From assembly GCA_027923965.1 (NCBI GenBank), contig AP026969.1, forward strand, positions 3,658,001 to 3,722,000: a stretch of 64,000 bases of DNA. The letters run 5' to 3'. Positions 1-64,000 of this stretch are shown in pieces (the stretch's first letter is position 1; the number at the start of each line of letters is the position of its first letter). The notes under the pieces are model-generated. The model saw only the letters and a list, made by a program, of their open reading frames with translations, made no database searches and was not told where the DNA came from. Both the position numbers and the translations under genes were made by a program. The stretch comes from Comamonadaceae bacterium OS-1. GTDB lineage: Bacteria; Pseudomonadota; Gammaproteobacteria; Burkholderiales; Burkholderiaceae_C.

Positions 1-380
1 TCCAGCAAGCCAATCAGTTGGCGCAGCTCTTCTTCGCTGAACTTGGCATCCAGCTGGGCACCCAGGACGGCAGGTGCCAGCTTGGCGGTGCGGTCGTGCA
101 ACATCGGGCCCACGTCGTCGATGTACTTCTTCATGTCCGCCTGGATTTCCTTGCCCAAGGCTTCGCGCTTTTCCGGTGGCACCCGGAACTGGATGGCGTT
201 GCCCACGGGCTGCATGAGCTGGGCGATCGGCTGTTCGGCCAACTGGCGGGCAGTGACGTCGATCAGCGGCTGCTGCAACTGCATGACCTTGTTGAGCAGT
301 TCTTTTTTGGCCGGCGTGGGCTCGGCATGTACCAAGGCCGCGACGGACAGCAGTGCCACCGCTAGAAGTTTGTGTTTCAT
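1..380 (-). CDS. DUF2059-like secreted protein (C-terminus cut by window edge)
   Basis: The reading frame begins at the ATG complementary to 378-380 and stays open to base 1, so the C-terminus is missing. The product begins MKHKLLAVALLSVAALVHA, a clear Sec signal peptide with Ala-x-Ala-like cleavage. An acidic/basic helical region follows, with PEKREALGKEIQADMKKYI and an EEELRQLIGLL stretch typical of DUF2059. Members are small periplasmic proteins of unknown function in Proteobacteria. The gene stands alone on the minus strand downstream of the glmU/kinase pair, separated from the kinase stop by about 57 bases. The family call is from recollection of motif layout; no function is claimed. Confidence 0.72.
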   Translation of the reverse strand, partial: MKHKLLAVALLSVAALVHAEPTPAKKELLNKVMQLQQPLIDVTARQLAEQPIAQLMQPVGNAIQFRVPPEKREALGKEIQADMKKYIDDVGPMLHDRTAKLAPAVLGAQLDAKFSEEELRQLIGLL

Positions 381-437
381 GGTCAGATCTCGTAGTTGAA
401 AGAGGCCCCACAGGGCCTTGCCGACCATTATCACCAG

Positions 438-1160
438 CTAACGCGTCGGTAAAGTAAACCGCAGCGTGCAGCCCCCGTCCACCACACCCTGCGCGCTGAT
501 GCTGCCACCATGGCGCTGGATGATCTGGCGCGCCAGGGCCAGGCCGATGCCCGCGCCTTCAAACGCCGATGCGGCATGCAGGCGCTGGAACAGGTCGAAC
601 ATGCCGGCGCTGGCCGCGGGGTTGAAGCCCACGCCGTTGTCGCGCACCCAAAACGCCACCCCGTCTGGCGCAGGCTCCCAGCCCAGGGATATCTGTGCCG
701 GGGTCCGGGTCCGGGTGAACTTGAGGGCGTTGGACAGCGCGTACGCCCACACCTGGCGCAGCAGCGCGGCATCGCCCGGCACCGTGGGCCAGTCGGCGGG
801 CAGCTGCCAATCGATGCTGCGCCCGGCGGTGTCGGCCACCAGCGTGCGCTGCGCCTCGGCCACCAGCGCGGCCATGGGCACGGTGGTCAGCTGCAGCGGG
901 ATGCGCGACAGGCGGGACAGCTCCAGCAGCGCGTCCACCATGCGGGCCATGCTGCGGGCCGACTGCTCCAGGGTGTCCAGGCAGGGGCTGGGGTCTTCGC
1001 CCTCGGCCAGCATTTCGCGCACCAGCGGGGCGTAGGCGGTGATATGGCGCAGGGGGGCGCGCAGGTCGTGCGAGACGCTGCGCACAAAGCGCTCCAGCTC
1101 GGCCTGCAATTCGGCATTGCGGGCCTCGCTCTGCTGCAGACGGGTCTCCAGATCGGTCAA
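438..1160 (-). CDS. Small soluble sensor histidine kinase without input domain
   Basis: A 240-residue histidine kinase. A short coiled-coil N-terminus leads into a HisKA domain with the phospho-acceptor His at about residue 31 (SHDLRAPLRHI). The ATPase domain shows an N box (ALSNALKFT), a G1 box (VRDNGVGFN) and a G2-like stretch (GAGIGLALARQI). There is no membrane segment, HAMP or PAS domain, so it must receive its signal by protein contact or act as an accessory kinase. Its start overlaps the glmU stop by 4 bases (ATGA), indicating translational coupling with a cell-wall precursor enzyme. No response regulator lies next to it. The family assignment is firm and the partner unknown. Confidence 0.88.
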   Translation of the reverse strand: MTDLETRLQQSEARNAELQAELERFVRSVSHDLRAPLRHITAYAPLVREMLAEGEDPSPCLDTLEQSARSMARMVDALLELSRLSRIPLQLTTVPMAALVAEAQRTLVADTAGRSIDWQLPADWPTVPGDAALLRQVWAYALSNALKFTRTRTPAQISLGWEPAPDGVAFWVRDNGVGFNPAASAGMFDLFQRLHAASAFEGAGIGLALARQIIQRHGGSISAQGVVDGGCTLRFTLPTR

Positions 1161-2563
1161 GGCTGGGCCTTTTTGACGGCGCGCTTCCAGCTGGTGATGG
1201 CCACCTGGCGGCCACGGGCCACGCTGAGCACACCCTCGGGGGTGTCCTTGGTCAGCGTGGAGCCGCCACCCACCGTGCCGCCCGCACCCAGGGTGATGGG
1301 GGCCACCAGCACGCAGTTGCTGCCCACGTGCACGTCGTCGCCAATCACGGTGCGGTGCTTGTTGACCCCGTCGTAGTTGGCGGTGATGCTGCCCGCGCCA
1401 AAGTTGACGCGCGCGCCCACGGTGGCATCGCCCAGGTAGGCCAAATGGTTGGCCTTGGCACCGGTGCCCAGGGTGGAATTCTTGACTTCGACAAAGTTGC
1501 CGATGTGCACGTCGGCCCCCAGCACCGCACCGGGGCGCAGGCGGGCGAACGGGCCAATGCGGGCATCTGCGCCCACGGTGACACCGGCTTTTTCGCCGTC
1601 GATGTGGCTGAACGGGTGGACCACTACGCCTGCGGCGATGGTGGCGTTGGCGATGACGCAGTTGGCACCGATCTTCACACCCTCGCCCAGGGTCACCATG
1701 CCTTCAAACACGCAGTTCACGTCGATAGACACATCTTGCCCGCAGACCAGGCTGCCACGCACATCCAGCCGGGCCGGGTCGGCCAGGCGCACGCCCTGCT
1801 CCATCAGGGCCACGGCCTGCTGGCGCTGGTAGGCGCGCTCCAGCTCGGCGAGTTGCACGGGGCTGTTGACACCGGCCACCTGCACCTCGTCGGTGATCTT
1901 GTGGGCCACCACCGGCACACCGTCGGCCACGGCCATCTTGACGATGTCGGTCAGGTAGTACTCGGACTGGGCGTTGCGGTTGTCCAGCCGGGCCAGCCAG
2001 GTGCGCAGGTGGGCGGTGGGCACGGCCATGATGCCGCTGTAGATTTCACGGATGGCGCGCTGGGCCTCGGTGGCATCCTTGTGCTCGACGATGGCCTGCA
2101 CCGCATCGCCGCTGCGCACGATGCGGCCATAGCCGGTGGAGTCGGCCAGCTCCAGCGTCAGCAGGGCCAGCTTGTCGCCGCCACTGGCCGCCACCAACTG
2201 GCGCAAGGTGTCCGCCCGGGTCAGCGGCACGTCGCCCGACAACACCAGCACCACGCCGGCATCGTCCGTCAGAAAAGGCAGCGCCTGCTGCACCGCGTGG
2301 CCGGTGCCCAGCTGCGGTTCCTGGCGTGCAAAATTTACAGAAAATTCGGCCCCTTCGCAGATGTAGCCTGGCAAAGCTGCTTCTACTTCTGTAGCACCAT
2401 GCCCGGTAATCACCACCACATTGCGGGGCAACAGGCTACTGGCGGTGTCAACCACATGGGCCAACAATGCGCGCCCGGCCAGTGTATGCAACACTTTGGG
2501 CAACTTGCTTTTCATACGGGTGCCTTTACCCGCCGCCATGATGACCACATCGACTTCTGCCAT
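1157..2563 (-). CDS. glmU: Bifunctional UDP-N-acetylglucosamine pyrophosphorylase / glucosamine-1-phosphate N-acetyltransferase
   Basis: GlmU makes UDP-GlcNAc from glucosamine-1-phosphate, acetyl-CoA and UTP for peptidoglycan and LPS. The N-terminal nucleotidyltransferase domain has the AAGKGTRM loop at residues 10-17 and QLGTGHAVQQ. The C-terminal part is a left-handed beta-helix of hexapeptide repeats, with the conserved GNFVEVKN and HLAYLGDA blocks. I place the start at the ATG complementary to 2561-2563 (MAEVDVVIM), giving 468 residues, close to the usual 456. The open frame continues 27 codons upstream but that stretch looks non-coding. The gene diverges from the DUF6279 lipoprotein and its stop overlaps the downstream kinase start. 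Confidence 0.96.
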   Translation of the reverse strand: MAEVDVVIMAAGKGTRMKSKLPKVLHTLAGRALLAHVVDTASSLLPRNVVVITGHGATEVEAALPGYICEGAEFSVNFARQEPQLGTGHAVQQALPFLTDDAGVVLVLSGDVPLTRADTLRQLVAASGGDKLALLTLELADSTGYGRIVRSGDAVQAIVEHKDATEAQRAIREIYSGIMAVPTAHLRTWLARLDNRNAQSEYYLTDIVKMAVADGVPVVAHKITDEVQVAGVNSPVQLAELERAYQRQQAVALMEQGVRLADPARLDVRGSLVCGQDVSIDVNCVFEGMVTLGEGVKIGANCVIANATIAAGVVVHPFSHIDGEKAGVTVGADARIGPFARLRPGAVLGADVHIGNFVEVKNSTLGTGAKANHLAYLGDATVGARVNFGAGSITANYDGVNKHRTVIGDDVHVGSNCVLVAPITLGAGGTVGGGSTLTKDTPEGVLSVARGRQVAITSWKRAVKKAQP

Positions 2564-2597
2564 AGCTTGCAACTTTTTAGTTAAATGGACCCGAATT

Positions 2598-3440
2598 ATG
2601 GGTCTGTTGCTGTTGGTGGGCGCGCTGCAGGCCTGCACCGGCATCCAGCTCGGTTACAACAATGGCGTGAACCTGGCCGCCTGGTGGCTGGACGGGCATA
2701 TCGATTTCAGCAAAGCCCAGTCACAGCAGGTGCGCGAAGACCTGCGCCAGCTGCAGTTGCGCCACCGCCAGCACGACCTGCCCGACTACGCCCAAACCCT
2801 GCGCCAGGCCCAAACCCTGGCGGCCCACGACCTGGATGCCGAGCAGGTCTGCGCTGTGGGTGCCACCTTGCGCGGCTACATCGATGCCCTGCTGGCAGAT
2901 GCCGAACCGGCGGCCACCACCCTGGTGCAGACGCTGACACCGGCGCAAATCAGCTACCTGGAGCGCAAATACGCCAAAACCAATGCCGAATACCGCAGCG
3001 ACTGGCTGGCACTGAGCCCCGCAGAACTGCACCAAAAGCGCTATGACAAGGCCCTGGACCGGGCCGAAATGGTTTATGGCCGCATCGACAGCGTGCAAAA
3101 GGCGCTGATCCGCCAGCAAGTGGAGCAATCCCGCTTCGACCCCCAACTGGTACAGGCCGAACGCCTGCGCCGCCAGACCGACGTGTTGCAGACCCTGCGC
3201 CAGTTGCAGCACGACCCCGCCACGGCCGCCGACACCCGCACGGCGGTACGCGGCCTGATGGTGCGCACCATGCACTCGCCCCAGCCCGGCTACCAGGCCT
3301 ACGCCCAGGCCCTGACCTTGCAGGACTGCCATAGCATTGCCTTGGTGCACAACAGCACCACGCCCAAGCAACGCGAGGCGGCGGTGCGCTGGCTGGCCGG
3401 GTACGAGCAGTCGCTGCGTGAGCTGTCGGCGCAAAAGTAA
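2598..3440 (+). CDS. DUF6279 family lipoprotein
   Basis: The 280-residue product starts MGLLLLVGALQAC, with a lipobox (LQAC, Cys13) right after a short hydrophobic stretch, so it is probably a lipoprotein. The mature part has the YNNGVNLAAWWLDGHIDF opening typical of DUF6279, then long amphipathic helices rich in Gln, Arg and Leu. Function is unknown. The n-region before the hydrophobic core lacks a basic residue, which is unusual; upstream in-frame codons encode KWTR but offer no standard start, so the true start could be a non-canonical codon there. It diverges from glmU and converges on the lipoprotein gene at 3505. Confidence 0.8.
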   Translation: MGLLLLVGALQACTGIQLGYNNGVNLAAWWLDGHIDFSKAQSQQVREDLRQLQLRHRQHDLPDYAQTLRQAQTLAAHDLDAEQVCAVGATLRGYIDALLADAEPAATTLVQTLTPAQISYLERKYAKTNAEYRSDWLALSPAELHQKRYDKALDRAEMVYGRIDSVQKALIRQQVEQSRFDPQLVQAERLRRQTDVLQTLRQLQHDPATAADTRTAVRGLMVRTMHSPQPGYQAYAQALTLQDCHSIALVHNSTTPKQREAAVRWLAGYEQSLRELSAQK

Positions 3441-3448
3441 TAAAACGT

Positions 3449-3481
3449 AAAAAAGCCCCGCCAGGCCGGAGCCTGCGGGGC
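3449..3481 (-). terminator. Intrinsic terminator of the 777-residue lipoprotein gene
   Basis: A GC-rich stem (CCCCGCCAGGC against GCCTGCGGGG, one bulge) is followed on the minus strand by a run of T (the A run at 3449-3454). It lies between two converging genes and has a proper T tract only for the minus strand. Confidence 0.7.
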
Positions 3482-3504
3482 AGGAAGGCACGCCCGGGTG
3501 CGCG

Positions 3505-5838
3505 TTATTCTTCGGTGTAGCCGGAGAACACGCCAAGATCGCTCATGTTGCCGTTGTAGTTCCAGGTGCCCGCGGTGACCAGCCCGGTGTTGTAGTTCAA
3601 GGTGCCGCTGAAGTTCCAGGCGCTTGCCACCGACATGGTGAAGCTGGCCAGGGTGGAGTCGGCGGACGACGGGGTCACCACCAGGGTGCAGGCCGTAGTC
3701 CAGGCGCCCAGGCTATTGTCAGAACCACTGCACTGGGCGGAACCGTCGGCATGCACCGTGGCATACCAGTAGCCGGAACGGTTTCCGCCGTAAGTACCCC
3801 GGTAATCCCCCTGGTAGGAAGCAGTGGTCAGCACCACCGGCGCATTGGGGTCCAACGCGGGCATGCCGAGTTGGGCCAACAGCGCGTTTGCGGCCACCAG
3901 GTTCAGATTGGCACCGGCCCAGGCCTTGGGTTTGTCCTGGTAAGCCCAGTAGACATGCCCGGCCCGCTCCACATAGGCATCCACGTAACCCAGTTGTGCA
4001 TCCAGCGCGGGCAGGCCACCGAACGTCAGTACCCGGGCGTCGCCCAGCGTCTGGATGGCATAGGTGCCGGTGCCGATCAGGTCGCAGTTGCGGGCGCTGC
4101 CGTTGAACCGCTCCTGGCAGGCGTAGTACTTGGCCACATTGCCTGCCGCAAACGAAGCCCGTATCTGGGTATTGCCGGTGTAGTAGGTGGCGGACTGGCC
4201 GTTTTGCAGGTTGTGCGGCGCATTGCCGATGCGGCCTACCTGGATGCTGGTCGCGCTCCACCAGTCGTTGCGCGGCCCGCTGGACAAGGTGGTGCCGTTC
4301 AGGCCCGGGCGGGTGCCCGCACTCTGGATGCAGGGCGTGCCGGTCATGGTGGCGACCACCGTATCCAGGCTGGTGGCCGACGTGGACGGTATATCCTGGT
4401 AGCAGGCCGACGTGGTGTCGTTCACATCGGTTTTACCCGCCGCCACGGCCATGGGGTAAATATCGAAGTATTCCCACGGCGAGGGCACGTAGGCCACCGC
4501 GGTGGACAGCGCCGCACCGGTGGCATAGCCTACCCTGGCACCTGCAGGGAAGGTCGTGGTGCCCAGCAGGCTGGCGGCATTGGCCACCGTGAAGTTGCCA
4601 TAGCCCAGTGCCTTCACCTGGCCCAGCACACTGACCATGGTCTGGCCTTCCAGGCTGAGCCATGTGTACTTGAAGTCTTCGCCCAGCTCCAGTCCATCGC
4701 AATAGTTGTAAGGGCTGTGGCCATTGGCTTGGGTGGCCGCGCTGGTGTTTTCAAAGTTGATAGGGCAACCGGTCCAGGCCGTGCCCGACCAGTGCAGCTC
4801 GGAACCACTGCCTGGATGCGAGCCAGCACCCCAGCTATAGGGTGCAGAGCCACCGTTGAGGGCGGTATGGACCTGGTGCCAGCGGGTGCTGCCATCGGCT
4901 GCCGGGGTGTTTTGCGCCGCCGTCCAGGCATTGGCATTGGTAAACCATTGGGTAGCGCTGTTGAACTTCAGATAGTTCAAATGGGCCCCGGCCACGCCCG
5001 GTGTACCGGCCACCGCGGGCTGCACTTGGATGGCCACCGCTGTGGCCACCGCCGCCGTCTGGATGCCCTTGTCGGCCAGCAGGGCGGCAGCGGCGGTTTG
5101 CATGCCCTCCTCGGTGGCGGTGCCGGGCAATGCGGCCACGATGGCGCTCAGCAGGTCTTGCACCCGCTTTTGCACCACCGCGTCCAGCATGACCTGGGTG
5201 ATCTTGGTGCTGCCATCTGGCAACGTGGTGTCCACCGCATTGGCCGCGGCCACCAGGCGCGCCTGCTGCTGGGCGGTCAGCACCAGCATGCGCGCCAGGG
5301 CGGCGGGCTTGACGCTGCCGTCCGCAGGGGCGGCATCCGCGATGGCGAAGCTGGAGAACAAGGACGACGTGATGCCGGTTTGCAGCTTCAACTGCGCCTC
5401 GGCCACCTCTACGGTCTGGCCGGTTTGGGCCATCTGGTGGTGCACCAGGGTGGTCAATGGGCTGATCAGGGCCGGTTTGCCCGCCGGGGTCTTGAGCACA
5501 AAACCGGTGGGCACCACCCCCGTGTCCTTGTCCGACGAGGCAGTGGTGACGATGGCCAGCATGGGGTATTTGTCTTTGTCAGCCGTTTGCACGGTCACGA
5601 TAGCGACCCCATCGACGTTGGTGGAGGCATGCGGCTCGCTGCTGGCACAGGCACCGTCGTTGTTGGTGTCTTGGCAGACCAGCGCGTCCTTGATGGGGCC
5701 ATCGAGCACGGTGACGGACACGTCGGTGGTGGTGGACGCAACCGGGCTGCTGGTGCTGCTGCCATCGCCATCGCCTCCGCAGGCCGCCAAAGCGGCAATC
5801 GCGGCGGCGCTGAGCGCCAGTTTGAAGGGGGTTTTCAT
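3505..5838 (-). CDS. Large lipoprotein, paralogue of the next gene upstream
   Basis: A 777-residue protein with signal peptide MKTPFKLALSAAAIAALAAC and lipid-attachment Cys20, followed by a Gly/Asp/Ser linker. Residues about 38-150 form a beta-rich module with TVLDGPIKDALVC and a calcium-loop-like DTNNDGAC (57-64), then the ISPLTTLV motif often found in surface lipoproteins. The middle and C-terminal parts are Ser/Thr/Gly/aromatic rich. A block with GNTQIRASFAAGN, YACQERFNGSARNC and TLGDARVLTF is shared with the 679-residue protein at 6123-8162, so the two are tandem paralogues. This copy carries about 100 extra C-terminal residues (SYQGDYRGTYGGNRSGYW and beyond). Function is unknown; surface exposure or ligand binding is inference. 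Confidence 0.85.
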   Translation of the reverse strand: MKTPFKLALSAAAIAALAACGGDGDGSSTSSPVASTTTDVSVTVLDGPIKDALVCQDTNNDGACASSEPHASTNVDGVAIVTVQTADKDKYPMLAIVTTASSDKDTGVVPTGFVLKTPAGKPALISPLTTLVHHQMAQTGQTVEVAEAQLKLQTGITSSLFSSFAIADAAPADGSVKPAALARMLVLTAQQQARLVAAANAVDTTLPDGSTKITQVMLDAVVQKRVQDLLSAIVAALPGTATEEGMQTAAAALLADKGIQTAAVATAVAIQVQPAVAGTPGVAGAHLNYLKFNSATQWFTNANAWTAAQNTPAADGSTRWHQVHTALNGGSAPYSWGAGSHPGSGSELHWSGTAWTGCPINFENTSAATQANGHSPYNYCDGLELGEDFKYTWLSLEGQTMVSVLGQVKALGYGNFTVANAASLLGTTTFPAGARVGYATGAALSTAVAYVPSPWEYFDIYPMAVAAGKTDVNDTTSACYQDIPSTSATSLDTVVATMTGTPCIQSAGTRPGLNGTTLSSGPRNDWWSATSIQVGRIGNAPHNLQNGQSATYYTGNTQIRASFAAGNVAKYYACQERFNGSARNCDLIGTGTYAIQTLGDARVLTFGGLPALDAQLGYVDAYVERAGHVYWAYQDKPKAWAGANLNLVAANALLAQLGMPALDPNAPVVLTTASYQGDYRGTYGGNRSGYWYATVHADGSAQCSGSDNSLGAWTTACTLVVTPSSADSTLASFTMSVASAWNFSGTLNYNTGLVTAGTWNYNGNMSDLGVFSGYTEE

Positions 5839-6058
5839 GGGTAACTCCTGTTGGGGTGATGTGGAACTAGGCCGACCCCATGCTCAACTCGGCGCCCGTA
5901 CCGCACATCCCCTATTCAGAGGAGTCGCCCCGACATCCGTCATCAAAAAGGTGGATGCCTTGGCACCAGCCTGCTTGCCAGCATGGCCAAACGCGGCAGC
6001 ACGCACTCGACGCGACCTGGCCGGGTCCATGTAGCCACCAGCCAACGACGAGCGCAGG

Positions 6059-6092
6059 TAAAAAACCCGCTGGGCTTGCGCGCAGCGGGTTT
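6059..6092 (-). terminator. Intrinsic terminator of the 679-residue lipoprotein gene
   Basis: AACCCGCTG pairs with CAGCGGGTT around a GGCTTGCGCG loop. On the minus strand the stem is followed by TTTTTTAC (A run at 6060-6065). It sits 31-64 bases beyond the stop codon at 6123. The rest of 5839-6122 shows no gene and must hold the promoter of the 777-residue lipoprotein gene. Confidence 0.72.
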
Positions 6093-6122
6093 ACAGACAT
6101 GCACGACAGCCTGGCGTTATCG

Positions 6123-8162
6123 CTAGGGCGTAAAGGTCGGAATACCCAACTGGGTGAACACGGCATTACCCGCCGTGCCATTCAGGCGGACCACCTGGGC
6201 GGTGTTCAGCTTGTCTTTGAAACCCCAATAGACTTGGCCACCACGCTCTACAAACACCCGTTCGTAACTCAGGCCCGCGGCCTGGCTGGGAAAGCCACTG
6301 AGCGTCATGATGCGGGCATCGCCCAGGGTGGAAATGGCGTATGCGCCGGTACCCACCGCGGTGCAGTTGCGGGTCGAACCATTGATGGAGCGCTCCAGGC
6401 AGGCATAAAAAGTCACCGCATTGCTGGCTCCGCCCGCAAACGCCACGCGTAGCTTGGTGTTGCCCGTGTAGTAACCGGTGGCCGTACTGCTGGTGCCCAG
6501 GGGATAGTCGCGCACCGTGCCCAGGCTGGTGGTGGTGTTGCCCCAGCCCGTATTCGGTAGCAGGCTGTGATAGACCGTCCCGCCTGCACCGGTAAGGCTT
6601 CCCGCAGCGAAGGTGCAGGGCGTGCCCGGATTGCGGGCAATCATCACTTCCAACGTGACCGCATTCGAGGCATTGGACGAAGTAGATCCCGCGCAGGCTA
6701 TCGCGCTGTTGACCGTGGCATCACCACCGGCCGCCACGTCGGCGTCGGCCACAGTGACGATATTGCTGGAGCGCACGTCATAGGCGATGGAGGTAGCCGT
6801 GGTGGTATCCGACTGTGACTGCAACTTGGAACCGGTAGGAAACACCGCGCTTCCCACGTCGGCCGTCACCGTGCCGGTAAACCAGGTCGGCGCTTTGCCC
6901 CAGTTGCTGCCATTGGTCCGGGTGGATTGGATCAACGCGAAGATGCTGGCCAGGGTTTTGCCGCTGATATCGGTGGTGACCCGCTGGGTTGTACCTTTGC
7001 TGTAGTTGTCGCAAAAGTTGTAACTGCCTCGCCCTTGGCTATCCCTCACCGTACTGGTGTTTTGGGTACCCACAGGGCAATTCACCCAGGCCGAACCGTT
7101 CCAATGCACATCGTCCTTGCGCAGCGGATCGTTGTTGATGACCCACTGGGTCTCAACGCCGTTGACGTTGATGTGGCGGATAGAGCGGTAACGTGTCAGC
7201 CCATTGGCATCGGGTGTCGCCTCGGCTGCGGTCGATGTGATGATGCGGGTGTACCAGTTGTTCGGATCGCCCACATTCACCCAGTCCAGCGAGAAACTGG
7301 CTACGGGCGTGGTTGCGGTCGTGGCCGGCGCTTCAGTGGGCAGTTTCACAAATGCCACGCTGGATGCCAGTGTGGCCGGAGTCAAGCCGTTGTCCGCTAC
7401 CAGTGTGGACACAGCTGCAGCAATGGCGGTTTTGCAGGCGGCCGAGGTTTTGTCGGCACATGCCGTGGCAACCGCCGTGTCGCTGCCTGCCGCAACCGCG
7501 GCCGCAAGCAAATTCCCCAGATTACCCATGATGGCTTTTTGGATATCAGCAGCCGTCATCACGGTGCCGTTGCTGTCGGCCTGGCCTGCCAACGTGGCCA
7601 GGCTGCTGGCTTGGCTCTGGATCGCCACAACCAGCACCCGTGCAGTGGTGGCCGCTGTACTGTCGCCGCTGGCCACATAGTTCGCCATGGGCGATGTGGA
7701 CAAACCTGCCTGGTTTTGTACCACCGAAGCCGCCGCTGCGGTGCCCACACCCGTAGAACTCACCACTTGCTGCACCAGGGTCGTCAAGGGGCTGATCACC
7801 GCCGTCTGGTCCGCTGGGGCGGTCAAGGTGTAGGCCGTGGTGACCGGCCCGCTATCAGCATCGACCGCCCCGACAGGCACCACGGCGATGACCGGATACT
7901 TGCCTAGGTCGGTATTGAGGACAGCAAAGCTGGCCTGACCCGCAGCATTGGTCGTGGCCTGCGGCTCGGCGGTGTCACAGACCCCATTGGCATTCACATC
8001 CAGACACACAACGGCACCCTGGATCAGGCCGTCCATGACGGTCAGGGCCACGTTGGTAGTGGCAGGCGCAGGCGCAACGGCCACCGTGTCGCCATCGCCT
8101 CCGCAGGCCGACAGCGCGGCGATGGCGGCGCTCGAAAGCGCCAGCTTCAGCTTGGTATGCAT
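6123..8162 (-). CDS. Large lipoprotein, paralogue of the downstream gene
   Basis: A 679-residue protein starting MHTKLKLALSSAAIAALSAC, with lipobox Cys20 followed by GGDGD exactly as in its neighbour. The N-terminal module has VMDGLIQGAVVC and DVNANGVC (55-62), a possible calcium loop, then ISPLTTLVQQV. The C-terminal part contains GNTKLRVAFAGGASN, YACLERSINGSTRNC, TLGDARIMTL and VERGGQVYWGFKDK, closely matching blocks of the 777-residue protein. It ends soon after that block, lacking the neighbour's extra domain. The genes are separated by about 280 bases with a terminator between them, so each is probably transcribed on its own. Function is unknown. Confidence 0.85.
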   Translation of the reverse strand: MHTKLKLALSSAAIAALSACGGDGDTVAVAPAPATTNVALTVMDGLIQGAVVCLDVNANGVCDTAEPQATTNAAGQASFAVLNTDLGKYPVIAVVPVGAVDADSGPVTTAYTLTAPADQTAVISPLTTLVQQVVSSTGVGTAAAASVVQNQAGLSTSPMANYVASGDSTAATTARVLVVAIQSQASSLATLAGQADSNGTVMTAADIQKAIMGNLGNLLAAAVAAGSDTAVATACADKTSAACKTAIAAAVSTLVADNGLTPATLASSVAFVKLPTEAPATTATTPVASFSLDWVNVGDPNNWYTRIITSTAAEATPDANGLTRYRSIRHINVNGVETQWVINNDPLRKDDVHWNGSAWVNCPVGTQNTSTVRDSQGRGSYNFCDNYSKGTTQRVTTDISGKTLASIFALIQSTRTNGSNWGKAPTWFTGTVTADVGSAVFPTGSKLQSQSDTTTATSIAYDVRSSNIVTVADADVAAGGDATVNSAIACAGSTSSNASNAVTLEVMIARNPGTPCTFAAGSLTGAGGTVYHSLLPNTGWGNTTTSLGTVRDYPLGTSSTATGYYTGNTKLRVAFAGGASNAVTFYACLERSINGSTRNCTAVGTGAYAISTLGDARIMTLSGFPSQAAGLSYERVFVERGGQVYWGFKDKLNTAQVVRLNGTAGNAVFTQLGIPTFTP

Positions 8163-8461
8163 AGGGTAGATCCTTGGTTTTACACGGCAACTTACAAGGG
8201 AAAAGCGTGCGCATGTTCTACCAGCCGCTCCCCCCAGTCATCCTCCATTTAGATGAAAGAAATCTCCTTGTGGTGGAGCGTTTTGCGATGCACACCGGAT
8301 TTTTGGTGCATACGTCACAAATTCCAGTGGTCGGAATACCAGCCCAAAACCGATCCAAAAGCCTATGCTTGGCCTAGCCTAGCTGCAAATTGTTTTCTTC
8401 TTGTACCGTCTCGTTTCAGCCTGCATGTCGCAGGACCAGCAGGCACCCTTGGGACTCCGCC
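8163..8461. other. Divergent intergenic region, no gene seen
   Basis: This 299-base spacer separates the minus-strand lipoprotein gene from the plus-strand LuxR-type regulator and must hold both promoters. It is less GC-rich than its surroundings. I saw no clear -35/-10 pair, RNA gene or repeat element in it. Confidence 0.5.
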
Positions 8462-9130
8462 ATGCTGAACATTGCCCCGTCCTCCTTCGCCGCCGATGCC
8501 ATCAACTACATCGACGAACCAGAACTGTCTGACACTTTGGTCCTCATGCAATGCGTGCTGGAGCAAATGGACTACGGCCTGGCCCTGGTGCATATGGCCA
8601 CCCGCCAGATCCGGTTTGCCAACCGCCTGGCGCACGACGGGCTGAACGGCCCCGGCAGCCTGCGCAGCGGCCTGTGCGTGGTGGACGGAAGGCTCAGCAC
8701 GCTGCTGCGCACCGACACACCGCAACTGGAACACGCCCTGGTGCGCGCCCAAACCGGGGTGCGGGCGCTGATCAGCCTGGGCGGTGAAGACTGCACCACC
8801 AGCGTGGCCCTGGTGCCACTGAACGCCCCCGGCGCAGCCGCGTACGCCTTGCTGGTATTTGCCAAGCAGCAACTGTGCGACAGCTCCACCATGGCGCTGT
8901 TTGCCCGCGAACGCGGCCTGACCAGTGCCGAAAGCAATGTGCTGGCCTCGGTATGCAGCGGCATGCGGCCCACCGAGATCGCCACCCACCACGGGGTGCA
9001 AATTTCCACCGTGCGCAGCCAGTTGCGCAGCATCCGCATCAAAACCCGCTGCGACACCATCCGCCAGCTGGTAGAGACCGTGTCCATACTGCCGCCCATG
9101 GCACGGCATATGGCCGCCGTGCAGCATTGA
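8462..9130 (+). CDS. LuxR-type transcriptional regulator
   Basis: A 222-residue protein with a C-terminal LuxR-type helix-turn-helix (about residues 155-215: LTSAESNVLASVCSGMRPTE then ISTVRSQLRSIRIKT). The N-terminal 140 residues look like a PAS-like sensory domain and have no receiver-type phospho-acceptor pattern. I chose the ATG at 8462 (MLNIAPSS) rather than the upstream in-frame ATG at 8390, whose added residues have no family look. It diverges from the large lipoprotein gene and is followed by a Crp-family gene on the same strand. Targets are unknown; the divergent lipoprotein gene is an obvious candidate. Confidence 0.82.
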   Translation: MLNIAPSSFAADAINYIDEPELSDTLVLMQCVLEQMDYGLALVHMATRQIRFANRLAHDGLNGPGSLRSGLCVVDGRLSTLLRTDTPQLEHALVRAQTGVRALISLGGEDCTTSVALVPLNAPGAAAYALLVFAKQQLCDSSTMALFARERGLTSAESNVLASVCSGMRPTEIATHHGVQISTVRSQLRSIRIKTRCDTIRQLVETVSILPPMARHMAAVQH

Positions 9131-9214
9131 TCGCGCCCCCGATTTGTCAAGAATGTAACCAGGGCATGGAGAATGGCATAGACTGCGGGCGCGCGACGTG
9201 CGCCCATCCATGCC

Positions 9215-9877
9215 ATGCAGTCACCCATCAACGCACTCACCGACGCTTTTTGTAACGACCCCGTGCAGCCCCTGCTGTTGCGTGAACTGGTGCCTTTGGG
9301 CGAATCACGGCGCTATCGCAAGGGCACGGTGCTGATCCACGAATCCGACCCCGGCGACACGCTGTTTGTAGTGGTGGAAGGCCGGGTCAAGGTGTATTGC
9401 ACCGATGACTTTGACAAGGAAATCACCTTTGGAGTGATCGGCCCGGGCGACTATTTTGGCGAAATGGCCCTGGACGGAGGCCCCCGCTCAGCCAACGTGG
9501 TGACCCTGGAGTCCACTGTCTGCACGCTGCTGACGCGCGCCACCCTGCTCGGGTTCATTGGCAAGCACCCCGAATTTGCGCTGGACCTGCTGTCCAAAGT
9601 GATTCGCCGCGCCCGCATGGCCACCAACAGCGCCCGCAACCTGGCCTTTGTGGACGTGTATGGCCGCCTGAGCCAGTGCCTGCAAAACCTGGCCACGCCC
9701 CAGCCCGACGGCACCCAACGCATCACCGAGCGCATTACCCACCAGGAAATCGCCAGCCGCACCGGCTGCAGCCGCGAAATGGTCAGCCGGATTCTGAAAG
9801 ACCTGGAAAACGGTGGCTATGTGCAGATCGACAAGCGCCAGATCGTATTGGTGCAACCCTTACCAGCCCGCTGGTAA
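9215..9877 (+). CDS. Crp/Fnr family transcriptional regulator
   Basis: A 220-residue regulator. The N-terminal cyclic-nucleotide-binding beta-roll spans about residues 20-135. Its phosphate-binding cassette at 82-93 (GEMALDGGPRSA) is close to the cAMP-binding consensus of Crp, so nucleotide binding is plausible. The C-terminal winged helix has ITHQEIASRTGCSREMVSRI, the usual recognition helix. There is no N-terminal cysteine cluster, so it is not an oxygen-sensing Fnr. It follows the LuxR-type gene by 84 bases. A class III cyclase-domain protein is encoded about 1 kb downstream, which could supply its ligand, but this is only a positional hint. Confidence 0.9.
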   Translation: MQSPINALTDAFCNDPVQPLLLRELVPLGESRRYRKGTVLIHESDPGDTLFVVVEGRVKVYCTDDFDKEITFGVIGPGDYFGEMALDGGPRSANVVTLESTVCTLLTRATLLGFIGKHPEFALDLLSKVIRRARMATNSARNLAFVDVYGRLSQCLQNLATPQPDGTQRITERITHQEIASRTGCSREMVSRILKDLENGGYVQIDKRQIVLVQPLPARW

Positions 9878-9880
9878 GGG
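9857..9880. terminator. Perfect 10-bp inverted repeat across the Crp-family stop codon
   Basis: CCCTTACCAG, loop CCCG, CTGGTAAGGG is a perfect 10-bp stem with a tetraloop that includes the stop codon TAA (9875-9877). No long T run follows directly (CGTATAAAGCCTTTT), so it may be a weak terminator or an mRNA 3' stabiliser. Confidence 0.5.
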
Positions 9881-9886
9881 CGTATA

Positions 9887-9940
9887 AAGCCTTTTAGGCC
9901 GCTCACGCTGATGGGATGAGCGTGAGCAGCTACTAAAAGC
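9887..9940. repeat. Dispersed palindromic element, copy 1
   Basis: CTTTTAG, then GCTCACGCT / AGCGTGAGC around a TGATGGGATG centre, then GCTACTAAAAG. It lies between the convergent Crp-family and GNAT genes and may act as a bidirectional terminator. It matches the copies listed elsewhere in this window. Confidence 0.8.
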
Positions 9941-9948
9941 GTAGCAAA

Positions 9949-10476
9949 TCAGTCCAGCGCACGTTTCAGGCGGATTTCTTCGATCTTGATGTCGCCCATG
10001 GGCACGGTCTTGGCGGTGTTGAGTTCGCGCTTGAAACCGGCCAGGTCGAAAAAGCGCAGGGCGCGTTCGTTGCGCAAGGGAATCCACACGGTGACCGTAG
10101 TGCAACCCTCTTCGATCAGGGCTTCGCGGGCGGCATCCCACAGGGCCAGGCCTACACCTTTGTCCCAATGGCTCTCGGCCACGTAGATCGACCAGATTTC
10201 ACCCACGGTGTTCTTGGTGCCCTTGTCGCGCGAACGGTCAAAGCCGACAAAACCGACAATCTTGCCACCGTCCACCGCCACCTGCACCTGCGGGTCGCCG
10301 TATTCGATGGCATCGCGCCACATGCCCAGGCGCTTGGGGGCGGGCATGAGGTTGAGGTGCTCGTCGGGCACCAGGCCCCGGTAGGCGGACGCGGTGGCGC
10401 TGACGTGCAGGTCGGCAATCGCCTGCGCCTCGTTCAAGACAGCGGGGCGGACATCGACGTTAAAGGAACTGGTCAT
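9949..10476 (-). CDS. GNAT family N-acetyltransferase
   Basis: A 175-residue single-domain GNAT protein. The acetyl-CoA-binding region shows the V-shaped beta4/alpha3 pattern (GEIWSIYVAESHWDKGVG, then LWDAAREALIEEG), followed by the NERALRFFDLAGF motif typical of motif B. Such enzymes transfer an acetyl group from acetyl-CoA to an amine of a small molecule or protein; the substrate cannot be read from sequence. It diverges from the ferredoxin operon with a 108-base spacer. Confidence 0.87.
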   Translation of the reverse strand: MTSSFNVDVRPAVLNEAQAIADLHVSATASAYRGLVPDEHLNLMPAPKRLGMWRDAIEYGDPQVQVAVDGGKIVGFVGFDRSRDKGTKNTVGEIWSIYVAESHWDKGVGLALWDAAREALIEEGCTTVTVWIPLRNERALRFFDLAGFKRELNTAKTVPMGDIKIEEIRLKRALD

Positions 10477-10544
10477 GGAGAAGTAAGGCCTGAGCGCGAA
10501 AATATTTTGGGGGACCGGGATTGTCGCCGCAAAACGCTACGGCC

Positions 10545-10573
10545 TTGGCACCCCCTGGGCCGCAGACTAAACT
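10545..10573 (+). promoter_or_regulatory. Strong sigma-70-like promoter of the ferredoxin operon
   Basis: TTGGCA (10545-10550), 17-base spacer, TAAACT (10568-10573). Transcription would start near 10580, only about 5 bases before the ferredoxin ATG at 10585. No Shine-Dalgarno sequence precedes that ATG, consistent with a nearly leaderless message. Confidence 0.55.
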
Positions 10574-10584
10574 CCGCTTTACCT

Positions 10585-10878
10585 ATGCGATACGAAACCG
10601 TCTGTTACACAGCCCAGATCGCACCCGAAGAGTCGCACTTTGGTGCGCCGCCCGACCTGCCCTTGCTGGTATCGGCCGAGCACGCCGGGCGGATGCTGGC
10701 CAGCTCGTGCCGCAATGGCACCTGCCGCACCTGCATTTGTCGGCTGGTCAGCGGCCAGGTGGCCTACCGCATTGCCTGGCCCGGCCTGAGCGCCGAAGAA
10801 AAGGCCGAGGGCTACATCCTGCCCTGTGTGGCGTACCCGGTGTCCGATGTGGTGATACGCCTGCCCACGTCCTTTTGA
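10585..10878 (+). CDS. [2Fe-2S] plant-type ferredoxin
   Basis: A 97-residue protein with the plant/bacterial [2Fe-2S] ferredoxin cysteine pattern: C-RNGT-C-RT-C (in SSCRNGTCRTCICRL) and a fourth Cys in LPCVAYPVSD. It is a one-electron carrier. First gene of an operon: the next gene starts 16 bases after its stop, and two heme-enzyme genes follow. The natural inference is that it donates electrons to the P450-like protein encoded at 15064. No ferredoxin reductase gene is present in the window. The ATG at 10585 fits the domain exactly, and a longer open frame upstream is not needed. Confidence 0.9.
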   Translation: MRYETVCYTAQIAPEESHFGAPPDLPLLVSAEHAGRMLASSCRNGTCRTCICRLVSGQVAYRIAWPGLSAEEKAEGYILPCVAYPVSDVVIRLPTSF

Positions 10879-10894
10879 ACCCGCCCCCCTGTCC

Positions 10895-13800
10895 ATGGAC
10901 CCGCTTGTGCACACCCCCGACACGCCGGCGTTGACCCTGACGGTCTTGCTGGAGGACGCTGTGCTGTCGATGGCACTGAGCGATGGGCGGGCCATCGGCC
11001 ACATCGACCGCCTGGCGCTGCCCGGCGACGACCTGCATACCCTGCTGGCCCCACTCCTGGACAGTCCGATGGAGCTGGGCACCCGCCTCACCACGCGTCT
11101 ATTTCCCCCCAAAATCCACCAGTTCCTCCAGCGCAGCCCGCCGCGCGACCTGTACCTGCAACTGGGCGACAACCTGCTCGACATCCCCTGGGAAATGGCC
11201 TTTGACGGCAGCCACTACCTCGGTGAGAAGTTCCAAACCACGCGGCGCATCCTGTCCGATGCGGCGGTACCGCCTACCGCGCGCCTCGGGACGCACCGGG
11301 AAACCGTGCGCGTGCTGCTGCTGCAAGGCCTGGGCAGCACGGTGACCCAATGCGCCTATGGGGCCGAGCTGGCCAGCCGCATCCAGCCCACCGAAGGCCT
11401 GGCGCTGACCCGCCTGGAAGTCGAGCACGCGCATGCGCTGGACCGGGCCACCCTGCTGCGCCTGGTCGACGAGTTCGACGTAGTGCACTGCATTGGCCCG
11501 ATGGAATCCGACCAGCCCGGCCCGGAGGCCCTTCCCGGTGGCATGCTGGGCTGGACCGACATCGCCCAGCAGTCCAAAACCGCCCAGTTGCTGGTGTTCG
11601 ACCACGCCACCACCGTGGCCGTACCGGCACAAACCCACACCCCCTGGCTGCACATCGCCTGCCGCCGCGGTGCGCCCGTGCTGGTACACCACGGCCACTG
11701 CGGCGCGCCCGGCCACCTGGACTTCATGCACCAGATGTACCAGGGACTGGCCCAGGGCCTGCCACTGGGCGAAGCCGTGCGCCAGGCCCGGGGTGAGGGT
11801 GTCCGCCAGGCCAGCCACGGCGACACCGGTACGCCCCCCTGGACTGCGGCGCTGTATGGCGATGCCGGGCTGGTGCTGCGGCCCAGCGCCGACCGGCTCG
11901 GAATAGGCGACAACCTGCGCCAGGTCACGGCCATGTCCTGCGATTTGGTGAACTCCACCCAACTGCTGGGCGCCTGGGGTGCAGAGCGTTATAGCGACAT
12001 GCTCGACAGCTACCACGCGGCCTGCGCCGGCATCGTGGCGGGCTGGGGCGGCATGTCAGACGATCCGCAGGGCGACGACGGCATCATGTGCTACTTCGGC
12101 GTGCCACTGGCCTACGAGGACTCGGTGGCCCGGGCGCTGCGGGCCGGGCTGGAGATTCTGCAGGCAGTCACCCCACTGGGGGTGCAGGTGCGGGTGGGCG
12201 TGGTCACGGGGCATGTGGTGGTCAAGGCGGGGCAGCCGATCGGCGTGTCGCTGCACCTGGCCGCACGCCTGCAGTCGATTGCCCGGCCCGGCACGCTGGT
12301 GGCCAGCGACTCGACCCGGCAGATCGTCAAGGACAAATTCGTCTTCGAGCGGCTCACCGACCTGCCCCATCTCAAGGGATTCCCGCTCACCGTCGCCGCC
12401 TACCAGGTACTGGGCGAGGTGCGCGACCATGCCCTCTTCCCCCCCGAAGCCAGCCCCCGGCGCACCCCGTTTGTGGGCCGCGACCGCGAGCTGCAACTGA
12501 TGGAATCGCACTGGGCCGCGGTACAAACCAGCGGCTTGCGCACGGTGCTGGTGTCGGGCGAGGCAGGCATGGGCAAATCGCGCCTGACCAGCGAATTCCG
12601 CCGCTCCCTGGGCGCACGCGGCCACCGCACCATCGAATGCCGTTGCACCCCCGAGCATGTCCACAGCGCCTTCCACCCGCTGATCTACCTGCTGCGCCGC
12701 CGCCTGCGCCTGTTTGAAGACGACAGCACCGAAGCCAAGCTGGCCCGCATCCGGGCCCGCATGCCCAAGGCGCTGCACGACAGCGACCTGGCCCTGGTGG
12801 CCGGGCTGCTGTCGGTGCCCACCGAAGGCCACTTGCCGCCCCTACCCCTGTCACCGGAAAAGCAGCGCCAGCGCACCCTGGACGTGCTGGTGGCCTGGCT
12901 GGTCCATGAAACCCGCAGCGGCCCGGTCTGCCTGGTGGTGGAAGACCTGCAGTGGATCGACCCGTCCACCCGCGAATGCGTGCACCGCCTGATCACCGAA
13001 GGCGCGCAGGCACCGCTGCTGGTCGTGCTGACCCTGCGCTCCGAGCTGCCACCACCCCACGACCCCGGCTTTACCGTGTTCGAAGTGCCCCTCAAAGGCC
13101 TGTCGGTCGCATCCACCCGGGCCATGATCCTGAGCGCCTGCGGCCCCAACACCGTACCCGGCGACATGGTGCAACTGCTGGCCGACAAGGCCGACGGCGT
13201 GCCGCTGTTCATCGAAGAATCGGCCCGCATGCTGATGGACCTGGGCGTGCAGCCCGACAGCAGCGATGCCACCCTGGCCGCCCGCTTCACCGTGCCCACC
13301 ACCATCCAGGACCTGCTGATGGCCCGGCTGGACCGGCTGGGCAGCGCCAAGCAGGTGGCCCAGGTGGGTGCCACCATGGGGCGCGAATTCTCCCTGCCGC
13401 TGCTGCAAGCCGTGTTGTCCCACGAAACCTCGCCGATCGGACTGAACCACCTGAGCGCCCAGTTGGCGGCGCTGGTGCGCTCGGGGCTGGTGGTGGAAAA
13501 AGGTGACACCACCAGCCCACGCTATTTCTTCAAGCACGCACTGGTGCGCGACGCGGCCTACGAGTCGCTGTGGGAGCGCGACCGCAAACGCCTGCACCGC
13601 ACCATTGCCAACGTGGTCCGCGAGCAGTTCCCCGATATCGCGCAAAGCCAGCCCGAACTGCTGGCCACCCACTTTGCCCAGTCCGGCAACGATGCCCAGG
13701 CACTGGAATACTGGGAACGCGCTGCCCGCCGCGCTGCCAGCCGCTGGGCCCACGTCGAGGCCATCAACCACCTGCGCAGCGGCCTGGCCCTGCTGGCGCG

Positions 13801-15028
13801 GCTGCCCCCGGTGTCGGAGCGCGACCGTACCGAGCTGCGCCTGCAACTGATGCTGGCCGGGCAGCTCATCACCACCCACGGCTATGGTGCCGACCCGGTG
13901 GGCCACGCCTACGAGCGCGCCGCCGAACTTTGCCAGCGCGCGGGCGACGAGGCCGCGCAAATGAAAACCCTGCTCGGGCTGGAGGGCTACCACTTCATGC
14001 GCGCCGACTTTGGCCGCGCCCACGTCATCGCCCGGCAGGCCGCCGCGGTAGTGGCCCACTCGGCCGACCCGATGCGCAAGATCCAGCTGCAGTGGGCGGT
14101 GGGCAACATCCTGTTCCACCAGGGTGAATTTATCGAAACCGTGGCCCACCTGGATGCCTGCCTGGCCCTGTACAACCAACTCCAGCACCGCCCCCGCATG
14201 GTGCAGGACCCGGGCGTGATGTGCCTGTGCTATTCGGCCTGGGCCCTGTGGGAAATGGGCCTGGCCGACCAGGCCCTGGAGCGCGCCCTCAAGGTGGTGG
14301 CCTTGGCCGAGCAACTGGACCATAAATTCAGCATGGCCGAGGCCTACGCGTTTTGCGCCTCGGTGCACCTGTTCCGCGGCGAAATTGCCGAGGCACTGCA
14401 CTGCGCCACGCGCTCGCGCGACATCTGCGCCGAGGGCGGTTTTGCGGTGTGGCTGTCGTACGCCCAACTGCTGCACGGTCGCCTGGTGGCCGAGCTGGGT
14501 GACCCGGAAGCGGGCGTGGCCGAAATGCGCCAGGCCTACGCCCAGTGGATCGCCACCGGCGCTATCGTCACCCGCCCGCTGTACCTGGCCATGCAGGCCG
14601 AAGGCCTGGCCCTGGCCGGACGGCCCGACGAAGGCCTGGTCTTGCTGGCCGAAGCCTTTGAGCTGGTCTGCCACACCCGCGAGCACTACCACGAGGCCGA
14701 GGTGCGCCGCCTCACGGGGGAACTCATACTGCAGTCGTCCAGATTGCAGGGCGAAGACCGGCAGCACGAAGCCCAAGAGTGGCTGCAGGGCGCGCTGGAG
14801 TTTGCTCACAGCCACCGGCACACCGCCGCCGCCCTGCGCAGTGCCACCAGCCTGGCCCACCTGTGGGTGGGCCAGGGCCGCCACGCCGAGGCCCGGCACA
14901 TCCTCAAAATAGAGTATGACGGCGTCATCGAAGGTTTCTACACTCGCGACGTGCAGGCTGCCAGCGCTTTGCTGCAGTCTCTAACGCACGCCAGCAACCT
15001 GCCTACACCGGCCTCGACACCCGCTTGA
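10895..15028 (+). CDS. CHAT-like / class III nucleotide cyclase / AAA ATPase / TPR signalling protein
   Basis: A 1377-residue multidomain protein. Residues about 60-330 resemble a CHAT (caspase-like) domain, but the usual H-G and Cys motifs read VVHCIGPMESD and LLVFDHATTV, so the protease dyad seems lost. Residues about 345-500 are a class III nucleotide cyclase domain, with metal-binding Asp in AMSCDLVNST and GDDGIMCYFG and the AARL helix; the usual Asn four residues before that Arg is His (LHLAARL). Residues about 525-800 form an AAA/STAND-type ATPase with Walker A GEAGMGKS (about 555-562) and Walker B LVVEDLQWID (about 679-688). The remainder is a TPR-like superhelix. Closest in plan to cyclase-AAA-TPR regulators. 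Cyclase activity and substrate are uncertain. Confidence 0.85.
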   Translation: MDPLVHTPDTPALTLTVLLEDAVLSMALSDGRAIGHIDRLALPGDDLHTLLAPLLDSPMELGTRLTTRLFPPKIHQFLQRSPPRDLYLQLGDNLLDIPWEMAFDGSHYLGEKFQTTRRILSDAAVPPTARLGTHRETVRVLLLQGLGSTVTQCAYGAELASRIQPTEGLALTRLEVEHAHALDRATLLRLVDEFDVVHCIGPMESDQPGPEALPGGMLGWTDIAQQSKTAQLLVFDHATTVAVPAQTHTPWLHIACRRGAPVLVHHGHCGAPGHLDFMHQMYQGLAQGLPLGEAVRQARGEGVRQASHGDTGTPPWTAALYGDAGLVLRPSADRLGIGDNLRQVTAMSCDLVNSTQLLGAWGAERYSDMLDSYHAACAGIVAGWGGMSDDPQGDDGIMCYFGVPLAYEDSVARALRAGLEILQAVTPLGVQVRVGVVTGHVVVKAGQPIGVSLHLAARLQSIARPGTLVASDSTRQIVKDKFVFERLTDLPHLKGFPLTVAAYQVLGEVRDHALFPPEASPRRTPFVGRDRELQLMESHWAAVQTSGLRTVLVSGEAGMGKSRLTSEFRRSLGARGHRTIECRCTPEHVHSAFHPLIYLLRRRLRLFEDDSTEAKLARIRARMPKALHDSDLALVAGLLSVPTEGHLPPLPLSPEKQRQRTLDVLVAWLVHETRSGPVCLVVEDLQWIDPSTRECVHRLITEGAQAPLLVVLTLRSELPPPHDPGFTVFEVPLKGLSVASTRAMILSACGPNTVPGDMVQLLADKADGVPLFIEESARMLMDLGVQPDSSDATLAARFTVPTTIQDLLMARLDRLGSAKQVAQVGATMGREFSLPLLQAVLSHETSPIGLNHLSAQLAALVRSGLVVEKGDTTSPRYFFKHALVRDAAYESLWERDRKRLHRTIANVVREQFPDIAQSQPELLATHFAQSGNDAQALEYWERAARRAASRWAHVEAINHLRSGLALLARLPPVSERDRTELRLQLMLAGQLITTHGYGADPVGHAYERAAELCQRAGDEAAQMKTLLGLEGYHFMRADFGRAHVIARQAAAVVAHSADPMRKIQLQWAVGNILFHQGEFIETVAHLDACLALYNQLQHRPRMVQDPGVMCLCYSAWALWEMGLADQALERALKVVALAEQLDHKFSMAEAYAFCASVHLFRGEIAEALHCATRSRDICAEGGFAVWLSYAQLLHGRLVAELGDPEAGVAEMRQAYAQWIATGAIVTRPLYLAMQAEGLALAGRPDEGLVLLAEAFELVCHTREHYHEAEVRRLTGELILQSSRLQGEDRQHEAQEWLQGALEFAHSHRHTAAALRSATSLAHLWVGQGRHAEARHILKIEYDGVIEGFYTRDVQAASALLQSLTHASNLPTPASTPA

Positions 15029-15063
15029 CACAGGGACTTGCTGGCCCACCCGATGGAGCCACC

Positions 15064-16905
15064 ATGATTGCCCCGTACCTCCCTACCCTGACCACGGGTC
15101 CCCAGGATGACCTCCACAACCACCGGCTCTTCAGCATCCTGAGCGACAACGCCCAGCGCAGCCAGCTCTACCAGGAGCTGATCGCCACCCCCCAGGTGCT
15201 GAGCTTCACCAGCCGCGCCGACACCAAGTTCCGGTCTACCGACGACGGCAACTCCCAATACCACCAGACCGTGCACCTGCTGACCCAGCGCGCGCACATC
15301 GAACAGGCGCTGACCGACACCGCGAATTTCAGCAACGCGCCCTACCTGGCGCTGGGCAGCGGCACCTTCATGCTGGGGCTGGACAAGGACCAACCAACCC
15401 CCGCCACCGACGAGCACCTGGCCCAGCGGGCGCTGGCCATGCGGGCCTTCCAGTTCAGCCCGGCCACCATCGCCGTGCTCTCCGGCGTGGCCTTCCAGGC
15501 TGCTGCCACCCTGCCGCTGAAATCGCGCTACTTCGACCTGGCCCTGCTGGCCGAGCAGGCTGCGCTGCGCTTTGTGGGCTTCATGTTTGGCTTTGCCCAG
15601 TCCGACATCGCCCTGCTGGAACGCACCACCCGCCTGGCCTACGCAGGCATGGGCTACCAGATGTACGCGCGGCATTTTGTGACCTCGCCCGGCACCCTGC
15701 TGGAGGCTTCCAGCGGCATGGGCGCGCTGTTGATCCGGGTGGCGCAGCTCATCGACATGTACCAGAACCCGATTGGCCGCACCGAGATAGACGAGGCGAA
15801 GGCCATAGCCGATGAACTCAAGGAGCTGCAGGCCTTTCATCCCGCACTCGCCAGCTTCAAGCCGGTGCTGCAAGGCCTGGCCGGGAACCCCGGCGGCTTT
15901 TCCGGCACCGAGCTGGCCGCCATCGTGGTGGGCTCCATCGCAGGCATCATCGGCAATGTGCAGGCCAGCGTGTCGATTGCCATCAGCCAGTTTTTTGAGC
16001 TCGGGCTGCTGGCCAGCGCCCAGGCTGCCGACAGTGCCGCCTTGAAAGACATGGTGATGGAAGCCCTGCGCCTGCAGCCGCCCGCGCCGTTTTTGCCGCG
16101 CAAGGCGCTGTGCGACAACCCGTTTGCCGACCCGCTCGGCGCGCATATCAAGACGGGCGACATCGTCATCCTGGCCGTTGGCGCGGCCACCCGGCAGAGC
16201 GCAGGCGGACCGCTGCACCGCTTTCGGCCCGGCACCACCACCGACGACCCGCTGATTTTCGGCGGTCCACCCGACAGCAACCCCGCCACCCGCTACCTGC
16301 ACCAGTGCCTGGGCAAGCACATCGCCCTACCCCTCATCACCCACGTGATGCAGCAGGTGCTGGCCCTGCCCGGCCTGGACCGGGTGCTGGACCCGCGCAC
16401 CGGCGACCCCCAGCCGCTGGTCAAGCGCTGGGGCTTCAACTGCGACAGCTTTCCGCTGCAGTACACGGTGGACAAGGCCCTCATCCAGCAGTCGCTGAAC
16501 GTGGTGATGCCCATCAAGACCCCGATCGCGGTGCATGCCGAGATGGTGAAAAAAATCATTGCCTATGGCGCGCCGCGCATCCAGCTGCGGCTGGACCAGT
16601 CGCGCCACGTGCACTTTGCCTGGTTCAACCTGCAAAACAACGACAGCGAACTGGCCCTGCACACCGTGTTCGACGGCGACTTCGATGCCTACATTGAGCA
16701 CTTTGCGGTACACATCGGCCCGCTGTTCGACCAGTTGCTGGAGCACATCCAGCACGCCTCGCCCCGCCCGGTGGCCGAGTTTCCCAAAGAGTTTGTGGAC
16801 ACCATCCGCCGTTTTCACCAGCCCCCGGTGGGCGGCTACTTCTACAGTGCGCACCCGATGCAAACCGTGGACAAAACCATTCCCCCAGCCCGGTCCATCC
16901 CATGA
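15064..16905 (+). CDS. Divergent cytochrome P450-like protein fused to a C-terminal FDGD-type domain
   Basis: A 613-residue protein. The first 470 residues look like a cytochrome P450: the K-helix ExxR (EALR, about residue 333), an I-helix-like GSIAGIIGNVQASVS in which the usual Thr is replaced, and a Cys-ligand region HQCLGKHIAL with Cys near 415. The heme loop is degenerate: the His two before and Gly two after the Cys are kept, but the usual Phe and first Gly are not. Residues about 480-613 form a separate domain with VHFAWFNLQ and HTVFDGDFDAYIEHF, a pattern I associate with proteins near heme or iron oxygenases. The ATG at 15064 was chosen over nearby upstream codons. It overlaps the DyP gene by 4 bases. 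Confidence 0.75.
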   Translation: MIAPYLPTLTTGPQDDLHNHRLFSILSDNAQRSQLYQELIATPQVLSFTSRADTKFRSTDDGNSQYHQTVHLLTQRAHIEQALTDTANFSNAPYLALGSGTFMLGLDKDQPTPATDEHLAQRALAMRAFQFSPATIAVLSGVAFQAAATLPLKSRYFDLALLAEQAALRFVGFMFGFAQSDIALLERTTRLAYAGMGYQMYARHFVTSPGTLLEASSGMGALLIRVAQLIDMYQNPIGRTEIDEAKAIADELKELQAFHPALASFKPVLQGLAGNPGGFSGTELAAIVVGSIAGIIGNVQASVSIAISQFFELGLLASAQAADSAALKDMVMEALRLQPPAPFLPRKALCDNPFADPLGAHIKTGDIVILAVGAATRQSAGGPLHRFRPGTTTDDPLIFGGPPDSNPATRYLHQCLGKHIALPLITHVMQQVLALPGLDRVLDPRTGDPQPLVKRWGFNCDSFPLQYTVDKALIQQSLNVVMPIKTPIAVHAEMVKKIIAYGAPRIQLRLDQSRHVHFAWFNLQNNDSELALHTVFDGDFDAYIEHFAVHIGPLFDQLLEHIQHASPRPVAEFPKEFVDTIRRFHQPPVGGYFYSAHPMQTVDKTIPPARSIP

Positions 16906-18263
16906 CGCTGCGCCCCCACATCCAGAACCTGGTGGCCAATGGTTTTGACACCGACCGCAGCCGTTACTTTTTACTCCACATCGCGCAGCCCGCCGCCGCA
17001 CGGCTGTTCTTGCGCACCCTGCTGGACCAGGGCTGGGTGGTCGATGCCCATGAGGCCCGCCAACACGCCCTGGCCTTGCACGCCCAGCAGCGCTGCCCCG
17101 CAGGCCTTGGCTTCACGTATGAGGGCCTGAAAGCCCTGGAGCTGCCCACACGCTACCTGCGCGTGGTGGCCGAGCAGGCCCCCGCCTTTGCCGAGGGCCC
17201 ACCGCTGCGCGCCGCGCACCGCCTGGCCGACACCGGCCCCAGCGCCGCCTCGCTGTGGGAGGAGCCCTTCCGCCACCGCAGCGCCCACGTGTTTTTGACC
17301 CTGCACGCCGACGATGCCACTACCTTGGAAACTTGCAGCCAGGCCTTGCAAACCATGGCGGGCGATGCCTTCGACCCGCAGGGCTGGGCCACACCTTTCG
17401 ACGGAGCCCACCTGGGCACCAACAAAAAGCAGCGCCGCGAACACTTTGGCCACCTGGACGGCCTGACCAACCCCTTGATCGCAGGCCTGCACACCCTCAA
17501 GCAGCCCACCATCCCCCTGGCCGTGCCGCCCAAGCTGCACGCCGCAGGCGAATTCTTGCTAGGCCACTGCAACGCCGAGGGCTACAACCCCTGGCTCAAC
17601 CCGAACGAGCCCGCATCGGTGCGGCAGTTTTTTGCCAACGGCAGCTTCTCGGCCCTGCGCAAAATGGCGCAGGATGTGGAGCGCTTCAACACATTTACCC
17701 AGAACCAAACACTGCCCGAGGCCACCGTGCGCGCCAAGCTGCTGGGCCGCTGGGACAACGGCCAGGTGGTCAGCCCGGAGCCCGTCGCCATGCCCCACCC
17801 CGCTACCCGCGCCGGGCTGAACAACTTCGACTTCAAAAACGACCCGCACGGCCTGGGCTGCCCCTACGGCGCGCACATCCGCCGCATGAACCCGCGCGAA
17901 GACGCGGTGGTGCCGGTGCGCAAACGCCCGCTGATCCGGCGCGGCATTCCGTACACCACAGAGAGCGAGCGCGGCCTGCTGGGCCTGTTCTTCTGCGCCA
18001 GCCTGGAAGACCAGTTTGAACACCTGCTGGCCGAATGGGGCAACAAAAACCCGTTTGGCGTGCCCAACGCCAGCACCGCCAAGGACCCCATGGTGGGCAA
18101 CCACGAGGGCGACGGCGGCGTGTTCTGCATCCCCAACCCTACCGGGCCGGACACCCAGCTGCGCGGCTTCACCCCGTTTGTGACCACCAAGGGCACGCTG
18201 TACAGCTTTTTTCCGAGCCTGGATGCATTGAAAATGCTGGCCGATGGGTTTGGAGCCGAATAG
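16902..18263 (+). CDS. DyP-type heme peroxidase
   Basis: A 453-residue dye-decolorizing peroxidase family member. It has the family's GxxDG motif as GHLDGLTNP (about residues 182-190, distal Asp), the proximal-His region CPYGAHIRRMNPRED (His near 324) and the distal-Arg stretch ERGLLGLFFCASLEDQFE. DyP enzymes use hydrogen peroxide to oxidise bulky substrates. There is no Tat or Sec signal, so it should be cytoplasmic or an encapsulin cargo, though no encapsulin gene is nearby. Its start overlaps the P450-like stop (ATGA), so the two heme proteins are translationally coupled. The substrate is unknown. Confidence 0.88.
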   Translation: MTLRPHIQNLVANGFDTDRSRYFLLHIAQPAAARLFLRTLLDQGWVVDAHEARQHALALHAQQRCPAGLGFTYEGLKALELPTRYLRVVAEQAPAFAEGPPLRAAHRLADTGPSAASLWEEPFRHRSAHVFLTLHADDATTLETCSQALQTMAGDAFDPQGWATPFDGAHLGTNKKQRREHFGHLDGLTNPLIAGLHTLKQPTIPLAVPPKLHAAGEFLLGHCNAEGYNPWLNPNEPASVRQFFANGSFSALRKMAQDVERFNTFTQNQTLPEATVRAKLLGRWDNGQVVSPEPVAMPHPATRAGLNNFDFKNDPHGLGCPYGAHIRRMNPREDAVVPVRKRPLIRRGIPYTTESERGLLGLFFCASLEDQFEHLLAEWGNKNPFGVPNASTAKDPMVGNHEGDGGVFCIPNPTGPDTQLRGFTPFVTTKGTLYSFFPSLDALKMLADGFGAE

Positions 18264-18267
18264 GCAC

Positions 18268-18315
18268 CTAGAGCCCATGGAATGGGCGTGAGCAGCTATT
18301 TTTACAATAGCAAAC
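18268..18315. repeat. Dispersed palindromic element, copy 2 (eroded)
   Basis: GCCCATGGAATGGGCGTGAGCAGCTATTTTTACAATAGCAAAC-like sequence. The right half matches the other copies, while the left half has been rewritten into a shorter GCCCAT/ATGGGC palindrome. It lies just after the DyP gene. Confidence 0.65.
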
Positions 18316-18359
18316 ATGTGCGCAGCTGCAAACCACGGATGAACCGGGTGTAATACGCC

Positions 18360-19190
18360 ATGGCTACTTTTCCACCACCCTCCATGTCTACCACCCTACC
18401 CACCTATTTCATCTCCCACGGCGGCGGGCCGTGGCCGTTCATGGACAGCATGCGCGAGGCCATGCGCGGCCTGGCCACCTCGCTGGCCGACATGCCGCGC
18501 CAGTACCCCGCACCCAAGGCTATCCTGGTGATTTCGGCGCACTGGGAAGAAAACGCCTTCAGCATCATGTCCAACCCCCACCCCGGCATGCTGTACGACT
18601 ACGGCGGCTTTCCGCCCCACACCTACAAGGTGGTCTACCCGGCCCCCGGCGCGCCGGAGCTGGCGCTGCGCATCCAGGGGCTGCTGGCGGCTGCCGGGCT
18701 GCCGGTGCGGCTGGATGCAGAGCGCGGTTTTGACCACGGCACCTTCTCGCCGCTGGTGGTGATGTACCCGGATGCGGATGTGCCCCTGCTGCAGGTGTCG
18801 TTGAAAACCGGGCTGGACCCTGCCGTGCACATCGCCCTGGGCCGGGCCCTGGCGCCGCTGCGCGACGAGGGCGTGCTGATCGTGGGCAGCGGCCTGAGCT
18901 ACCACAACCTGCGCCAGTTCGGCCCGCCGGGCAAGGCCCCGTCCATGGCCTTTGACCAGTGGCTGCAAGACACAGTGGTGGCCGCCAGCCCCACCGAGCG
19001 CGAAGCCCGCCTGCTGGACTGGGCGGCAGCCCCCGCCGCCCGCATCGCCCATCCGCGCGAAGAGCATTTGCTGCCGCTGATGGTGGCCCTGGGTGCGGCC
19101 GAGAACGACACCGCCACCTGCGTGTACCACGAAGACAACGTCTTTGGCGGCATCACCGTGTCCAGTTTTAGATTCGACAGTTCTAAGTAA
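18360..19190 (+). CDS. DODA-type (LigB-like) extradiol ring-cleavage dioxygenase
   Basis: A 276-residue member of the LigB/DODA class III extradiol dioxygenase family (E. coli YgiD-like). Metal-ligand histidines are visible in FISHGGGP, VISAHWEE, GFDHGTFSPL and HPREEHLLPL. Such enzymes cleave catechol-type rings; E. coli YgiD acts on DOPA and uses zinc. The start may be the ATG at 18360 or the in-frame ATG at 18384 (MSTTLPTYF); neither has a clear ribosome site. It lies about 97 bases after the DyP gene with a repeat between, so it is probably a separate unit, though an aromatic-substrate link to the peroxidase operon is possible. Confidence 0.86.
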   Translation: MATFPPPSMSTTLPTYFISHGGGPWPFMDSMREAMRGLATSLADMPRQYPAPKAILVISAHWEENAFSIMSNPHPGMLYDYGGFPPHTYKVVYPAPGAPELALRIQGLLAAAGLPVRLDAERGFDHGTFSPLVVMYPDADVPLLQVSLKTGLDPAVHIALGRALAPLRDEGVLIVGSGLSYHNLRQFGPPGKAPSMAFDQWLQDTVVAASPTEREARLLDWAAAPAARIAHPREEHLLPLMVALGAAENDTATCVYHEDNVFGGITVSSFRFDSSK

Positions 19191-19243
19191 AAAGAGCTGC
19201 CCGTGCTTATCTGATAAGCACAGGCAGCTCTCAATTAAATAGC
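19189..19243. repeat. Dispersed palindromic element, copy 3 / bidirectional terminator
   Basis: GAGCTGCC-GTGCTTATC / GATAAGCAC-GGCAGCTC forms a nearly perfect long stem flanked by an A run on the left. It lies between the convergent dioxygenase and DUF2917 genes. Confidence 0.8.
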
Positions 19244-19250
19244 ACTGGGT

Positions 19251-19742
19251 TTACACGGCCCGGCCACGCCCCACCACCAGGTAGTCGCCCAGGCCGACCA
19301 GGCCCAGCACCAGGCGGCTGGCCGCAGCGCCTGCCGAGCGCAGGGCCTGCGCCAGGTCGCGGCTGGGTTGCACCACGCCACCGCGCCACTGGGCACCGAC
19401 GCTGGCGGCCTCATGGCGGCCATCCCAGACCACCTCGGCTTGCGGCTCCCAGCTGAAATACACCGGTGCGCGGGCCGCCGGGTTCCATGGCTCCACCACC
19501 AGGCGCTGACCGGCTTGCAAGTTCAGGCTGTCGCCCGCGTTGAGCAACCGATCGCCTGGCAGCTCGGGTTCGCCGTGCTGCATGCCGTTGACCGTGGCCC
19601 ACACGGCCCCCTGGGTCACGCGGAACACGCCCGGCTGGCGCGGCTGGAAGGTGGTGGCCTCGCCCGCGTCCAGCTTCCAGCATGCCGTCAATGCCGCTGC
19701 GGACAGAGGGGAGGACGATGAGAAAGTACGGAAGTGGACCAT
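19251..19742 (-). CDS. DUF2917 domain protein
   Basis: A 163-residue protein whose middle part (WKLDAGEATTFQPRQPGVFR, VTQGAVWATVNG, PGDRLLNAGDSLNLQAGQRL) fits DUF2917, a small cupin-like beta domain common in Burkholderiales. Function is unknown. A ribosome site AAGGAG precedes the ATG at 19742 on the minus strand. It diverges from a LysR-type regulator over a 109-base spacer, the classical arrangement for a LysR target gene, so regulation by that neighbour is a reasonable inference. Confidence 0.8.
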   Translation of the reverse strand: MVHFRTFSSSSPLSAAALTACWKLDAGEATTFQPRQPGVFRVTQGAVWATVNGMQHGEPELPGDRLLNAGDSLNLQAGQRLVVEPWNPAARAPVYFSWEPQAEVVWDGRHEAASVGAQWRGGVVQPSRDLAQALRSAGAAASRLVLGLVGLGDYLVVGRGRAV

Positions 19743-19851
19743 GGAATACTCCTTGAAAAATAACTGCTTGGGTGTGAATCATCGTTGCGATAGACCACTC
19801 GGTCCAATGAAAACGCGGTAGGCTATTGATTCCCAAACCGCATGAATCCAA

Positions 19852-20838
19852 ATGCAGACCACCCAGACCCATTTGCGCACCCGCCCCATCGGTGTCGGCC
19901 AGTTGCGCGCCTTTGCCGCGGTGGCGCGGCTGCTGAATTTTCGGGCGGCTTCCGAAGAGCTGTCGCTGACGCAATCGGCTGTGAGCCGCCAGATCCAGGC
20001 GCTGGAAGACGAGGTGGGCGTGCCCCTGTTTCTGCGCCACACCCGGGCCGTGGAGCTGACCGGCGCAGGCGCGCAATTGATGCGCACCGTGGGCCAAACC
20101 CTGGAGCAACTGGACAGCACGGTACGCATGATCCGGCGCAGCGCCGGGCGCAAAAGCGTGGCCATCAGCACCTGGGCTTCGTTTGCCTCGATGTGGCTGA
20201 TCACCCGGCTGGAGGCCTTCCAGACCGAGTTCCCCGACATCGACATCCGCATCGATGCCACCGACAACCTGGTGGACATGGACACCGCCGACGTGGACCT
20301 GGCCCTGCGCTATGCGATGCCCGACACGGTGCCTGCGGGCGCGGTGCGCCTGTTTGGCGAGCAGCTCACGCCCGTGGCCAGCCCCTGGCTGCTGAAAACC
20401 GGTAAAAAGCTGCTGCGCGGCGAGGACCTGGCCCATTTCGCGCTGCTGGAAGCGGGCGACTCGCACCGCACCCAGCACCTGGAATGGCTGACCTGGCGGC
20501 GCTGGTTCGAAATGCACCATCTGGACAAGGTGGAGCCCAAGCGCTGGATGCACTTCAACTACGCCCACCAGATCGCCCAGGCCGCCCTGACCGGCCAAGG
20601 CGTGGCACTGGCCCGCATGCCGCTGATTGCCGACAGCCTGGCCAGCGGCGACCTGGTGGAAATATTGCCCCACATGCGGCTGGACTCGCCCATGGCCTAC
20701 TGGCTGGTGGTGGGTCCGCGCAGCGCCGCCCGGCCCGAGATCAAGGCCTTTTGCGCCTGGCTGCTGCTACAGGCCCAGGCCACCCGCAAAGCCATCGGCG
20801 ATGGGCCCGACCCGGATACGGTGGACCATTTCGATTGA
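19852..20838 (+). CDS. LysR-type transcriptional regulator
   Basis: A 328-residue LysR regulator. The N-terminal winged helix-turn-helix (about residues 18-75) includes LNFRAASEELSLTQSAVSRQ and the LFLRHTRAVELT wing. The effector-binding domain is of the GcvA-like subgroup (ATDNLVDMDTADVDLALRY). It is divergently placed from the DUF2917 gene. I could not find a convincing T-N11-A operator in the spacer by eye. The effector is unknown. Confidence 0.92.
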   Translation: MQTTQTHLRTRPIGVGQLRAFAAVARLLNFRAASEELSLTQSAVSRQIQALEDEVGVPLFLRHTRAVELTGAGAQLMRTVGQTLEQLDSTVRMIRRSAGRKSVAISTWASFASMWLITRLEAFQTEFPDIDIRIDATDNLVDMDTADVDLALRYAMPDTVPAGAVRLFGEQLTPVASPWLLKTGKKLLRGEDLAHFALLEAGDSHRTQHLEWLTWRRWFEMHHLDKVEPKRWMHFNYAHQIAQAALTGQGVALARMPLIADSLASGDLVEILPHMRLDSPMAYWLVVGPRSAARPEIKAFCAWLLLQAQATRKAIGDGPDPDTVDHFD

Positions 20839-20847
20839 AAAGAGATT

Positions 20848-20904
20848 CGCTATCTTAAAAGTAGCTGCTCACGCTGACGGAATAAGCGCTAGCAGCCATT
20901 TTCA
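20848..20904. repeat. Dispersed palindromic element, copy 4
   Basis: CGCTATCTTAAAAGTAGCTGCTC-type left flank followed by ACGCTGACGGAATAAGCGCTAGCAGCCATTTT-like right half. It lies between the convergent LysR and 5-FCL genes. Confidence 0.78.
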
Positions 20905-20907
20905 TGC

Positions 20908-21510
20908 CTAACCCACCGGCCAGACCACGCCGTTGTCGTTCAGGATGGCATCCAGCGGCACATCGTGCGGCTCGGGTTCAAAGTCGTCCAGGTAACCCTG
21001 GGTAAAGCCCAGGCCCACGGTGAAGGGCTTGGGCTCCAGCGTGGCCAGCATGCGGTCGTAGAAGCCGCCGCCGTAGCCCAGCCGGTAGCCGCCCGCCGCA
21101 TAGCCCACGCAGGGCACGAACAGCAGGGTGGGCTGCACCATCTCGGTGGCCTTGGGCTTGAGGATGCCGTAGGCATCTTCTTCCATGGGGCAGCCGGGGT
21201 ACCAGGCGTGGAAGGTCATGGTCTTGTGCAGCTTGTTGACCACCGGCAGGCCGATGCGCTTGAGCTGGGGGCCGTCGAGCAGCTCGCCGTCTTCCTTCCA
21301 GCGGTGCAGGGCAGGCAGCGGGTCGAACTCGCCCTTGATGGGCCAGTAGGCACCGATCACCGTGTCGGGCCGCCCCACCAGCCAGATGCGCATCACGCGC
21401 TGCAGCAAATCGGCCCGCTCAAGCCGGTCAGGCAGCTCCAGACGTTGCGCAACCAGTGCCGCGCGCAAGGCTTTTTTGTCCAGGGCTTTGTCGTTGTTTG
21501 AGTTGTCCAT
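20908..21510 (-). CDS. 5-formyltetrahydrofolate cyclo-ligase
   Basis: A 200-residue 5-FCL family protein, which converts 5-formyl-THF to 5,10-methenyl-THF using ATP. The family signature GYGGGFYDR is present, preceded by LLFVPCVGYAAGGYRLGY, and KKALRAALVAQR near the N-terminus fits the substrate/ATP site. I use the ATG complementary to 21508-21510 (MDNSNND), preceded by GGGGATT; an upstream ATG at 21525 would overlap the divergent slt start. In E. coli the gene (ygfA/fau) is often linked to ssrS 6S RNA; I saw no clear 6S RNA here. Confidence 0.92.
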   Translation of the reverse strand: MDNSNNDKALDKKALRAALVAQRLELPDRLERADLLQRVMRIWLVGRPDTVIGAYWPIKGEFDPLPALHRWKEDGELLDGPQLKRIGLPVVNKLHKTMTFHAWYPGCPMEEDAYGILKPKATEMVQPTLLFVPCVGYAAGGYRLGYGGGFYDRMLATLEPKPFTVGLGFTQGYLDDFEPEPHDVPLDAILNDNGVVWPVG

Positions 21511-21519
21511 AATCCCCAC

Positions 21520-23513
21520 ATGCAAGTTCCCGCCATTCTGACATCCTTAACGCTGGCCCTGAGCCTCGTCTTCTCAGGCGCTGCCTGCAGCCAATCCAAA
21601 TCCGACCCGGTGGGGGACGCCACCATCCTGGACATGGCGCAGGCCTTCAAAAAAGGCGACCGCAAGCGGCTCACCGCCCTGCTGCCCCAGGTGCGCGGCC
21701 ACCTGCTGGAGCCCTGGGCGGCCTACTGGGAGCAGCGCCTGCGCCTGGACGAGATGACCCCACTGGACCTGCAGGTCTTCAGCGCCCGCTTCCCCAACAC
21801 CTACCAGGAGGACCGGCTGCGCAACGACTGGCTGCTGCTGCTGGGCCAGCGCCGCGACTGGACCACCTTTGCCGACGAATACAGCCGCTACCGCATGTCC
21901 GACGACCGCGAGGTGCGCTGCTACGCCCTCGGCATCGAGCAGATCGAGCAGGGGGCCAACAGCAGCCCCGCCCTGGCCGAGGAGGTGCGCAAGAACTGGT
22001 ACGCCCTGCGCGAGGCCGACGACGGCTGCACCCAGGCCGCCAGCCAGTTGTTTGCTGCCAAAAAGCTCACGCCGCTGGACATCTGGCGCAAGGCCCGCCT
22101 GGCCGCCGAGGCCAACCGCCCGCGCATGGTCGCCAAGGCGGTGGAAATCGCCGCCCCCGAGTCGCTGCCGCTGCTGGCCGAGCTCAACGACAGCCCGACC
22201 AAGTTCCTGCTGGGCAAAGTCACCGCCCTGTCGCGCGCACGCCGCGAAGTCGTGCTGCTGGCGCTGGTGAAAATGGCCGCCTCCGACCCCGACAACGCCG
22301 CCACCCTGCTCGACAGCAAGTGGAGCAGCCAGCTCAACGCCGAAGAGCGCAACTGGGTCTGGGGTGTGATCGGCAAGCAGTCGGCCATGCGGCTGTCGCC
22401 CCTGGCCGTGGACTACTACGCCCACGTCACCGAAGACACCGACCTGAACGACGAAATGCTGGCCTGGCGGGTGCGCAGCGCCCTGCGCGTGGGTCGCTGG
22501 AAAGAAGTGGCCAACGCCGTGACGGCCATGGGCAAGGACGCGCAGGCCGACCCTACCTGGGTCTACTGGAAGGCCCGCGCCCTGCAAGCCCAGGTCAAAT
22601 CCGACCTGGACCGGGTGGAACCCAAGCGTTTGTTTGAAAGCATTGCCGGAGTGCGCGGCTTCTACGAGCAACTGGCGCTGGAAGAGCTGGGCCAGAAAAT
22701 CACCGTGCCGCCGCGCCCCCAACCCGTCACCCCCGAAGAAAAAGACGCGGCCCGCGCCAACGTCGGCCTGCAGCGCGGCCTGGCCGCCATCCAGCTGGGC
22801 CTGCGCAGCGAGGGCAACCGCGAGTGGAACTACAGCACCAACCTGCACGAACGCGGCGGCATGGGCGACCGCGAGCTGCTGGCCGCCGCCGACCTGGCCT
22901 GCCAGCGCGAGGTGTGGGACCGCTGCATCAACACCAGCGAACGCACCAAGACCGTAATGGACTTCGACCAGCGCTTTCCCACGCCCTACCGCGACACCGT
23001 GGTGCAGCGCAGCCGCGCCATCAACCTGGACCCGGCCTACGTGTACGGCCTGATCCGCCAGGAATCGCGCTTCATCATGGACGCGCGCTCGGGCGTGGGG
23101 GCCTCGGGCCTGATGCAAGTGATGCCTGCCACGGCCCGCTGGACCGCACGGAAGATCGGCCTGAGCGGCTTCACCCCCGACCAGCTGGCCGACCGTGACA
23201 CCAACATCACCATCGGCACCGGCTACCTCAAGCTGGTGCTGGACGACTTTGCGGGCTCCATGCCCATGGCCGCCGCCGCCTACAACGCCGGGCCGGGCCG
23301 CCCCCGCGTGTGGCGCAACGGGCCGGTGCTGGAAGCCGCGATTTGGGCCGAAAATGTGCCGTTTACCGAAACCCGCGACTACGTGAAAAAAGTACTCTCC
23401 AACACCACCAACTACGCCGCCCTGCTGACCGGCCAGCCGCAGTCGCTGAAATCCCGGCTCGGCCTGGTGGGCCCGCTCGATGCCAATGCGGTGGAACTGA
23501 TCAAGGACCTGCC

Positions 23514-23517
<4 letters not shown>
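21520..23517 (+). CDS. slt: Soluble lytic murein transglycosylase (Slt70-like)
   Basis: A 665-residue periplasmic lytic transglycosylase that cleaves peptidoglycan glycan strands, forming 1,6-anhydromuropeptides. Signal peptide about residues 1-22. A long alpha-superhelical region is followed by the C-terminal SLT domain (about 495-640), with catalytic Glu near 515 in [20 protein letters not shown], plus QVMPATARW and [10 protein letters not shown]. It starts 10 bases from the divergent 5-FCL start and its stop overlaps panB by 4 bases. The anmK gene near the window end recycles the same anhydro-sugars. Confidence 0.93.
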
Positions 23518-25302
<1,785 letters not shown>

Positions 25303-25307
25303 CACCG

Positions 25308-25367
25308 TTTGCTATTGAAAAAGTAGCTTCTCACGCTGACTGAATAAGCGTGAGAGGCCATTTTTAT
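25308..25367. repeat. Dispersed palindromic element, copy 5 / terminator
   Basis: GCTATTGAAAAAGTAGCTTC flank, then TCTCACGCT and AGCGTGAGA around TGACTGAATA, then GGCCATTTTT. It lies between the convergent panC and diguanylate cyclase genes. Confidence 0.82.
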
Positions 25368-25378
25368 CTAAGAATTGA

Positions 25379-26566
25379 TCACGCCTCCACGCGGTTGCGT
25401 CCCGCGTTTTTGGCGCGGTACATGGCCTGGTCGGCCTGGTCGATCACCGCGTCCAAGGGGTAACCTGGGCGGCACAGCGCCAGCCCGAACGAGGCAGTGA
25501 CGCGCAGCTCCGCCGGGGGCGGCAGGATGGCGGTAGCGGCCAGGGCACGGCGCAGGCGTTCGGCCATGGCCTGCACGGTGGCGCCGTCGGCATCGGCCAG
25601 CAGGCAAATGAATTCTTCGCCACCCCAGCGCGCCAGGCAATCCTGCACCCGCAAATGGCTGCGCAGGCAATCGGCCACTGCCACCAGCACCTGGTCGCCC
25701 ACGCCGTGGCCGCGGCTGTCGTTGATCTGTTTGAAGTGGTCGATGTCGAGCAAGACAATGCCAAAGCAGGTGCCAAAGCGCTGGTGCCGCACAGGCTCTT
25801 GCAGATGCCGCATCAGGGCGCGGCGGTTCAGGCACTGGGTCAGCGGGTCGAGGTCGGCCATCTCGGCAATCACCGCCAGGGCCTGGGTCAGGTCTTCGTT
25901 CTTCTGCCGAAGTTGCGCGGCCATGGCCTCGGTGGCCAGATGGGCGCGCATGCTCTGCAGGAACATATGGCGGGTGGTGCGGCCATAAATCTGCACCATG
26001 GTCATCTGGCCGACCACTGTCGCGACCAAAGCCAGCGGCAAAGCCACCGGGAAGGCCGCCTCCGCCACCAGCAGCGGCCACATCAGTCCCACGTTGAAGG
26101 CCACCAGGGCGGGCCACGACAGGCACAGGTTGTGGACCGAAATCACCCCCACCACCACCAAGAACAGCACGTTGAACATGAACAGCTGGTTTTGGGCATG
26201 CAAGCCCGGCATCAGGCAGACCAGTCCCCAGGCGCTGCCCGAGCAAAACAAGGTCAGTACCAGCCGGTGCACCGCCCGCCGCCGCTGCGCCGGGAACCCG
26301 GTTTGCGCCGTATGCCGGGCCAGGCGCACCGCCATCAGGCCGTTGACGGCCTCGGCGGCGATCAACAGCAGCAGCCAGCCCCATAGCACCCGGTCCGCCA
26401 CATGGCCATACAGCACCAGCGCCTGCAAAAAGTAGGCGGTGAACGAGGTGGAGGCCGACATGCGTGCCCGCGCGGCTAGCTGGTGCGCAGCGGCTCGTTG
26501 CACCTCCTCTGGCTCCCGCGCCATCCGCAAGAACCACCGGTTCAGAAGGACGGGAACCTCCCTCAT
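25379..26566 (-). CDS. Membrane diguanylate cyclase (GGDEF)
   Basis: A 395-residue protein. The N-terminal half has about six hydrophobic segments, for example LLLLIAAEAVNGL and FMFNVLFLVVVGVI, forming a membrane sensor. A linker coiled coil leads to a GGDEF domain with the active-site GGEEF at 315-319, LDIDHFKQIND, and an intact inhibitory I-site RVQD before it. It should make c-di-GMP from two GTP and be product-inhibited. The start at 26566 is the longest option; M15 at 26524 is an alternative. The signal sensed is unknown. Confidence 0.9.
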   Translation of the reverse strand: MREVPVLLNRWFLRMAREPEEVQRAAAHQLAARARMSASTSFTAYFLQALVLYGHVADRVLWGWLLLLIAAEAVNGLMAVRLARHTAQTGFPAQRRRAVHRLVLTLFCSGSAWGLVCLMPGLHAQNQLFMFNVLFLVVVGVISVHNLCLSWPALVAFNVGLMWPLLVAEAAFPVALPLALVATVVGQMTMVQIYGRTTRHMFLQSMRAHLATEAMAAQLRQKNEDLTQALAVIAEMADLDPLTQCLNRRALMRHLQEPVRHQRFGTCFGIVLLDIDHFKQINDSRGHGVGDQVLVAVADCLRSHLRVQDCLARWGGEEFICLLADADGATVQAMAERLRRALAATAILPPPAELRVTASFGLALCRPGYPLDAVIDQADQAMYRAKNAGRNRVEA

Positions 26567-26672
26567 GTTCGAAGTAGCTCATCAATAGCCATGAAAATCA
26601 CCTGCTTTTGTACCCAGATGCAACCTAGCATAAGCCAAATTCGCACGCTTGGGGTGCCTCCCAACGCCCAAA

Positions 26673-26735
26673 CGCTTGCTACAAATAAAAGAGCTTCTTG
26701 GGCTTATTAAATAAGCGCAAGAAGCTCTTTTTATA
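26673..26735. repeat. Dispersed palindromic element, copy 6 / terminator of the sugar ABC operon
   Basis: AAAGAGCTTCTTG-GGCTTATT / AATAAGC-GCAAGAAGCTCTTT forms a very long stem with A and T runs on the two sides. It lies about 35 bases past the ABC ATPase stop on the minus strand. The rest of 26567-26770 is AT-richer and shows no gene. Confidence 0.82.
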
Positions 26736-26770
26736 CCCAAAATATCTGCCGGCAGCTCCCGGCCTAGCGC

Positions 26771-27961
26771 TTAAGCGGCGTGCGTGGCGGCCCGCGAAAT
26801 CGACACACCCGCCACCAGCGGCTGACCCAGTATTTCCTGGGGGGCGGTGCGCTTGGTGGCCACGCCGTTGTCGTCAAACAAGTGCATGCAGTGGGGTGGG
26901 AAATACAGGTGCACCGGGTTGCCCACACTGCAGGTGGACTGGCCGCTTTCGCGCACGGTGACCAGCTCGCCGCCGGTCAGGCGCACGTAGATGTAGCTGG
27001 CTTCGCCGAGCTGCTCTAGGAAGGCGACCAGGCCGGTCACCACATTGGGGCCACCGGGTGGCACGATCTGCACGTGCTCGGGGCGCACGCCGATGGTCAC
27101 GTCGGCATTGGCGGCGATGCGGGTGGCATCCACCTCGGCATGTACTTCCACATCGGCCACCGTAGCCACGGCGCTGCTGCCGTTGGCGCGGGTCAGGCGG
27201 GCGGCGATGAAGTTCATCTTGGGGCTGCCAATGAAGCCCGCCACAAACTTATTCACCGGGTGGTGGTAGAGCTGCAGCGGCGCGCCGCACTGGGCCACGC
27301 TGCCGTCGCGCTGCACGGCTTCACCGGCGTTGAGCAAGACGATCTTGTCGGCCAGGGTCATGGCTTCGACCTGGTCGTGGGTCACGTAGATCATGCTGGC
27401 GGTGCCGATGTCTTTGTGCAGCTTGGCAATTTCCAGGCGGGTTTGCACCCGCAGCGAGGCATCCAGGTTGGACAAAGGTTCGTCGAACAAAAACACATCG
27501 GGTTCGCGCACGATGGCCCGTCCAATGGCCACGCGCTGGCGCTGGCCGCCGGAGAGTTCTTTGGGCAGGCGCTTGAGCAGCGGGTCGAGCTGCAAGATTT
27601 TGGAGGCCTTTTGCACCCGCTGCTCGACGGTGTTGGCATCGGTTTTGGCTTGCTTCAGGCCGAAAGCCATGTTGTCAAACACGGTCATGTGCGGGTACAG
27701 CGCATAGCTCTGGAACACCATGGCCACGCCACGGCGCGACGGCGGGGTTTCGTTCATGCGCTGGCCGTTGATGCTCAGCTCGCCGCTGGTGATGTCTTCC
27801 AGGCCGGCCACCATGCGCAGCAGCGTGGACTTGCCGCAGCCCGAGGGGCCGACGAACACCACGAACTCGCCCTTTTCAATGTCCAGATCGACCTTGCGGA
27901 TGGTGTCGGGCAGGTGGCTGGCGTAGCGCTTGTGTACATCACGGAATCGAATTTCAGACAT
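26771..27961 (-). CDS. Sugar ABC transporter ATPase (MalK/UgpC family)
   Basis: A 396-residue CUT1-type ATPase. Walker A GPSGCGKS (about 38-45), Q-loop MVFQSYALYPHMTV, signature LSGGQRQRVAIGR, Walker B VFLFDEPLSNLD and the H-loop VTHDQ are all intact. The C-terminal TOBE/regulatory domain (GVRPEHVQIV onward) is that of MalK-like proteins. It energises uptake through the two permeases encoded upstream. Last gene of the operon binding protein - permease - permease - ATPase. Confidence 0.94.
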   Translation of the reverse strand: MSEIRFRDVHKRYASHLPDTIRKVDLDIEKGEFVVFVGPSGCGKSTLLRMVAGLEDITSGELSINGQRMNETPPSRRGVAMVFQSYALYPHMTVFDNMAFGLKQAKTDANTVEQRVQKASKILQLDPLLKRLPKELSGGQRQRVAIGRAIVREPDVFLFDEPLSNLDASLRVQTRLEIAKLHKDIGTASMIYVTHDQVEAMTLADKIVLLNAGEAVQRDGSVAQCGAPLQLYHHPVNKFVAGFIGSPKMNFIAARLTRANGSSAVATVADVEVHAEVDATRIAANADVTIGVRPEHVQIVPPGGPNVVTGLVAFLEQLGEASYIYVRLTGGELVTVRESGQSTCSVGNPVHLYFPPHCMHLFDDNGVATKRTAPQEILGQPLVAGVSISRAATHAA

Positions 27962-28024
27962 GCAGGTCTCCTACTGTTTTTAATGAATGCTGGGGGGGAC
28001 GGGCTGGTGATCGGCGATGAGCCC

Positions 28025-28870
28025 TTAGCCCTTGACGGCACCTGCCGTCAGGCCGCCCACAATCTTTCGTTGGAACATCAGTACCAATGCGATCAATGGC
28101 AGGGTGACCAGTACCGAGGCGGCCATGATCTTGCCCCATGGGATTTCATACTTGTCGGCACCACTGATGAGCGAAATCGACACCGGTACCGTGCGGTCGG
28201 CGTTGTTCAGCACAAAGGTCAGGGCGAACATGAACTCGTTCCAGGCGGCGATGAAAGCCAGCAGGCCGGTGGTCACCAGCGCAGGCCACATCACCGGCAG
28301 AAACACCTTGGTGATGATGCCCCAGGGGGTGCAACCGTCCATGATGGCGGCTTCTTCCAGCTCCTTGGGCAGGTCGCGCACAAAGGTGGTCAGCACCCAC
28401 ACGGTGAACGGCAGGGTGAACACCATGTACGGCAGGGTGAGGCCCCACCAGTGGTTGTAGAAACCGATGTACTGCATCAGTTCGAACATGCCCGACAGCA
28501 CCGCCACTTGCGGAAACATGGACACCGCCAGCACGGTAAGCAACAACAGGCCCCGACCCCGGAACTGGATGCGGCCCAGCGCGTAGGATGCCGTGACACC
28601 CAGAAACAGCGAGGCAATCACCACCAAGGTGGACACCGCCACCGAGTTCAAGATGTGGCGGCCAAATGGATGCTCGGACACCGTGAACATGGCGATGTAG
28701 TTCTTAATCGACGGCGAAGCCGGCCACAGCGTGGTGCTGAACAGCTCGGTGCCCGATTTCAGCGAAGTCACGATGGCGAAGTAAAACGGAAACAGGCAGA
28801 ACAAGGCAATGACCGCGACCAGGGCGTACAGCCCGATCGTGCCCAGTATTTTTTGTTGTTGGTAGTTCAT
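28025..28870 (-). CDS. Sugar ABC transporter permease, MalG type
   Basis: A 281-residue inner-membrane permease with six predicted membrane segments and the EAA loop EEAAIMDGCTPWGIITKVFL PVM that contacts the ATPase. It is the MalG-like (second) permease of a CUT1 importer. It follows the MalF-like gene by 10 bases and precedes the ATPase by about 63 bases. Confidence 0.93.
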   Translation of the reverse strand: MNYQQQKILGTIGLYALVAVIALFCLFPFYFAIVTSLKSGTELFSTTLWPASPSIKNYIAMFTVSEHPFGRHILNSVAVSTLVVIASLFLGVTASYALGRIQFRGRGLLLLTVLAVSMFPQVAVLSGMFELMQYIGFYNHWWGLTLPYMVFTLPFTVWVLTTFVRDLPKELEEAAIMDGCTPWGIITKVFLPVMWPALVTTGLLAFIAAWNEFMFALTFVLNNADRTVPVSISLISGADKYEIPWGKIMAASVLVTLPLIALVLMFQRKIVGGLTAGAVKG

Positions 28871-28880
28871 GGCGTGGTCC

Positions 28881-29813
28881 TTACTTGGTCATATCGACTT
28901 TGGAGAGCTTCAGGTACAGCACCGTGCAAGCCCCAATGATCAGGAACAGCACCGTGGATGCCGCAGAGCCATAACCCACATAGTTGTTGTCCACGATTTC
29001 CCGCCGTACAAAGCCCGACATGCTGATGGTGTCCACGCTGTTGGAGGTCATCACGTAGATGATGTCGAACACCCGCAGGGCATCGAGCAAGCGGAAGATC
29101 ACGGCCACCATCAAGGCCGGCCAGATCAGCGGCAGCGTGACCTTGAAGAACACCCGCACCGGGTGGATACCGTCCACGTGGGCGGCTTCGTAGCAGTCGG
29201 TGGGCAGCATTTGCAGCGCCGCCAGGATCAGCAGGGCCATGAAGGGCGTGGTTTTCCACACGTCCACCAGCATGACCGACCAGAGTGCGTAGTGGGGGTC
29301 GGCCGTCCAGGCGATGTTGTGGTCAATGATGCCGGCGCTTTTCAGCAAGGCATTCATCACGCCAAACTGGTCGTGCATGATCCAGGCCCACATCTTGGCT
29401 GACACGATAGTGGGAATCGCCCAAGGCACCAATACCGCGGCGCGAATGAAGGAGCGGCCCTTGAAGTTGGCATTCAGCACCAAGGCGAAGACGATGCCCA
29501 GAATGGTTTCGGTCACCACCGAAAACAGTGAGAACTTGAAGGTATTGCGGATGGCCATACCCCAGTCGGTATTCCAGAAACCTTCTACCGCGCCCAGGTT
29601 GAACACCCCGTACTCGCCAAAGTAGTTCTGGAAGCCGACCATTTTGTAAGTGGAGTCGCCAATCGCTTCCAACGAAGCATCGGTGAAGCTGAAAAAGATG
29701 GTGCGGCCCAGCGGCCAGCCCGCGACCAGCGCCAAAACAATCAGCGTGGGGGCCAGGAATATCCACGCACTACGGGTGCGTTCGCGGGTGAGTTCGGATG
29801 TTTTGGTGCTCAT
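28881..29813 (-). CDS. Sugar ABC transporter permease, MalF type
   Basis: A 310-residue permease with N-terminal TM (AWIFLAPTLIVLALVAGWPL) and the EAA loop YEAAHVDGIHPVRVFFKVTL. It pairs with the MalG-type protein to form the channel of a CUT1 carbohydrate importer. The order and family suggest a di- or oligosaccharide such as trehalose, maltose or sucrose, but the sequence does not fix the sugar. Confidence 0.93.
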   Translation of the reverse strand: MSTKTSELTRERTRSAWIFLAPTLIVLALVAGWPLGRTIFFSFTDASLEAIGDSTYKMVGFQNYFGEYGVFNLGAVEGFWNTDWGMAIRNTFKFSLFSVVTETILGIVFALVLNANFKGRSFIRAAVLVPWAIPTIVSAKMWAWIMHDQFGVMNALLKSAGIIDHNIAWTADPHYALWSVMLVDVWKTTPFMALLILAALQMLPTDCYEAAHVDGIHPVRVFFKVTLPLIWPALMVAVIFRLLDALRVFDIIYVMTSNSVDTISMSGFVRREIVDNNYVGYGSAASTVLFLIIGACTVLYLKLSKVDMTK

Positions 29814-29891
29814 GGAGACTCCAGGGGACAGGTTGCTGAACGGTCCGCCGCAGGCACGGCATGCGGCGGACCGAGGTTCAACGGAGGAGAC

Positions 29892-31172
29892 TTAGTTCCA
29901 CTTTGGACCGCGACGGATCTGGCCCAGTTTGGCTTCCAGCTTCTTGACGCTTTCTGCGCCCGTAGCCTTCTTGGACAGCACTTCGTGGCTGGCATTCCAG
30001 AATGCAGCCGAAACCTCGTTGTACTTGGCACCGGTGACAGTGGCGGGGCGTGGCACCGCACCGACAAAGGTGTCATACAGGTCACCGAAGAACGGGTTGG
30101 CAGTCAACACTTCCTTGTCCTTGTACAAAGACGCAATCGTAGGGTTGTACGAACCGCGGATGGCACGGTCTTTTTGCACCGCTGCGCTGGTCAGGTACAT
30201 CACCAGATCAGCCGACTCGTTGGGGTGGGTCGAGTACTTGCTCACAGCCAGTTGCCAGCCGCCCAGGGTGGCAGCCGTCTTGCCGCCATCGCCTTTGGGC
30301 AGAGCGACGACACCGACCTTGCCCTTGACGGGGCTGTCTGCGCCCTGGCTCAGCGACCAGGCGTAAGGCCAGTTGCGCATGAACACCGCATTGCCCTTCT
30401 GGAACACGCCACGGGCATCTTCTTCTGCGTAGTTCAGCACGCCAGTGGGGGCGATGGTGCCAATCCAGCCAGCGGCCATGTCCAGGGCCTTGGCGGCCTG
30501 GGGATTATTGATGGTGATCTTGCCGGTGCTGTCGACAATGTTGCCGCCGCCGAAGCTGGAGACCCATTCGACTGCGTCGCAGGTCAGGCCTTCATAGGCC
30601 TTGGCCTGGAACACAAAACCTTGCATGTCGGCGGAACCGGCCTTGCGTTCGCCGTCCATCACCTTTTGCGCGGTAGCGGTCAGCTCAGCCCAGGTGGTGG
30701 GGGCCTTTTCGTTGTACTTGGCCAGCAAGTCCTTGCGGTAGTACAGCACGCCCGCATCGGTGAACCAGGGCATGGCCAGCAGCTTGCCGCCCACGGTGTT
30801 GTTGGCCACGATGGCGGGGAAATGGTCTTTTTCAGCGCCCTTGGTGTAAGAGCCCAGGTCCAGCAAATGGTCCTTCAAAATGCCGGGCCAGACCACGTCC
30901 ACGTTGATCACATCCACCTCGGTGGACTTGGCGGCGAACATCTGGCGAAACAGGCCCAGGATGTCGCTGGTGGACTGGGGAATGCTCAGGTGCTTGACGG
31001 TGTTACCTGTCTTGGCGCTCCACTCGTCGCCTGCTTTTTTGCAGAACTCGAAGTCTTGCCCTACCGAACCGCACGAAATCGTCACGGTCACGCCCGCTGC
31101 ATGCGCGCCAACGGCACCCAATGCGCCGAAGCTGATCAGCACGGCGGCTGCGGTTTTGGTCATTACTGTCAT
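29892..31172 (-). CDS. Periplasmic sugar-binding protein (family 1, ThuE/MalE-like)
   Basis: A 426-residue extracellular solute-binding protein with signal peptide ending GAVGAHA-A (about residue 25). VDVINVDVVWPGILKDHLLD and PWFTDAGVLYYRKDLL are typical of ThuE-like binding proteins for trehalose/maltose in other bacteria. The start at 31172 has AGGAGA seven bases upstream, which favours it over the internal ATG at 31163. First gene of the importer operon, preceded by a promoter with an embedded palindromic operator at 31276-31295. Substrate identity is inference. Confidence 0.9.
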   Translation of the reverse strand: MTVMTKTAAAVLISFGALGAVGAHAAGVTVTISCGSVGQDFEFCKKAGDEWSAKTGNTVKHLSIPQSTSDILGLFRQMFAAKSTEVDVINVDVVWPGILKDHLLDLGSYTKGAEKDHFPAIVANNTVGGKLLAMPWFTDAGVLYYRKDLLAKYNEKAPTTWAELTATAQKVMDGERKAGSADMQGFVFQAKAYEGLTCDAVEWVSSFGGGNIVDSTGKITINNPQAAKALDMAAGWIGTIAPTGVLNYAEEDARGVFQKGNAVFMRNWPYAWSLSQGADSPVKGKVGVVALPKGDGGKTAATLGGWQLAVSKYSTHPNESADLVMYLTSAAVQKDRAIRGSYNPTIASLYKDKEVLTANPFFGDLYDTFVGAVPRPATVTGAKYNEVSAAFWNASHEVLSKKATGAESVKKLEAKLGQIRRGPKWN

Positions 31173-31269
31173 GGAATGTCTCCTGTTGTGTTCGGTATCA
31201 GCCTAGCCAGGAGACGTAGTGAATGCCGCTCCCAAAGGCCGAGGTTTTGTTGCTGTTTAGTGCCAATGC

Positions 31270-31298
31270 AGTATAAATTCAAAGCGCTTTGAATTGAA
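31270..31298 (-). promoter_or_regulatory. Promoter of the sugar ABC operon
   Basis: On the minus strand: weak -35 TTCAAT (31293-31298), 17-base spacer, near-consensus -10 TATACT (31270-31275). The spacer is filled by the palindrome at 31276-31295. Transcription would start near 31263, leaving a leader of about 90 bases. Confidence 0.55.
31276..31295. promoter_or_regulatory. 20-bp perfect palindrome, likely LacI-family operator
   Basis: AATTCAAAGCGCTTTGAATT is a perfect 20-bp palindrome with a central CG, the usual form of LacI/GalR-family operators. It occupies the promoter spacer of the importer operon, so bound repressor would block RNA polymerase. The LacI-type gene at 33002 is the likely cognate regulator. 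I saw no second copy ahead of the porin or the regulator. Confidence 0.7.
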
Positions 31299-31363
31299 CA
31301 CTGGGTTTACCCGAGGAAACCCCACGACCGGCTGGCTTTACCTGCGCCAGACCAACGCCCCCA

Positions 31364-31401
31364 TAAAAAAACCCACCCCAGCGGTAGGCCGGGGTGGGTT
31401 T
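31364..31401 (-). terminator. Intrinsic terminator of the porin gene
   Basis: AACCCACCCC pairs with GGGGTGGGTT around AGCGGTAGGCC. On the minus strand a seven-T run follows (A run at 31364-31370). It lies 66-103 bases past the porin stop, between the porin and the importer promoter. Confidence 0.8.
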
Positions 31402-31466
31402 CGAAGGGCGTGCAGGACGGCGCTTTTGGCCGCCGCCCTGCATTGGCAGCAAGTGCTGCGCCGAGC

Positions 31467-32492
31467 TTAGAAAGCGTAGTTGACGCGCACAGCCAAGCCG
31501 GTCGCATCCTTGGCGGTGTTGGTTCCAGAGCCTTTGGACATGGAAACAGCGGGAGTGATCTTTGCGTTCGGAATGTCAAAGAAAGGAATGGCGTATGCGG
31601 CCCAGAAAGTGGTGACCTTGTCGTCAGCATTGGTAGCCGAGCCCTTGCCATACACACCGGCCAGCGTCAGATTGCCAATGGATGCCATCAGGCCAAAGGT
31701 GTTGGCACGGATGTTGGCCAAATTCTTCACTTGGGCGTAGTTGGCAGTCAGGGTCACGGGGCCAAAGTTGTAGTCAGCAGTCACACCGTAGCCGGTACGG
31801 CTCACGCTAGGCGTAGCCGACGTCGTGATGGTGTCGAAGGTGCACTGGTTCGTGGACGTGTTCAATGTGCAGCTCGTCGACGGCGACGTCGTCAAAGGCG
31901 TGCCGTTGAACTTCAAGACTTCCACACCAGCTGCCAGGTGCAGTGGGCCATTGGCATAGCTCAACACAGGACGGATGCCGGTCGCAAAGCCGCTGCCCTT
32001 GGTGGACACGCCGCTCAATTCAAACGACAGACCACCACCCAGCTGCACGGTTGCGGCAGCATGGAAGGGGGCATTGCCGTTGGAGGTAGCGCCTTGGCGG
32101 CCACGCAGCAAATTGGCTTGGTAAGGGGAGAAACCTGCGTACTCGACGATCACGTCGCCAGGGGTTTGAAACAGGTTGGCTGCCTCGAAACGACCCAGCT
32201 TGATGTCGGCGGTTTCATTGCCCATTTGCGCCCACAAGTCATCCACGTTGGCCGTGCCATCGGGATGCGACAGGTACGTCGCACGGCCCGCGATGAAGTA
32301 CTTGGAACCCGCTTTTTTGCTAGCGTTGAGCTCAATGCGGCCTGCTTGCGAAGCACCGCGGCTATTGTTCTCGTACTTGCTGTCGAGCTCAATGTTGGCA
32401 TCAATGTCCACTGCCGCAAAAGCAGTGACGGACATCATGGTGAGAGCCGCAATGGCGGTAGCGCGCAGGGCCAATTTGGTTGTAGAGGTCAA
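31467..32492 (-). CDS. Outer-membrane porin
   Basis: A 341-residue outer-membrane beta-barrel of the Gram-negative porin type: signal peptide TSTTKLALRATAIAALTMMS with cleavage near AFA-AVD, alternating amphipathic strands, and the C-terminal Phe (VRVNYAF) used for barrel insertion. The start is best placed at a TTG (complement of 32490-32492), because AGGAGA lies seven bases upstream and the signal peptide begins there; the long frame with an ATG at 32639 adds 49 residues that do not look like protein. It sits directly upstream of the sugar importer and probably lets the same sugar cross the outer membrane. Confidence 0.85.
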   Translation of the reverse strand: MTSTTKLALRATAIAALTMMSVTAFAAVDIDANIELDSKYENNSRGASQAGRIELNASKKAGSKYFIAGRATYLSHPDGTANVDDLWAQMGNETADIKLGRFEAANLFQTPGDVIVEYAGFSPYQANLLRGRQGATSNGNAPFHAAATVQLGGGLSFELSGVSTKGSGFATGIRPVLSYANGPLHLAAGVEVLKFNGTPLTTSPSTSCTLNTSTNQCTFDTITTSATPSVSRTGYGVTADYNFGPVTLTANYAQVKNLANIRANTFGLMASIGNLTLAGVYGKGSATNADDKVTTFWAAYAIPFFDIPNAKITPAVSMSKGSGTNTAKDATGLAVRVNYAF

Positions 32493-33001
32493 GGAAATCT
32501 CCTGTGTGTTTAAGTTTTGCGAGGGATTTGCGTCAGTGTTCAGGCGGGGCCTTGCGGAGCCCATCGTCGCCACCAAAGATTGCAAACCTGCTGCATTTTT
32601 GGCCACCCGTGTTGGGGCCGGGATAAGGTAGAACCCCAATAGTCATACAAATGCACTAACCCAAACTAACTTCACACTTCTTTGCGGCAGCACTGCCACG
32701 GCTAGAGTTACAAGTGAGGTACATATGCTGCCAAAAAGCCGGTTTCTCCTGCGACAAGGGCTTTTTTTGGCCGTCAATTCCAGCCTTCCGTGGAGCGGTC
32801 GTTTTCGCCGATGTAACAAGGATGTAACCGTAAAAAAAGCCCGTCAAAAATGGAACTTTTTATTTTTTCCAAAAGTCCCCCCATGTTGCAGAATTACTAC
32901 ATTCACCCTGCCGGCCTGGCCGCAGGTACTGTTGACAAGCCGTTACATTTGAATCCCACGGGCTACTACTGCCCACCTGTCCTAAGCACTACTCTTATTA
33001 A
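32493..33001. other. 509-base divergent intergenic region, no gene supported
   Basis: The region separates the porin from the LacI-type regulator. It is less GC-rich than its surroundings, with A/T runs. Short open frames on both strands lack ribosome sites and family features. It should contain the porin and regulator promoters. A TTGACA at about 32932 has no -10 at the right spacing. No copy of the 20-bp operator is seen. Confidence 0.5.
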
Positions 33002-34021
33002 ATGTCACTGAAACGGATTGCCGAAGAACTCGGCCTGTCGCTCACCACCGTGAGCCGCGCCATGAACGGCTATCCCGAAGTGGCGGCGGCAACACGCCGC
33101 GACGTTTTAGAGGCTGCTGCGCGCATGGACTACCGGGCCGATTCCCGCGCCCGGGGCTTGGCGCTGGGACGTGCCGACGCGGTGGGCATCGTGTTTCCCA
33201 TCACCACCGGCGATTTAGGGGACCAGCAGTTTTTGCAGGTGGCTTCTTCCATGAGCGAGCGCTTCGCCCAGGCGGGGCTGGACTTGCTGATCGTGTCGGC
33301 CTCCGCCGATGACGAGTTGGCGGCTTATGAACGGGCGATTACCGGCCGCCACATTGGCGTGTTCGTGGTGCCCCGCACCCGCGTGCACGACCGGCGGCTG
33401 GAGCTGCTACAGGCCCGCAAGGTGGCCTTTGTGGCCTATGGCCGTAGCGCCTCCCTCAGCTCCGAGTACGCCTGGTTTGACTTCGACAACCTGGCCGGTG
33501 CCCGCATGGCCACCGACCGCCTGCTGCGCCTTGGCCACCGCCGCCTGGGTTATCTGGGCGCGCCGCCGGAATACAACTTTGCCGACCAGCGCTATGCCGG
33601 GTTTTGCGCCAGCCTGAAGGCCGCGGGCGTTCCGCTCAAACCCCAGTCGGTGCAGCGCAATGCGTTGGAGCGCCGCTCGGGCTACGCGGCCATGCAAAAG
33701 TTGCTGGCCCTGCCCCAGCGGCCCACTGCGGTGCTGGTGGATAACAACCTGGCCGGTATCGGCGCGGTCCACGCGGTTTTGCATTCGGGCCTGGTGCTCG
33801 GTCGCGACCTGTCGGTCATCGTGTACGACGGGCTGGGCTCGGACTCTGTGGTGCGCACCTCGGTGACCGCAGTGCTGCAGCCCACGCCCGTCGCCACTGG
33901 CGTGGCCCTGGCCGAACTGACCCTGGCGCGGCTGCGCGACGAGCCGCTGGAGTCACTGCACAAGCTTTGCATGCCCGAGCTGGAAATCGGCGACAGCGAC
34001 GGCCCCCCCCTGACGAGTTAG
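33002..34021 (+). CDS. LacI-family transcriptional regulator of sugar uptake
   Basis: A 339-residue LacI/GalR repressor. The N-terminal helix-turn-helix begins at once (SLKRIAEELGLSLTTVSRAM NGYPEV), followed by the hinge helix and a periplasmic-binding-like effector domain ending in the LPTPVA-type block QPTPVATGVALAEL. It resembles AglR-type regulators of alpha-glucoside uptake. It likely binds the palindrome in the importer promoter. Its stop overlaps the convergent cca stop by 4 bases. Confidence 0.92.
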   Translation: MSLKRIAEELGLSLTTVSRAMNGYPEVAAATRRDVLEAAARMDYRADSRARGLALGRADAVGIVFPITTGDLGDQQFLQVASSMSERFAQAGLDLLIVSASADDELAAYERAITGRHIGVFVVPRTRVHDRRLELLQARKVAFVAYGRSASLSSEYAWFDFDNLAGARMATDRLLRLGHRRLGYLGAPPEYNFADQRYAGFCASLKAAGVPLKPQSVQRNALERRSGYAAMQKLLALPQRPTAVLVDNNLAGIGAVHAVLHSGLVLGRDLSVIVYDGLGSDSVVRTSVTAVLQPTPVATGVALAELTLARLRDEPLESLHKLCMPELEIGDSDGPPLTS

Positions 34022-35283
34022 GCGCACAGCCCCGCGTCTTTGATGGCCGCCACCCGTGCGGCATGCACCAGCCCCCCAATCTCTTTGCCCTGGACACCTT
34101 TTTCCTGGGCCGCCATGGCAATTGGCTCGGTGGCAACCGACTGCGCCGCCTGTAGCACCGCCAGCCAATGGGGGCGCTGCGGGTAGGGCTGCTCGCCCAG
34201 GCCCAGTCGCCCTCGCGCATCGCATTCGCAGGCCAGCAAAGCATCGGTAAAACGCTGTGGCTTGCGAAACGCATCCGCCCGCTCCAACAAACGCAGTGCG
34301 GCAGCGGCGCTGATGTCCAGCCCCCGGTGGATATTGCCGTGCTCGCGGGCCACCACGTCGGCCAGGTCGCGGCAATCGGTGGGCACCCGCAGGCGCTGGC
34401 AAAGGCCTTTCAGTAAATCCGCACTCCGCATCTCGTGGCCGATATGGCGGGGCAACACGTCAGCGGGCGTGGTGGCTTTGCCCAGATCGTGCGTCAGACA
34501 GGCGAAACGCACCGGCAGCGGTGCCTGCAGGCGCGCCGCCATGTCCAGCACCATCATCACGTGGATACCGGTGTCGATCTCGGGGTGGTAGTCGGCGCGC
34601 TGGGGCACGCCCCACAGGGCCGCCACCTCGGGCAGCAGCCGGGCCAAGGCACCGCAGTCGCGCAGCACCGCAAACATGCGCGAGGGCTGCGGCTCCACCA
34701 GGCCGCGGGCCAGCTCCTGCCACACGCGCTCGGGCACCAGGGCATCCACCTCGCCTGCAGCCACCATCTCAATCATCAGGTCCATGGTTTCGGGGGCGAC
34801 CGTGAAGTCGGTAAAACGGGCGGCAAAGCGGGCCACGCGCAGGATGCGCACCGGGTCTTCGCGGAACGCGCCGGTGACGTGGCGCAGCAGCTTGGCCTGC
34901 AGGTCGCGCTGGCCACCAAAGGGGTCTGTCAAGGCTTCGAAATTTACATCCAATTGGCCGCTTGTGCTTATGGAATAAGCATGAGCAGCTATTGCATTGA
35001 TAGTAAGGTCGCGCCGGGCCAAGTCCTGCTCCAGCGTCACGTCGATAGCCGCGTGGACGGCGAAACCGTGGTAGCCGGGGGCCGTCTTGCGCTCGGTACG
35101 GGCCAGGGCGTATTCCTCGTGGGTGCGCGGGTGCAGGAAGACGGGAAAGTCCTTACCCACCGGCAGGTAGCCCTGGGCCACCAGCGCCTCGGGCGTGGCG
35201 CCCACCACCACCCAGTCACGGTCACCACCGGCTCGGCCCAACAAGGCATCGCGGACAGCGCCGCCGACTAAATAGATTTGCAT
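34018..35283 (-). CDS. cca: CCA-adding tRNA nucleotidyltransferase, multifunctional, with a repeat-encoded insert
   Basis: Cca adds or repairs the 3' CCA of tRNAs without template; this long form (421 residues) has a C-terminal HD domain with phosphatase/phosphodiesterase activity. Motifs: GGAVRDALLG (7-16), DRDWVVVGA (21-29), RRDLTINAIA (90-99), REDPVRILRVARFAARF, and HD motif FACLTHDLGKATTP. Between RRDLTINAIA and DPFGG lies about ten extra residues compared with E. coli Cca: AAHAYSISTSGQLDV (about 99-113) is encoded by a copy of the dispersed palindrome at 34941-35010. The active-site motifs on both sides are intact, so the enzyme is expected to work. Confidence 0.95.
   Translation of the reverse strand: MQIYLVGGAVRDALLGRAGGDRDWVVVGATPEALVAQGYLPVGKDFPVFLHPRTHEEYALARTERKTAPGYHGFAVHAAIDVTLEQDLARRDLTINAIAAHAYSISTSGQLDVNFEALTDPFGGQRDLQAKLLRHVTGAFREDPVRILRVARFAARFTDFTVAPETMDLMIEMVAAGEVDALVPERVWQELARGLVEPQPSRMFAVLRDCGALARLLPEVAALWGVPQRADYHPEIDTGIHVMMVLDMAARLQAPLPVRFACLTHDLGKATTPADVLPRHIGHEMRSADLLKGLCQRLRVPTDCRDLADVVAREHGNIHRGLDISAAAALRLLERADAFRKPQRFTDALLACECDARGRLGLGEQPYPQRPHWLAVLQAAQSVATEPIAMAAQEKGVQGKEIGGLVHAARVAAIKDAGLCA
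34941..35010. repeat. Dispersed palindromic element, copy 7, inside cca
   Basis: On the minus strand: CTATCAATGCAATAGCTGCT, then CATGCTTATTCCATAAGCAC, then AAGCGGCCAATTGG. The flank and the GCTTAT/ATAAGC core match the intergenic copies. It is read in frame by cca as AIAAHAYSISTSGQL. Confidence 0.8.
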
Positions 35284-35320
35284 CCGTCCAGTTTAGCCAG
35301 CGCGTCACTACCGGGTAAAC

Positions 35321-36004
35321 CTACCGGCTGATGCGGTACGGCTCCTCAAAGTCCAGGAAGTCGCGCTCGGCCAACGCCTCCTGGATCCAGGCCTGCACGC
35401 CCGGCAGCGCGGTCACGCGGTCTACATAGGCCTGGGCAGCGGCGGGCAGTGGCAGCGCGTAGGTGTTCAAGCGCATGCAAATCGGCGCAAAAAACGCGTC
35501 AGCAATGCTGAACTCGCCAAACAGCATGGGTCCACCATGGCGCTCCAGCAACTCCGACCACAGGGCCACCAAACGGCCGACATCGGCCCGCACCGCGGGC
35601 TGGTCGCGCCAGACCAGTTGCCCCACCAGCGGCAAGTGGGCTTCGATGTTCATCGGGCAGTGGTTGCGCAGCGCCCCAAAACCGGAGTGCATCTCGGCGC
35701 ACACGCTGCGGGCCCGGGCACGGGCGTGGGGGTCGCGCGGCCAAAGGTTTTTGTCGGGATATTGCTCGGCCAGGGTTTCGGCAATGGCCAAGGTGTCCCA
35801 AACCGCCAGGTCCCCATCTACCCAGACGGGCACTTTGCCGACCGGATTCACCGCATTTACCGTGGCTTTGAAGCGCGAATTCGCGTCAAAAGAATCAAAG
35901 CGCACATAAATCTCTTCAAAGCCAATACCAAAATGCTTTAACAGCACCCATGGGCGCATGGACCACGATGAATAGTTTTTATTGCCAATGTAAAGTTTTT
36001 GCAT
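35321..36004 (-). CDS. Glutathione S-transferase family protein
   Basis: A 227-residue GST. The thioredoxin-like N-terminal domain starts MQKLYIGNKNYSSWSMRPWV, with Ser in the S-x-R active-site position, and VNPVGKVPVWVDGDLAVWDT holds the cis-Pro and glutathione-binding turn. The helical C-terminal domain has FSIADAFFAPI. The start at 36004 follows AGGAGATTTG, a good ribosome site, so the longer upstream frame is rejected. Substrate unknown. Confidence 0.92.
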   Translation of the reverse strand: MQKLYIGNKNYSSWSMRPWVLLKHFGIGFEEIYVRFDSFDANSRFKATVNAVNPVGKVPVWVDGDLAVWDTLAIAETLAEQYPDKNLWPRDPHARARARSVCAEMHSGFGALRNHCPMNIEAHLPLVGQLVWRDQPAVRADVGRLVALWSELLERHGGPMLFGEFSIADAFFAPICMRLNTYALPLPAAAQAYVDRVTALPGVQAWIQEALAERDFLDFEEPYRISR

Positions 36005-36186
36005 CAAATCTCCTGAAAATAACGGGGCTTTTGCGTAGCGGTACGGTAGAAACCAGCACCGCGCCGCAGCGCCATCCCAGCTTATCGCAAGCCCATACCC
36101 GGATTGATGCCAAAACAGGCCACGATTGATGCGGAACCGGGCATACCTGCCGCGGCCCCATTTTTCGCAACTCCGGCGACACAATG

Positions 36187-36215
36187 CAAAAAGCCCGGTC
36201 AGACGACCAGGCTTT
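36187..36215 (-). terminator. Intrinsic terminator of the H-NS-like gene
   Basis: AAAAAGCCCGGTC, loop AGAC, GACCAGGCTTTTT. Located about 70 bases past the H-NS-like stop on the minus strand and upstream of the GST gene. Confidence 0.78.
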
Positions 36216-36283
36216 TTGAGTATCTTCTAGCGCCAGCTTAATGCCAGTAGCGGCAAGCCTTGGCCGGCGGTAGATAAAGGAAT

Positions 36284-36571
36284 TTAGGCAATCAGAAACT
36301 GGTCACGGTCCAGATTTTGAATCCACTTTGGTGGCTTGCCGCGGCCGGTCCAGGTGTCGCCGGTGAGGGGGTTGCGGAACTTGGGTGCTACTTTGGCCAC
36401 GGCTTTGGTGCGGGCTTTGGATGCGCCAAAAATATCATCGGCCGTCAAACCAAAATCAGCTACCAATGCTTTTACTTTTTCGATGGCATCGGCATTTTCA
36501 AGCGTGTGGGCTTGCTTGATTTGCTGCTCAAGGAGTGCGCGTTGTTCGAGAAGTTCTTTGTAGGTTGGCAT
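36284..36571 (-). CDS. H-NS family nucleoid protein
   Basis: A 95-residue H-NS-like protein. N-terminal coiled-coil oligomerisation helix (LLEQRALLEQQIKQAHTLEN) and C-terminal AT-hook-like DNA-binding core TWTGRGKPPKWIQNL, the usual form in Burkholderiales (BpH3/MvaT-independent class). It silences AT-rich, often acquired, DNA. A consensus -10 TATAAT lies upstream, and a strong terminator follows. Confidence 0.94.
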   Translation of the reverse strand: MPTYKELLEQRALLEQQIKQAHTLENADAIEKVKALVADFGLTADDIFGASKARTKAVAKVAPKFRNPLTGDTWTGRGKPPKWIQNLDRDQFLIA

Positions 36572-36612
36572 TTTTTTTCCAGATAAGTCTAGGTATACGG
36601 CTGAGAAATTTT

Positions 36613-36618
36613 ATTATA
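36613..36618 (-). promoter_or_regulatory. Consensus -10 box upstream of the H-NS-like gene
   Basis: TATAAT on the minus strand, 42-47 bases upstream of the ATG. No good -35 is visible at 16-18 bases, so an activator or extended contact may be needed. Confidence 0.45.
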
Positions 36619-36808
36619 CCCCTCAGAATAAACTTTACTGGGCCGGGGGCATTAAAAATAGCTTTAGGAAGCTGCTGTTTTCAGCATACGCAGGTGTAAA
36701 CCAAAAAATATCCAAAACAAATGGGGAGGCGGGCCGCTTTAAGGTGAAACAACTTGTCTGGCCCGGAGTGCTCTGTGCCGAATCCATGAAAGTGAGGGCC
36801 CATCCAGG

Positions 36809-37735
36809 TCAAGCCAATGCCACAGCCGCGTAATCGCCCACTTTGTCGGCCAGGCCTGCGGGCACCAGCAAAGCGCCGGTGGTTAATGCAGGCAAATGGG
36901 CATCAATATGGGCCTGCAAACGCGGCAACAGAAAGTCGCGGTTATGCCAAAACACGCTGCCGCCCATACTAATGCGCTGCAAATCCAGGATGGCTACCAG
37001 GTTGTACAAGGTGCGGCCCATCACCCGGCACAGGTCATCGACGATCTTCAAGGCAGCGGCGTCGCCCGCGCGGGCGGCCTGGAACAGCACCGGTGCCTCC
37101 TGACCAAAGCGCCGGGCGATGGAATTGCCCGCCACCAGGCCCTCCACGTCACCAATATTGCCGCAGCCGCACAGCGCGTCGTCGTTGTCGCTCACAAACA
37201 TATGGCCCGCGTGGCCTGCGTTGCCGTTTTTGCCGCGCAGCACATGGCCATCCACGCACAAGCCCACGCCGATACCCGTGCTCCAGGTGACGTAGGCGCA
37301 GTGGTCAAAACCCTTCAGCGCGCCCCAGTGGCGCTCGGCCTCCAGCGCGGCGACGCAGTCGTTCTCGATGCGCACGCGGGCGAAGCGGGCTCCCAGCGGG
37401 GCTTCCAGCAAGGCGGTGATCCAGTCGTTGGGCAGGCCACGCGCCGGGCCGGCCATGCCGCCGCAAATGTTGGGCCCGGCCAGCTCGATCAGGCCGTCGT
37501 TGATGATGAACGGGCCTGCCGACGAGACCCCGGCGTTTTGCACCGATGCGGGGTCGACACCCAGTTCGGCACAGGTTTCATCGACCATGCGGATGATCTG
37601 CACCGCCAGCGCGTCGTTTTTGCCGGTTTTGGCGGTGGGCTCGGTGCGGCGACCTTGCAGCACCGGCAGGTCGTCGTTACCGCTGGCCAGGCTGACGGCA
37701 ACCTTGGTGCCGCCGACATCGATACATGCTTTCAT
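36809..37735 (-). CDS. ROK-family sugar kinase
   Basis: A 308-residue ROK kinase (glucokinase/fructokinase-like). ATP-binding DVGGTKVAVSLASG at the N-terminus, sugar-site IENDCVAALEAERHWG with the catalytic Asp, and GNAGHAGHMF. The zinc motif is CGCGNIGDVEG: two Cys are kept but the third Cys of the usual CxCGxxGC is Asp. Start at 37735 (MKACIDVGGTK) rather than the longer frame. Its position about 3 kb from the sugar importer suggests, but does not prove, that it phosphorylates a product of that uptake system. Confidence 0.87.
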   Translation of the reverse strand: MKACIDVGGTKVAVSLASGNDDLPVLQGRRTEPTAKTGKNDALAVQIIRMVDETCAELGVDPASVQNAGVSSAGPFIINDGLIELAGPNICGGMAGPARGLPNDWITALLEAPLGARFARVRIENDCVAALEAERHWGALKGFDHCAYVTWSTGIGVGLCVDGHVLRGKNGNAGHAGHMFVSDNDDALCGCGNIGDVEGLVAGNSIARRFGQEAPVLFQAARAGDAAALKIVDDLCRVMGRTLYNLVAILDLQRISMGGSVFWHNRDFLLPRLQAHIDAHLPALTTGALLVPAGLADKVGDYAAVALA

Positions 37736-37748
37736 GGAGCTCTTTTCA

Positions 37749-37943
37749 TTAGATAAATTTAGCGACCAGGCCTGCAACCAGGCTGAGGACGAGGGTGGTG
37801 GTGATCGGAATGAACCAGGGCCGGCCAAAGAGCCGAAAGCGCAAGTCGCCCGGCAGTCTGCCAAAACCCAGCTTCTGCAGCAACGGGGAAAACCAGTCTA
37901 TGAGTAACAAGGCGAAAAAGATGACCAGCAGCCAGCGGAACAT
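37749..37943 (-). CDS. DUF2905 small membrane protein
   Basis: A 64-residue protein, MFRWLLVIFFALLLIDWFSP then KLGFGRLPGDLRF and a second hydrophobic segment, matching DUF2905. Two membrane helices with a short loop holding the conserved GRLPGD. Function unknown. It lies 2 bases after the methyltransferase stop on the same strand and 13 bases before the ROK kinase, so all three may be one operon. Confidence 0.88.
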   Translation of the reverse strand: MFRWLLVIFFALLLIDWFSPLLQKLGFGRLPGDLRFRLFGRPWFIPITTTLVLSLVAGLVAKFI

Positions 37944-37945
37944 GG

Positions 37946-39052
37946 TTAAAGGGTGTGGCTGCGGTCGCCCTGGGTGAAGCCCATGGGCTCCCACTCCGGT
38001 CCCGCGCCAAAGGCCACCACTTTGAACAATTCGCCCATTTCGTGTTCTGTGATCAATTTGAGTGCCTGCGCTTGCTCCGCATGCGTAGCGTGCTGCATTT
38101 TAGATAGCAAACCGCAGTTCATCAGAAACCGCGCCTGGCTGGTGTAGCCCAGCACGTTCAAGCCTGCGTCCTGCCCGGCCAGGGCGATGCCGCTGAAGTT
38201 GACGTGGGCGGTGATGTCTTTCAGCCCCACCAGGGCCAGGGGGTCGGGGTCGGCGCGGTGCTGGTAGTGGCACATCACGGTGCCGGTGTTGCGCTGCGGG
38301 TGGTAGTACTCGGCCTCGGGGAAGCCGTAGTCCAGAAAGAAGGCTGCGCCCTGGGTAAGCCGGTCGGCCAGGGTGCGGATGAAGGACTCGGCCTGGGGGT
38401 GGATTTCGGTCAGGTAGTCGTGCGGGCCGCCGATGTCGCAGGGCGGGCGCAGGGCGGTGGGGCGGTCTTGCCAGACGAATGCGCCATCCGATGCCTGGCC
38501 GGACCAGGCCACGCCGCGCTCATGCCACACGCCGCCCACCCGGGCCAGCAGCTGCACCGGCATCGCGTCCAGCACCTCGTTGCCCACCACCACGGCCTGC
38601 AGCGTGGCGGGCAGCGCGGTCACCCACTCCACCTTGTCGGCAAACCGGGCCAGGCGCAGCTGCTGGCGGGCCCGCAGCGTGCCGGACAGATCGACGATGC
38701 AGTAGCGCTGCACCTGGTCGCCCAGGGCTTCGAGCAGTTGCAAGGCGAGCGCGCCGGAGCCCGCGCCGAACTCCCACACCTCCGTGGTACCCGTCACTTG
38801 CAGCGCCTGCGCCACCTGCGCTGCCAGGGCCTGGCCAAACAGGCCGGACAGCTCGGGCGCGGTGACAAAGTCGCTGCCGTCGGCATCCTGGTTGCCAAAC
38901 TTGGGGCGCTCGTTGGCGTAGTAGCCCAGGCCGGGGTGGTACAGGGCCTGGGCCATGAATTGGTCAAAGGGAATCCAGCCGTCGGCAGAGGTAATAGCCC
39001 GCCGAATCTCTTCCTGGAGCGCGATCGTTAAACTGGGGGTTGTTTTTTCCAC
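37946..39052 (-). CDS. MidA/NDUFAF7-like SAM-dependent methyltransferase
   Basis: A class I methyltransferase of the MidA (DUF185) family, related to NDUFAF7, which methylates an arginine of mitochondrial complex I. Motifs: GWIPFDQFMAQALYHPGLGYY near the N-terminus, SAM-binding EFGAGSGALALQLL, and VVGNEVLDAMPVQ and EHEMGELFKVVAF near the C-terminus. I place the start at a GTG (complement of 39050-39052), which matches family length and avoids overlap with the divergent SDR gene at 39070; the ATG at 39112 is possible. The bacterial target is unknown. Confidence 0.85.
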   Translation of the reverse strand: MEKTTPSLTIALQEEIRRAITSADGWIPFDQFMAQALYHPGLGYYANERPKFGNQDADGSDFVTAPELSGLFGQALAAQVAQALQVTGTTEVWEFGAGSGALALQLLEALGDQVQRYCIVDLSGTLRARQQLRLARFADKVEWVTALPATLQAVVVGNEVLDAMPVQLLARVGGVWHERGVAWSGQASDGAFVWQDRPTALRPPCDIGGPHDYLTEIHPQAESFIRTLADRLTQGAAFFLDYGFPEAEYYHPQRNTGTVMCHYQHRADPDPLALVGLKDITAHVNFSGIALAGQDAGLNVLGYTSQARFLMNCGLLSKMQHATHAEQAQALKLITEHEMGELFKVVAFGAGPEWEPMGFTQGDRSHTL

Positions 39053-39069
39053 CCGCAGATTGTCTCTGA

Positions 39070-39870
39070 ATGTTGCCACCAAACCCGCCCTCCCCCCCAG
39101 CCCGTACTGCATTGGTAACCGGCGCGGGCAAACGGCTGGGCCGCGAAATCGCCCTGGCGCTGGCGGCAGGCGGCTGGCAGGTGGCGGTGCATTATCGGCA
39201 TTCCGAGCAGGATGCTATTCAAACTGTAGCTGACTGTGCTGATCTGACGAGCACGAGCAGCCAAAAACACCATGCATTCCAGGCCGACCTGGCCGATGAG
39301 GCCGCCGTGCGCGCCCTGCTGCCCCGGGTGGTGGCGTACTTTGGCGCGGTGGATGCCGTGGTGAATTGCGCCTCTACCTTTGAGCATGACAGCGCCGCCA
39401 CCTTTGGCTTTGCAGCGCTGGAGCAGCACCTGCGCAGCAACACCGGCGCACCAATCTTGCTGGCCCAGGCCCTGCACAGCCACCTGCAGACCCGCAATGC
39501 AGGCGGTGCGGTGGTCAATCTGCTGGACCAGAAGCTGTGGAACCTGAACCCCGACTTCTTCAGCTACACCTTGTCCAAAGCCGCGCTGGAAGTGGCCAAC
39601 ACCATGCTGGCCCAGGCCCTGGCCCCGCACGTGCGGGTGGTGGGCGTGGCACCCGGCCTCACCCTCAAAAGCCATATGCTCAGCGACGAACAATTTGCCG
39701 TGCTGCACCAGATCTCGCCGCTGGGCCGCTCGTCCACCGCCGCCGACGTGGCGGCCACGGTGAAGTTTGCGCTGGAGAACGGCTCGATTACCGGCACCAC
39801 CTTGTTGGTGGACGGCGGCCAGCACCTGATGCAGTTCGAGCGCGACTTCTCGCTCATGGACCTTACTTAA
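39070..39870 (+). CDS. FolM-like short-chain dehydrogenase with a repeat-encoded segment
   Basis: A 266-residue SDR: NADPH-binding TGAGKRLG (17-24), NCAS, and catalytic YTLSK. Its place directly before folB and its similarity to FolM/PTR1-type pteridine reductases suggest dihydrofolate or dihydromonapterin reductase activity. Residues 48-66 (DAIQTVADCADLTSTSSQK) are encoded by a degenerate copy of the dispersed palindrome, at the loop between alpha2 and beta3 where SDRs vary in length. folB follows after 8 bases. Confidence 0.87.
   Translation: MLPPNPPSPPARTALVTGAGKRLGREIALALAAGGWQVAVHYRHSEQDAIQTVADCADLTSTSSQKHHAFQADLADEAAVRALLPRVVAYFGAVDAVVNCASTFEHDSAATFGFAALEQHLRSNTGAPILLAQALHSHLQTRNAGGAVVNLLDQKLWNLNPDFFSYTLSKAALEVANTMLAQALAPHVRVVGVAPGLTLKSHMLSDEQFAVLHQISPLGRSSTAADVAATVKFALENGSITGTTLLVDGGQHLMQFERDFSLMDLT
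39208..39272. repeat. Dispersed palindromic element, copy 8, inside the folM-like gene
   Basis: GATGCTATTCAAACTGTAGC, TGACTGTGCTGATCTGACGA, GCACGAGCAGCCAAAAAC. The flanks and right arm match intergenic copies; the left arm carries changes. It is read in the same codon frame as the copy in cca. Confidence 0.68.
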
Positions 39871-39878
39871 AAATCACC

Positions 39879-40250
39879 ATGTCCCACACCACAGGCAACC
39901 AAACCCTGCAGCTCACCGGCCTGCGCTTCAATGCCAATCTGGGCATTCTGGAGTCCGAGAAAACCGATCCCCAGCCCATCCAGGTGGATGCCGAGCTCAA
40001 CCTCGGCCCGCAGCCGCTGGAGCCCAGCGACGATGACATCCACCACGTGCTCGACTACCGCAAGGTGCGCCAGATCATCATCGACGACTGCACCGCCCAG
40101 CACGTCAACCTGCTGGAGAGCCTGATCGGCAAGTTGGCCCAGCGCCTGATGCAGCTCCCCGGCGTGATGGGCGTACGTGTAAAAATTGCCAAACTGGAGA
40201 TTTTTGATGACTGCGAAGTGGCTATCCGGGTAGAAACAGGGCAGTGGTGA
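39879..40250 (+). CDS. folB: Dihydroneopterin aldolase
   Basis: FolB converts dihydroneopterin to 6-hydroxymethyl-dihydropterin in folate synthesis. The 123-residue product has the family layout: LRFNANLGILESEKTDPQPI near the N-terminus, HHVLDYRKVRQIIID, LLESLIGKLAQRLM and the C-terminal VKIAKLEIFDDCEVAIRVE. The ATG at 39879 lies 8 bases after the folM-like stop, indicating one operon. Confidence 0.9.
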   Translation: MSHTTGNQTLQLTGLRFNANLGILESEKTDPQPIQVDAELNLGPQPLEPSDDDIHHVLDYRKVRQIIIDDCTAQHVNLLESLIGKLAQRLMQLPGVMGVRVKIAKLEIFDDCEVAIRVETGQW

Positions 40251-40342
40251 GCCTGGAATCCGCGTAGCATGCGCTACACGTAATAATATGTATCCACCAT
40301 CCTCTTCCCAGGGTGCTCAGATGCCCTGCCCTGGAGAGTTGA

Positions 40343-41119
40343 ATGACATTGCTGGCTGCCCGCACGATTGACCGCCGCGCCGCATTGCGCATTGCGGCCC
40401 TGGGCCTGTGGGCTTGCACTGTGTCGGCCCAGGCATCCGAAACCATCCGCATCCTGACAGAAGAGTACCCCCCCTACAACTTCACCGACAAAGGCCGTAT
40501 CACCGGCCTGGGGACCGAGGTGGTGCAGGCGGTGCTCAAAGAGATCAATATCGAAGGCCAGTTCCAATCCCTGCCCTGGGCCCGCGCCTACGAGACCACG
40601 CAAACCAGCGCCAACGTGCTGATCTACTCGATCAACCGGTCCAAGGAACGCGAAAAGCTCTTCAAATGGGTGGGTCCGATCACCCCCACCGACTTCTACC
40701 TGTTTGCGCTGAAAACCCGCAACCTGCACCTGGCCAGCCTGGAAGATGCCAAAACCCTGCAAATCGGCACGGTCAACCAGGACATTGGCGAGCAGTACCT
40801 GGTGACCCAGGGTTTTGTCCTGGGCCACAACCTTCAGTCCAGCACCCGCTACGAGCTGAACTATGAAAAGCTCAAACTCGGCCGTGTCGATCTGTGGGTG
40901 ATGAACGAGCTGGGGGCCTATTACATGGTGCGCCAGGCAGGCGACGACCCGGCCGAGGTGCTGAACAAGGCGCTACGCGTTGCCGACATCAGCAGCAGCG
41001 GCAACTACATGGCTTTCGGCCTGAAAACCCCCGACGCCATGGTCGAGCGCTTCCGCAAAGGCCTGGAAGCCATCAAAAAGAACGGCATCTACGACGCGCT
41101 GCAGAAAAAATGGCTGTAA
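40343..41119 (+). CDS. Periplasmic family 3 solute-binding protein, first of a pair
   Basis: A 258-residue protein with signal peptide (RIAALGLWACTVSAQA-S) and an amino-acid-type (family 3) binding fold: ILTEEYPPYNFTDKGRITGL, LPWARAYETTQT, VGPITPTDFYLFAL. It lies immediately before a diguanylate cyclase gene, overlapping it by 10 bases, and no transporter genes are near. Such orphan binding proteins usually work as sensors rather than in uptake. It is related to the protein at 42497 (both have LPWARAY or YPWARAY and NVLIY). Confidence 0.88.
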   Translation: MTLLAARTIDRRAALRIAALGLWACTVSAQASETIRILTEEYPPYNFTDKGRITGLGTEVVQAVLKEINIEGQFQSLPWARAYETTQTSANVLIYSINRSKEREKLFKWVGPITPTDFYLFALKTRNLHLASLEDAKTLQIGTVNQDIGEQYLVTQGFVLGHNLQSSTRYELNYEKLKLGRVDLWVMNELGAYYMVRQAGDDPAEVLNKALRVADISSSGNYMAFGLKTPDAMVERFRKGLEAIKKNGIYDALQKKWL

Positions 41120-42462
41120 AAGCCGCCAAGCCCACCACGCTGGGCGGCCGCATTGTGATGGCCACCCTGGTGTTTTGCCTGCTGTTCACCCTGGTGGTGG
41201 TGGCCTTGCGCACCTGGTCAGCCTGGCAAAACAATGTGGCGCGCATGTCGGGCGAGATCGCGCTGATTGCGCAGGTCTACCAGCAAACGGTGTCCAAATC
41301 CATTTGGGACATGGACCGCGACAGCCTGCAGACGCATCTCAACAGCATGGCCCATGCGGCCCCGGTGGGACAGGTGGTCGTGACCTTGCAGTCGGCCAAC
41401 CACACCCCTGAAGTTTTCCGGCGGGTGCGCGATGGATGGCAGCCATCCACCCAGGCACCGGTGCTGGACCGCCCGCTCGACTACGAGGTGTTTGTGGGCA
41501 ACAAAGAAACCGTGGGCCATCTGGTGCTGTACGGCGACGAGCGGGTGCTGTGGAAGCGCCTGCGCGGCGAAGTGGCCGAAATCGTGGCCACCCAGGTCGC
41601 CCAGTCGCTGCTGCTGGCCAGCCTGATCATGCTGCTGCTCAACCGCCTGGTGACCGTGCATGTGCGCCGCATCGCCCAGCACCTGGGCCAGTTGACCCCC
41701 GCCAACCTGCGCCAACCGCTGACCCTGGAGCGCTCTGCCACGCGGCAAGACGAGTTAACGCAACTGGTGGACGGGGTCAACCACCTGCAGACCACACTGT
41801 CCGACTACCTGGAACAGCAACAGCGCGATGAAGCAGAGCTGTTGACCCACCGCGACAACCTGACCGCGCTGGTGCGGGAGCGCACCGCTGCGCTGGAAAG
41901 CGCCAACAGCCAGCTGGAAGACACCAACACCCGGCTGGACGGCCTGGCCCGCACCGACCCGCTGACCGGACTGGCCAACCGCCGCCAATTTGACGAGATG
42001 AAGCAGATTGAGTTCCGCCGGGCCCTGCGCACCGGCCACCCGCTGACCCTGCTGGTCTGCGACATCGACTGCTTCAAGGCCTACAACGACACCTATGGCC
42101 ATGCCAGCGGCGACCAGTGCCTGCGCGCCGTAGCCGCCGCCCTGGGCGCCGGCAGTGCCCGGGCCGGGGACCTGGTGGCCCGTATCGGCGGCGAAGAATT
42201 TGCGGTACTGCTGCCCGCCACCGATACCGCCCACGGCATGCTGCTGGCCAACCAACTGCTGCGCGCAGTGGCCGATCTGGGCATCGCCCACCGCAAATCC
42301 GATGCCGCACCAGTGGTCACCATCAGCATCGGGCTGGCACAACTCGACCCCAGCCAGGTGGACCAATTCGACACCCTGTTCGACCAGGCAGACAAGGCCC
42401 TCTACCAGGCCAAAAGTGCGGGCCGCAACCGGGTGGCTGCGCACATGCATGCCATGGCATGA
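41110..42462 (+). CDS. Membrane-anchored diguanylate cyclase with periplasmic sensor
   Basis: A 450-residue protein. TM1 at about 14-36 (MATLVFCLLFTLVVVALRTW), a periplasmic domain of about 125 residues, TM2 about 160-180 (SLLLASLIMLLLNRLVTVHV), HAMP-like and coiled-coil region, then GGDEF with GGEEF, CDIDCFKAYNDTYGH and I-site RAGD. It should make c-di-GMP under feedback control. The start ATG at 41110 overlaps the preceding binding-protein stop; another binding-protein gene follows after 34 bases. The layout implies control by periplasmic ligand-loaded binding proteins. Confidence 0.9.
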   Translation: MAVKAAKPTTLGGRIVMATLVFCLLFTLVVVALRTWSAWQNNVARMSGEIALIAQVYQQTVSKSIWDMDRDSLQTHLNSMAHAAPVGQVVVTLQSANHTPEVFRRVRDGWQPSTQAPVLDRPLDYEVFVGNKETVGHLVLYGDERVLWKRLRGEVAEIVATQVAQSLLLASLIMLLLNRLVTVHVRRIAQHLGQLTPANLRQPLTLERSATRQDELTQLVDGVNHLQTTLSDYLEQQQRDEAELLTHRDNLTALVRERTAALESANSQLEDTNTRLDGLARTDPLTGLANRRQFDEMKQIEFRRALRTGHPLTLLVCDIDCFKAYNDTYGHASGDQCLRAVAAALGAGSARAGDLVARIGGEEFAVLLPATDTAHGMLLANQLLRAVADLGIAHRKSDAAPVVTISIGLAQLDPSQVDQFDTLFDQADKALYQAKSAGRNRVAAHMHAMA

Positions 42463-42496
42463 ACCTCCCCCACCGTACCCACCGCAGGAACCCCGC

Positions 42497-43249
42497 ATGA
42501 ACTCAGCATGGCGCGTCACCCTCCTCGCCGGGGCTTTGCTGGCACCGCTACGCCCCTGGGCGCAGACCGTGCAAGTGGTCACCGAGACCACTCCCTTCGT
42601 TTTTGTGCAGGACGGAAAAATTGCCGGTCCGGCCACCGAGGTGGTCGAAAAAACCCTGCAGTTGGCGGGTATCAAGGACTACCGGCTGAACCTGTATCCC
42701 TGGGCCCGGGCCTACGACATGGCGCTGAACGAGCCCAACGTGCTGATCTACCTGGTGGCCCGAACCCCCGAGCGCGAGGCCAAGTTCCAGTGGGTGGGCG
42801 AATTCATGCAGATCCGCTACCACCTGTACAAGCTGCGCTACCGTGCCGACATCCAGGTGCGCAGCCTGGACGCGGCCCGCAACTACACCATCGGCGTGAT
42901 GCGCGACGACCTGCGCCACCAGTACCTGCAGCAGCAGGGCTTTACCCGGCTGGTGATATCGGCACAAACCACTGAAAACTTTGCCCAGCTGCTCAAGCGC
43001 AAAGTAGACATGGTGCCGCTCAGTGATGCCGGTGCCGAGGCCCAGTGCCGCATCGCCCAGATCGACTGCGCAGATCTGGAAAAAGTGCTGCCGCTGGACA
43101 GTCTGACCACCGGCCTGTACATGGCTTACAGCCTGGGCACCCCGCCCGCCCTGGTGGAGCGGACCCAGGCCGCGTTCAAGCAGCTCAAGACCAATGGCAC
43201 GGTACACCGCCTGATGGAAACCAAGACCACCACCAGCAAAGCACCCTGA
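42497..43249 (+). CDS. Periplasmic family 3 solute-binding protein, second of a pair
   Basis: A 250-residue secreted protein (signal peptide MNSAWRVTLLAGALLAPLRP, cleavage near AQT). The fold matches the protein at 40343: TETTPFVFVQDGKIAGPATE, YPWARAYDMALNEPNVLIYL, WVGEFMQIRYHLYKL. AGGAA precedes the ATG at 42497. It completes a three-gene unit with the diguanylate cyclase. The ligand is unknown. Confidence 0.87.
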   Translation: MNSAWRVTLLAGALLAPLRPWAQTVQVVTETTPFVFVQDGKIAGPATEVVEKTLQLAGIKDYRLNLYPWARAYDMALNEPNVLIYLVARTPEREAKFQWVGEFMQIRYHLYKLRYRADIQVRSLDAARNYTIGVMRDDLRHQYLQQQGFTRLVISAQTTENFAQLLKRKVDMVPLSDAGAEAQCRIAQIDCADLEKVLPLDSLTTGLYMAYSLGTPPALVERTQAAFKQLKTNGTVHRLMETKTTTSKAP

Positions 43250-43309
43250 GCGGGCGCAAGAAAGTGCTGACGCGGGATAATCGGTATTTTCAAGCACCGA
43301 TTGCCCCCT

Positions 43310-44248
43310 ATGAGCGCCGTATGGACCACCGACGAGGTTATTGCCCCCGCATCCCCTGCCGCCCCCGATTTCAAGATCGAGCGTGAAACACATAAGCTGG
43401 AAAAACGCCTGTGCCGCGAAATGGGCAAGGCCATCGTGGACTACAACATGGTGGAAGAAGGCGACAAGGTCATGGTGTGCGTGAGCGGTGGCAAAGACAG
43501 CTACGCCATGCTGGACATTTTGCTCAAGCTCAAGGCCCGCGCGCCCATCCATTTCGACATCATCGCCGTCAACCTCGACCAGAAGCAGCCCGGCTTCCCC
43601 GCCGATGTGCTGCCCACCTACCTCACCGCCCTGGGTGTGCCCTTCCATATCGAAAACCAGGACACCTATAGCATCGTCAAGCGCGTCATACCCGAGGGCA
43701 AAACCACCTGCGGCCTGTGCAGCCGCCTGCGCCGCGGCATTCTGTACCGCGTGGCCGACGAGCTGGGCGCCACCAAGATTGCGCTGGGCCACCACCGCGA
43801 CGACATGCTGCAGACCTTCTTTTTGAACATGTTCTTCGGCGGCAAGCTCAAGGGCATGCCGCCCAAACTGGTGAGTGACGACGGCAAACACATCGTCATC
43901 CGGCCCCTGGCCTATGTGGCCGAGAAAGACCTGACCCGCTGGGCCACGCACAAGCAGTTCCCCATCATCCCCTGCACCCTGTGCGGCAGCCAGGAGAATC
44001 TGCAACGCAAGCAGATCGCCCAGATGCTGCAAGAGTGGGAAAAGAAGCACCCGGGCCGCATCGAGAGCATGTTCAGCGCGCTGCAAAACGTGGTGCCCTC
44101 GCACCTGATGGACCGCAGCCGCTACGACTTCGAAGGCCTGCAAACCACCGGCGTGCCCAGCGATGACGGCGACCAGGCCTTTGATGCGCCCAGCTTTCCT
44201 CCCACCGGTATGTCGGGCCTGCCCGGTCTGCAAGTAGTGCACCTATGA
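43310..44248 (+). CDS. ttcA: tRNA 2-thiocytidine(32) synthetase
   Basis: TtcA makes 2-thiocytidine at tRNA position 32, using ATP and an iron-sulfur cluster. The 312-residue product has the PP-loop [12 protein letters not shown] and the two CxxC motifs ([12 protein letters not shown] and IPCTLCGSQ), plus [12 protein letters not shown]. Start at the ATG 43310; an in-frame TTG three codons earlier is less likely. The stop overlaps the following lipoprotein gene by 4 bases. Confidence 0.95.
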
Positions 44249-44865
44249 GCTGCTGGCGGGCGCTGATGCTCAGCCTGGCCGTGCTGCTGGGCGGCTGCGC
44301 CACCATCACCCGGGTGGACAGCGACGTGCAAAGCTTTGCCAGCTGGACCAGCGCCGTGCCCCGCCCCCTGGCCTTCCGCTTCGAGCGCATGCCGTCCCAG
44401 CAGACCGATGCCGCGCAGCAAACCGCCGTCGAGCAACTGGCCCTGCCCTCTCTGGCCCAGGCCGGGCTGGTGCAGGATGTGCCCAACGCCCGCTTCAGCC
44501 TGCAGATCAGCACCCAGATGGCCACCGAAAGCACCTGGAGCAACCCCTATGGTCCGTGGGGACCGCGGGGTCCCTGGCTGGCGGGTGGCCGGGGCCCGCG
44601 CGGCCCCTTCATGGCGCCGATGTTTCCGATGGTGCCCATGGAAGTGCGCAGCTACCAGCGCCTGCTCAGCCTGGTGTTGCGCGACCTCGCCACCGGCCAG
44701 GTGGTGTATGAAACCCAGGCCCGCATGGACAGCCGCTGGCCCATCGGCCACGACCTCCTTCCGGCCATGGTCACGGCGGCCCTGCATGGCTTTCCGAACC
44801 CGCCCCAGGGCCTGCAGCGCATCACCGTCGACCTGGCCCCAGCCACCCCAGAAACCAACCCGTAA
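44245..44865 (+). CDS. DUF4136-like lipoprotein
   Basis: A 206-residue lipoprotein with signal [18 protein letters not shown] (lipobox LGGC, Cys18). The mature part has the DUF4136 opening ([28 protein letters not shown]), a flexible Pro/Gly-rich stretch ([20 protein letters not shown]) and a conserved end ([20 protein letters not shown]). Function unknown. Translationally coupled to ttcA. Confidence 0.83.
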
Positions 44866-44874
44866 AGCCCCCTG

Positions 44875-45516
44875 ATGGAAGCCACCCGCATCATCGCCAT
44901 CCGCCACGGCGAAACCGCCTGGAACGTCGACACCCGCCTCCAGGGCCAGCTCGACATCCCCCTCAACGAGACCGGCCGCTGGCAGGCCCACCAGTTGGCG
45001 CTGGCGCTGGCCGGAGAGCCCATCACCGCCGTCTACGCCAGCGACCTGTGGCGGGCCTATGAAACCGCACTGTCGGTGGCCGGGGCGGTGGGCTTGAACA
45101 TCACCACCGACGAGGGCCTGCGCGAACGCGGCTTCGGCATCTTCCAGGGCCGCACCTTCGCCGACATCGAAGCCGAACTACCCGAGCAGGCCCTGCGCTG
45201 GCGCAAGCGCGACCCCGACTTTGCCCCCGACGGCGGCGAATGCCTGAATGACTTCCGCGACCGCGTGCTGGCCAGCGTCAACACCCTCGCGGCCCGCCAC
45301 CCCGGCGAGCTGATCACCCTGGTGGCCCACGGCGGCGTGATGGACGTGCTGTACCGCGCCGCCACCGGCCAAGGCCTGCAGGCCCCCCGCACCTGGGACC
45401 TGGGCAACGCCGCCATCAACCGCCTGCTATGGACCCCCGAAGGCTTCACCCTGGTGGGCTGGGCCGATACCTACCACCTGGAACAACAGGGCGCGCTGGA
45501 CGAGAACGCAGCGTAA
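44875..45516 (+). CDS. Histidine phosphatase family protein (GpmB/CobC-like)
   Basis: A 213-residue phosphoglycerate-mutase-fold phosphatase. The catalytic RHGET (10-14), YASDLWRAYETA, LRERGFGIFQGR and the second His in LVAHGGVMDVL are present. Substrates range from phospho-sugars to cobalamin or thiamine precursors; not determinable here. It follows the lipoprotein by 9 bases and ends the ttcA operon. Confidence 0.9.
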   Translation: MEATRIIAIRHGETAWNVDTRLQGQLDIPLNETGRWQAHQLALALAGEPITAVYASDLWRAYETALSVAGAVGLNITTDEGLRERGFGIFQGRTFADIEAELPEQALRWRKRDPDFAPDGGECLNDFRDRVLASVNTLAARHPGELITLVAHGGVMDVLYRAATGQGLQAPRTWDLGNAAINRLLWTPEGFTLVGWADTYHLEQQGALDENAA

Positions 45517-45569
45517 TACTATTTATTTTGTAGCTGCTCGTGCTTGTGGACTAAGCACAGAGGCCCAAT

Positions 45570-45572
<3 letters not shown>
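45517..45572. repeat. Dispersed palindromic element, copy 9
   Basis: ATTTATTTTGTAGCTGCTCG, TGCTTGTGGACTAAGCACAG, AGGCCCAATTT. It fills the space between the convergent phosphatase and ruvB genes and reaches the ruvB stop. Confidence 0.78.
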
Positions 45573-46631
<1,059 letters not shown>

Positions 46632-46658
46632 GGGCAGGCAGTCGAAAAAAGGAAAGCC

Positions 46659-46713
46659 ACTATAGCGCCTGGGCCTGCTTGCGCTGAAAACAGGCCTCGC
46701 TTGTGGCTATAGT
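46659..46713. promoter_or_regulatory. Divergent promoter pair for ruvB and the carbonic anhydrase gene
   Basis: Two identical -10 boxes face away from each other: TATAGT on the minus strand (46659-46664) for ruvB and TATAGT on the plus strand (46708-46713) for the carbonic anhydrase. Between them lies GGGCCTG...CAGGCCT. The -35 regions are weak. Confidence 0.42.
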
Positions 46714-46760
46714 TAATGCCAACACTTTTAACGCACTGATTCCCCCCGCCAGGATTCCCC

Positions 46761-47915
46761 ATGACGCACCGCATGCACACTGTTTCCACCCGCTGGGCGC
46801 TGGCCCTGCTGCTTTGTACTGGCGGGATGGTCGCAGCCCATGCCGAAGATGCATCCGCCGACAAGCCCAAGGCCACCGGCAAAATCGTGCTGCCCGCCAA
46901 ACCGGAACCGAAAGACCCCGGCAGCAAGGAATCCATGGCGCAGCGCGTGCGCGAGGCGGTCGACAAAGTCAACGCCGGTGAAGGCACAAAGACCAAGAAA
47001 ACCAAGGGCAAGGCGGCAGAAACACCGGGCATCACCATCACCATCGAGGCCGAGCCCAAAAAAGCCTCCGCCCGTGGCACCCCTGCCCCCCCACCCGACA
47101 TTGCTGCCGCCCACGCCAAGGCGCACGGGCTGCTCAACCCGGCCGACAGCAAAGCCGCCACCCGCGCCGCGGCCTTGGCGGCCACGGCCACGGGTTCGCC
47201 CACCCTGGTCCACGGCGGTGGCGGTGGTGGCGAAACCCACTGGGACTATGCAGGCAGCAACGGCCCGCAAGCCTGGTCTCAGCTGAAACCCGAATTCAAC
47301 CTCTGTGCCTTGGGCCAGCGCCAGTCGCCGATTGCCATCCAGGATGCCAACAACCTGCAGGGCCCGGCCGAGCCGTTGCAGATCCACTACCAGCCCAGCG
47401 GCGCCATGGTGGTGAACACCGGCCACACCATCCAGGTCGATGTGGTGGGCGAAAACACGCTGACGGTGCGCGGCTCCACCTACAAACTGGTGCAGTTCCA
47501 CTTCCACCATCCCAGCGAAGAGCGCATCAACGACCGCACCTTCGGCATGGTGGCGCACCTGGTACACCGCAATGTGGACGGCCAGCTGGCGGTGCTGGCC
47601 GTGCTGCTCGACCCCGGCCAGGCCAATGCGCTGATCAACAAGGTCTGGACCTACATGCCGCTGGATGTTGGCGACCGGGTGCGCATGCCCGCTGGCCTGT
47701 TGGACCTGACCGAGCTGTTACCGCAAGACATGCGCTATTACCAGTTCATGGGCTCGTTGACCACGCCACCGTGCTCGGAAAATGTGCTGTGGATGGTGCT
47801 CAAGCAGCCGGTGCAAATCAGCCCCGAGCAATTGCGCCTGTTTGGCCAGTTGTATCCGGCCAATGCCCGGCCCGTGCAGCCCCTGAATGGCCGTGTCGTC
47901 AGAGACGCACAGTAA
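46761..47915 (+). CDS. Alpha-class carbonic anhydrase, periplasmic, with long linker
   Basis: A 384-residue protein. Signal peptide about 1-29, then about 120 residues of Lys/Ala/Pro-rich low-complexity sequence, then an alpha carbonic anhydrase domain: HWDYAGSNGPQAWSQL, RQSPIAIQD, the three zinc histidines in QFHFHHPSEE and AHLVHR, and SLTTPPCSENVLWMVL. It hydrates CO2 to bicarbonate in the periplasm. The long basic linker is unusual; it may tether the enzyme to the cell wall or membrane (inference). A strong terminator follows. Confidence 0.92.
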   Translation: MTHRMHTVSTRWALALLLCTGGMVAAHAEDASADKPKATGKIVLPAKPEPKDPGSKESMAQRVREAVDKVNAGEGTKTKKTKGKAAETPGITITIEAEPKKASARGTPAPPPDIAAAHAKAHGLLNPADSKAATRAAALAATATGSPTLVHGGGGGGETHWDYAGSNGPQAWSQLKPEFNLCALGQRQSPIAIQDANNLQGPAEPLQIHYQPSGAMVVNTGHTIQVDVVGENTLTVRGSTYKLVQFHFHHPSEERINDRTFGMVAHLVHRNVDGQLAVLAVLLDPGQANALINKVWTYMPLDVGDRVRMPAGLLDLTELLPQDMRYYQFMGSLTTPPCSENVLWMVLKQPVQISPEQLRLFGQLYPANARPVQPLNGRVVRDAQ

Positions 47916-47927
47916 ACAACAGACGTA

Positions 47928-47955
47928 AAAAAGGCTGGGCGAACCCAGCCTTTTT
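47928..47955. terminator. Bidirectional intrinsic terminator
   Basis: AAAAAGGCTGGG, loop CGAA, CCCAGCCTTTTT is a perfect stem with A/T tracts on both sides, serving the carbonic anhydrase (+) and the small Ala/Lys-rich gene (-). Confidence 0.9.
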
Positions 47956-47971
47956 CAGCGCAAAGCGCGGC

Positions 47972-48220
47972 TTACTTGGTAGCCGATGCCGCTGCAGCCG
48001 GTGCGGCGGCGGGCGCATCCATCTTCTTGGCGGCAACGTGCTTTTTCACCTTCTTGGCGACGTGCTTTTTCACGGGTGCGGCGGGCTTGGCAGTGGCATC
48101 CGCAGGCGCGGTAGCGGCGGCTGGTGCAACATCCTTGGCAGGTGCGGGAGCCTGGGCAAACGAGGCCACGGACACAGCAGAAATCAGGGCAGCGGCAAAG
48201 AGAGATTTGATCGTGGTCAT
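47972..48220 (-). CDS. Small secreted Ala/Lys-rich protein
   Basis: An 82-residue protein with signal peptide MTTIKSLFAAALISAVSVAS ending at FA-Q. The mature part is only Ala, Pro, Lys, Val, Asp and His: PAPAKDVAPAAATAPADAT, then VKKHVAKKVKKHVAAKK. It resembles acid-shock-type or histone-like low-complexity periplasmic proteins in composition only. A ribosome site AGGAAATTG-like precedes the ATG. Function unknown. Codon use and signal peptide support a real gene. Confidence 0.65.
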   Translation of the reverse strand: MTTIKSLFAAALISAVSVASFAQAPAPAKDVAPAAATAPADATAKPAAPVKKHVAKKVKKHVAAKKMDAPAAAPAAAASATK

Positions 48221-48360
48221 AACAATTTCCTGGCAGTGACAGTCGTGTGTGCTCCGACTTCCTAGAGCGAATCTGAATTGCGTTCAGACCTGCACCTACA
48301 ACGGGCCCCGCCCACGCTGGTTGACCAGCTATACATTTCTTTATACAAGCCCGCCAAGGC

Positions 48361-48933
48361 TTACTTGCCCAGCGCCTTCAGCGCCAGCTTGATGCCCTCG
48401 CTCACACCCACACTGGCGGGCAAGGCCTTGAGCGCCAGCGCGGCTTCCTTGTCGCTGTAGCCCAGGGCCACCAGGGCCTGCAGGATGTCCACCTGGGCAT
48501 CGCTGGTGGCGCCGGTGCGTACGCCGATGTCGGAACCCAGCTTGCCCTTGAGCTCCAGCAACAGACGTTCGGCGGTTTTGGGACCAATGCCGGGCACCTT
48601 CTTGAGCCGCCCCACTTCTTGCAAGGTGATGGCTTGGGCCAGGTCATCCACGCCCATGCCCGACAGCACACTCAAGGCCGTGCGCGGCCCCACGCCGCTG
48701 ATCTTGATGAGCTGGCGAAAGGCATCGCGCTCGCCGGGCGTGGCAAATCCGTACAGGATTTGCGCGTCTTCGCGCACCACAAAGTGGGTCAGCAGCGTGA
48801 CCTGTTCGCCCAGGCCCGGCAGGTTGTAGAAGGTGCTCATGGGCACGTCCACCTCGTAGCCCACGCCGTGGCAGTCGATCAGCACCTGGGGTGGGTTTTT
48901 GGCGGCCAGCAGGCCTTGGAGTCGTCCGATCAT
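48361..48933 (-). CDS. ruvA: Holliday junction DNA helicase subunit RuvA
   Basis: RuvA binds four-way DNA junctions and loads RuvB. The 190-residue product has the OB-fold start [37 protein letters not shown], the helix-hairpin-helix motifs [15 protein letters not shown] and [19 protein letters not shown], and the RuvB-binding domain III ([20 protein letters not shown]). The ATG at 48933 has CCAGGA upstream. An in-frame extension of 50 codons is not supported. Confidence 0.96.
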
Positions 48934-49109
48934 GGAAATCCTGGAGAGAAAACACCATTGTCCATGACGGCACGCCCCACCATTCGTTCGAAATTTGCGC
49001 GAATCTACACAATAGATTCGCTTCCATTTTGTTACATACATTGCATCCTGTTCGAATGTGTAACCCGATTGGCCCCCTACCATGGGCCTCTTTCATGAAG
49101 GGAACTCCC

Positions 49110-49649
49110 ATGGCTCTACAAACCCCGTTTTTTGGCAAGCGTGAACCCGAAGCCTTTGGCGTGCGCAACAACCTGGCCCAGGCACAGGCCCTGGCCCCGC
49201 GGCCCCAGCCTCTGCCCACCCCGCCGGTGGCCGAGCCCGTAGACATTCCGGTAGAAGCCGTGGCCGCCCAACCCCCGGCCAAGGCCACGGGCAGCACCCT
49301 GACCGTAGGCCCCAACATCAAGCTAAAGGGCGTGGAAATCACCGATTGCGACACCCTGGTGGTCGAGGGCACGGTCGAGGCCACCATGGATTCGCGCCTG
49401 ATGCAGATCACCGCCGCCGGGGCCTTCAAGGGCTCGGCCGACATCGACATTGCCGAAATCCACGGGGCCTTTGACGGCGAGCTCACCGTGCGCGACAAGC
49501 TGGTGATCTACGCCACCGGCCGCGTCACCGGCAAGGTGCGCTACGGCAAGCTGGTGATCGAAGAAGGCGGCCAGTTGTCGGGCGAAGTCGCCTTTGGCAC
49601 GGCCAAGTCCGCAGCGGTCAAAACTCCTTTGCAGGCCATCGCTGCCTGA
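49110..49649 (+). CDS. Bactofilin (polymer-forming cytoskeletal protein)
   Basis: A 179-residue bactofilin (DUF583). A disordered Pro/Ala-rich N-terminal tail of about 65 residues precedes the beta-helix core: STLTVGPNIKLKGVEITDCD, LVVEGTVEA, HGAFDGELTVRDKLVIYATG, KVRYGKLVIEEGGQLSGEV. Bactofilins polymerise without nucleotide and localise cell-wall enzymes. The ATG at 49110 has AAGGGAA nine bases upstream; an ATG five codons earlier is possible. Confidence 0.92.
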   Translation: MALQTPFFGKREPEAFGVRNNLAQAQALAPRPQPLPTPPVAEPVDIPVEAVAAQPPAKATGSTLTVGPNIKLKGVEITDCDTLVVEGTVEATMDSRLMQITAAGAFKGSADIDIAEIHGAFDGELTVRDKLVIYATGRVTGKVRYGKLVIEEGGQLSGEVAFGTAKSAAVKTPLQAIAA

Positions 49650-49655
49650 CCAGAA

Positions 49656-50312
49656 TCAGCGCCCCACCGTCTCCAGCCAGGCATCCAGCTCCTGCGCCAG
49701 GGCGTCGGTGGCCGCCGCCAGCGCCCGCACACCGCCGGGCGCATCGGCACTGGGGGCCGGGCGCTGCACGCTGAAAGCGCGCTGGGCCAGCAGGCTGTCG
49801 CCCAGCAGCGTGCTCTCCACCAGCGTGGCGCGCAGCCGCACCAGGCCGGTGCTGGCGGCAGGCGACTGGAACACCTGGGTAAATTCCTGCAACTCCATTC
49901 GCAGCAGCCGCGGGGCCGGCCCGGTCGTGCGCGCCAGCGCGGCGCTGTCGCTGGCCCCCAGCACCGCCCGGCGCTGGCCCAGCACATCGCGCAGCCGCTG
50001 GCCCACCAGTTGCGCGGGCGGCACGCTCCAGCGGGCCTGGGTGTAGGGGCGCAGTTGCTGGGCATCGGCATAGCCCAGCCGGTACACAACGGCGGTGCCA
50101 CCGTCACTCAGGCCGGGTGCCTCCACATCGGCCAGCGCCAAGGGCGGCAAACTGCCAGCAGCCACCGCCGTCGTGCTGCCAGGGCCGAAGTCGTACTGCA
50201 CCGCCCGCAGGGGCTTGTCGGGCAGGGCCGAACAGGCACCCAGGGCCAAAAATACCAAGCCAAATAGGCACTTCACGCTTATTCTATAAGCATGGGCAGC
50301 TCTTTTATCCAT
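49656..50312 (-). CDS. PqiC/ABC-transport auxiliary lipoprotein whose start lies in a repeat
   Basis: A 218-residue outer-membrane lipoprotein (ABC_trans_aux/PqiC family) that works with MCE proteins in inter-membrane lipid transport. Signal: MDKRAAHAYRISVKCLFGLV then FLALGAC (lipobox). AAAGGA six bases before the ATG complementary to 50310-50312 decides this start over the upstream ATG at 50339. The start codon and the n-region MDKRAAHAYRISVK are encoded by a copy of the dispersed palindrome. Last gene of the four-gene Mla-like operon. Confidence 0.85.
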   Translation of the reverse strand: MDKRAAHAYRISVKCLFGLVFLALGACSALPDKPLRAVQYDFGPGSTTAVAAGSLPPLALADVEAPGLSDGGTAVVYRLGYADAQQLRPYTQARWSVPPAQLVGQRLRDVLGQRRAVLGASDSAALARTTGPAPRLLRMELQEFTQVFQSPAASTGLVRLRATLVESTLLGDSLLAQRAFSVQRPAPSADAPGGVRALAAATDALAQELDAWLETVGR

Positions 50313-50324
50313 AGCAAATCCTTT
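50272..50324. repeat. Dispersed palindromic element, copy 10, at the start of the PqiC-like gene
   Basis: On the minus strand: AAGGATTTGCTATGGATAAA, AGAGCTGCCCATGCTTATAG, AATAAGCGTGAAG. It contains the gene's ribosome site, start codon and signal-peptide n-region. Confidence 0.8.
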
Positions 50325-50335
50325 GTAAGCAGCAT

Positions 50336-51313
50336 TCATGGCTGTGCAGCCGGAACCACAAAGCCCGCCTCACCGGGGCCGGGCACGGCGGCACCGCCGC
50401 CAAAGATCAGCGACTGCGGCTGCTCGCTGATGCCGTTGACGGTGCGGCCCAGTTGCCGTGCCGCGCGGGATGCGTCGTCGGCCACCCGGTTGATGCGCGG
50501 CAAGGTGGCGCTGCCAAAGGTGTCGGCGGCGTGCGACAGCGTGCCCGCGCCGTCGGCCAGCCGGTCCATCACGCCGCCCTTTTCGTTCAACCGGGCCGCC
50601 GTCTGGCCGATGGCGGCAAAGCTGCCGTTGGCCGTGTCGGCGGCAGTTTGCAATGCGCGCATAGCCTGGTGGGTGTCGTCGGCGAGTGCCGGGATGCGGG
50701 CCAGTGCCGGGTCCAGCCGCTGGGCCATTGTTTGCTCCAGCCGGACGCTGAGCTGGGCCAGGCTGGTGGTGGCGCGGTCGGCACTGGTCAGCACGCCGGT
50801 GAGCAGTTTTTGGTTCTCGTCGCTGAGCAACTGGTTCAGGCGCAGCGATGCTTCGTCCACCTGGGCCAGGATGTGCGGCACCTGCTCGGTCAGCTTGCCG
50901 AGCTGCGAGGTCTCCAGAGGCAGGCGCGGCACACCGCTGCGGCCGGGGGGTAGGCGCTCCTGCGGCTGGCCGGCATCGTCAATCTGCACAAAGGCCAGGC
51001 CGGTGATGCCCTGGTAGCTCAGGCTGGCAAAGGCGGTGGGGGACAGCGGCGTGGTGTCGTCCACGGCAATGCGGATCAGCACATTGCCCGCCACGTCGGG
51101 GTCGAAACCGATGTGGGTCACCTTGCCCACGGCCACGCCCTTGTAGCGCACGGCGGCCTGGGGTTGCAGGCCGGTGACCGCATCGCGTGACGAAAGTTCG
51201 TACGGGTGGCTGCTGCCCGCGTCGCGGGTGAGCCAGACCGCCAGCGCCACCAGCAGCGCGGTGATGGCCAGCACAAACGCGCCCGCGGCCAGCGCGTGGG
51301 ATTTATTTTCCAT
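50336..51313 (-). CDS. MCE-domain lipid-binding protein (MlaD-like)
   Basis: A 325-residue protein with one N-terminal TM (GAFVLAITALLVALAVWL), a single MCE domain (LQPQAAVRYKGVAVGKVTHI, then GNVLIRIAVDDTTPL and SLSYQGITGLAFVQID), and a long helical C-terminal part. MCE proteins shuttle phospholipids between membranes. Its start overlaps the ATPase stop by 11 bases. Confidence 0.92.
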   Translation of the reverse strand: MENKSHALAAGAFVLAITALLVALAVWLTRDAGSSHPYELSSRDAVTGLQPQAAVRYKGVAVGKVTHIGFDPDVAGNVLIRIAVDDTTPLSPTAFASLSYQGITGLAFVQIDDAGQPQERLPPGRSGVPRLPLETSQLGKLTEQVPHILAQVDEASLRLNQLLSDENQKLLTGVLTSADRATTSLAQLSVRLEQTMAQRLDPALARIPALADDTHQAMRALQTAADTANGSFAAIGQTAARLNEKGGVMDRLADGAGTLSHAADTFGSATLPRINRVADDASRAARQLGRTVNGISEQPQSLIFGGGAAVPGPGEAGFVVPAAQP

Positions 51314-52115
51314 GGGGAATCTCTCCAGAAGTCAGGGGCGCAGCGGGCAGCGGTGCCAGTGCACGCCGCCCGCGCTCGCCCAAAAAGAAGTGTTCGATGA
51401 ACGGGTGCGGGAAGGCCACCACTTCGGCAGGTGTCCCGGTGACCAGCACCTTTTTTTCGGCCAGCACGGCCACCCGGGTGCTGAGCGCAAACAGGGTGTC
51501 CAGGTCGTGCGTCACCATCACCACCGTCAGGCCCAGGCCCTGGTGCAGGGCACGCAGCAGGGTCACAAATTCGTCGGCACCGTTCGGGTCCAGCCCGGCG
51601 GTGGGCTCGTCCAGCAGCAGCAGCGGCGGGTCCATCACCAGCGCGCGCGCCAGTGCCACGCGTTTGACCATGCCGCCCGACAGATCAGCGGGCATTTTGT
51701 CGGCATCGGTGGGCTGCAGGCCGACCATTTGCAGCTTGACCAGGGCCGCGTCGCGCACCAGCGCTGCGGGCAGGGTTTTGAGCTCATTCAGTGGGAAGGC
51801 AATGTTCTCCAGCACGGTAAAGGCCGAAAACAGCGCGCCCTGCTGGAACAGCATGCCGACCCGGCTGGCCGCACTGGTGCGGCCCAGTTCTGCGGCGGGC
51901 TGGCCCAGCACCGTGACCTGGCCCTGGGCGGGCTGTTCCAGCCCCAGCATCTGGCGCAGCAGCACGGTTTTGCCCGTGCCCGAGCCGCCCACCAGTGACA
52001 GAATTTCACCGCGCTGCACGGTCATGGCCAGGTCCTGGTGGATCACGACCCGGTTGGTACCGCTGCCAAACGCCGTCTGCAGGCCCTGGATATCGACGAT
52101 GGTGTCGGCATCCAT
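51303..52115 (-). CDS. Lipid-transport ABC ATPase (MlaF-like)
   Basis: A 270-residue ATPase. Walker A GGSGTGKT, Q-loop LFQQGALFSAFTV, signature LSGGMVKRVALARAL, Walker B LLLLDEPTAGLD and H-loop VTHD are intact; LSGGM and the C-terminal helix are MlaF-like. Start at 52115 (MDADTIVDI). One base separates it from the permease stop. Confidence 0.93.
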   Translation of the reverse strand: MDADTIVDIQGLQTAFGSGTNRVVIHQDLAMTVQRGEILSLVGGSGTGKTVLLRQMLGLEQPAQGQVTVLGQPAAELGRTSAASRVGMLFQQGALFSAFTVLENIAFPLNELKTLPAALVRDAALVKLQMVGLQPTDADKMPADLSGGMVKRVALARALVMDPPLLLLDEPTAGLDPNGADEFVTLLRALHQGLGLTVVMVTHDLDTLFALSTRVAVLAEKKVLVTGTPAEVVAFPHPFIEHFFLGERGRRALAPLPAAPLTSGEIPHGK

Positions 52116-52116
52116 G

Positions 52117-53223
52117 TCAGACCCCCACGTTCTTGAAGACAATGGCGAACAGTGCATCCACCAGGATCACCACGGTGATCGAGCTCACCACCGAGGCCGT
52201 GGTGCCCTGCCCCAGGCTTTGGGTGTTGGGTTGGACGCGCAGGCCGCAATGGCAGCCCACCAGCGCAATCAGCAGGCCAAACACCGCCGACTTGAACACC
52301 GCCAGCCCCAGATTGGCCACACCCACCGCCCCCGGCAGCGCCTGCAAAAAGAACGCAGGCGTGATGCCCAGCGCCAGGTCGGCCGCGAGCATGCCCCCGG
52401 CCAGCGCGGTCAGCGTGGTCCACACACTGATCAGCGGCATGGCGATGGCCAGCGCAATGGCCCGCGGCATCACCAGCCGGTAGCCCAGCGGGATGCCCAT
52501 GACTCGCATGGCATCCAGCTCTTCGGTGACGCGCATCACGCCGATCTGCGCGGTAATGGCCGAACCGGAGCGCCCGGCAATCAAAATGGCGGCCAGCATG
52601 GGCCCCAGCTCACGCACCACCGACATGCCCAGGATGTTGACGATGAAGGCTTCGGCCCCAAACTGGCGCAGCTGCTGCGACGTGAGGTAGGCCAGCACCA
52701 CGCCAATCAAAAAGCCCACCAGCGCGGTAATCGGCAGGGCCATGGTGCCCATCTGGTACAGGTGGCCGGAAATATCCCGCCACGGCCCGGCCTGCGGGCG
52801 GCGCGCCAGGCGCAGCAGGTCCAGCGCCAACTGGCCCACCATGCGCAACAGCACCAGCCCCTGCGCCAGGCCCGCCAGCACCCACACGCCCAGCGCGTCA
52901 AAGTGCTGCGTCCAGGAGGTGGCGTGCGTGGGGGGCGCGGCGGTGGAGAAGCCCGCCACCCGCTCCAGCAGGCTGCGCTGTGCGGGCAGCAGGTCGATCT
53001 GCGCAGGCCATTGGCGGCCCCAGTGGTTCCACAGCAGCTGCGCGCCCACGTGGTCCAGCCGCTCGACGCCCGCCAGATCCCAGTGCGATGTGGGCGGCAG
53101 CGACTGCAAGGCGGCGGTGGCGGCCTGCCACTGCGAGGGCACGGCCAAATCGGCAGCCGCCCAGCGGCCCAAAAGCCGTGCGTTGGGGCCAGGGTGGATG
53201 CGGGGGGCAGAATCCAAAGTCAT
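52117..53223 (-). CDS. MlaE-family permease with N-terminal STAS-like domain
   Basis: A 368-residue protein. The first about 110 residues resemble a STAS domain (WDLAGVERLDHVGAQLLWNH), which in the E. coli Mla system is the separate MlaB. The rest is the MlaE permease: FLIGVVLAYLTSQQLRQFGA, VVRELGPMLAAILIAGRSGS, MRVTEELDAMRVMGI. The ATG at 53223 has GGGGC upstream; an ATG at 53235 is also possible. First gene of the operon permease - ATPase - MCE - lipoprotein. Confidence 0.92.
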   Translation of the reverse strand: MTLDSAPRIHPGPNARLLGRWAAADLAVPSQWQAATAALQSLPPTSHWDLAGVERLDHVGAQLLWNHWGRQWPAQIDLLPAQRSLLERVAGFSTAAPPTHATSWTQHFDALGVWVLAGLAQGLVLLRMVGQLALDLLRLARRPQAGPWRDISGHLYQMGTMALPITALVGFLIGVVLAYLTSQQLRQFGAEAFIVNILGMSVVRELGPMLAAILIAGRSGSAITAQIGVMRVTEELDAMRVMGIPLGYRLVMPRAIALAIAMPLISVWTTLTALAGGMLAADLALGITPAFFLQALPGAVGVANLGLAVFKSAVFGLLIALVGCHCGLRVQPNTQSLGQGTTASVVSSITVVILVDALFAIVFKNVGV

Positions 53224-53318
53224 AGGTCGCCCCATCCTACCAACGCACAGGCCCGCGCCGGGTAGGACAAGCGCCTGAGAATGCGTTCCAGATGCAGGGT
53301 ACAGGCGACAATAGACCC

Positions 53319-54275
53319 ATGATTCTTCGCCACACCTTTTCGCCCCCCAACAACACCCGGCTAGACCATCTGTGTGGCCCCATGGACAGCCACCTGCGCA
53401 CCATCGAGGCGGCGCTGCAAATCACCATCGCCCACCGCCACGAGCAGTTCAAGATCGATGGCCCCAAACCCAAGGCCCAGCAGGCGCTGGAGCTGCTGCA
53501 GGCCCTGTACGAGCAGGCCGCCCGCCCGATCCGCCCCGACACCGTGCAACTCATGCTGGCCACCGACACCAGCGACGGCATCGACGGCCAGTCGCTGCAG
53601 ACCCGCCGCGCCGACCTGCGCGCCCGCACTCCCAACCAGGCCACCTACCTGGAAAACATCGCCCAGCACGACATCACCTTTGGCATCGGCCCGGCAGGCA
53701 CCGGCAAAACCTACCTGGCCGTGGCCTGCGCGGTGGACGCGCTGGAGCGCAGCGCGGTGCAGCGCATCGTGCTGACCCGCCCGGCGGTGGAAGCCGGGGA
53801 GCGGCTGGGCTTCTTGCCCGGCGACCTGAACCAGAAGATCGACCCGTACCTGCGCCCGCTGTACGACGCGCTGTACGAACTGATGGGGGCCGAGAAAGTG
53901 CAAAAGGCCTTTGAGCGCAACGCCCTGGAAGTAGCCCCGCTGGCCTTCATGCGCGGGCGCACGCTGAACAACGCCTTTGTGATCCTGGACGAGGCGCAAA
54001 ACACCACGCCCGAGCAGATGAAGATGTTTTTGACCCGCATCGGCTTCGGGGCCAAGGCCGTGATCACCGGCGACGTCAGCCAGATCGACCTGCCCAAGAC
54101 GCAAACCAGTGGCCTGATCGACGCCGAACAGGTGCTGCGCCGCACCCAGGGCATTGCCATCTGCCGCTTCACCAGCGCCGACGTGGTGCGCCACCCGCTG
54201 GTGGCCCGCATCGTGGATGCCTACGACACCCGGGGCAAATCCGACAGCGTGCCACGCAAACGTGCAAACTCCTAA
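53319..54275 (+). CDS. PhoH-family ATPase
   Basis: A 318-residue PhoH-like protein: Walker A GPAGTGKT, RPAVEAGERLGFLPGDLNQK, Walker B FVILDEAQNTTPEQMKMFLT, ITGDVSQIDLP. ATPase associated with RNA metabolism; the pairing with ybeY just downstream is conserved in many bacteria. The ATG at 53319 is taken. It diverges from the lipid-transport operon. Confidence 0.93.
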   Translation: MILRHTFSPPNNTRLDHLCGPMDSHLRTIEAALQITIAHRHEQFKIDGPKPKAQQALELLQALYEQAARPIRPDTVQLMLATDTSDGIDGQSLQTRRADLRARTPNQATYLENIAQHDITFGIGPAGTGKTYLAVACAVDALERSAVQRIVLTRPAVEAGERLGFLPGDLNQKIDPYLRPLYDALYELMGAEKVQKAFERNALEVAPLAFMRGRTLNNAFVILDEAQNTTPEQMKMFLTRIGFGAKAVITGDVSQIDLPKTQTSGLIDAEQVLRRTQGIAICRFTSADVVRHPLVARIVDAYDTRGKSDSVPRKRANS

Positions 54276-54322
54276 AACAATAGCTGCTCACGCTCTTGGA
54301 ATAAGCGCCAGGGCCCTAAAAC
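54275..54322. repeat. Dispersed palindromic element, copy 11
   Basis: AAAACAATAGCTGCTCACGC, TCTTGGAATAAGCGCCAGGG, CCCTAAAAC. It lies between phoH and ybeY, so it is inside a probable operon rather than at a transcription end. Confidence 0.75.
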
Positions 54323-54787
54323 ATGCTTAATCACTTGCAACTGTCTCTGCAGTTTGGCGCTTTTGACAATGTCGCCGATGTGTCAGCCCACCGGGCTGCC
54401 CTGCCCCGCCATAGCGTCAACCGTTGGATTCGCCATGCGTTACAAAGAGATGGCGAAATTACCGTGCGCATTGTCGACACCGCCGAAGGCCAGGCCCTGA
54501 ACCGTGGTTACCGCCACAAGGATTACGCCACCAACGTGCTGACCTTCGACTACACCCAAGAGCCCACTGTGACCGCCGACTTGGTGCTGTGCGCACCGGT
54601 GGTGGCTCGCGAAGCCGCGGAGAACGGTAAAACTCTGCAAGCGCACTATGCCCATCTGCTGGTCCACGGTACGCTGCACGCCCAGGGCTATGACCACGAA
54701 ACCAGCGAAGCGGATGCGGTGGCCATGGAGGCCCTGGAAACAGAGATTTTGGCCGGGCTGGGCATTGCCAATCCCTACGCGGCCTAA
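54323..54787 (+). CDS. ybeY: Endoribonuclease YbeY (rRNA maturation)
   Basis: A 154-residue metallo-endoribonuclease with the zinc motif [12 protein letters not shown] and the preceding [19 protein letters not shown]. It takes part in 16S rRNA 3' maturation and ribosome quality control. It follows phoH with a palindromic repeat between. Confidence 0.96.
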
Positions 54788-54809
54788 GTTGGCATACGTT
54801 GGAGAACAC

Positions 54810-55265
54810 ATGCGATACCTTGTAGCGACCCTCACACTGGCCTTGTGCTGCGGTACAGCCGGTGCCCAAAGCCTGGATGCCGCCCGCGCAGGCACGCTCA
54901 AAACCGTACAGGGCACGGTGACCGTCACCAATGCCCAGGGCGCGCGGCCGGTCCACCCCGGAGACCCCGTGGCCGAAGCCGACAAACTGGTCACTGGAAC
55001 CAATGGCGCCGCCAGCGTGGTCATGCGCGACGGCACCACCCTGGTGCTGGGCCCCAGCAGCCAGCTCGACATCACCAGCTTTGCCTTCAACGGCACCACC
55101 CAAAAGGGCAATATGCTGCTCAGCCTGCTGCGCGGTAGCCTGCGCATGGTCACCGGACTGGTCGGCAAGGGCAACCCCGATGCCGTCAAGATCACCACGC
55201 CCACCTCGGTGATTGGTGTACTGGGCACCGACATCATCGTTCGCGCCAAAGGGGGCAAACCATGA
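54810..55265 (+). CDS. FecR-domain secreted protein
   Basis: A 151-residue protein with signal peptide MRYLVATLTLALCCGTAGA and a FecR-like domain (LKTVQGTVTVTN, ADKLVTGTNGAASVVMRDGT, ITTPTSVIGVLGTDIIV). GGAGA lies six bases before the ATG at 54810. It is not next to a sigma factor gene, unlike classical FecR; its stop overlaps the start of an OmpA-family gene. Probably periplasmic; role unknown. Confidence 0.85.
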   Translation: MRYLVATLTLALCCGTAGAQSLDAARAGTLKTVQGTVTVTNAQGARPVHPGDPVAEADKLVTGTNGAASVVMRDGTTLVLGPSSQLDITSFAFNGTTQKGNMLLSLLRGSLRMVTGLVGKGNPDAVKITTPTSVIGVLGTDIIVRAKGGKP

Positions 55266-55870
55266 TGGGCGCAGGTATCGTCACCATCGGCAGCCTGGTC
55301 ATCGCATTGCTGGCCAGCCTGTCCATGGTGCCCACGTCAGAAGTGCTGCTGCTGCCCCAGGCGGATGGTTCGCCTTCTTCGGTGGTGGTGGTGTCGGGGT
55401 CGGACCTGCAAACCCTGTCCACCCCGTACCAGCGGGCCACCGCCGTACAAGGCAAAAAGCCCACGCACGACAGCCTGGACCCAGCGGCAGTACAAAACGC
55501 CTACCCGGCACTGTTCAGTGCCATGCCCCCTGCGCCACAGCGTTTCACCGTCTACTTTGAACCCGGCGGTACCGAACTCACCCCCGAATCGCAAGCCGAT
55601 TTGGTGAAGATCATCGCGGCCGCCCAGGAACGCGCCGGAGCGGACATTTTGGTCATCGGCCACACCGATGCCCAAGGCAACGAGGGCGAGAACGATGCCT
55701 TGTCATTGCAACGCGCCCAGCAGGTGCGCGAGATGCTGTTGCACGACCCGCAGTCGGTACGGCCTGAGCTGATCGAGGCCCGGGGCCGCGGCAAGCGCGA
55801 GCTGGCCGTCCCCACCGCCGACGGCGTGGCCGAAGCCCGCAACCGCCGGGTGGAAATCGTCCTGCGCTAA
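55262..55870 (+). CDS. OmpA-family cell-wall-binding protein
   Basis: A 202-residue protein with an N-terminal membrane anchor ([14 protein letters not shown]) without lipobox and a C-terminal OmpA/MotB domain: [46 protein letters not shown] and [10 protein letters not shown]. It should bind peptidoglycan. Translationally coupled to the FecR gene by a 4-base overlap; its stop overlaps the convergent dtd stop. Confidence 0.89.
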
Positions 55871-56304
55871 ATCTGCAAAGGAATGGTCACCGGGCCGTCG
55901 TTGACCAGGTGCACCGCCATGTCGGCCCCGAACTGCCCCGTCTGCACCGGGCTGTGGGCGCGCTGGGCCTGGGCCACAAAGTAGTCGTACAGCCGCCGTC
56001 CCTCTTCGGGTGGTGCCGCCCCGGTGAAGCTGGGCCGGTTGCCGCCCGCCACATCGGCCGCCAGCGTGAACTGGCTCACCACCAACAGGCCCCCGGCCAC
56101 GTCTTGCAGGCTCAGGTTCATCTTGCCTGCGGCATCGCTGAAGATGCGCAGCTTCAATATCTTGGCCAGCAGCTTGTCGGCCTGCGCGTCGGTATCCCCG
56201 CGCTCGGCGCACAGCAGCACCAGCAGGCCCTGGGTGATGGCACCCACGGTTTCGCCAGCCACCACCACACGGGCTTCACGCACTCTTTGCAATACAGCTT
56301 TCAT
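55867..56304 (-). CDS. dtd: D-aminoacyl-tRNA deacylase
   Basis: Dtd removes D-amino acids from tRNA. The 145-residue product begins [15 protein letters not shown] and holds the SQFTLAADV motif and the C-terminal NDGPVTIPL (NxGPVT active site). Start at 56304 fits the family; ATG at 56310 is two codons longer. Confidence 0.95.
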
Positions 56305-56364
56305 CGGCAATCGGTTCTCGGTTAGCGAAAGTCAGACTCTACCGCGGCAGAGTGCGGGGGCACA

Positions 56365-57855
56365 ATGCGCCCCATGTGGAAAACCCTGCGGCACCAAGGT
56401 GCCTGGCTTGTGGCGTGGGCGGTGCTGGCAGCGCTGGGCGGCGTGGCGCTGGCCCGCCAGGAATTGGCGCGCCAGCGCGAAGCCTTCGAGACCGACGCAC
56501 GCATCGCCCACCGGCTGCTGAGCCAGCGCGCGGTGCAGCAAGATGCGGTGCTGGCCACGCTGGCCTTGCTACAGCCCGCAGGCACCGCCGGGCCCACCGC
56601 GCAGCCCGAGCAGCGGCTGTCTTCGGTGTACCCGCAGATTCTGGAAGTGCAGCGCCGCGGCCCGGGCGAGGCCTGGCCGGTAGACATCCCCGCCGCACAA
56701 GCCGCCCTGGCCGATGCCGAGGCCGTGTCGCGCCAGGCCAGGCGGGTGGCATTGGCGGTGTCGCACCTGGCCACAGGGCGCTACCGGCTGGTGCTGGCGG
56801 CCGAGCCGCACAGCTACGCGCTGCAGATCGACGTGGCCACCATGCTGCCCTGGAACGAATGGCCCATGCCGCGCGATACCTCGCCGGTGCGCCTCACGCT
56901 GGAACAGGACGGCCAGGTCTTCGTGGTGCAGCCGGGGCGCATCCAGGAGGGTGGCTGGCGCTTCGAATTCCACAAACACCTGGCCACCGACAGCCAGCCC
57001 TTCGACGTGTTTGCCCTGCGCCAGGTCGGCTGGGGCGAGCTGCCCTGGGCCTGGATGCTGGCCTGGGCGCTGGGCATGGCGGTGCTGCTGGCCGCCCTGC
57101 AGACCGCGCTGACCCAGCGCGCCGCCCGCCGCCGTGCCGAGGAACTGCTGCGCCTGGGCCAAGTGGCGCGGCTCAACACCTTGGGCGAACTGGCTGCCGG
57201 CATGGCCCATGAACTCAACCAGCCGCTGACCGCCGTGCTGGCCAACACCCAGGCCGCACGCCGCCTGCTCGACGAGGACCCGCCCGAACTTGACACGGCC
57301 CGCCACGCCATGGCCCAGGCGGCGGAGCAGGCCCGGCGTGCGTCCACCGTGGTGGGGCGGCTGCGCCGCGCGGTGGAGCGGCCCGATCTGGCAGGCAAGC
57401 TCTCTCCCGTGAAACTACAGGACGCGGTGCGCGAAGCCCTGTACCTTCTGGAACCAGAAAACACGCGCCGCAGCGTTGCCCCCACCGTGCAGGCCCCGGC
57501 GCAGGACGTGGTGGTACTGGCCGACCGCGTGGCGCTGGAGCAGATCGTGCACAACCTGGTGATGAACGCGCTGCAGGCGCTGGAGCAGGTGCCCGCAGGC
57601 CAACGGCGCTTGACCCTCACGATCGCCACCGACGCACGGCTCGGCACGCTGGCGGTGCAGGACAACGGCCCCGGCATTCCGCCCGATGCCCTGCCGCGCA
57701 TCTTTGAGCCGTTTTTCTCGACCCGCCCCGGTGGCCTGGGCCTGGGCCTGAACCTCTGCGAAAGCCTGGCAAGCAACATGGGCGGCAGCCTGGTGGCCAG
57801 CAACGTCACACCCCATGGCGCGGCGCTGCGCCTGTCCCTCCCCTTGTCTGCATGA
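56365..57855 (+). CDS. Membrane sensor histidine kinase
   Basis: A 496-residue kinase. TM1 about 15-33 (WLVAWAVLAALGGVALA), a periplasmic domain of about 190 residues, TM2 about 228-248 (WMLAWALGMAVLLAALQTAL), then HisKA with phospho-acceptor His near 282 (GMAHELNQPLTAVLANTQAA) and an ATPase domain (NLVMNALQALE, DNGPGIPPD, FEPFFSTRPGGLGLGLNLC). The catalytic region is of the FixL/DctB type. It overlaps the response-regulator gene by 4 bases, and a secreted HbpS/GlcG-like protein gene follows, suggesting a three-component system. Confidence 0.93.
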   Translation: MRPMWKTLRHQGAWLVAWAVLAALGGVALARQELARQREAFETDARIAHRLLSQRAVQQDAVLATLALLQPAGTAGPTAQPEQRLSSVYPQILEVQRRGPGEAWPVDIPAAQAALADAEAVSRQARRVALAVSHLATGRYRLVLAAEPHSYALQIDVATMLPWNEWPMPRDTSPVRLTLEQDGQVFVVQPGRIQEGGWRFEFHKHLATDSQPFDVFALRQVGWGELPWAWMLAWALGMAVLLAALQTALTQRAARRRAEELLRLGQVARLNTLGELAAGMAHELNQPLTAVLANTQAARRLLDEDPPELDTARHAMAQAAEQARRASTVVGRLRRAVERPDLAGKLSPVKLQDAVREALYLLEPENTRRSVAPTVQAPAQDVVVLADRVALEQIVHNLVMNALQALEQVPAGQRRLTLTIATDARLGTLAVQDNGPGIPPDALPRIFEPFFSTRPGGLGLGLNLCESLASNMGGSLVASNVTPHGAALRLSLPLSA

Positions 57856-58475
57856 ACACCACCCTGTCCCCGCTGATCCACCTTATCGACGACGATGCCG
57901 CCGTGCGTGACAGCCTGGCGCTGCTGATCGGCACTGTGGGCCTGCGTGTGCAGACCTGGGCCGACCCCCAGGCCTTTCTGGCGCAGTTCGACCGTCAGGG
58001 CATAGGGGCCATCGTGCTCGACGTGCGCATGCCGGGCATCAGCGGCCTGGCAGTGCTCGACACCCTGGTGGCGCAGGGCGTGGACCAGCCGGTCATCATG
58101 CTCACCGGCCACGGCACGGTGGAGATGTGCCGGCGCGCCTTCAAGGCCGGTGCCGCCGAGTTCCTGGAAAAGCCGGTGGACGACGAGGCGCTGATCGAGG
58201 CGCTGCAAAACGCCGTGCGCCAGCATGTGCGCTCGCGCGAACGCCACCAGGCCGACCGACAGGCGCGTGAGCGGTATGCGCAACTGTCCGAGCGCGAACG
58301 CGAGGTGCTGGGCCTGATCGTCTCGGGCCTGACCAACAAGGAAATCGGCCGCGCGCTGGCCGTATCGCCGCGCACGGTGGAGACGCACCGCGCCAACCTG
58401 TTCGCCAAGCTGGAGGCGGAATCCCTGGCGCAGTTGATCCGCAGCTACGCCACGCTGGCAGATGCGGCTCCGTAG
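57852..58475 (+). CDS. FixJ-family response regulator
   Basis: A 207-residue regulator. Receiver domain with acidic pair IDDDAA, phospho-acceptor Asp57 (IVLDVRMPG), Thr/Lys (MLTGHGT, LEKPV), and a LuxR-type helix-turn-helix (LSEREREVLGLIVSGLTNKE, then VSPRTVETHRANLFAKLEAE). Partner of the kinase upstream. Its stop codon lies inside the first of two 14-bp dyads that look like its own binding sites. Confidence 0.94.
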   Translation: MNTTLSPLIHLIDDDAAVRDSLALLIGTVGLRVQTWADPQAFLAQFDRQGIGAIVLDVRMPGISGLAVLDTLVAQGVDQPVIMLTGHGTVEMCRRAFKAGAAEFLEKPVDDEALIEALQNAVRQHVRSRERHQADRQARERYAQLSEREREVLGLIVSGLTNKEIGRALAVSPRTVETHRANLFAKLEAESLAQLIRSYATLADAAP

Positions 58476-58505
58476 AACTACGGAGCCCCAGGCGTAGCCG
58501 TACGC
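58470..58505. promoter_or_regulatory. Two 14-bp dyads 22 bp apart ahead of the HbpS/GlcG-like gene
   Basis: CCGTAGAACTACGG (58470-58483) and GCGTAGCCGTACGC (58492-58505) are perfect dyads sharing CGTAGnnsTACG. Their centres are exactly 22 bp apart, two helical turns, as expected for two regulator dimers on one face. A -10-like TACAGT at 58530-58535 puts them at about -66 and -44, class II activation geometry. The first dyad extends to a longer GGCTCCGTAG/CTACGGAGCC repeat. Confidence 0.6.
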
Positions 58506-58576
58506 ATGGGCGAAACAGGCGCGTTTTTTTACAGTTCTCCCACGGTTGATCGAACCGCTTCATCCTGGAGACCCCT

Positions 58577-59068
58577 ATGAAAAAAACCACCTACCTTGCC
58601 GCCCTCGCTCTCGTCTGTATCGCTGGCACTGCCAACGCCCAGGCCGTGCGCACCGAACGCAATATGTCGCTGGACCTGGCCAACCAGATCGCCGCCTCCG
58701 CCGTGGCCACCTGCGCGGCCAACGGCTATGCCGTCTCGGCCACCGTGGTGGACCGCGCAGGCGGTGTGCGCGCCGTGCAGCGTGCCGACAACGCCGGCCC
58801 CCACACCCTGGGCGCGAGCCAGCAAAAGGCCTTCACCTCGGCCTCCGCCAAGAACACCACGCTGGCCATCATGGAGATCGCCCAAAAGAACCCCGGCGCG
58901 GCCAACCTGGCGAACATCCCCGGCTACCTGCTGCTGGGCGGTGGCGTGCCGGTGAAGGTGGGCAATGAGGTCATCGGCGCGGTGGGTGTGGGCGGCGCCC
59001 CGGCGGGCAACCTGGACGAGCAGTGCGCGCTGGCGGCCATCGACCACGTAAAAGACGCACTGAAATAA
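58577..59068 (+). CDS. Secreted HbpS/GlcG-like (DUF336) protein
   Basis: A 163-residue protein with signal peptide ending GTANAQA, and the GlcG/HbpS fold: SLDLANQIAASAVATCAANG, VSATVVDRAGGVRAVQRADN, LGASQQKAFTSASAKNTTL, GYLLLGGGVPVKVGNEVIGA VGVGG. Streptomyces HbpS binds heme and controls a sensor kinase from outside the cell. Here the gene sits 102 bases after a kinase/FixJ pair. GGAG precedes the ATG. Heme binding is inferred from the family only. Confidence 0.9.
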   Translation: MKKTTYLAALALVCIAGTANAQAVRTERNMSLDLANQIAASAVATCAANGYAVSATVVDRAGGVRAVQRADNAGPHTLGASQQKAFTSASAKNTTLAIMEIAQKNPGAANLANIPGYLLLGGGVPVKVGNEVIGAVGVGGAPAGNLDEQCALAAIDHVKDALK

Positions 59069-59112
59069 GCACCCAGCGCTTATCCTATATGCACAAGCTG
59101 CTACAAATTTTA
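59067..59112. repeat. Dispersed palindromic element, copy 12, at the start of the ankyrin gene
   Basis: AAGCACCCAGCGCTTATCCT, ATATGCACAAGCTGCTACAA, ATTTT, an inverted-orientation copy. It includes the ATG at 59089 and the first codons of the ankyrin protein. Confidence 0.7.
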
Positions 59113-59781
59113 AATTTTTCAGGTGTTTGCCTGCTGGCCAACGTGGCCTCTGCCCAGGTGCCCCCCAGCCCCGCGCAGATCGCCCAATACCAGGGCCTGC
59201 ACGCGGTCGCCCAGCGCGGTGACCTGGCCCAGGCCGAAAAGCTCATCGCGCAAAAGCTGGACCTGAACGCCCGCGACGCACAGGGCCGCACACCCATCCA
59301 CGTGGCCACCTTCGCCCGGCAGTCGCCCGTGGTCCGGGCGCTGGCCCAGGCCGGTGCGGACCTGTCGCTGCTGGAAAACGACCGCTACGACGCGGTGACC
59401 ATCGCCGCCGTGGCCGACGACGAAGCCACACTGGCCACCCTGCTCTTGCTGGGTGCCAGCGCCCAACTCACCACCAGCCGCTACGACGGCACGGCGCTGA
59501 TCGCGGCGGCCCACCTGGGCCATGACGGCGTGGTACGCCAATTGATCGCCGCCGGCGCACCGCTCGACCATGTGAACAACCTGCACTGGACCGCCGTGAT
59601 CGAGTCCATCGTGCTGGGCGACGGCGGCCCGCGCCACCAGCGCACGCTGCGGGCGCTGGTCGATGCCGGGGCCAACCTGCAGCTCGCCGACCGCCAGGGC
59701 AACACGCCGCTGCAGTTGGCGCGCACCCGGGGCTTTGGCGAGATGGTGGCGATACTTGAAAAGGCCGGGGCCAGGCCCTGA
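59089..59781 (+). CDS. Secreted ankyrin-repeat protein
   Basis: A 230-residue protein with signal peptide MHKLLQILNFSGVCLLANVA-SA, then about five ankyrin repeats (DAQGRTPIHVATFARQSPVV, ERYDAVTIAAVADDE-like, YDGTALIAAAHLGHDGVVRQ, RQGNTPLQLARTRGFGEMV). Likely a periplasmic binding scaffold; ankyrin proteins beside catalases or heme-related genes sometimes give oxidant resistance. The start codon and MHKLLQIL are encoded inside a repeat copy. It ends 4 bases from the convergent tyrS. Confidence 0.85.
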   Translation: MHKLLQILNFSGVCLLANVASAQVPPSPAQIAQYQGLHAVAQRGDLAQAEKLIAQKLDLNARDAQGRTPIHVATFARQSPVVRALAQAGADLSLLENDRYDAVTIAAVADDEATLATLLLLGASAQLTTSRYDGTALIAAAHLGHDGVVRQLIAAGAPLDHVNNLHWTAVIESIVLGDGGPRHQRTLRALVDAGANLQLADRQGNTPLQLARTRGFGEMVAILEKAGARP

Positions 59782-59785
59782 AAAC

Positions 59786-61030
59786 TTACGCCAATGTCAC
59801 GCGGGCAAATTTGCGTTTGCCCACCTGAACGACATAGGTTCCAGCATCCAGCTTCAGCCCCTTGTCGCTGATGACGCTCGAATCGACGCGCACACCGCCG
59901 CCATCGATCAGGCGGTTGCCTTCCGACGTGGATGCGGCCAGGCCTGCCTGCTTCAGCAATTGCGCGATGCCCAGCGGTGCGCCGCTGAGGCTGATCTCGG
60001 CGATGTCATCGGGCACGCCGCCCTTGCTGCGGTTGTGGAAGTCCTGCTCGGCGGCATCGGCTTCGGCAGCGCTGTGGAAGCGCGCGGTGATCTCCTTGGC
60101 CAACGCGACCTTGGCGTCTTTCGGGTTACGGCCAGCTTCGACCTCGGCCTTCAAGGCGGCAATCTCAGCCTCGGACTTGAACGACAGCAGGGTGTACCAG
60201 CGCCACATCAGCACGTCGGAAATGCTCAGCACCTTGGCAAACATGGTGTTGGGTGCTTCGCTGATGCCGATGTAGTTGTTTTTGGACTTGGACATCTTCT
60301 CCACGCCGTCCAGGCCTTCGAGCAGCGGCATGGTCAGGATGCACTGCGGCTCCTGGCCGTATTCGGCCTGCAGATGGCGGCCCATCAACAGGTTGAACTT
60401 CTGGTCGGTGCCGCCGAGTTCCAGGTCGCTCTTGAGCGCCACCGAGTCGTAGCCCTGCATCAGCGGGTACAAGAATTCATGCACCGCGATCGACTGGCCG
60501 CCATGGAAGCGGTCGTGGAAGTCGTTGCGCTCCATCATGCGGGCCACGGTGTAGCGCGAAGCCAGCTGGATCATGCCGCGCGCACCCAGCGGGTCGCTCC
60601 ACTCGCTGTTGTAGCGGATCTCGGTCTTGCTCGGGTCCAGCACCAGGCTGGCCTGCTTGTAGTAGGTCTCGGCGTTGACCTTGATCTGCTCGGCAGTGAG
60701 CGGCGGGCGGGTGCTGTTGCGGCCGGACGGATCGCCAATCATGCTGGTGAAGTCGCCGATCAAAAAGATGACCGTTTGGCCCAGGTCCTGCAACTGGCGC
60801 ATCTTGTTGAGCACCACGGTGTGGCCGATGTGGATGTCGGGCGCGGTCGGGTCCAGGCCCAGCTTGATGCGCAAAGGCACGCCGGTGGCCTCGGAACGGG
60901 CCAGTTTTTTCAGCCAATCTTCTTGCGGAATCAGCTCGTCGCAGCCGCGCAATGACACCGCCAGGGCTTCTTTCACACGATCTGTTACAGGAAATGAGCC
61001 ACTGGGCTTTACGTGTGCGGGTTGATTCAT
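59786..61030 (-). CDS. tyrS: Tyrosyl-tRNA synthetase
   Basis: A 414-residue class I synthetase: [20 protein letters not shown] with the HIGH motif, [20 protein letters not shown], the KMSKS motif in [14 protein letters not shown], and a C-terminal S4 domain ([18 protein letters not shown]). It is of the TyrZ-like length group. The start [11 protein letters not shown] is kept. It diverges from the M23 peptidase gene. Confidence 0.95.
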
Positions 61031-61054
61031 AAGGGTTTTTCAGTGCTTTATCGG

Positions 61055-61083
61055 TTGTGGCCCACGCAGGGCACCGGTATACT
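61055..61083 (+). promoter_or_regulatory. Sigma-70-like promoter ahead of the M23 peptidase gene
   Basis: TTGTGG (61055-61060), 17-base spacer, TATACT (61078-61083). Transcription would start near 61090, 113 bases before the proposed TTG start. Confidence 0.45.
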
Positions 61084-61202
61084 CGCGAACTCGCTGTAAC
61101 CCCTGATTTTAGTGGCGCGTTGCCTGATAGGCCGCCCCCACACTGAACTTCCAGGCTGCGCCCCCCGCGCCACGGCACCCATATTCGTTAGGAACCCCAG
61201 TT

Positions 61203-62543
61203 TTGAACCACGGTCTTCCAACCGTCAGCGATCGCCTGTCATCCCTATTGCAACGCCACCCCAAGCGCCTCACCGCGCTGGTGGCCGCCCTGTTGCTGGG
61301 CGGAGGCGGCGGCGCATTTGCCGTTGCGTCCCTCGGCCCGGATGCCGCTGACCTCCCTGTCCGACAGATTTCCGAAACCGTACAGCCGCTGGCCCTGCAA
61401 GAGCAGGCCAACGTGCTCGACAGCCACACTTTCAACCTGTTTCGTTCTGAGACCACCCGCTCCAGCGACACGGCCAAGTCCTTGCTGCAGCGCCTGGGCA
61501 TCGACGATGCAGAAGCGGTGGCGTTTTTGCGCAGCGACACGCTGGCCAGCAAGGCCCTGCTGGGCAAAGCGGGCCGCGTGGTCCATGCCGAAGCCAGCGA
61601 CAGCCACGCCCTGCGCAGCCTGAGCGTGCGCTGGAGCCCTTCCAACGACGGCGTTTTTGAGCGCATGGTGGTGGAAAAAACGGCGCAAGGCTTGCGCTCC
61701 CGCATCGAAACCGCCGACCTGCAAAACACCAGCCGCCTGGCCGGTGGCACGGTACGCAGCTCACTGTTTGCCGCTACCGACGAAGCCGGTATCCCCGACG
61801 CGGTGGCCACCCAACTAGCAGATATCTTCGCCAGCGACATCGATTTCCACCGCGGCCTGCGCAAGGGTGACCACTTCTCGGTGGTCTACGAGACCGCCGA
61901 AGCCGATGGCCAGGTGGTGCGTACCGGCAAAGTGCTGAGCGCCGAGTTCACCAACAACGGCAAGACCTACCAGGCTATGTGGTTTACCGAGCCGGGTAAA
62001 AAAGGCAATTACTACACGCTGGACGGCCAAAGCCTGCGTCGCTCGTTCCTGGCCTCGCCGGTAGAGTTTTCGCGCATCACCAGCGGCTTCAGCATGCGCA
62101 TGCACCCCATCCTGAAAAACTGGCGCGCCCACCTGGGTGTGGACTACGCCGGAGCCATTGGCACGCCGGTGCGCACTGTGGGCGACGGCGTGGTGGAGTT
62201 TGCCGGGGTGCAAAACGGCTACGGCAACGTCATCATCGTCAAACACCAGAACCAGAACGAAACCCTGTACGCCCACCTGAGCCAAATCAATGTGCGGGTC
62301 GGCCAGGCTGTGGGCCAGGGCGACCGTATCGGCGCGGTGGGCATGACCGGCTGGAGCACCGGGCCGCATCTGCATTTTGAATTCCGCGTCAACGGTGTGC
62401 ACCAGGACCCGCTGACCGTTGCCCGCCAGAACGACAGCCAGCCGGTGTCGGCCACGGCCAAGGCCTCGTTCAACCAGCTCTCGTCAGTGATGCGCCAGCA
62501 ACTGGCCGCAGCCACCTCGATCCAGCAAGCCAGCGCAGATTAG
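61203..62543 (+). CDS. M23 family peptidoglycan endopeptidase
   Basis: A 446-residue protein with N-terminal TM (RLTALVAALLLGGGGGAFAV), a central LysM-like/OapA-type region and a C-terminal M23 domain with zinc ligands in MRMHPILKNWRAHLGVDYAG and GPHLHFEFRV (HxH). It cleaves peptide cross-links in peptidoglycan. The start is a TTG at 61203, preceded by TAGGAA nine bases upstream; no in-frame ATG suits. The gene anmK follows after 4 bases. Confidence 0.9.
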   Translation: MNHGLPTVSDRLSSLLQRHPKRLTALVAALLLGGGGGAFAVASLGPDAADLPVRQISETVQPLALQEQANVLDSHTFNLFRSETTRSSDTAKSLLQRLGIDDAEAVAFLRSDTLASKALLGKAGRVVHAEASDSHALRSLSVRWSPSNDGVFERMVVEKTAQGLRSRIETADLQNTSRLAGGTVRSSLFAATDEAGIPDAVATQLADIFASDIDFHRGLRKGDHFSVVYETAEADGQVVRTGKVLSAEFTNNGKTYQAMWFTEPGKKGNYYTLDGQSLRRSFLASPVEFSRITSGFSMRMHPILKNWRAHLGVDYAGAIGTPVRTVGDGVVEFAGVQNGYGNVIIVKHQNQNETLYAHLSQINVRVGQAVGQGDRIGAVGMTGWSTGPHLHFEFRVNGVHQDPLTVARQNDSQPVSATAKASFNQLSSVMRQQLAAATSIQQASAD

Positions 62544-62547
62544 TCCG

Positions 62548-63651
62548 GTGCGCGATCTGTTCATCGGCCTGATGTCTGGCACCTCGCTGGACGGCGTGGA
62601 CGGCGTGCTGGTGGACTTTGCCGGTGGACGCATGCAGGTGCGGCAGTACGCCACCCTGCCTTTCGCGCCCGCACTGCGAACCGAGCTGCTGGCGCTCAAC
62701 ACCCCCGGCGGCGACGAACTGCACCGTGCGGCCCTGGCTGCCAACGAGCTGGTCGGCGTGTATGCCGACGTGGTGCAGCAACTGCTGGAGCGCAGCGGCA
62801 CCCGCAGCGACCAGGTCCAAGCCATCGGTGCGCACGGCCAGACGGTACGGCACCGACCGCAAGAATTCGGCGGTACCGGCTACACCCTGCAACTCAACAA
62901 CCCGGCGCTGCTTGCTGAACTCACAGGCGTCAACGTGGTGGCCGACTTCCGCAGCCGCGACGTGGCCGCCGGTGGCCAGGGCGCGCCACTGGTGCCGGCC
63001 TTCCACCAACAGGTTTTTGGCCGCGCAGGGGAAGCGGTGGCAGTGCTAAACATCGGTGGCATCTCCAACCTCAGCCTGCTGGACGGGCAGATTTTGGGCT
63101 TTGACTGCGGCCCCGGCAACGCCCTGATGGACCACTGGTGCCAGCTGCACACCGGCCAGCCGTATGACGCAGACGGTGCCTGGGCCGCCAGCGGCACGGT
63201 GCACCCGACCCTGCTGGCCACCTTGCTGGGCGAGCCCTACCTGGCCAAAGCCCCGCCCAAAAGCACAGGCCGCGACCTGTTCAACCCGCCCTGGCTGGCC
63301 AACAAGCTGCAAGGCTTTGCCGGACTGGCCTCGGTGGACGTGCAGGCCACATTGACCGAATTGACCGCCCGCGCTGTATCCACCTGCATGAGCAGCTATG
63401 GAAAAAGTAGCAAACTACTGATCGTGTGTGGTGGCGGCGCGTTGAACGGCAGGTTGATGCAGCGCCTGCAGGCCCTGCTGCCCGGGGTGCAGGTGCAATC
63501 GTCTACCGCACACGGCCTGCCGCCCTTGCAGGTCGAGGCAGCCGCCTTTGCCTGGCTGGCCCGCCAGACGGTGTTGGGCTTGCCGGGCAACCTGGCCAGT
63601 GTGACCGGTGCACGCGGCGAACGCGTACTGGGTGCGATCTACCCCGCTTAA
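62548..63651 (+). CDS. anmK: Anhydro-N-acetylmuramic acid kinase, with a repeat-derived segment
   Basis: AnmK cleaves and phosphorylates 1,6-anhydro-MurNAc to MurNAc-6-P in wall recycling. The 367-residue product starts at a GTG (62548) with [19 protein letters not shown], then [32 protein letters not shown] and [12 protein letters not shown]. Residues about 279-291 ([13 protein letters not shown]) are encoded by an eroded copy of the dispersed palindrome, before the conserved LLIVCGGG strand. It follows the M23 gene. Confidence 0.94.
63384..63416. repeat. Dispersed palindromic element, copy 13 (eroded), inside anmK
   Basis: GCATGAGCAGCTATGGAAAA then AGTAGCAAACT matches the right half of copies 2 and 5. 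The left half (CGCTGTATCCACCT) is only a faint match. Confidence 0.6.
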
Positions 63652-64000
63652 TGGTTGTCGGCGGGGGCAGCCCCGGTGCCCCGTGCATCGGGCGATAGCT
63701 GCCAAAAAATCCAGGCCGAGGCCAGCGTCATCAGCCCCATGGTCGCAAACGTGGCGTGGAAGGCATCCAAAGTCTGCGCAGCGCCTGCCCCCTCAAAGTA
63801 GCCGGTAAAGCCCGCCAGCACGGCCCCAGCGGCCGCCACGCCCATACTCATGGCCAGCATCTGCACCATCGACAGCAAGCTGTTGCCGCTGCTGGCCAGC
63901 GGGCCGTCCAGGTCTTTCAAGGTGACGGTGTTCATGGCGGTGAACTGCATCGAGTTCACCGCGCCAAAAATCGCCAGTTGCACCAGCTTTAACCACAGCG
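63648..64000 (-). CDS. MFS transporter, DHA2 (HsrA/MdtD-like), C-terminal part
   Basis: The frame is open to the window end, so the N-terminus is missing. The visible 117 residues end the transporter: [40 protein letters not shown], a TM ([17 protein letters not shown]) and another ([14 protein letters not shown]). NTVTLKDLD and [10 protein letters not shown] are typical of the HsrA/MdtD group of drug:proton antiporters. Its stop overlaps the anmK stop by 3 bases. Confidence 0.85.

Follow-up and report, generated by a model that had tools for sequence, protein, structure and literature searches.

The window, a 64,000-nucleotide stretch of DNA from Comamonadaceae bacterium OS-1, carries on its plus strand the four tightly spaced or overlapping genes described in an initial annotation, and all four were confirmed (Table 1). 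The gene for a plant-type ferredoxin is followed after 16 nt by that for a large STAND-type protein, after a further 35 nt by a P450-like gene, and finally by the gene for a DyP-type peroxidase, whose start shares an ATGA with the P450 stop. The ferredoxin limits in Table 1 run from its first ATG to its stop codon; position 10545, previously given as the start, belongs to a weak promoter-like hexamer, and a promoter scan of 9800-19400 returned one site against 1.1 expected, which is not above chance. The P450 reading frame is open from TTG 15025, but its most likely start is ATG 15064, which lies behind a GGAG. An Rfam scan of the window gave no match at the gathering threshold. We rejected a horizontal island, as the GC content of the region resembles its surroundings.

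Table 1. Genes and domains of the cassette and its flanks in the window
Feature	Position	Strand	Basis
Plant-type 2Fe-2S ferredoxin, 97 aa	10585..10878	+	PF00111, E 9.3e-13
STAND-type CHAT/cyclase/AAA/TPR protein, 1377 aa	10895..15028	+	Pfam, NCBIfam
CHAT domain of STAND protein	11072-11806	+	
Class III cyclase-like domain of STAND protein	11918-12403	+	
AAA_16 domain of STAND protein	12467-13027	+	
P450 core, residues 14-480 counted from TTG 15025	15064..16464	+	P450 fold, heme Cys
C-terminal alpha+beta-barrel domain (CTD) of P450 protein	16465..16905	+	
DyP-type peroxidase, 453 aa	16902..18263	+	PF20628, PF21105 and TIGR01413 matches
LigB-family (DODA-like) dioxygenase	18360..19190	+	PF02900, E 4.8e-33

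The ATPase region of the STAND-type protein matched AAA_16 at E 1.3e-24, and its Walker A (G555, E556, A557, G558, G560 and K561) and Walker B (E683 and D684) residues are invariant in 16 aligned sequences. Together with a repeat sensor region, for which the TPR_12 match (E 2.9e-6, 27.8 bits) lies below the cut-off of 30.1, these motifs identify the protein as a STAND-type NTPase. Within the CHAT region (residues 1-340), the 16 sequences have no invariant or near-invariant cysteine and H198 is the sole such histidine; the His-Cys dyad of a CHAT protease is missing. The cyclase region scored 16.4 against PF00211 (cut-off 21.9). D350, D395 and R458, which we take to be the two metal-binding aspartates and the transition-state arginine, are invariant, and the position presumably occupied by the transition-state asparagine is a histidine (His454) in 16/16 sequences, which departs from the residue set of an active class III nucleotide cyclase. 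By its residues, the protein seems to have lost catalysis in its CHAT and cyclase parts, and its ATPase motifs are intact. Because of the histidine at the catalytic asparagine position, the nucleotide-signalled control suggested in the initial annotation is doubtful. The cyclase-AAA-TPR body (residues 340-1323) is shared with class III cyclase-AAA-TPR proteins and with TOMM kinase/cyclase fusions, as TIGR03903 matched from profile position 284 onwards (E 1.9e-145). However, the score of 486.5 falls short of the cut-off of 705.75, a CHAT domain replaces the kinase, and the catalytic asparagine is substituted, placing the protein outside that family.

Both heme enzymes are, by their sequences, divergent but recognisable. 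The P450-like protein matched PF00067 with 23.9 bits (cut-off 22.8), and its heme ligand Cys428, along with His426 and Gly430, is invariant in 82/82 aligned sequences. Its predicted structure (pLDDT 89.8) contains the whole P450 fold, which with the heme-thiolate cysteine motif identifies a cytochrome P450. The ExxR motif varies, with E in 66 and R in 72 of the 82. The acid-alcohol region of helix I reads A306, G307, I308, I309, G310 and N311; in all 82 sequences the acid position 309 is I or V and the threonine position 310 is G, S or H, assignments that depend on the alignment, and the pair expected of an O2-activating P450 monooxygenase is lost. Asn311 is invariant in 82/82 sequences and aligns one position after the canonical threonine, where the alignment is uncertain; we take the asparagine of plant AOS to occupy a different position. 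The acid residue is also lost in two of five ordinary comparison P450s. Our P450 alignment matched 12 of 200 genomes in a sample of the family, 8 of them near full length, and 2 of 399 in an order-wide sample in which the top three candidates per genome were scored. Because those two comprise the window's own genome and a match to the tail domain only, this kind of P450 seems to be uncommon beyond the family. The notion that this tail lacks kin was rejected: the CTD is mobile and partners DyP, elsewhere preceding it or being fused to it.

The peroxidase matched PF20628 with 22.1 bits (cut-off 20) and TIGR01413 with 77.8 bits, below the cut-off of 100.5. Asp186 of the GxxDG motif, His325 and Arg346 are retained in 121/121 sequences (the window protein and its 120 best homologs, counted from the alignment); we take the latter two to be the proximal histidine and distal arginine and the aspartate to be the catalytic one of DyPs. 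The protein thus has the residues and the family profile of DyP-type peroxidases, but differs from the usual members in its divergent sequence, barely above the PF20628 cut-off, and in its constant P450-CTD neighbour. DyPs use peroxides, and those of the EfeB type act on heme. These activities, together with the variable ExxR motif, would fit a unit for peroxide scavenging or heme handling, with the DyP removing H2O2 or hydroperoxides and the P450-like protein assisting without catalysis of its own. We regard this as very unlikely, given the invariant heme-site Cys, His and Gly and the complete P450 fold; it also leaves unexplained the phospholipase described below.

Gene order around the P450 is strongly conserved. 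The CHAT-cyclase-AAA-TPR gene lies directly upstream at 25/25 loci (the window, L014-L032, L034, L047, L048, L049 and L111; L033 and L035, which share bins with L020 and L023, have no P450 core and were excluded). The DyP gene lies directly downstream at 22/22 loci, leaving aside L020, L023 and L025, where the contig ends. This order is conserved far beyond chance. The combination of two different heme enzymes and a STAND-type ATPase noticed in the window is a conserved unit. P450 stop and DyP start share nucleotides, in the DyP frame, at 18 of these 22 loci (17 ATGA, one GTGA), in agreement with the translational coupling proposed for the two genes. At L015 and L026 the start abuts the stop, at L049 it is TTGA or a later ATG, and at L019 the codon overlapping the P450 stop is out of the DyP frame.

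The core, however, is three genes rather than four. Ferredoxin adjoins the cassette at 6 of 21 testable loci (excluding L019, L020, L024 and L025, where the contig start cuts the STAND gene), and DODA flanks it at 6 of 20 (excluding L020, L023, L025, L017 and L027), both in the single Rhodoferax clade to which the window belongs. In other genomes, relatives of the ferredoxin are encoded apart from the cassette; in G012 the best match sits beside a GNAT gene, on a contig other than that of its cassette. Conserved co-occurrence holds for the STAND protein, P450 and DyP, and for ferredoxin only within that clade. Because ferredoxin and DODA are lineage-specific and ferredoxin is also found elsewhere, both the four-gene module, which we rejected, and the aromatic substrate deduced from DODA lose their basis. 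An electron-transfer system, in which ferredoxin drives the P450 and an aromatic compound is oxidised with DODA, would account for the tight flanking by both genes in all six loci of the window's clade. Yet the same P450 stands without ferredoxin at 15/21 loci and without DODA at 14/20, and it lacks the acid-alcohol pair for O2 activation, which makes such a system highly unlikely.

The recurrent additional gene is instead a patatin-like phospholipase, which follows DyP at 13 of 20 testable loci (those also used for DODA) and is fused to it in one chain at L030 and L049. Its catalytic motifs are intact wherever the match covers them. In a blastp comparison of 21 neighbourhoods, only the CHAT-protein, P450, DyP and patatin were common to at least 10 loci. 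Remaining neighbours were each common to at most four, and those identified among them were an enoyl-CoA hydratase and an S-adenosylhomocysteine hydrolase. The similarity of the large protein to TOMM kinase/cyclase fusions, and the many biosynthetic P450s among the structural neighbours returned by structure searches, would suit a module that tailors a small natural product (peptide, polyketide or aromatic), with DyP and P450 as successive oxidases and the large protein as regulator. We consider this unlikely: the shared gene set is confined to those four, and no scaffold-making enzyme is prominent among the neighbours identified, which are not all of those present.

Bacterial defence often employs STAND ATPases and patatin effectors, and the pairing of an ATPase-TPR sensor with a lipase that attacks membranes fits an anti-phage or stress-suicide role, in which an invader is sensed by the STAND protein and DyP, P450 and patatin inflict oxidative and lipid damage. 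A STAND defence system is described in PMC12931631. A defence module was also among the roles first suggested for the window, but direct support is absent: the best PADLOC matches of its genes were to a generic TPR model (E 0.0052) and PycC (E 0.022), neither a significant match to a known anti-phage system. Unlike a mobile defence island, the Rhodoferax relative L111 has flanking Crp, GNAT, LysR and MTHFS genes collinear with the window, and the window's clade has no patatin. Defence is therefore a quite unlikely role.

Domains of the cassette are recombined elsewhere. Natural chains link P450 to CTD and CTD to DyP, and a single CTD-DyP-P450 chain occurs at L043 and L045 and is common among homologs: the L043 protein has 120 homologs listed, 113 of which reach 980 aa or more, and 74 of these 113 contain a DyP as well as a P450 heme motif. 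The fused protein matched 30 of 398 genomes phylum-wide, and each of the matches listed covers either its DyP or its P450, none of them both. In the family sample it matched 10 of 200, and in three of these DyP and P450 occur together (one chain in G155 and G186, neighbours in G046). The acid position of this fusion lineage is L or M in 84/85 sequences and a gap in the remaining one. A tree of the two P450 lineages gave three single-sided groups and long branches, a shape compatible with a single origin as well as with independent recruitment. STAND genes adjoin three P450-bearing variants of other architecture (L043-L045) as well as L037, L128 and L129. At L038 the nearby STAND-type gene encodes a LuxR-TPR protein, and at L042 the STAND assignment of a nearby TPR protein is ambiguous. 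Some other DyP clusters have a catalase-like second heme enzyme. The best PDB match of one was coral allene oxide synthase 1u5u (E 2e-5, over a short stretch, ahead of unrelated aminopeptidases at E 0.0042); that of another was 3e4w (E 5.2e-27). We rejected the idea that an 849-aa cytochrome at L082 is related to RoxA, since its Pfam match was weak and PDB support absent.

We favour, with a probability of about 0.4, a STAND-controlled two-heme module that processes hydroperoxides, probably of lipids, like the fungal dioxygenase-P450 pairs. Acting through a complex, the STAND ATPase would sense a trigger and turn the enzymes on. An unsaturated lipid, released by patatin or, in the window's clade, by a general lipase, would be oxidised by DyP with peroxide to a radical or hydroperoxide. 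A docked P450 could then rearrange or use the hydroperoxide without electrons from NADH, yielding an oxidised-lipid signal or toxin. DyP would thus hold the peroxidase role of the fungal pairs and of coral AOS-lipoxygenase pairs. From its residue pattern and neighbours, the P450 is a putative hydroperoxide user (CYP74/LDS-like). Counting for this reading are the conserved order, the overlap, the domain swaps and fusions, the intact heme ligands and patatin motifs, the lost acid-alcohol pair, the frequent patatin, the catalase-like enzymes of other clusters and the STAND genes beside P450-bearing variants. Against it, patatin is lacking in the window's clade (0/6) and at L022, and the adjacent ferredoxin could supply the P450 with electrons there. 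The offset of Asn311, the acid loss in ordinary P450s and the short 1u5u match also weigh against it. So do STAND proteins without adjoining enzymes (G162, L108; G011, L109) and the 8 of 16 other DyP loci (L036-L046, L082, L128-L131; some on short contigs) near which no STAND gene was seen. We know of no DyP for which dioxygenation of fatty acids has been demonstrated.

In animals, prostaglandin-type signalling depends on peroxidase-P450 pairs, as do the oxylipins of fungi, and the cassette may be a bacterial counterpart of these paired heme enzymes that make lipid signals. As described in PMC13049297, fungal dioxygenase-P450 fusions (linoleate diol, epoxy alcohol and allene oxide synthases) and COX/prostacyclin synthase likewise join a peroxidase-type heme enzyme to a P450 that departs from the O2-activation motif and handles hydroperoxide without electron transfer. 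The same text describes hydroperoxide-isomerising P450s as self-sufficient, several having a distal Asn. Here, in contrast, the system is bacterial, with chemistry deduced from genes, a STAND ATPase added and patatin in many loci, and the peroxidase is a DyP rather than COX-like, which sets it apart from the fungal fusions. Coral AOS-lipoxygenase fusions, with their catalase-related AOS (1u5u; PMC5617202), also place a hydroperoxide heme enzyme beside an oxygenase, but the catalase-like proteins resembling coral AOS best, though weakly, belong to other DyP clusters rather than to this cassette, and no lipoxygenase was seen. The oomycete CYP5619 fusions of P450 to peroxidase/dioxygenase (PMC5919972) likewise join a P450 to a peroxidase but are eukaryotic. 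Our literature searches, for which subscription papers were mostly beyond reach, returned no description of the cassette or of DyP-P450 fusions and nothing relevant on a mycobacterial AOS-like catalase; the earlier statement that no described pathway with this gene set was known agrees with them. The observation that drew attention to the locus is confirmed and its interpretation partly supported.

More tentatively, and with doubt prevailing, the loci might represent a bacterial STAND-controlled oxylipin system, in which the ATP-driven sensor licenses a DyP-P450 machine, joined in many lineages by a phospholipase, to make oxidised-lipid mediators. Such a system would have arisen separately from the eukaryotic COX- and lipoxygenase-based pathways, and in parallel versions an AOS-like catalase would stand in for the P450. 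If true, DyPs would gain a physiological pathway, NLR-like sensors would be linked to lipid oxidation, and the same two-step chemistry would have been reached by convergence. The fused forms allow direct testing with single purified proteins.

The four genes that the initial annotation had joined into an operon are all present as described there. They lie in a genome of 5.12 Mb on one contig, and by protein identity (P0006, 85%) Rhodoferax sp. WC2427 is a close relative of the window. ARAGORN additionally called a tRNA-Ala (cgc) at 15282-15356 on the minus strand, antisense within the P450 gene. Because Rfam gave no match at this site, the call is probably false.

Coordinates of the ferredoxin gene and the adjoining cassette in the window
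Feature	Position	Junction
2Fe-2S ferredoxin, 97 aa	10585-10878	
CHAT/cyclase/AAA_16/TPR (STAND-type) protein, 1377 aa	10895-15028	16 nt gap after ferredoxin
P450 with C-terminal extension	ATG 15064, stop 16905	35 nt gap after CHAT/cyclase/AAA_16/TPR gene
DyP peroxidase	16902-18263	ATGA at 16902-16905 common to P450 stop and DyP start

A search with a profile of the P450 family returned 29 loci from named genomes, and the P450 core is present in 20 of these. Four more loci plus the window brought the set for comparison to 25 loci with this core. The STAND gene lies immediately 5′ of the P450 in 25 of 25 loci, and the DyP gene immediately 3′ in all 22 loci with a contig long enough. The start of DyP overlaps the stop of the P450 by four bases, in frame, at 18 of these 22 junctions and abuts it at two others, while the L049 junction is ambiguous and that of L019 does not fit the overlap. 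Additionally, 200 genomes were sampled from the family, including that of the window; a near full-length P450 was found in 8 of them, and the STAND protein adjoins it in all eight. The converse association fails, as genomes G162 and G011 carry close STAND relatives that these enzymes do not adjoin. We consider the three-gene module itself to be real, with a probability of about 0.95; its anatomy and conservation are the demonstrated parts of the case.

The initial annotation had also counted the ferredoxin as part of the module and had taken the neighboring DODA dioxygenase (LigB family) as fitting an aromatic substrate, and neither proved to be core. Of the 21 loci testable for ferredoxin, 6 have it adjoining the cassette; for DODA the count is 6 of 20. 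These are the identical six loci, all from one Rhodoferax-type clade. Ferredoxin matches occur in 38 of 60 relatives, some of them as domains within other proteins. In genome G012, the best ferredoxin match adjoins a GNAT gene and the cassette is on a different contig.

Alignment of 16 of the large STAND proteins showed that the Walker motifs are invariant (16/16). Within the cyclase part, the metal-binding Asp pair is retained and the position of the catalytic Asn is occupied by His in every protein. No conserved Cys was found in the CHAT part among the 16. Taken together, these features make it likelier, as judged from sequence, that the STAND protein would serve as an ATP-driven switch or scaffold than that it synthesizes a second messenger.

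The gene 3′ of DyP encodes a patatin-like phospholipase (PF01734) in 13 of 20 testable loci. The patatin GxSxGA and DGG motifs are present wherever the match covers them, with hydrophobic stretches between the motifs, and in L030 and L049 DyP and patatin are fused in a single open frame. All six loci in the clade to which the window belongs lack patatin, as does L022, which has a PhoX phosphatase in its place. We propose that the STAND protein would control a two-heme module, DyP and P450, handling hydroperoxides, probably of lipids. The lipid substrate is suggested by the presence of patatin and by analogy. This mechanism is tentative, and we rate its chances at somewhat below even; the reaction order, docking and control within it are all steps that we infer.

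Some other DyPs have a catalase-like protein as the neighboring second heme enzyme. At loci L128 and L129, the gene for it is accompanied by a SAM-cyclase-AAA-TPR gene, in convergent orientation to genes for a CTD-like protein and DyP (CTD, the C-terminal alpha+beta-barrel domain of the window P450). The Pfam Catalase model scores under its cut-off for both of these catalase-like proteins. A profile built from four catalase-like proteins matched the coral allene oxide synthase (AOS) 1u5u best, weakly and over a short stretch (E 2e-5), followed by unrelated aminopeptidases (E 0.0042) and 3e4w (E 0.015). The catalase-like protein of L037 matches 3e4w at E 5.2e-27, far ahead of true catalases (best 2e-13). 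The window's own genome also has a DyP/catalase-like cluster, L082. These parallel clusters support the theme of a peroxidase paired with a hydroperoxide-handling heme enzyme.

This second DyP cluster (L082 5083-13916; G000:C1:1239001-1254000) encodes an 849-aa cytochrome-c-like protein, a GMC oxidoreductase, a CTD-like-domain protein, DyP and a catalase/AOS-like protein. Loci L130 and L131 hold clusters that resemble it.

The CTD, DyP and P450 also occur in other arrangements. L045 (G186) has, in a row, a separate cyclase gene, a CTD-DyP-P450 fusion and a winged-helix/STAND gene, and L044 (G046) has CTD-DyP, P450 and a winged-helix/STAND gene. Tandem duplication of the CTD is seen in both of its architectures, with P450 and with DyP (P0016, P0058, P0310 and P0286). 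In a Modestobacter MAG (L036 2305-6105), a CTD gene and DyP are followed by a galactose-oxidase-like protein (PF09118), a possible source of peroxide. An Acidobacteriota MAG encodes an eCIS-core/OmpA protein (L041 4-2544) a few kb 5′ of a CTD-DyP pair.

Away from the cassette, the STAND relative of G162 (L108 6568-12775) lies in the same LysR/cupin/MTHFS/Slt neighborhood and is adjoined by a cyclase-TPR gene only, with no P450 or DyP, perhaps as a remnant of the cassette. The relative in G011 (L109 16731-20000) adjoins galactose-use genes, assigned from their translations, which suggests that the STAND sensor family works with other neighbors too.
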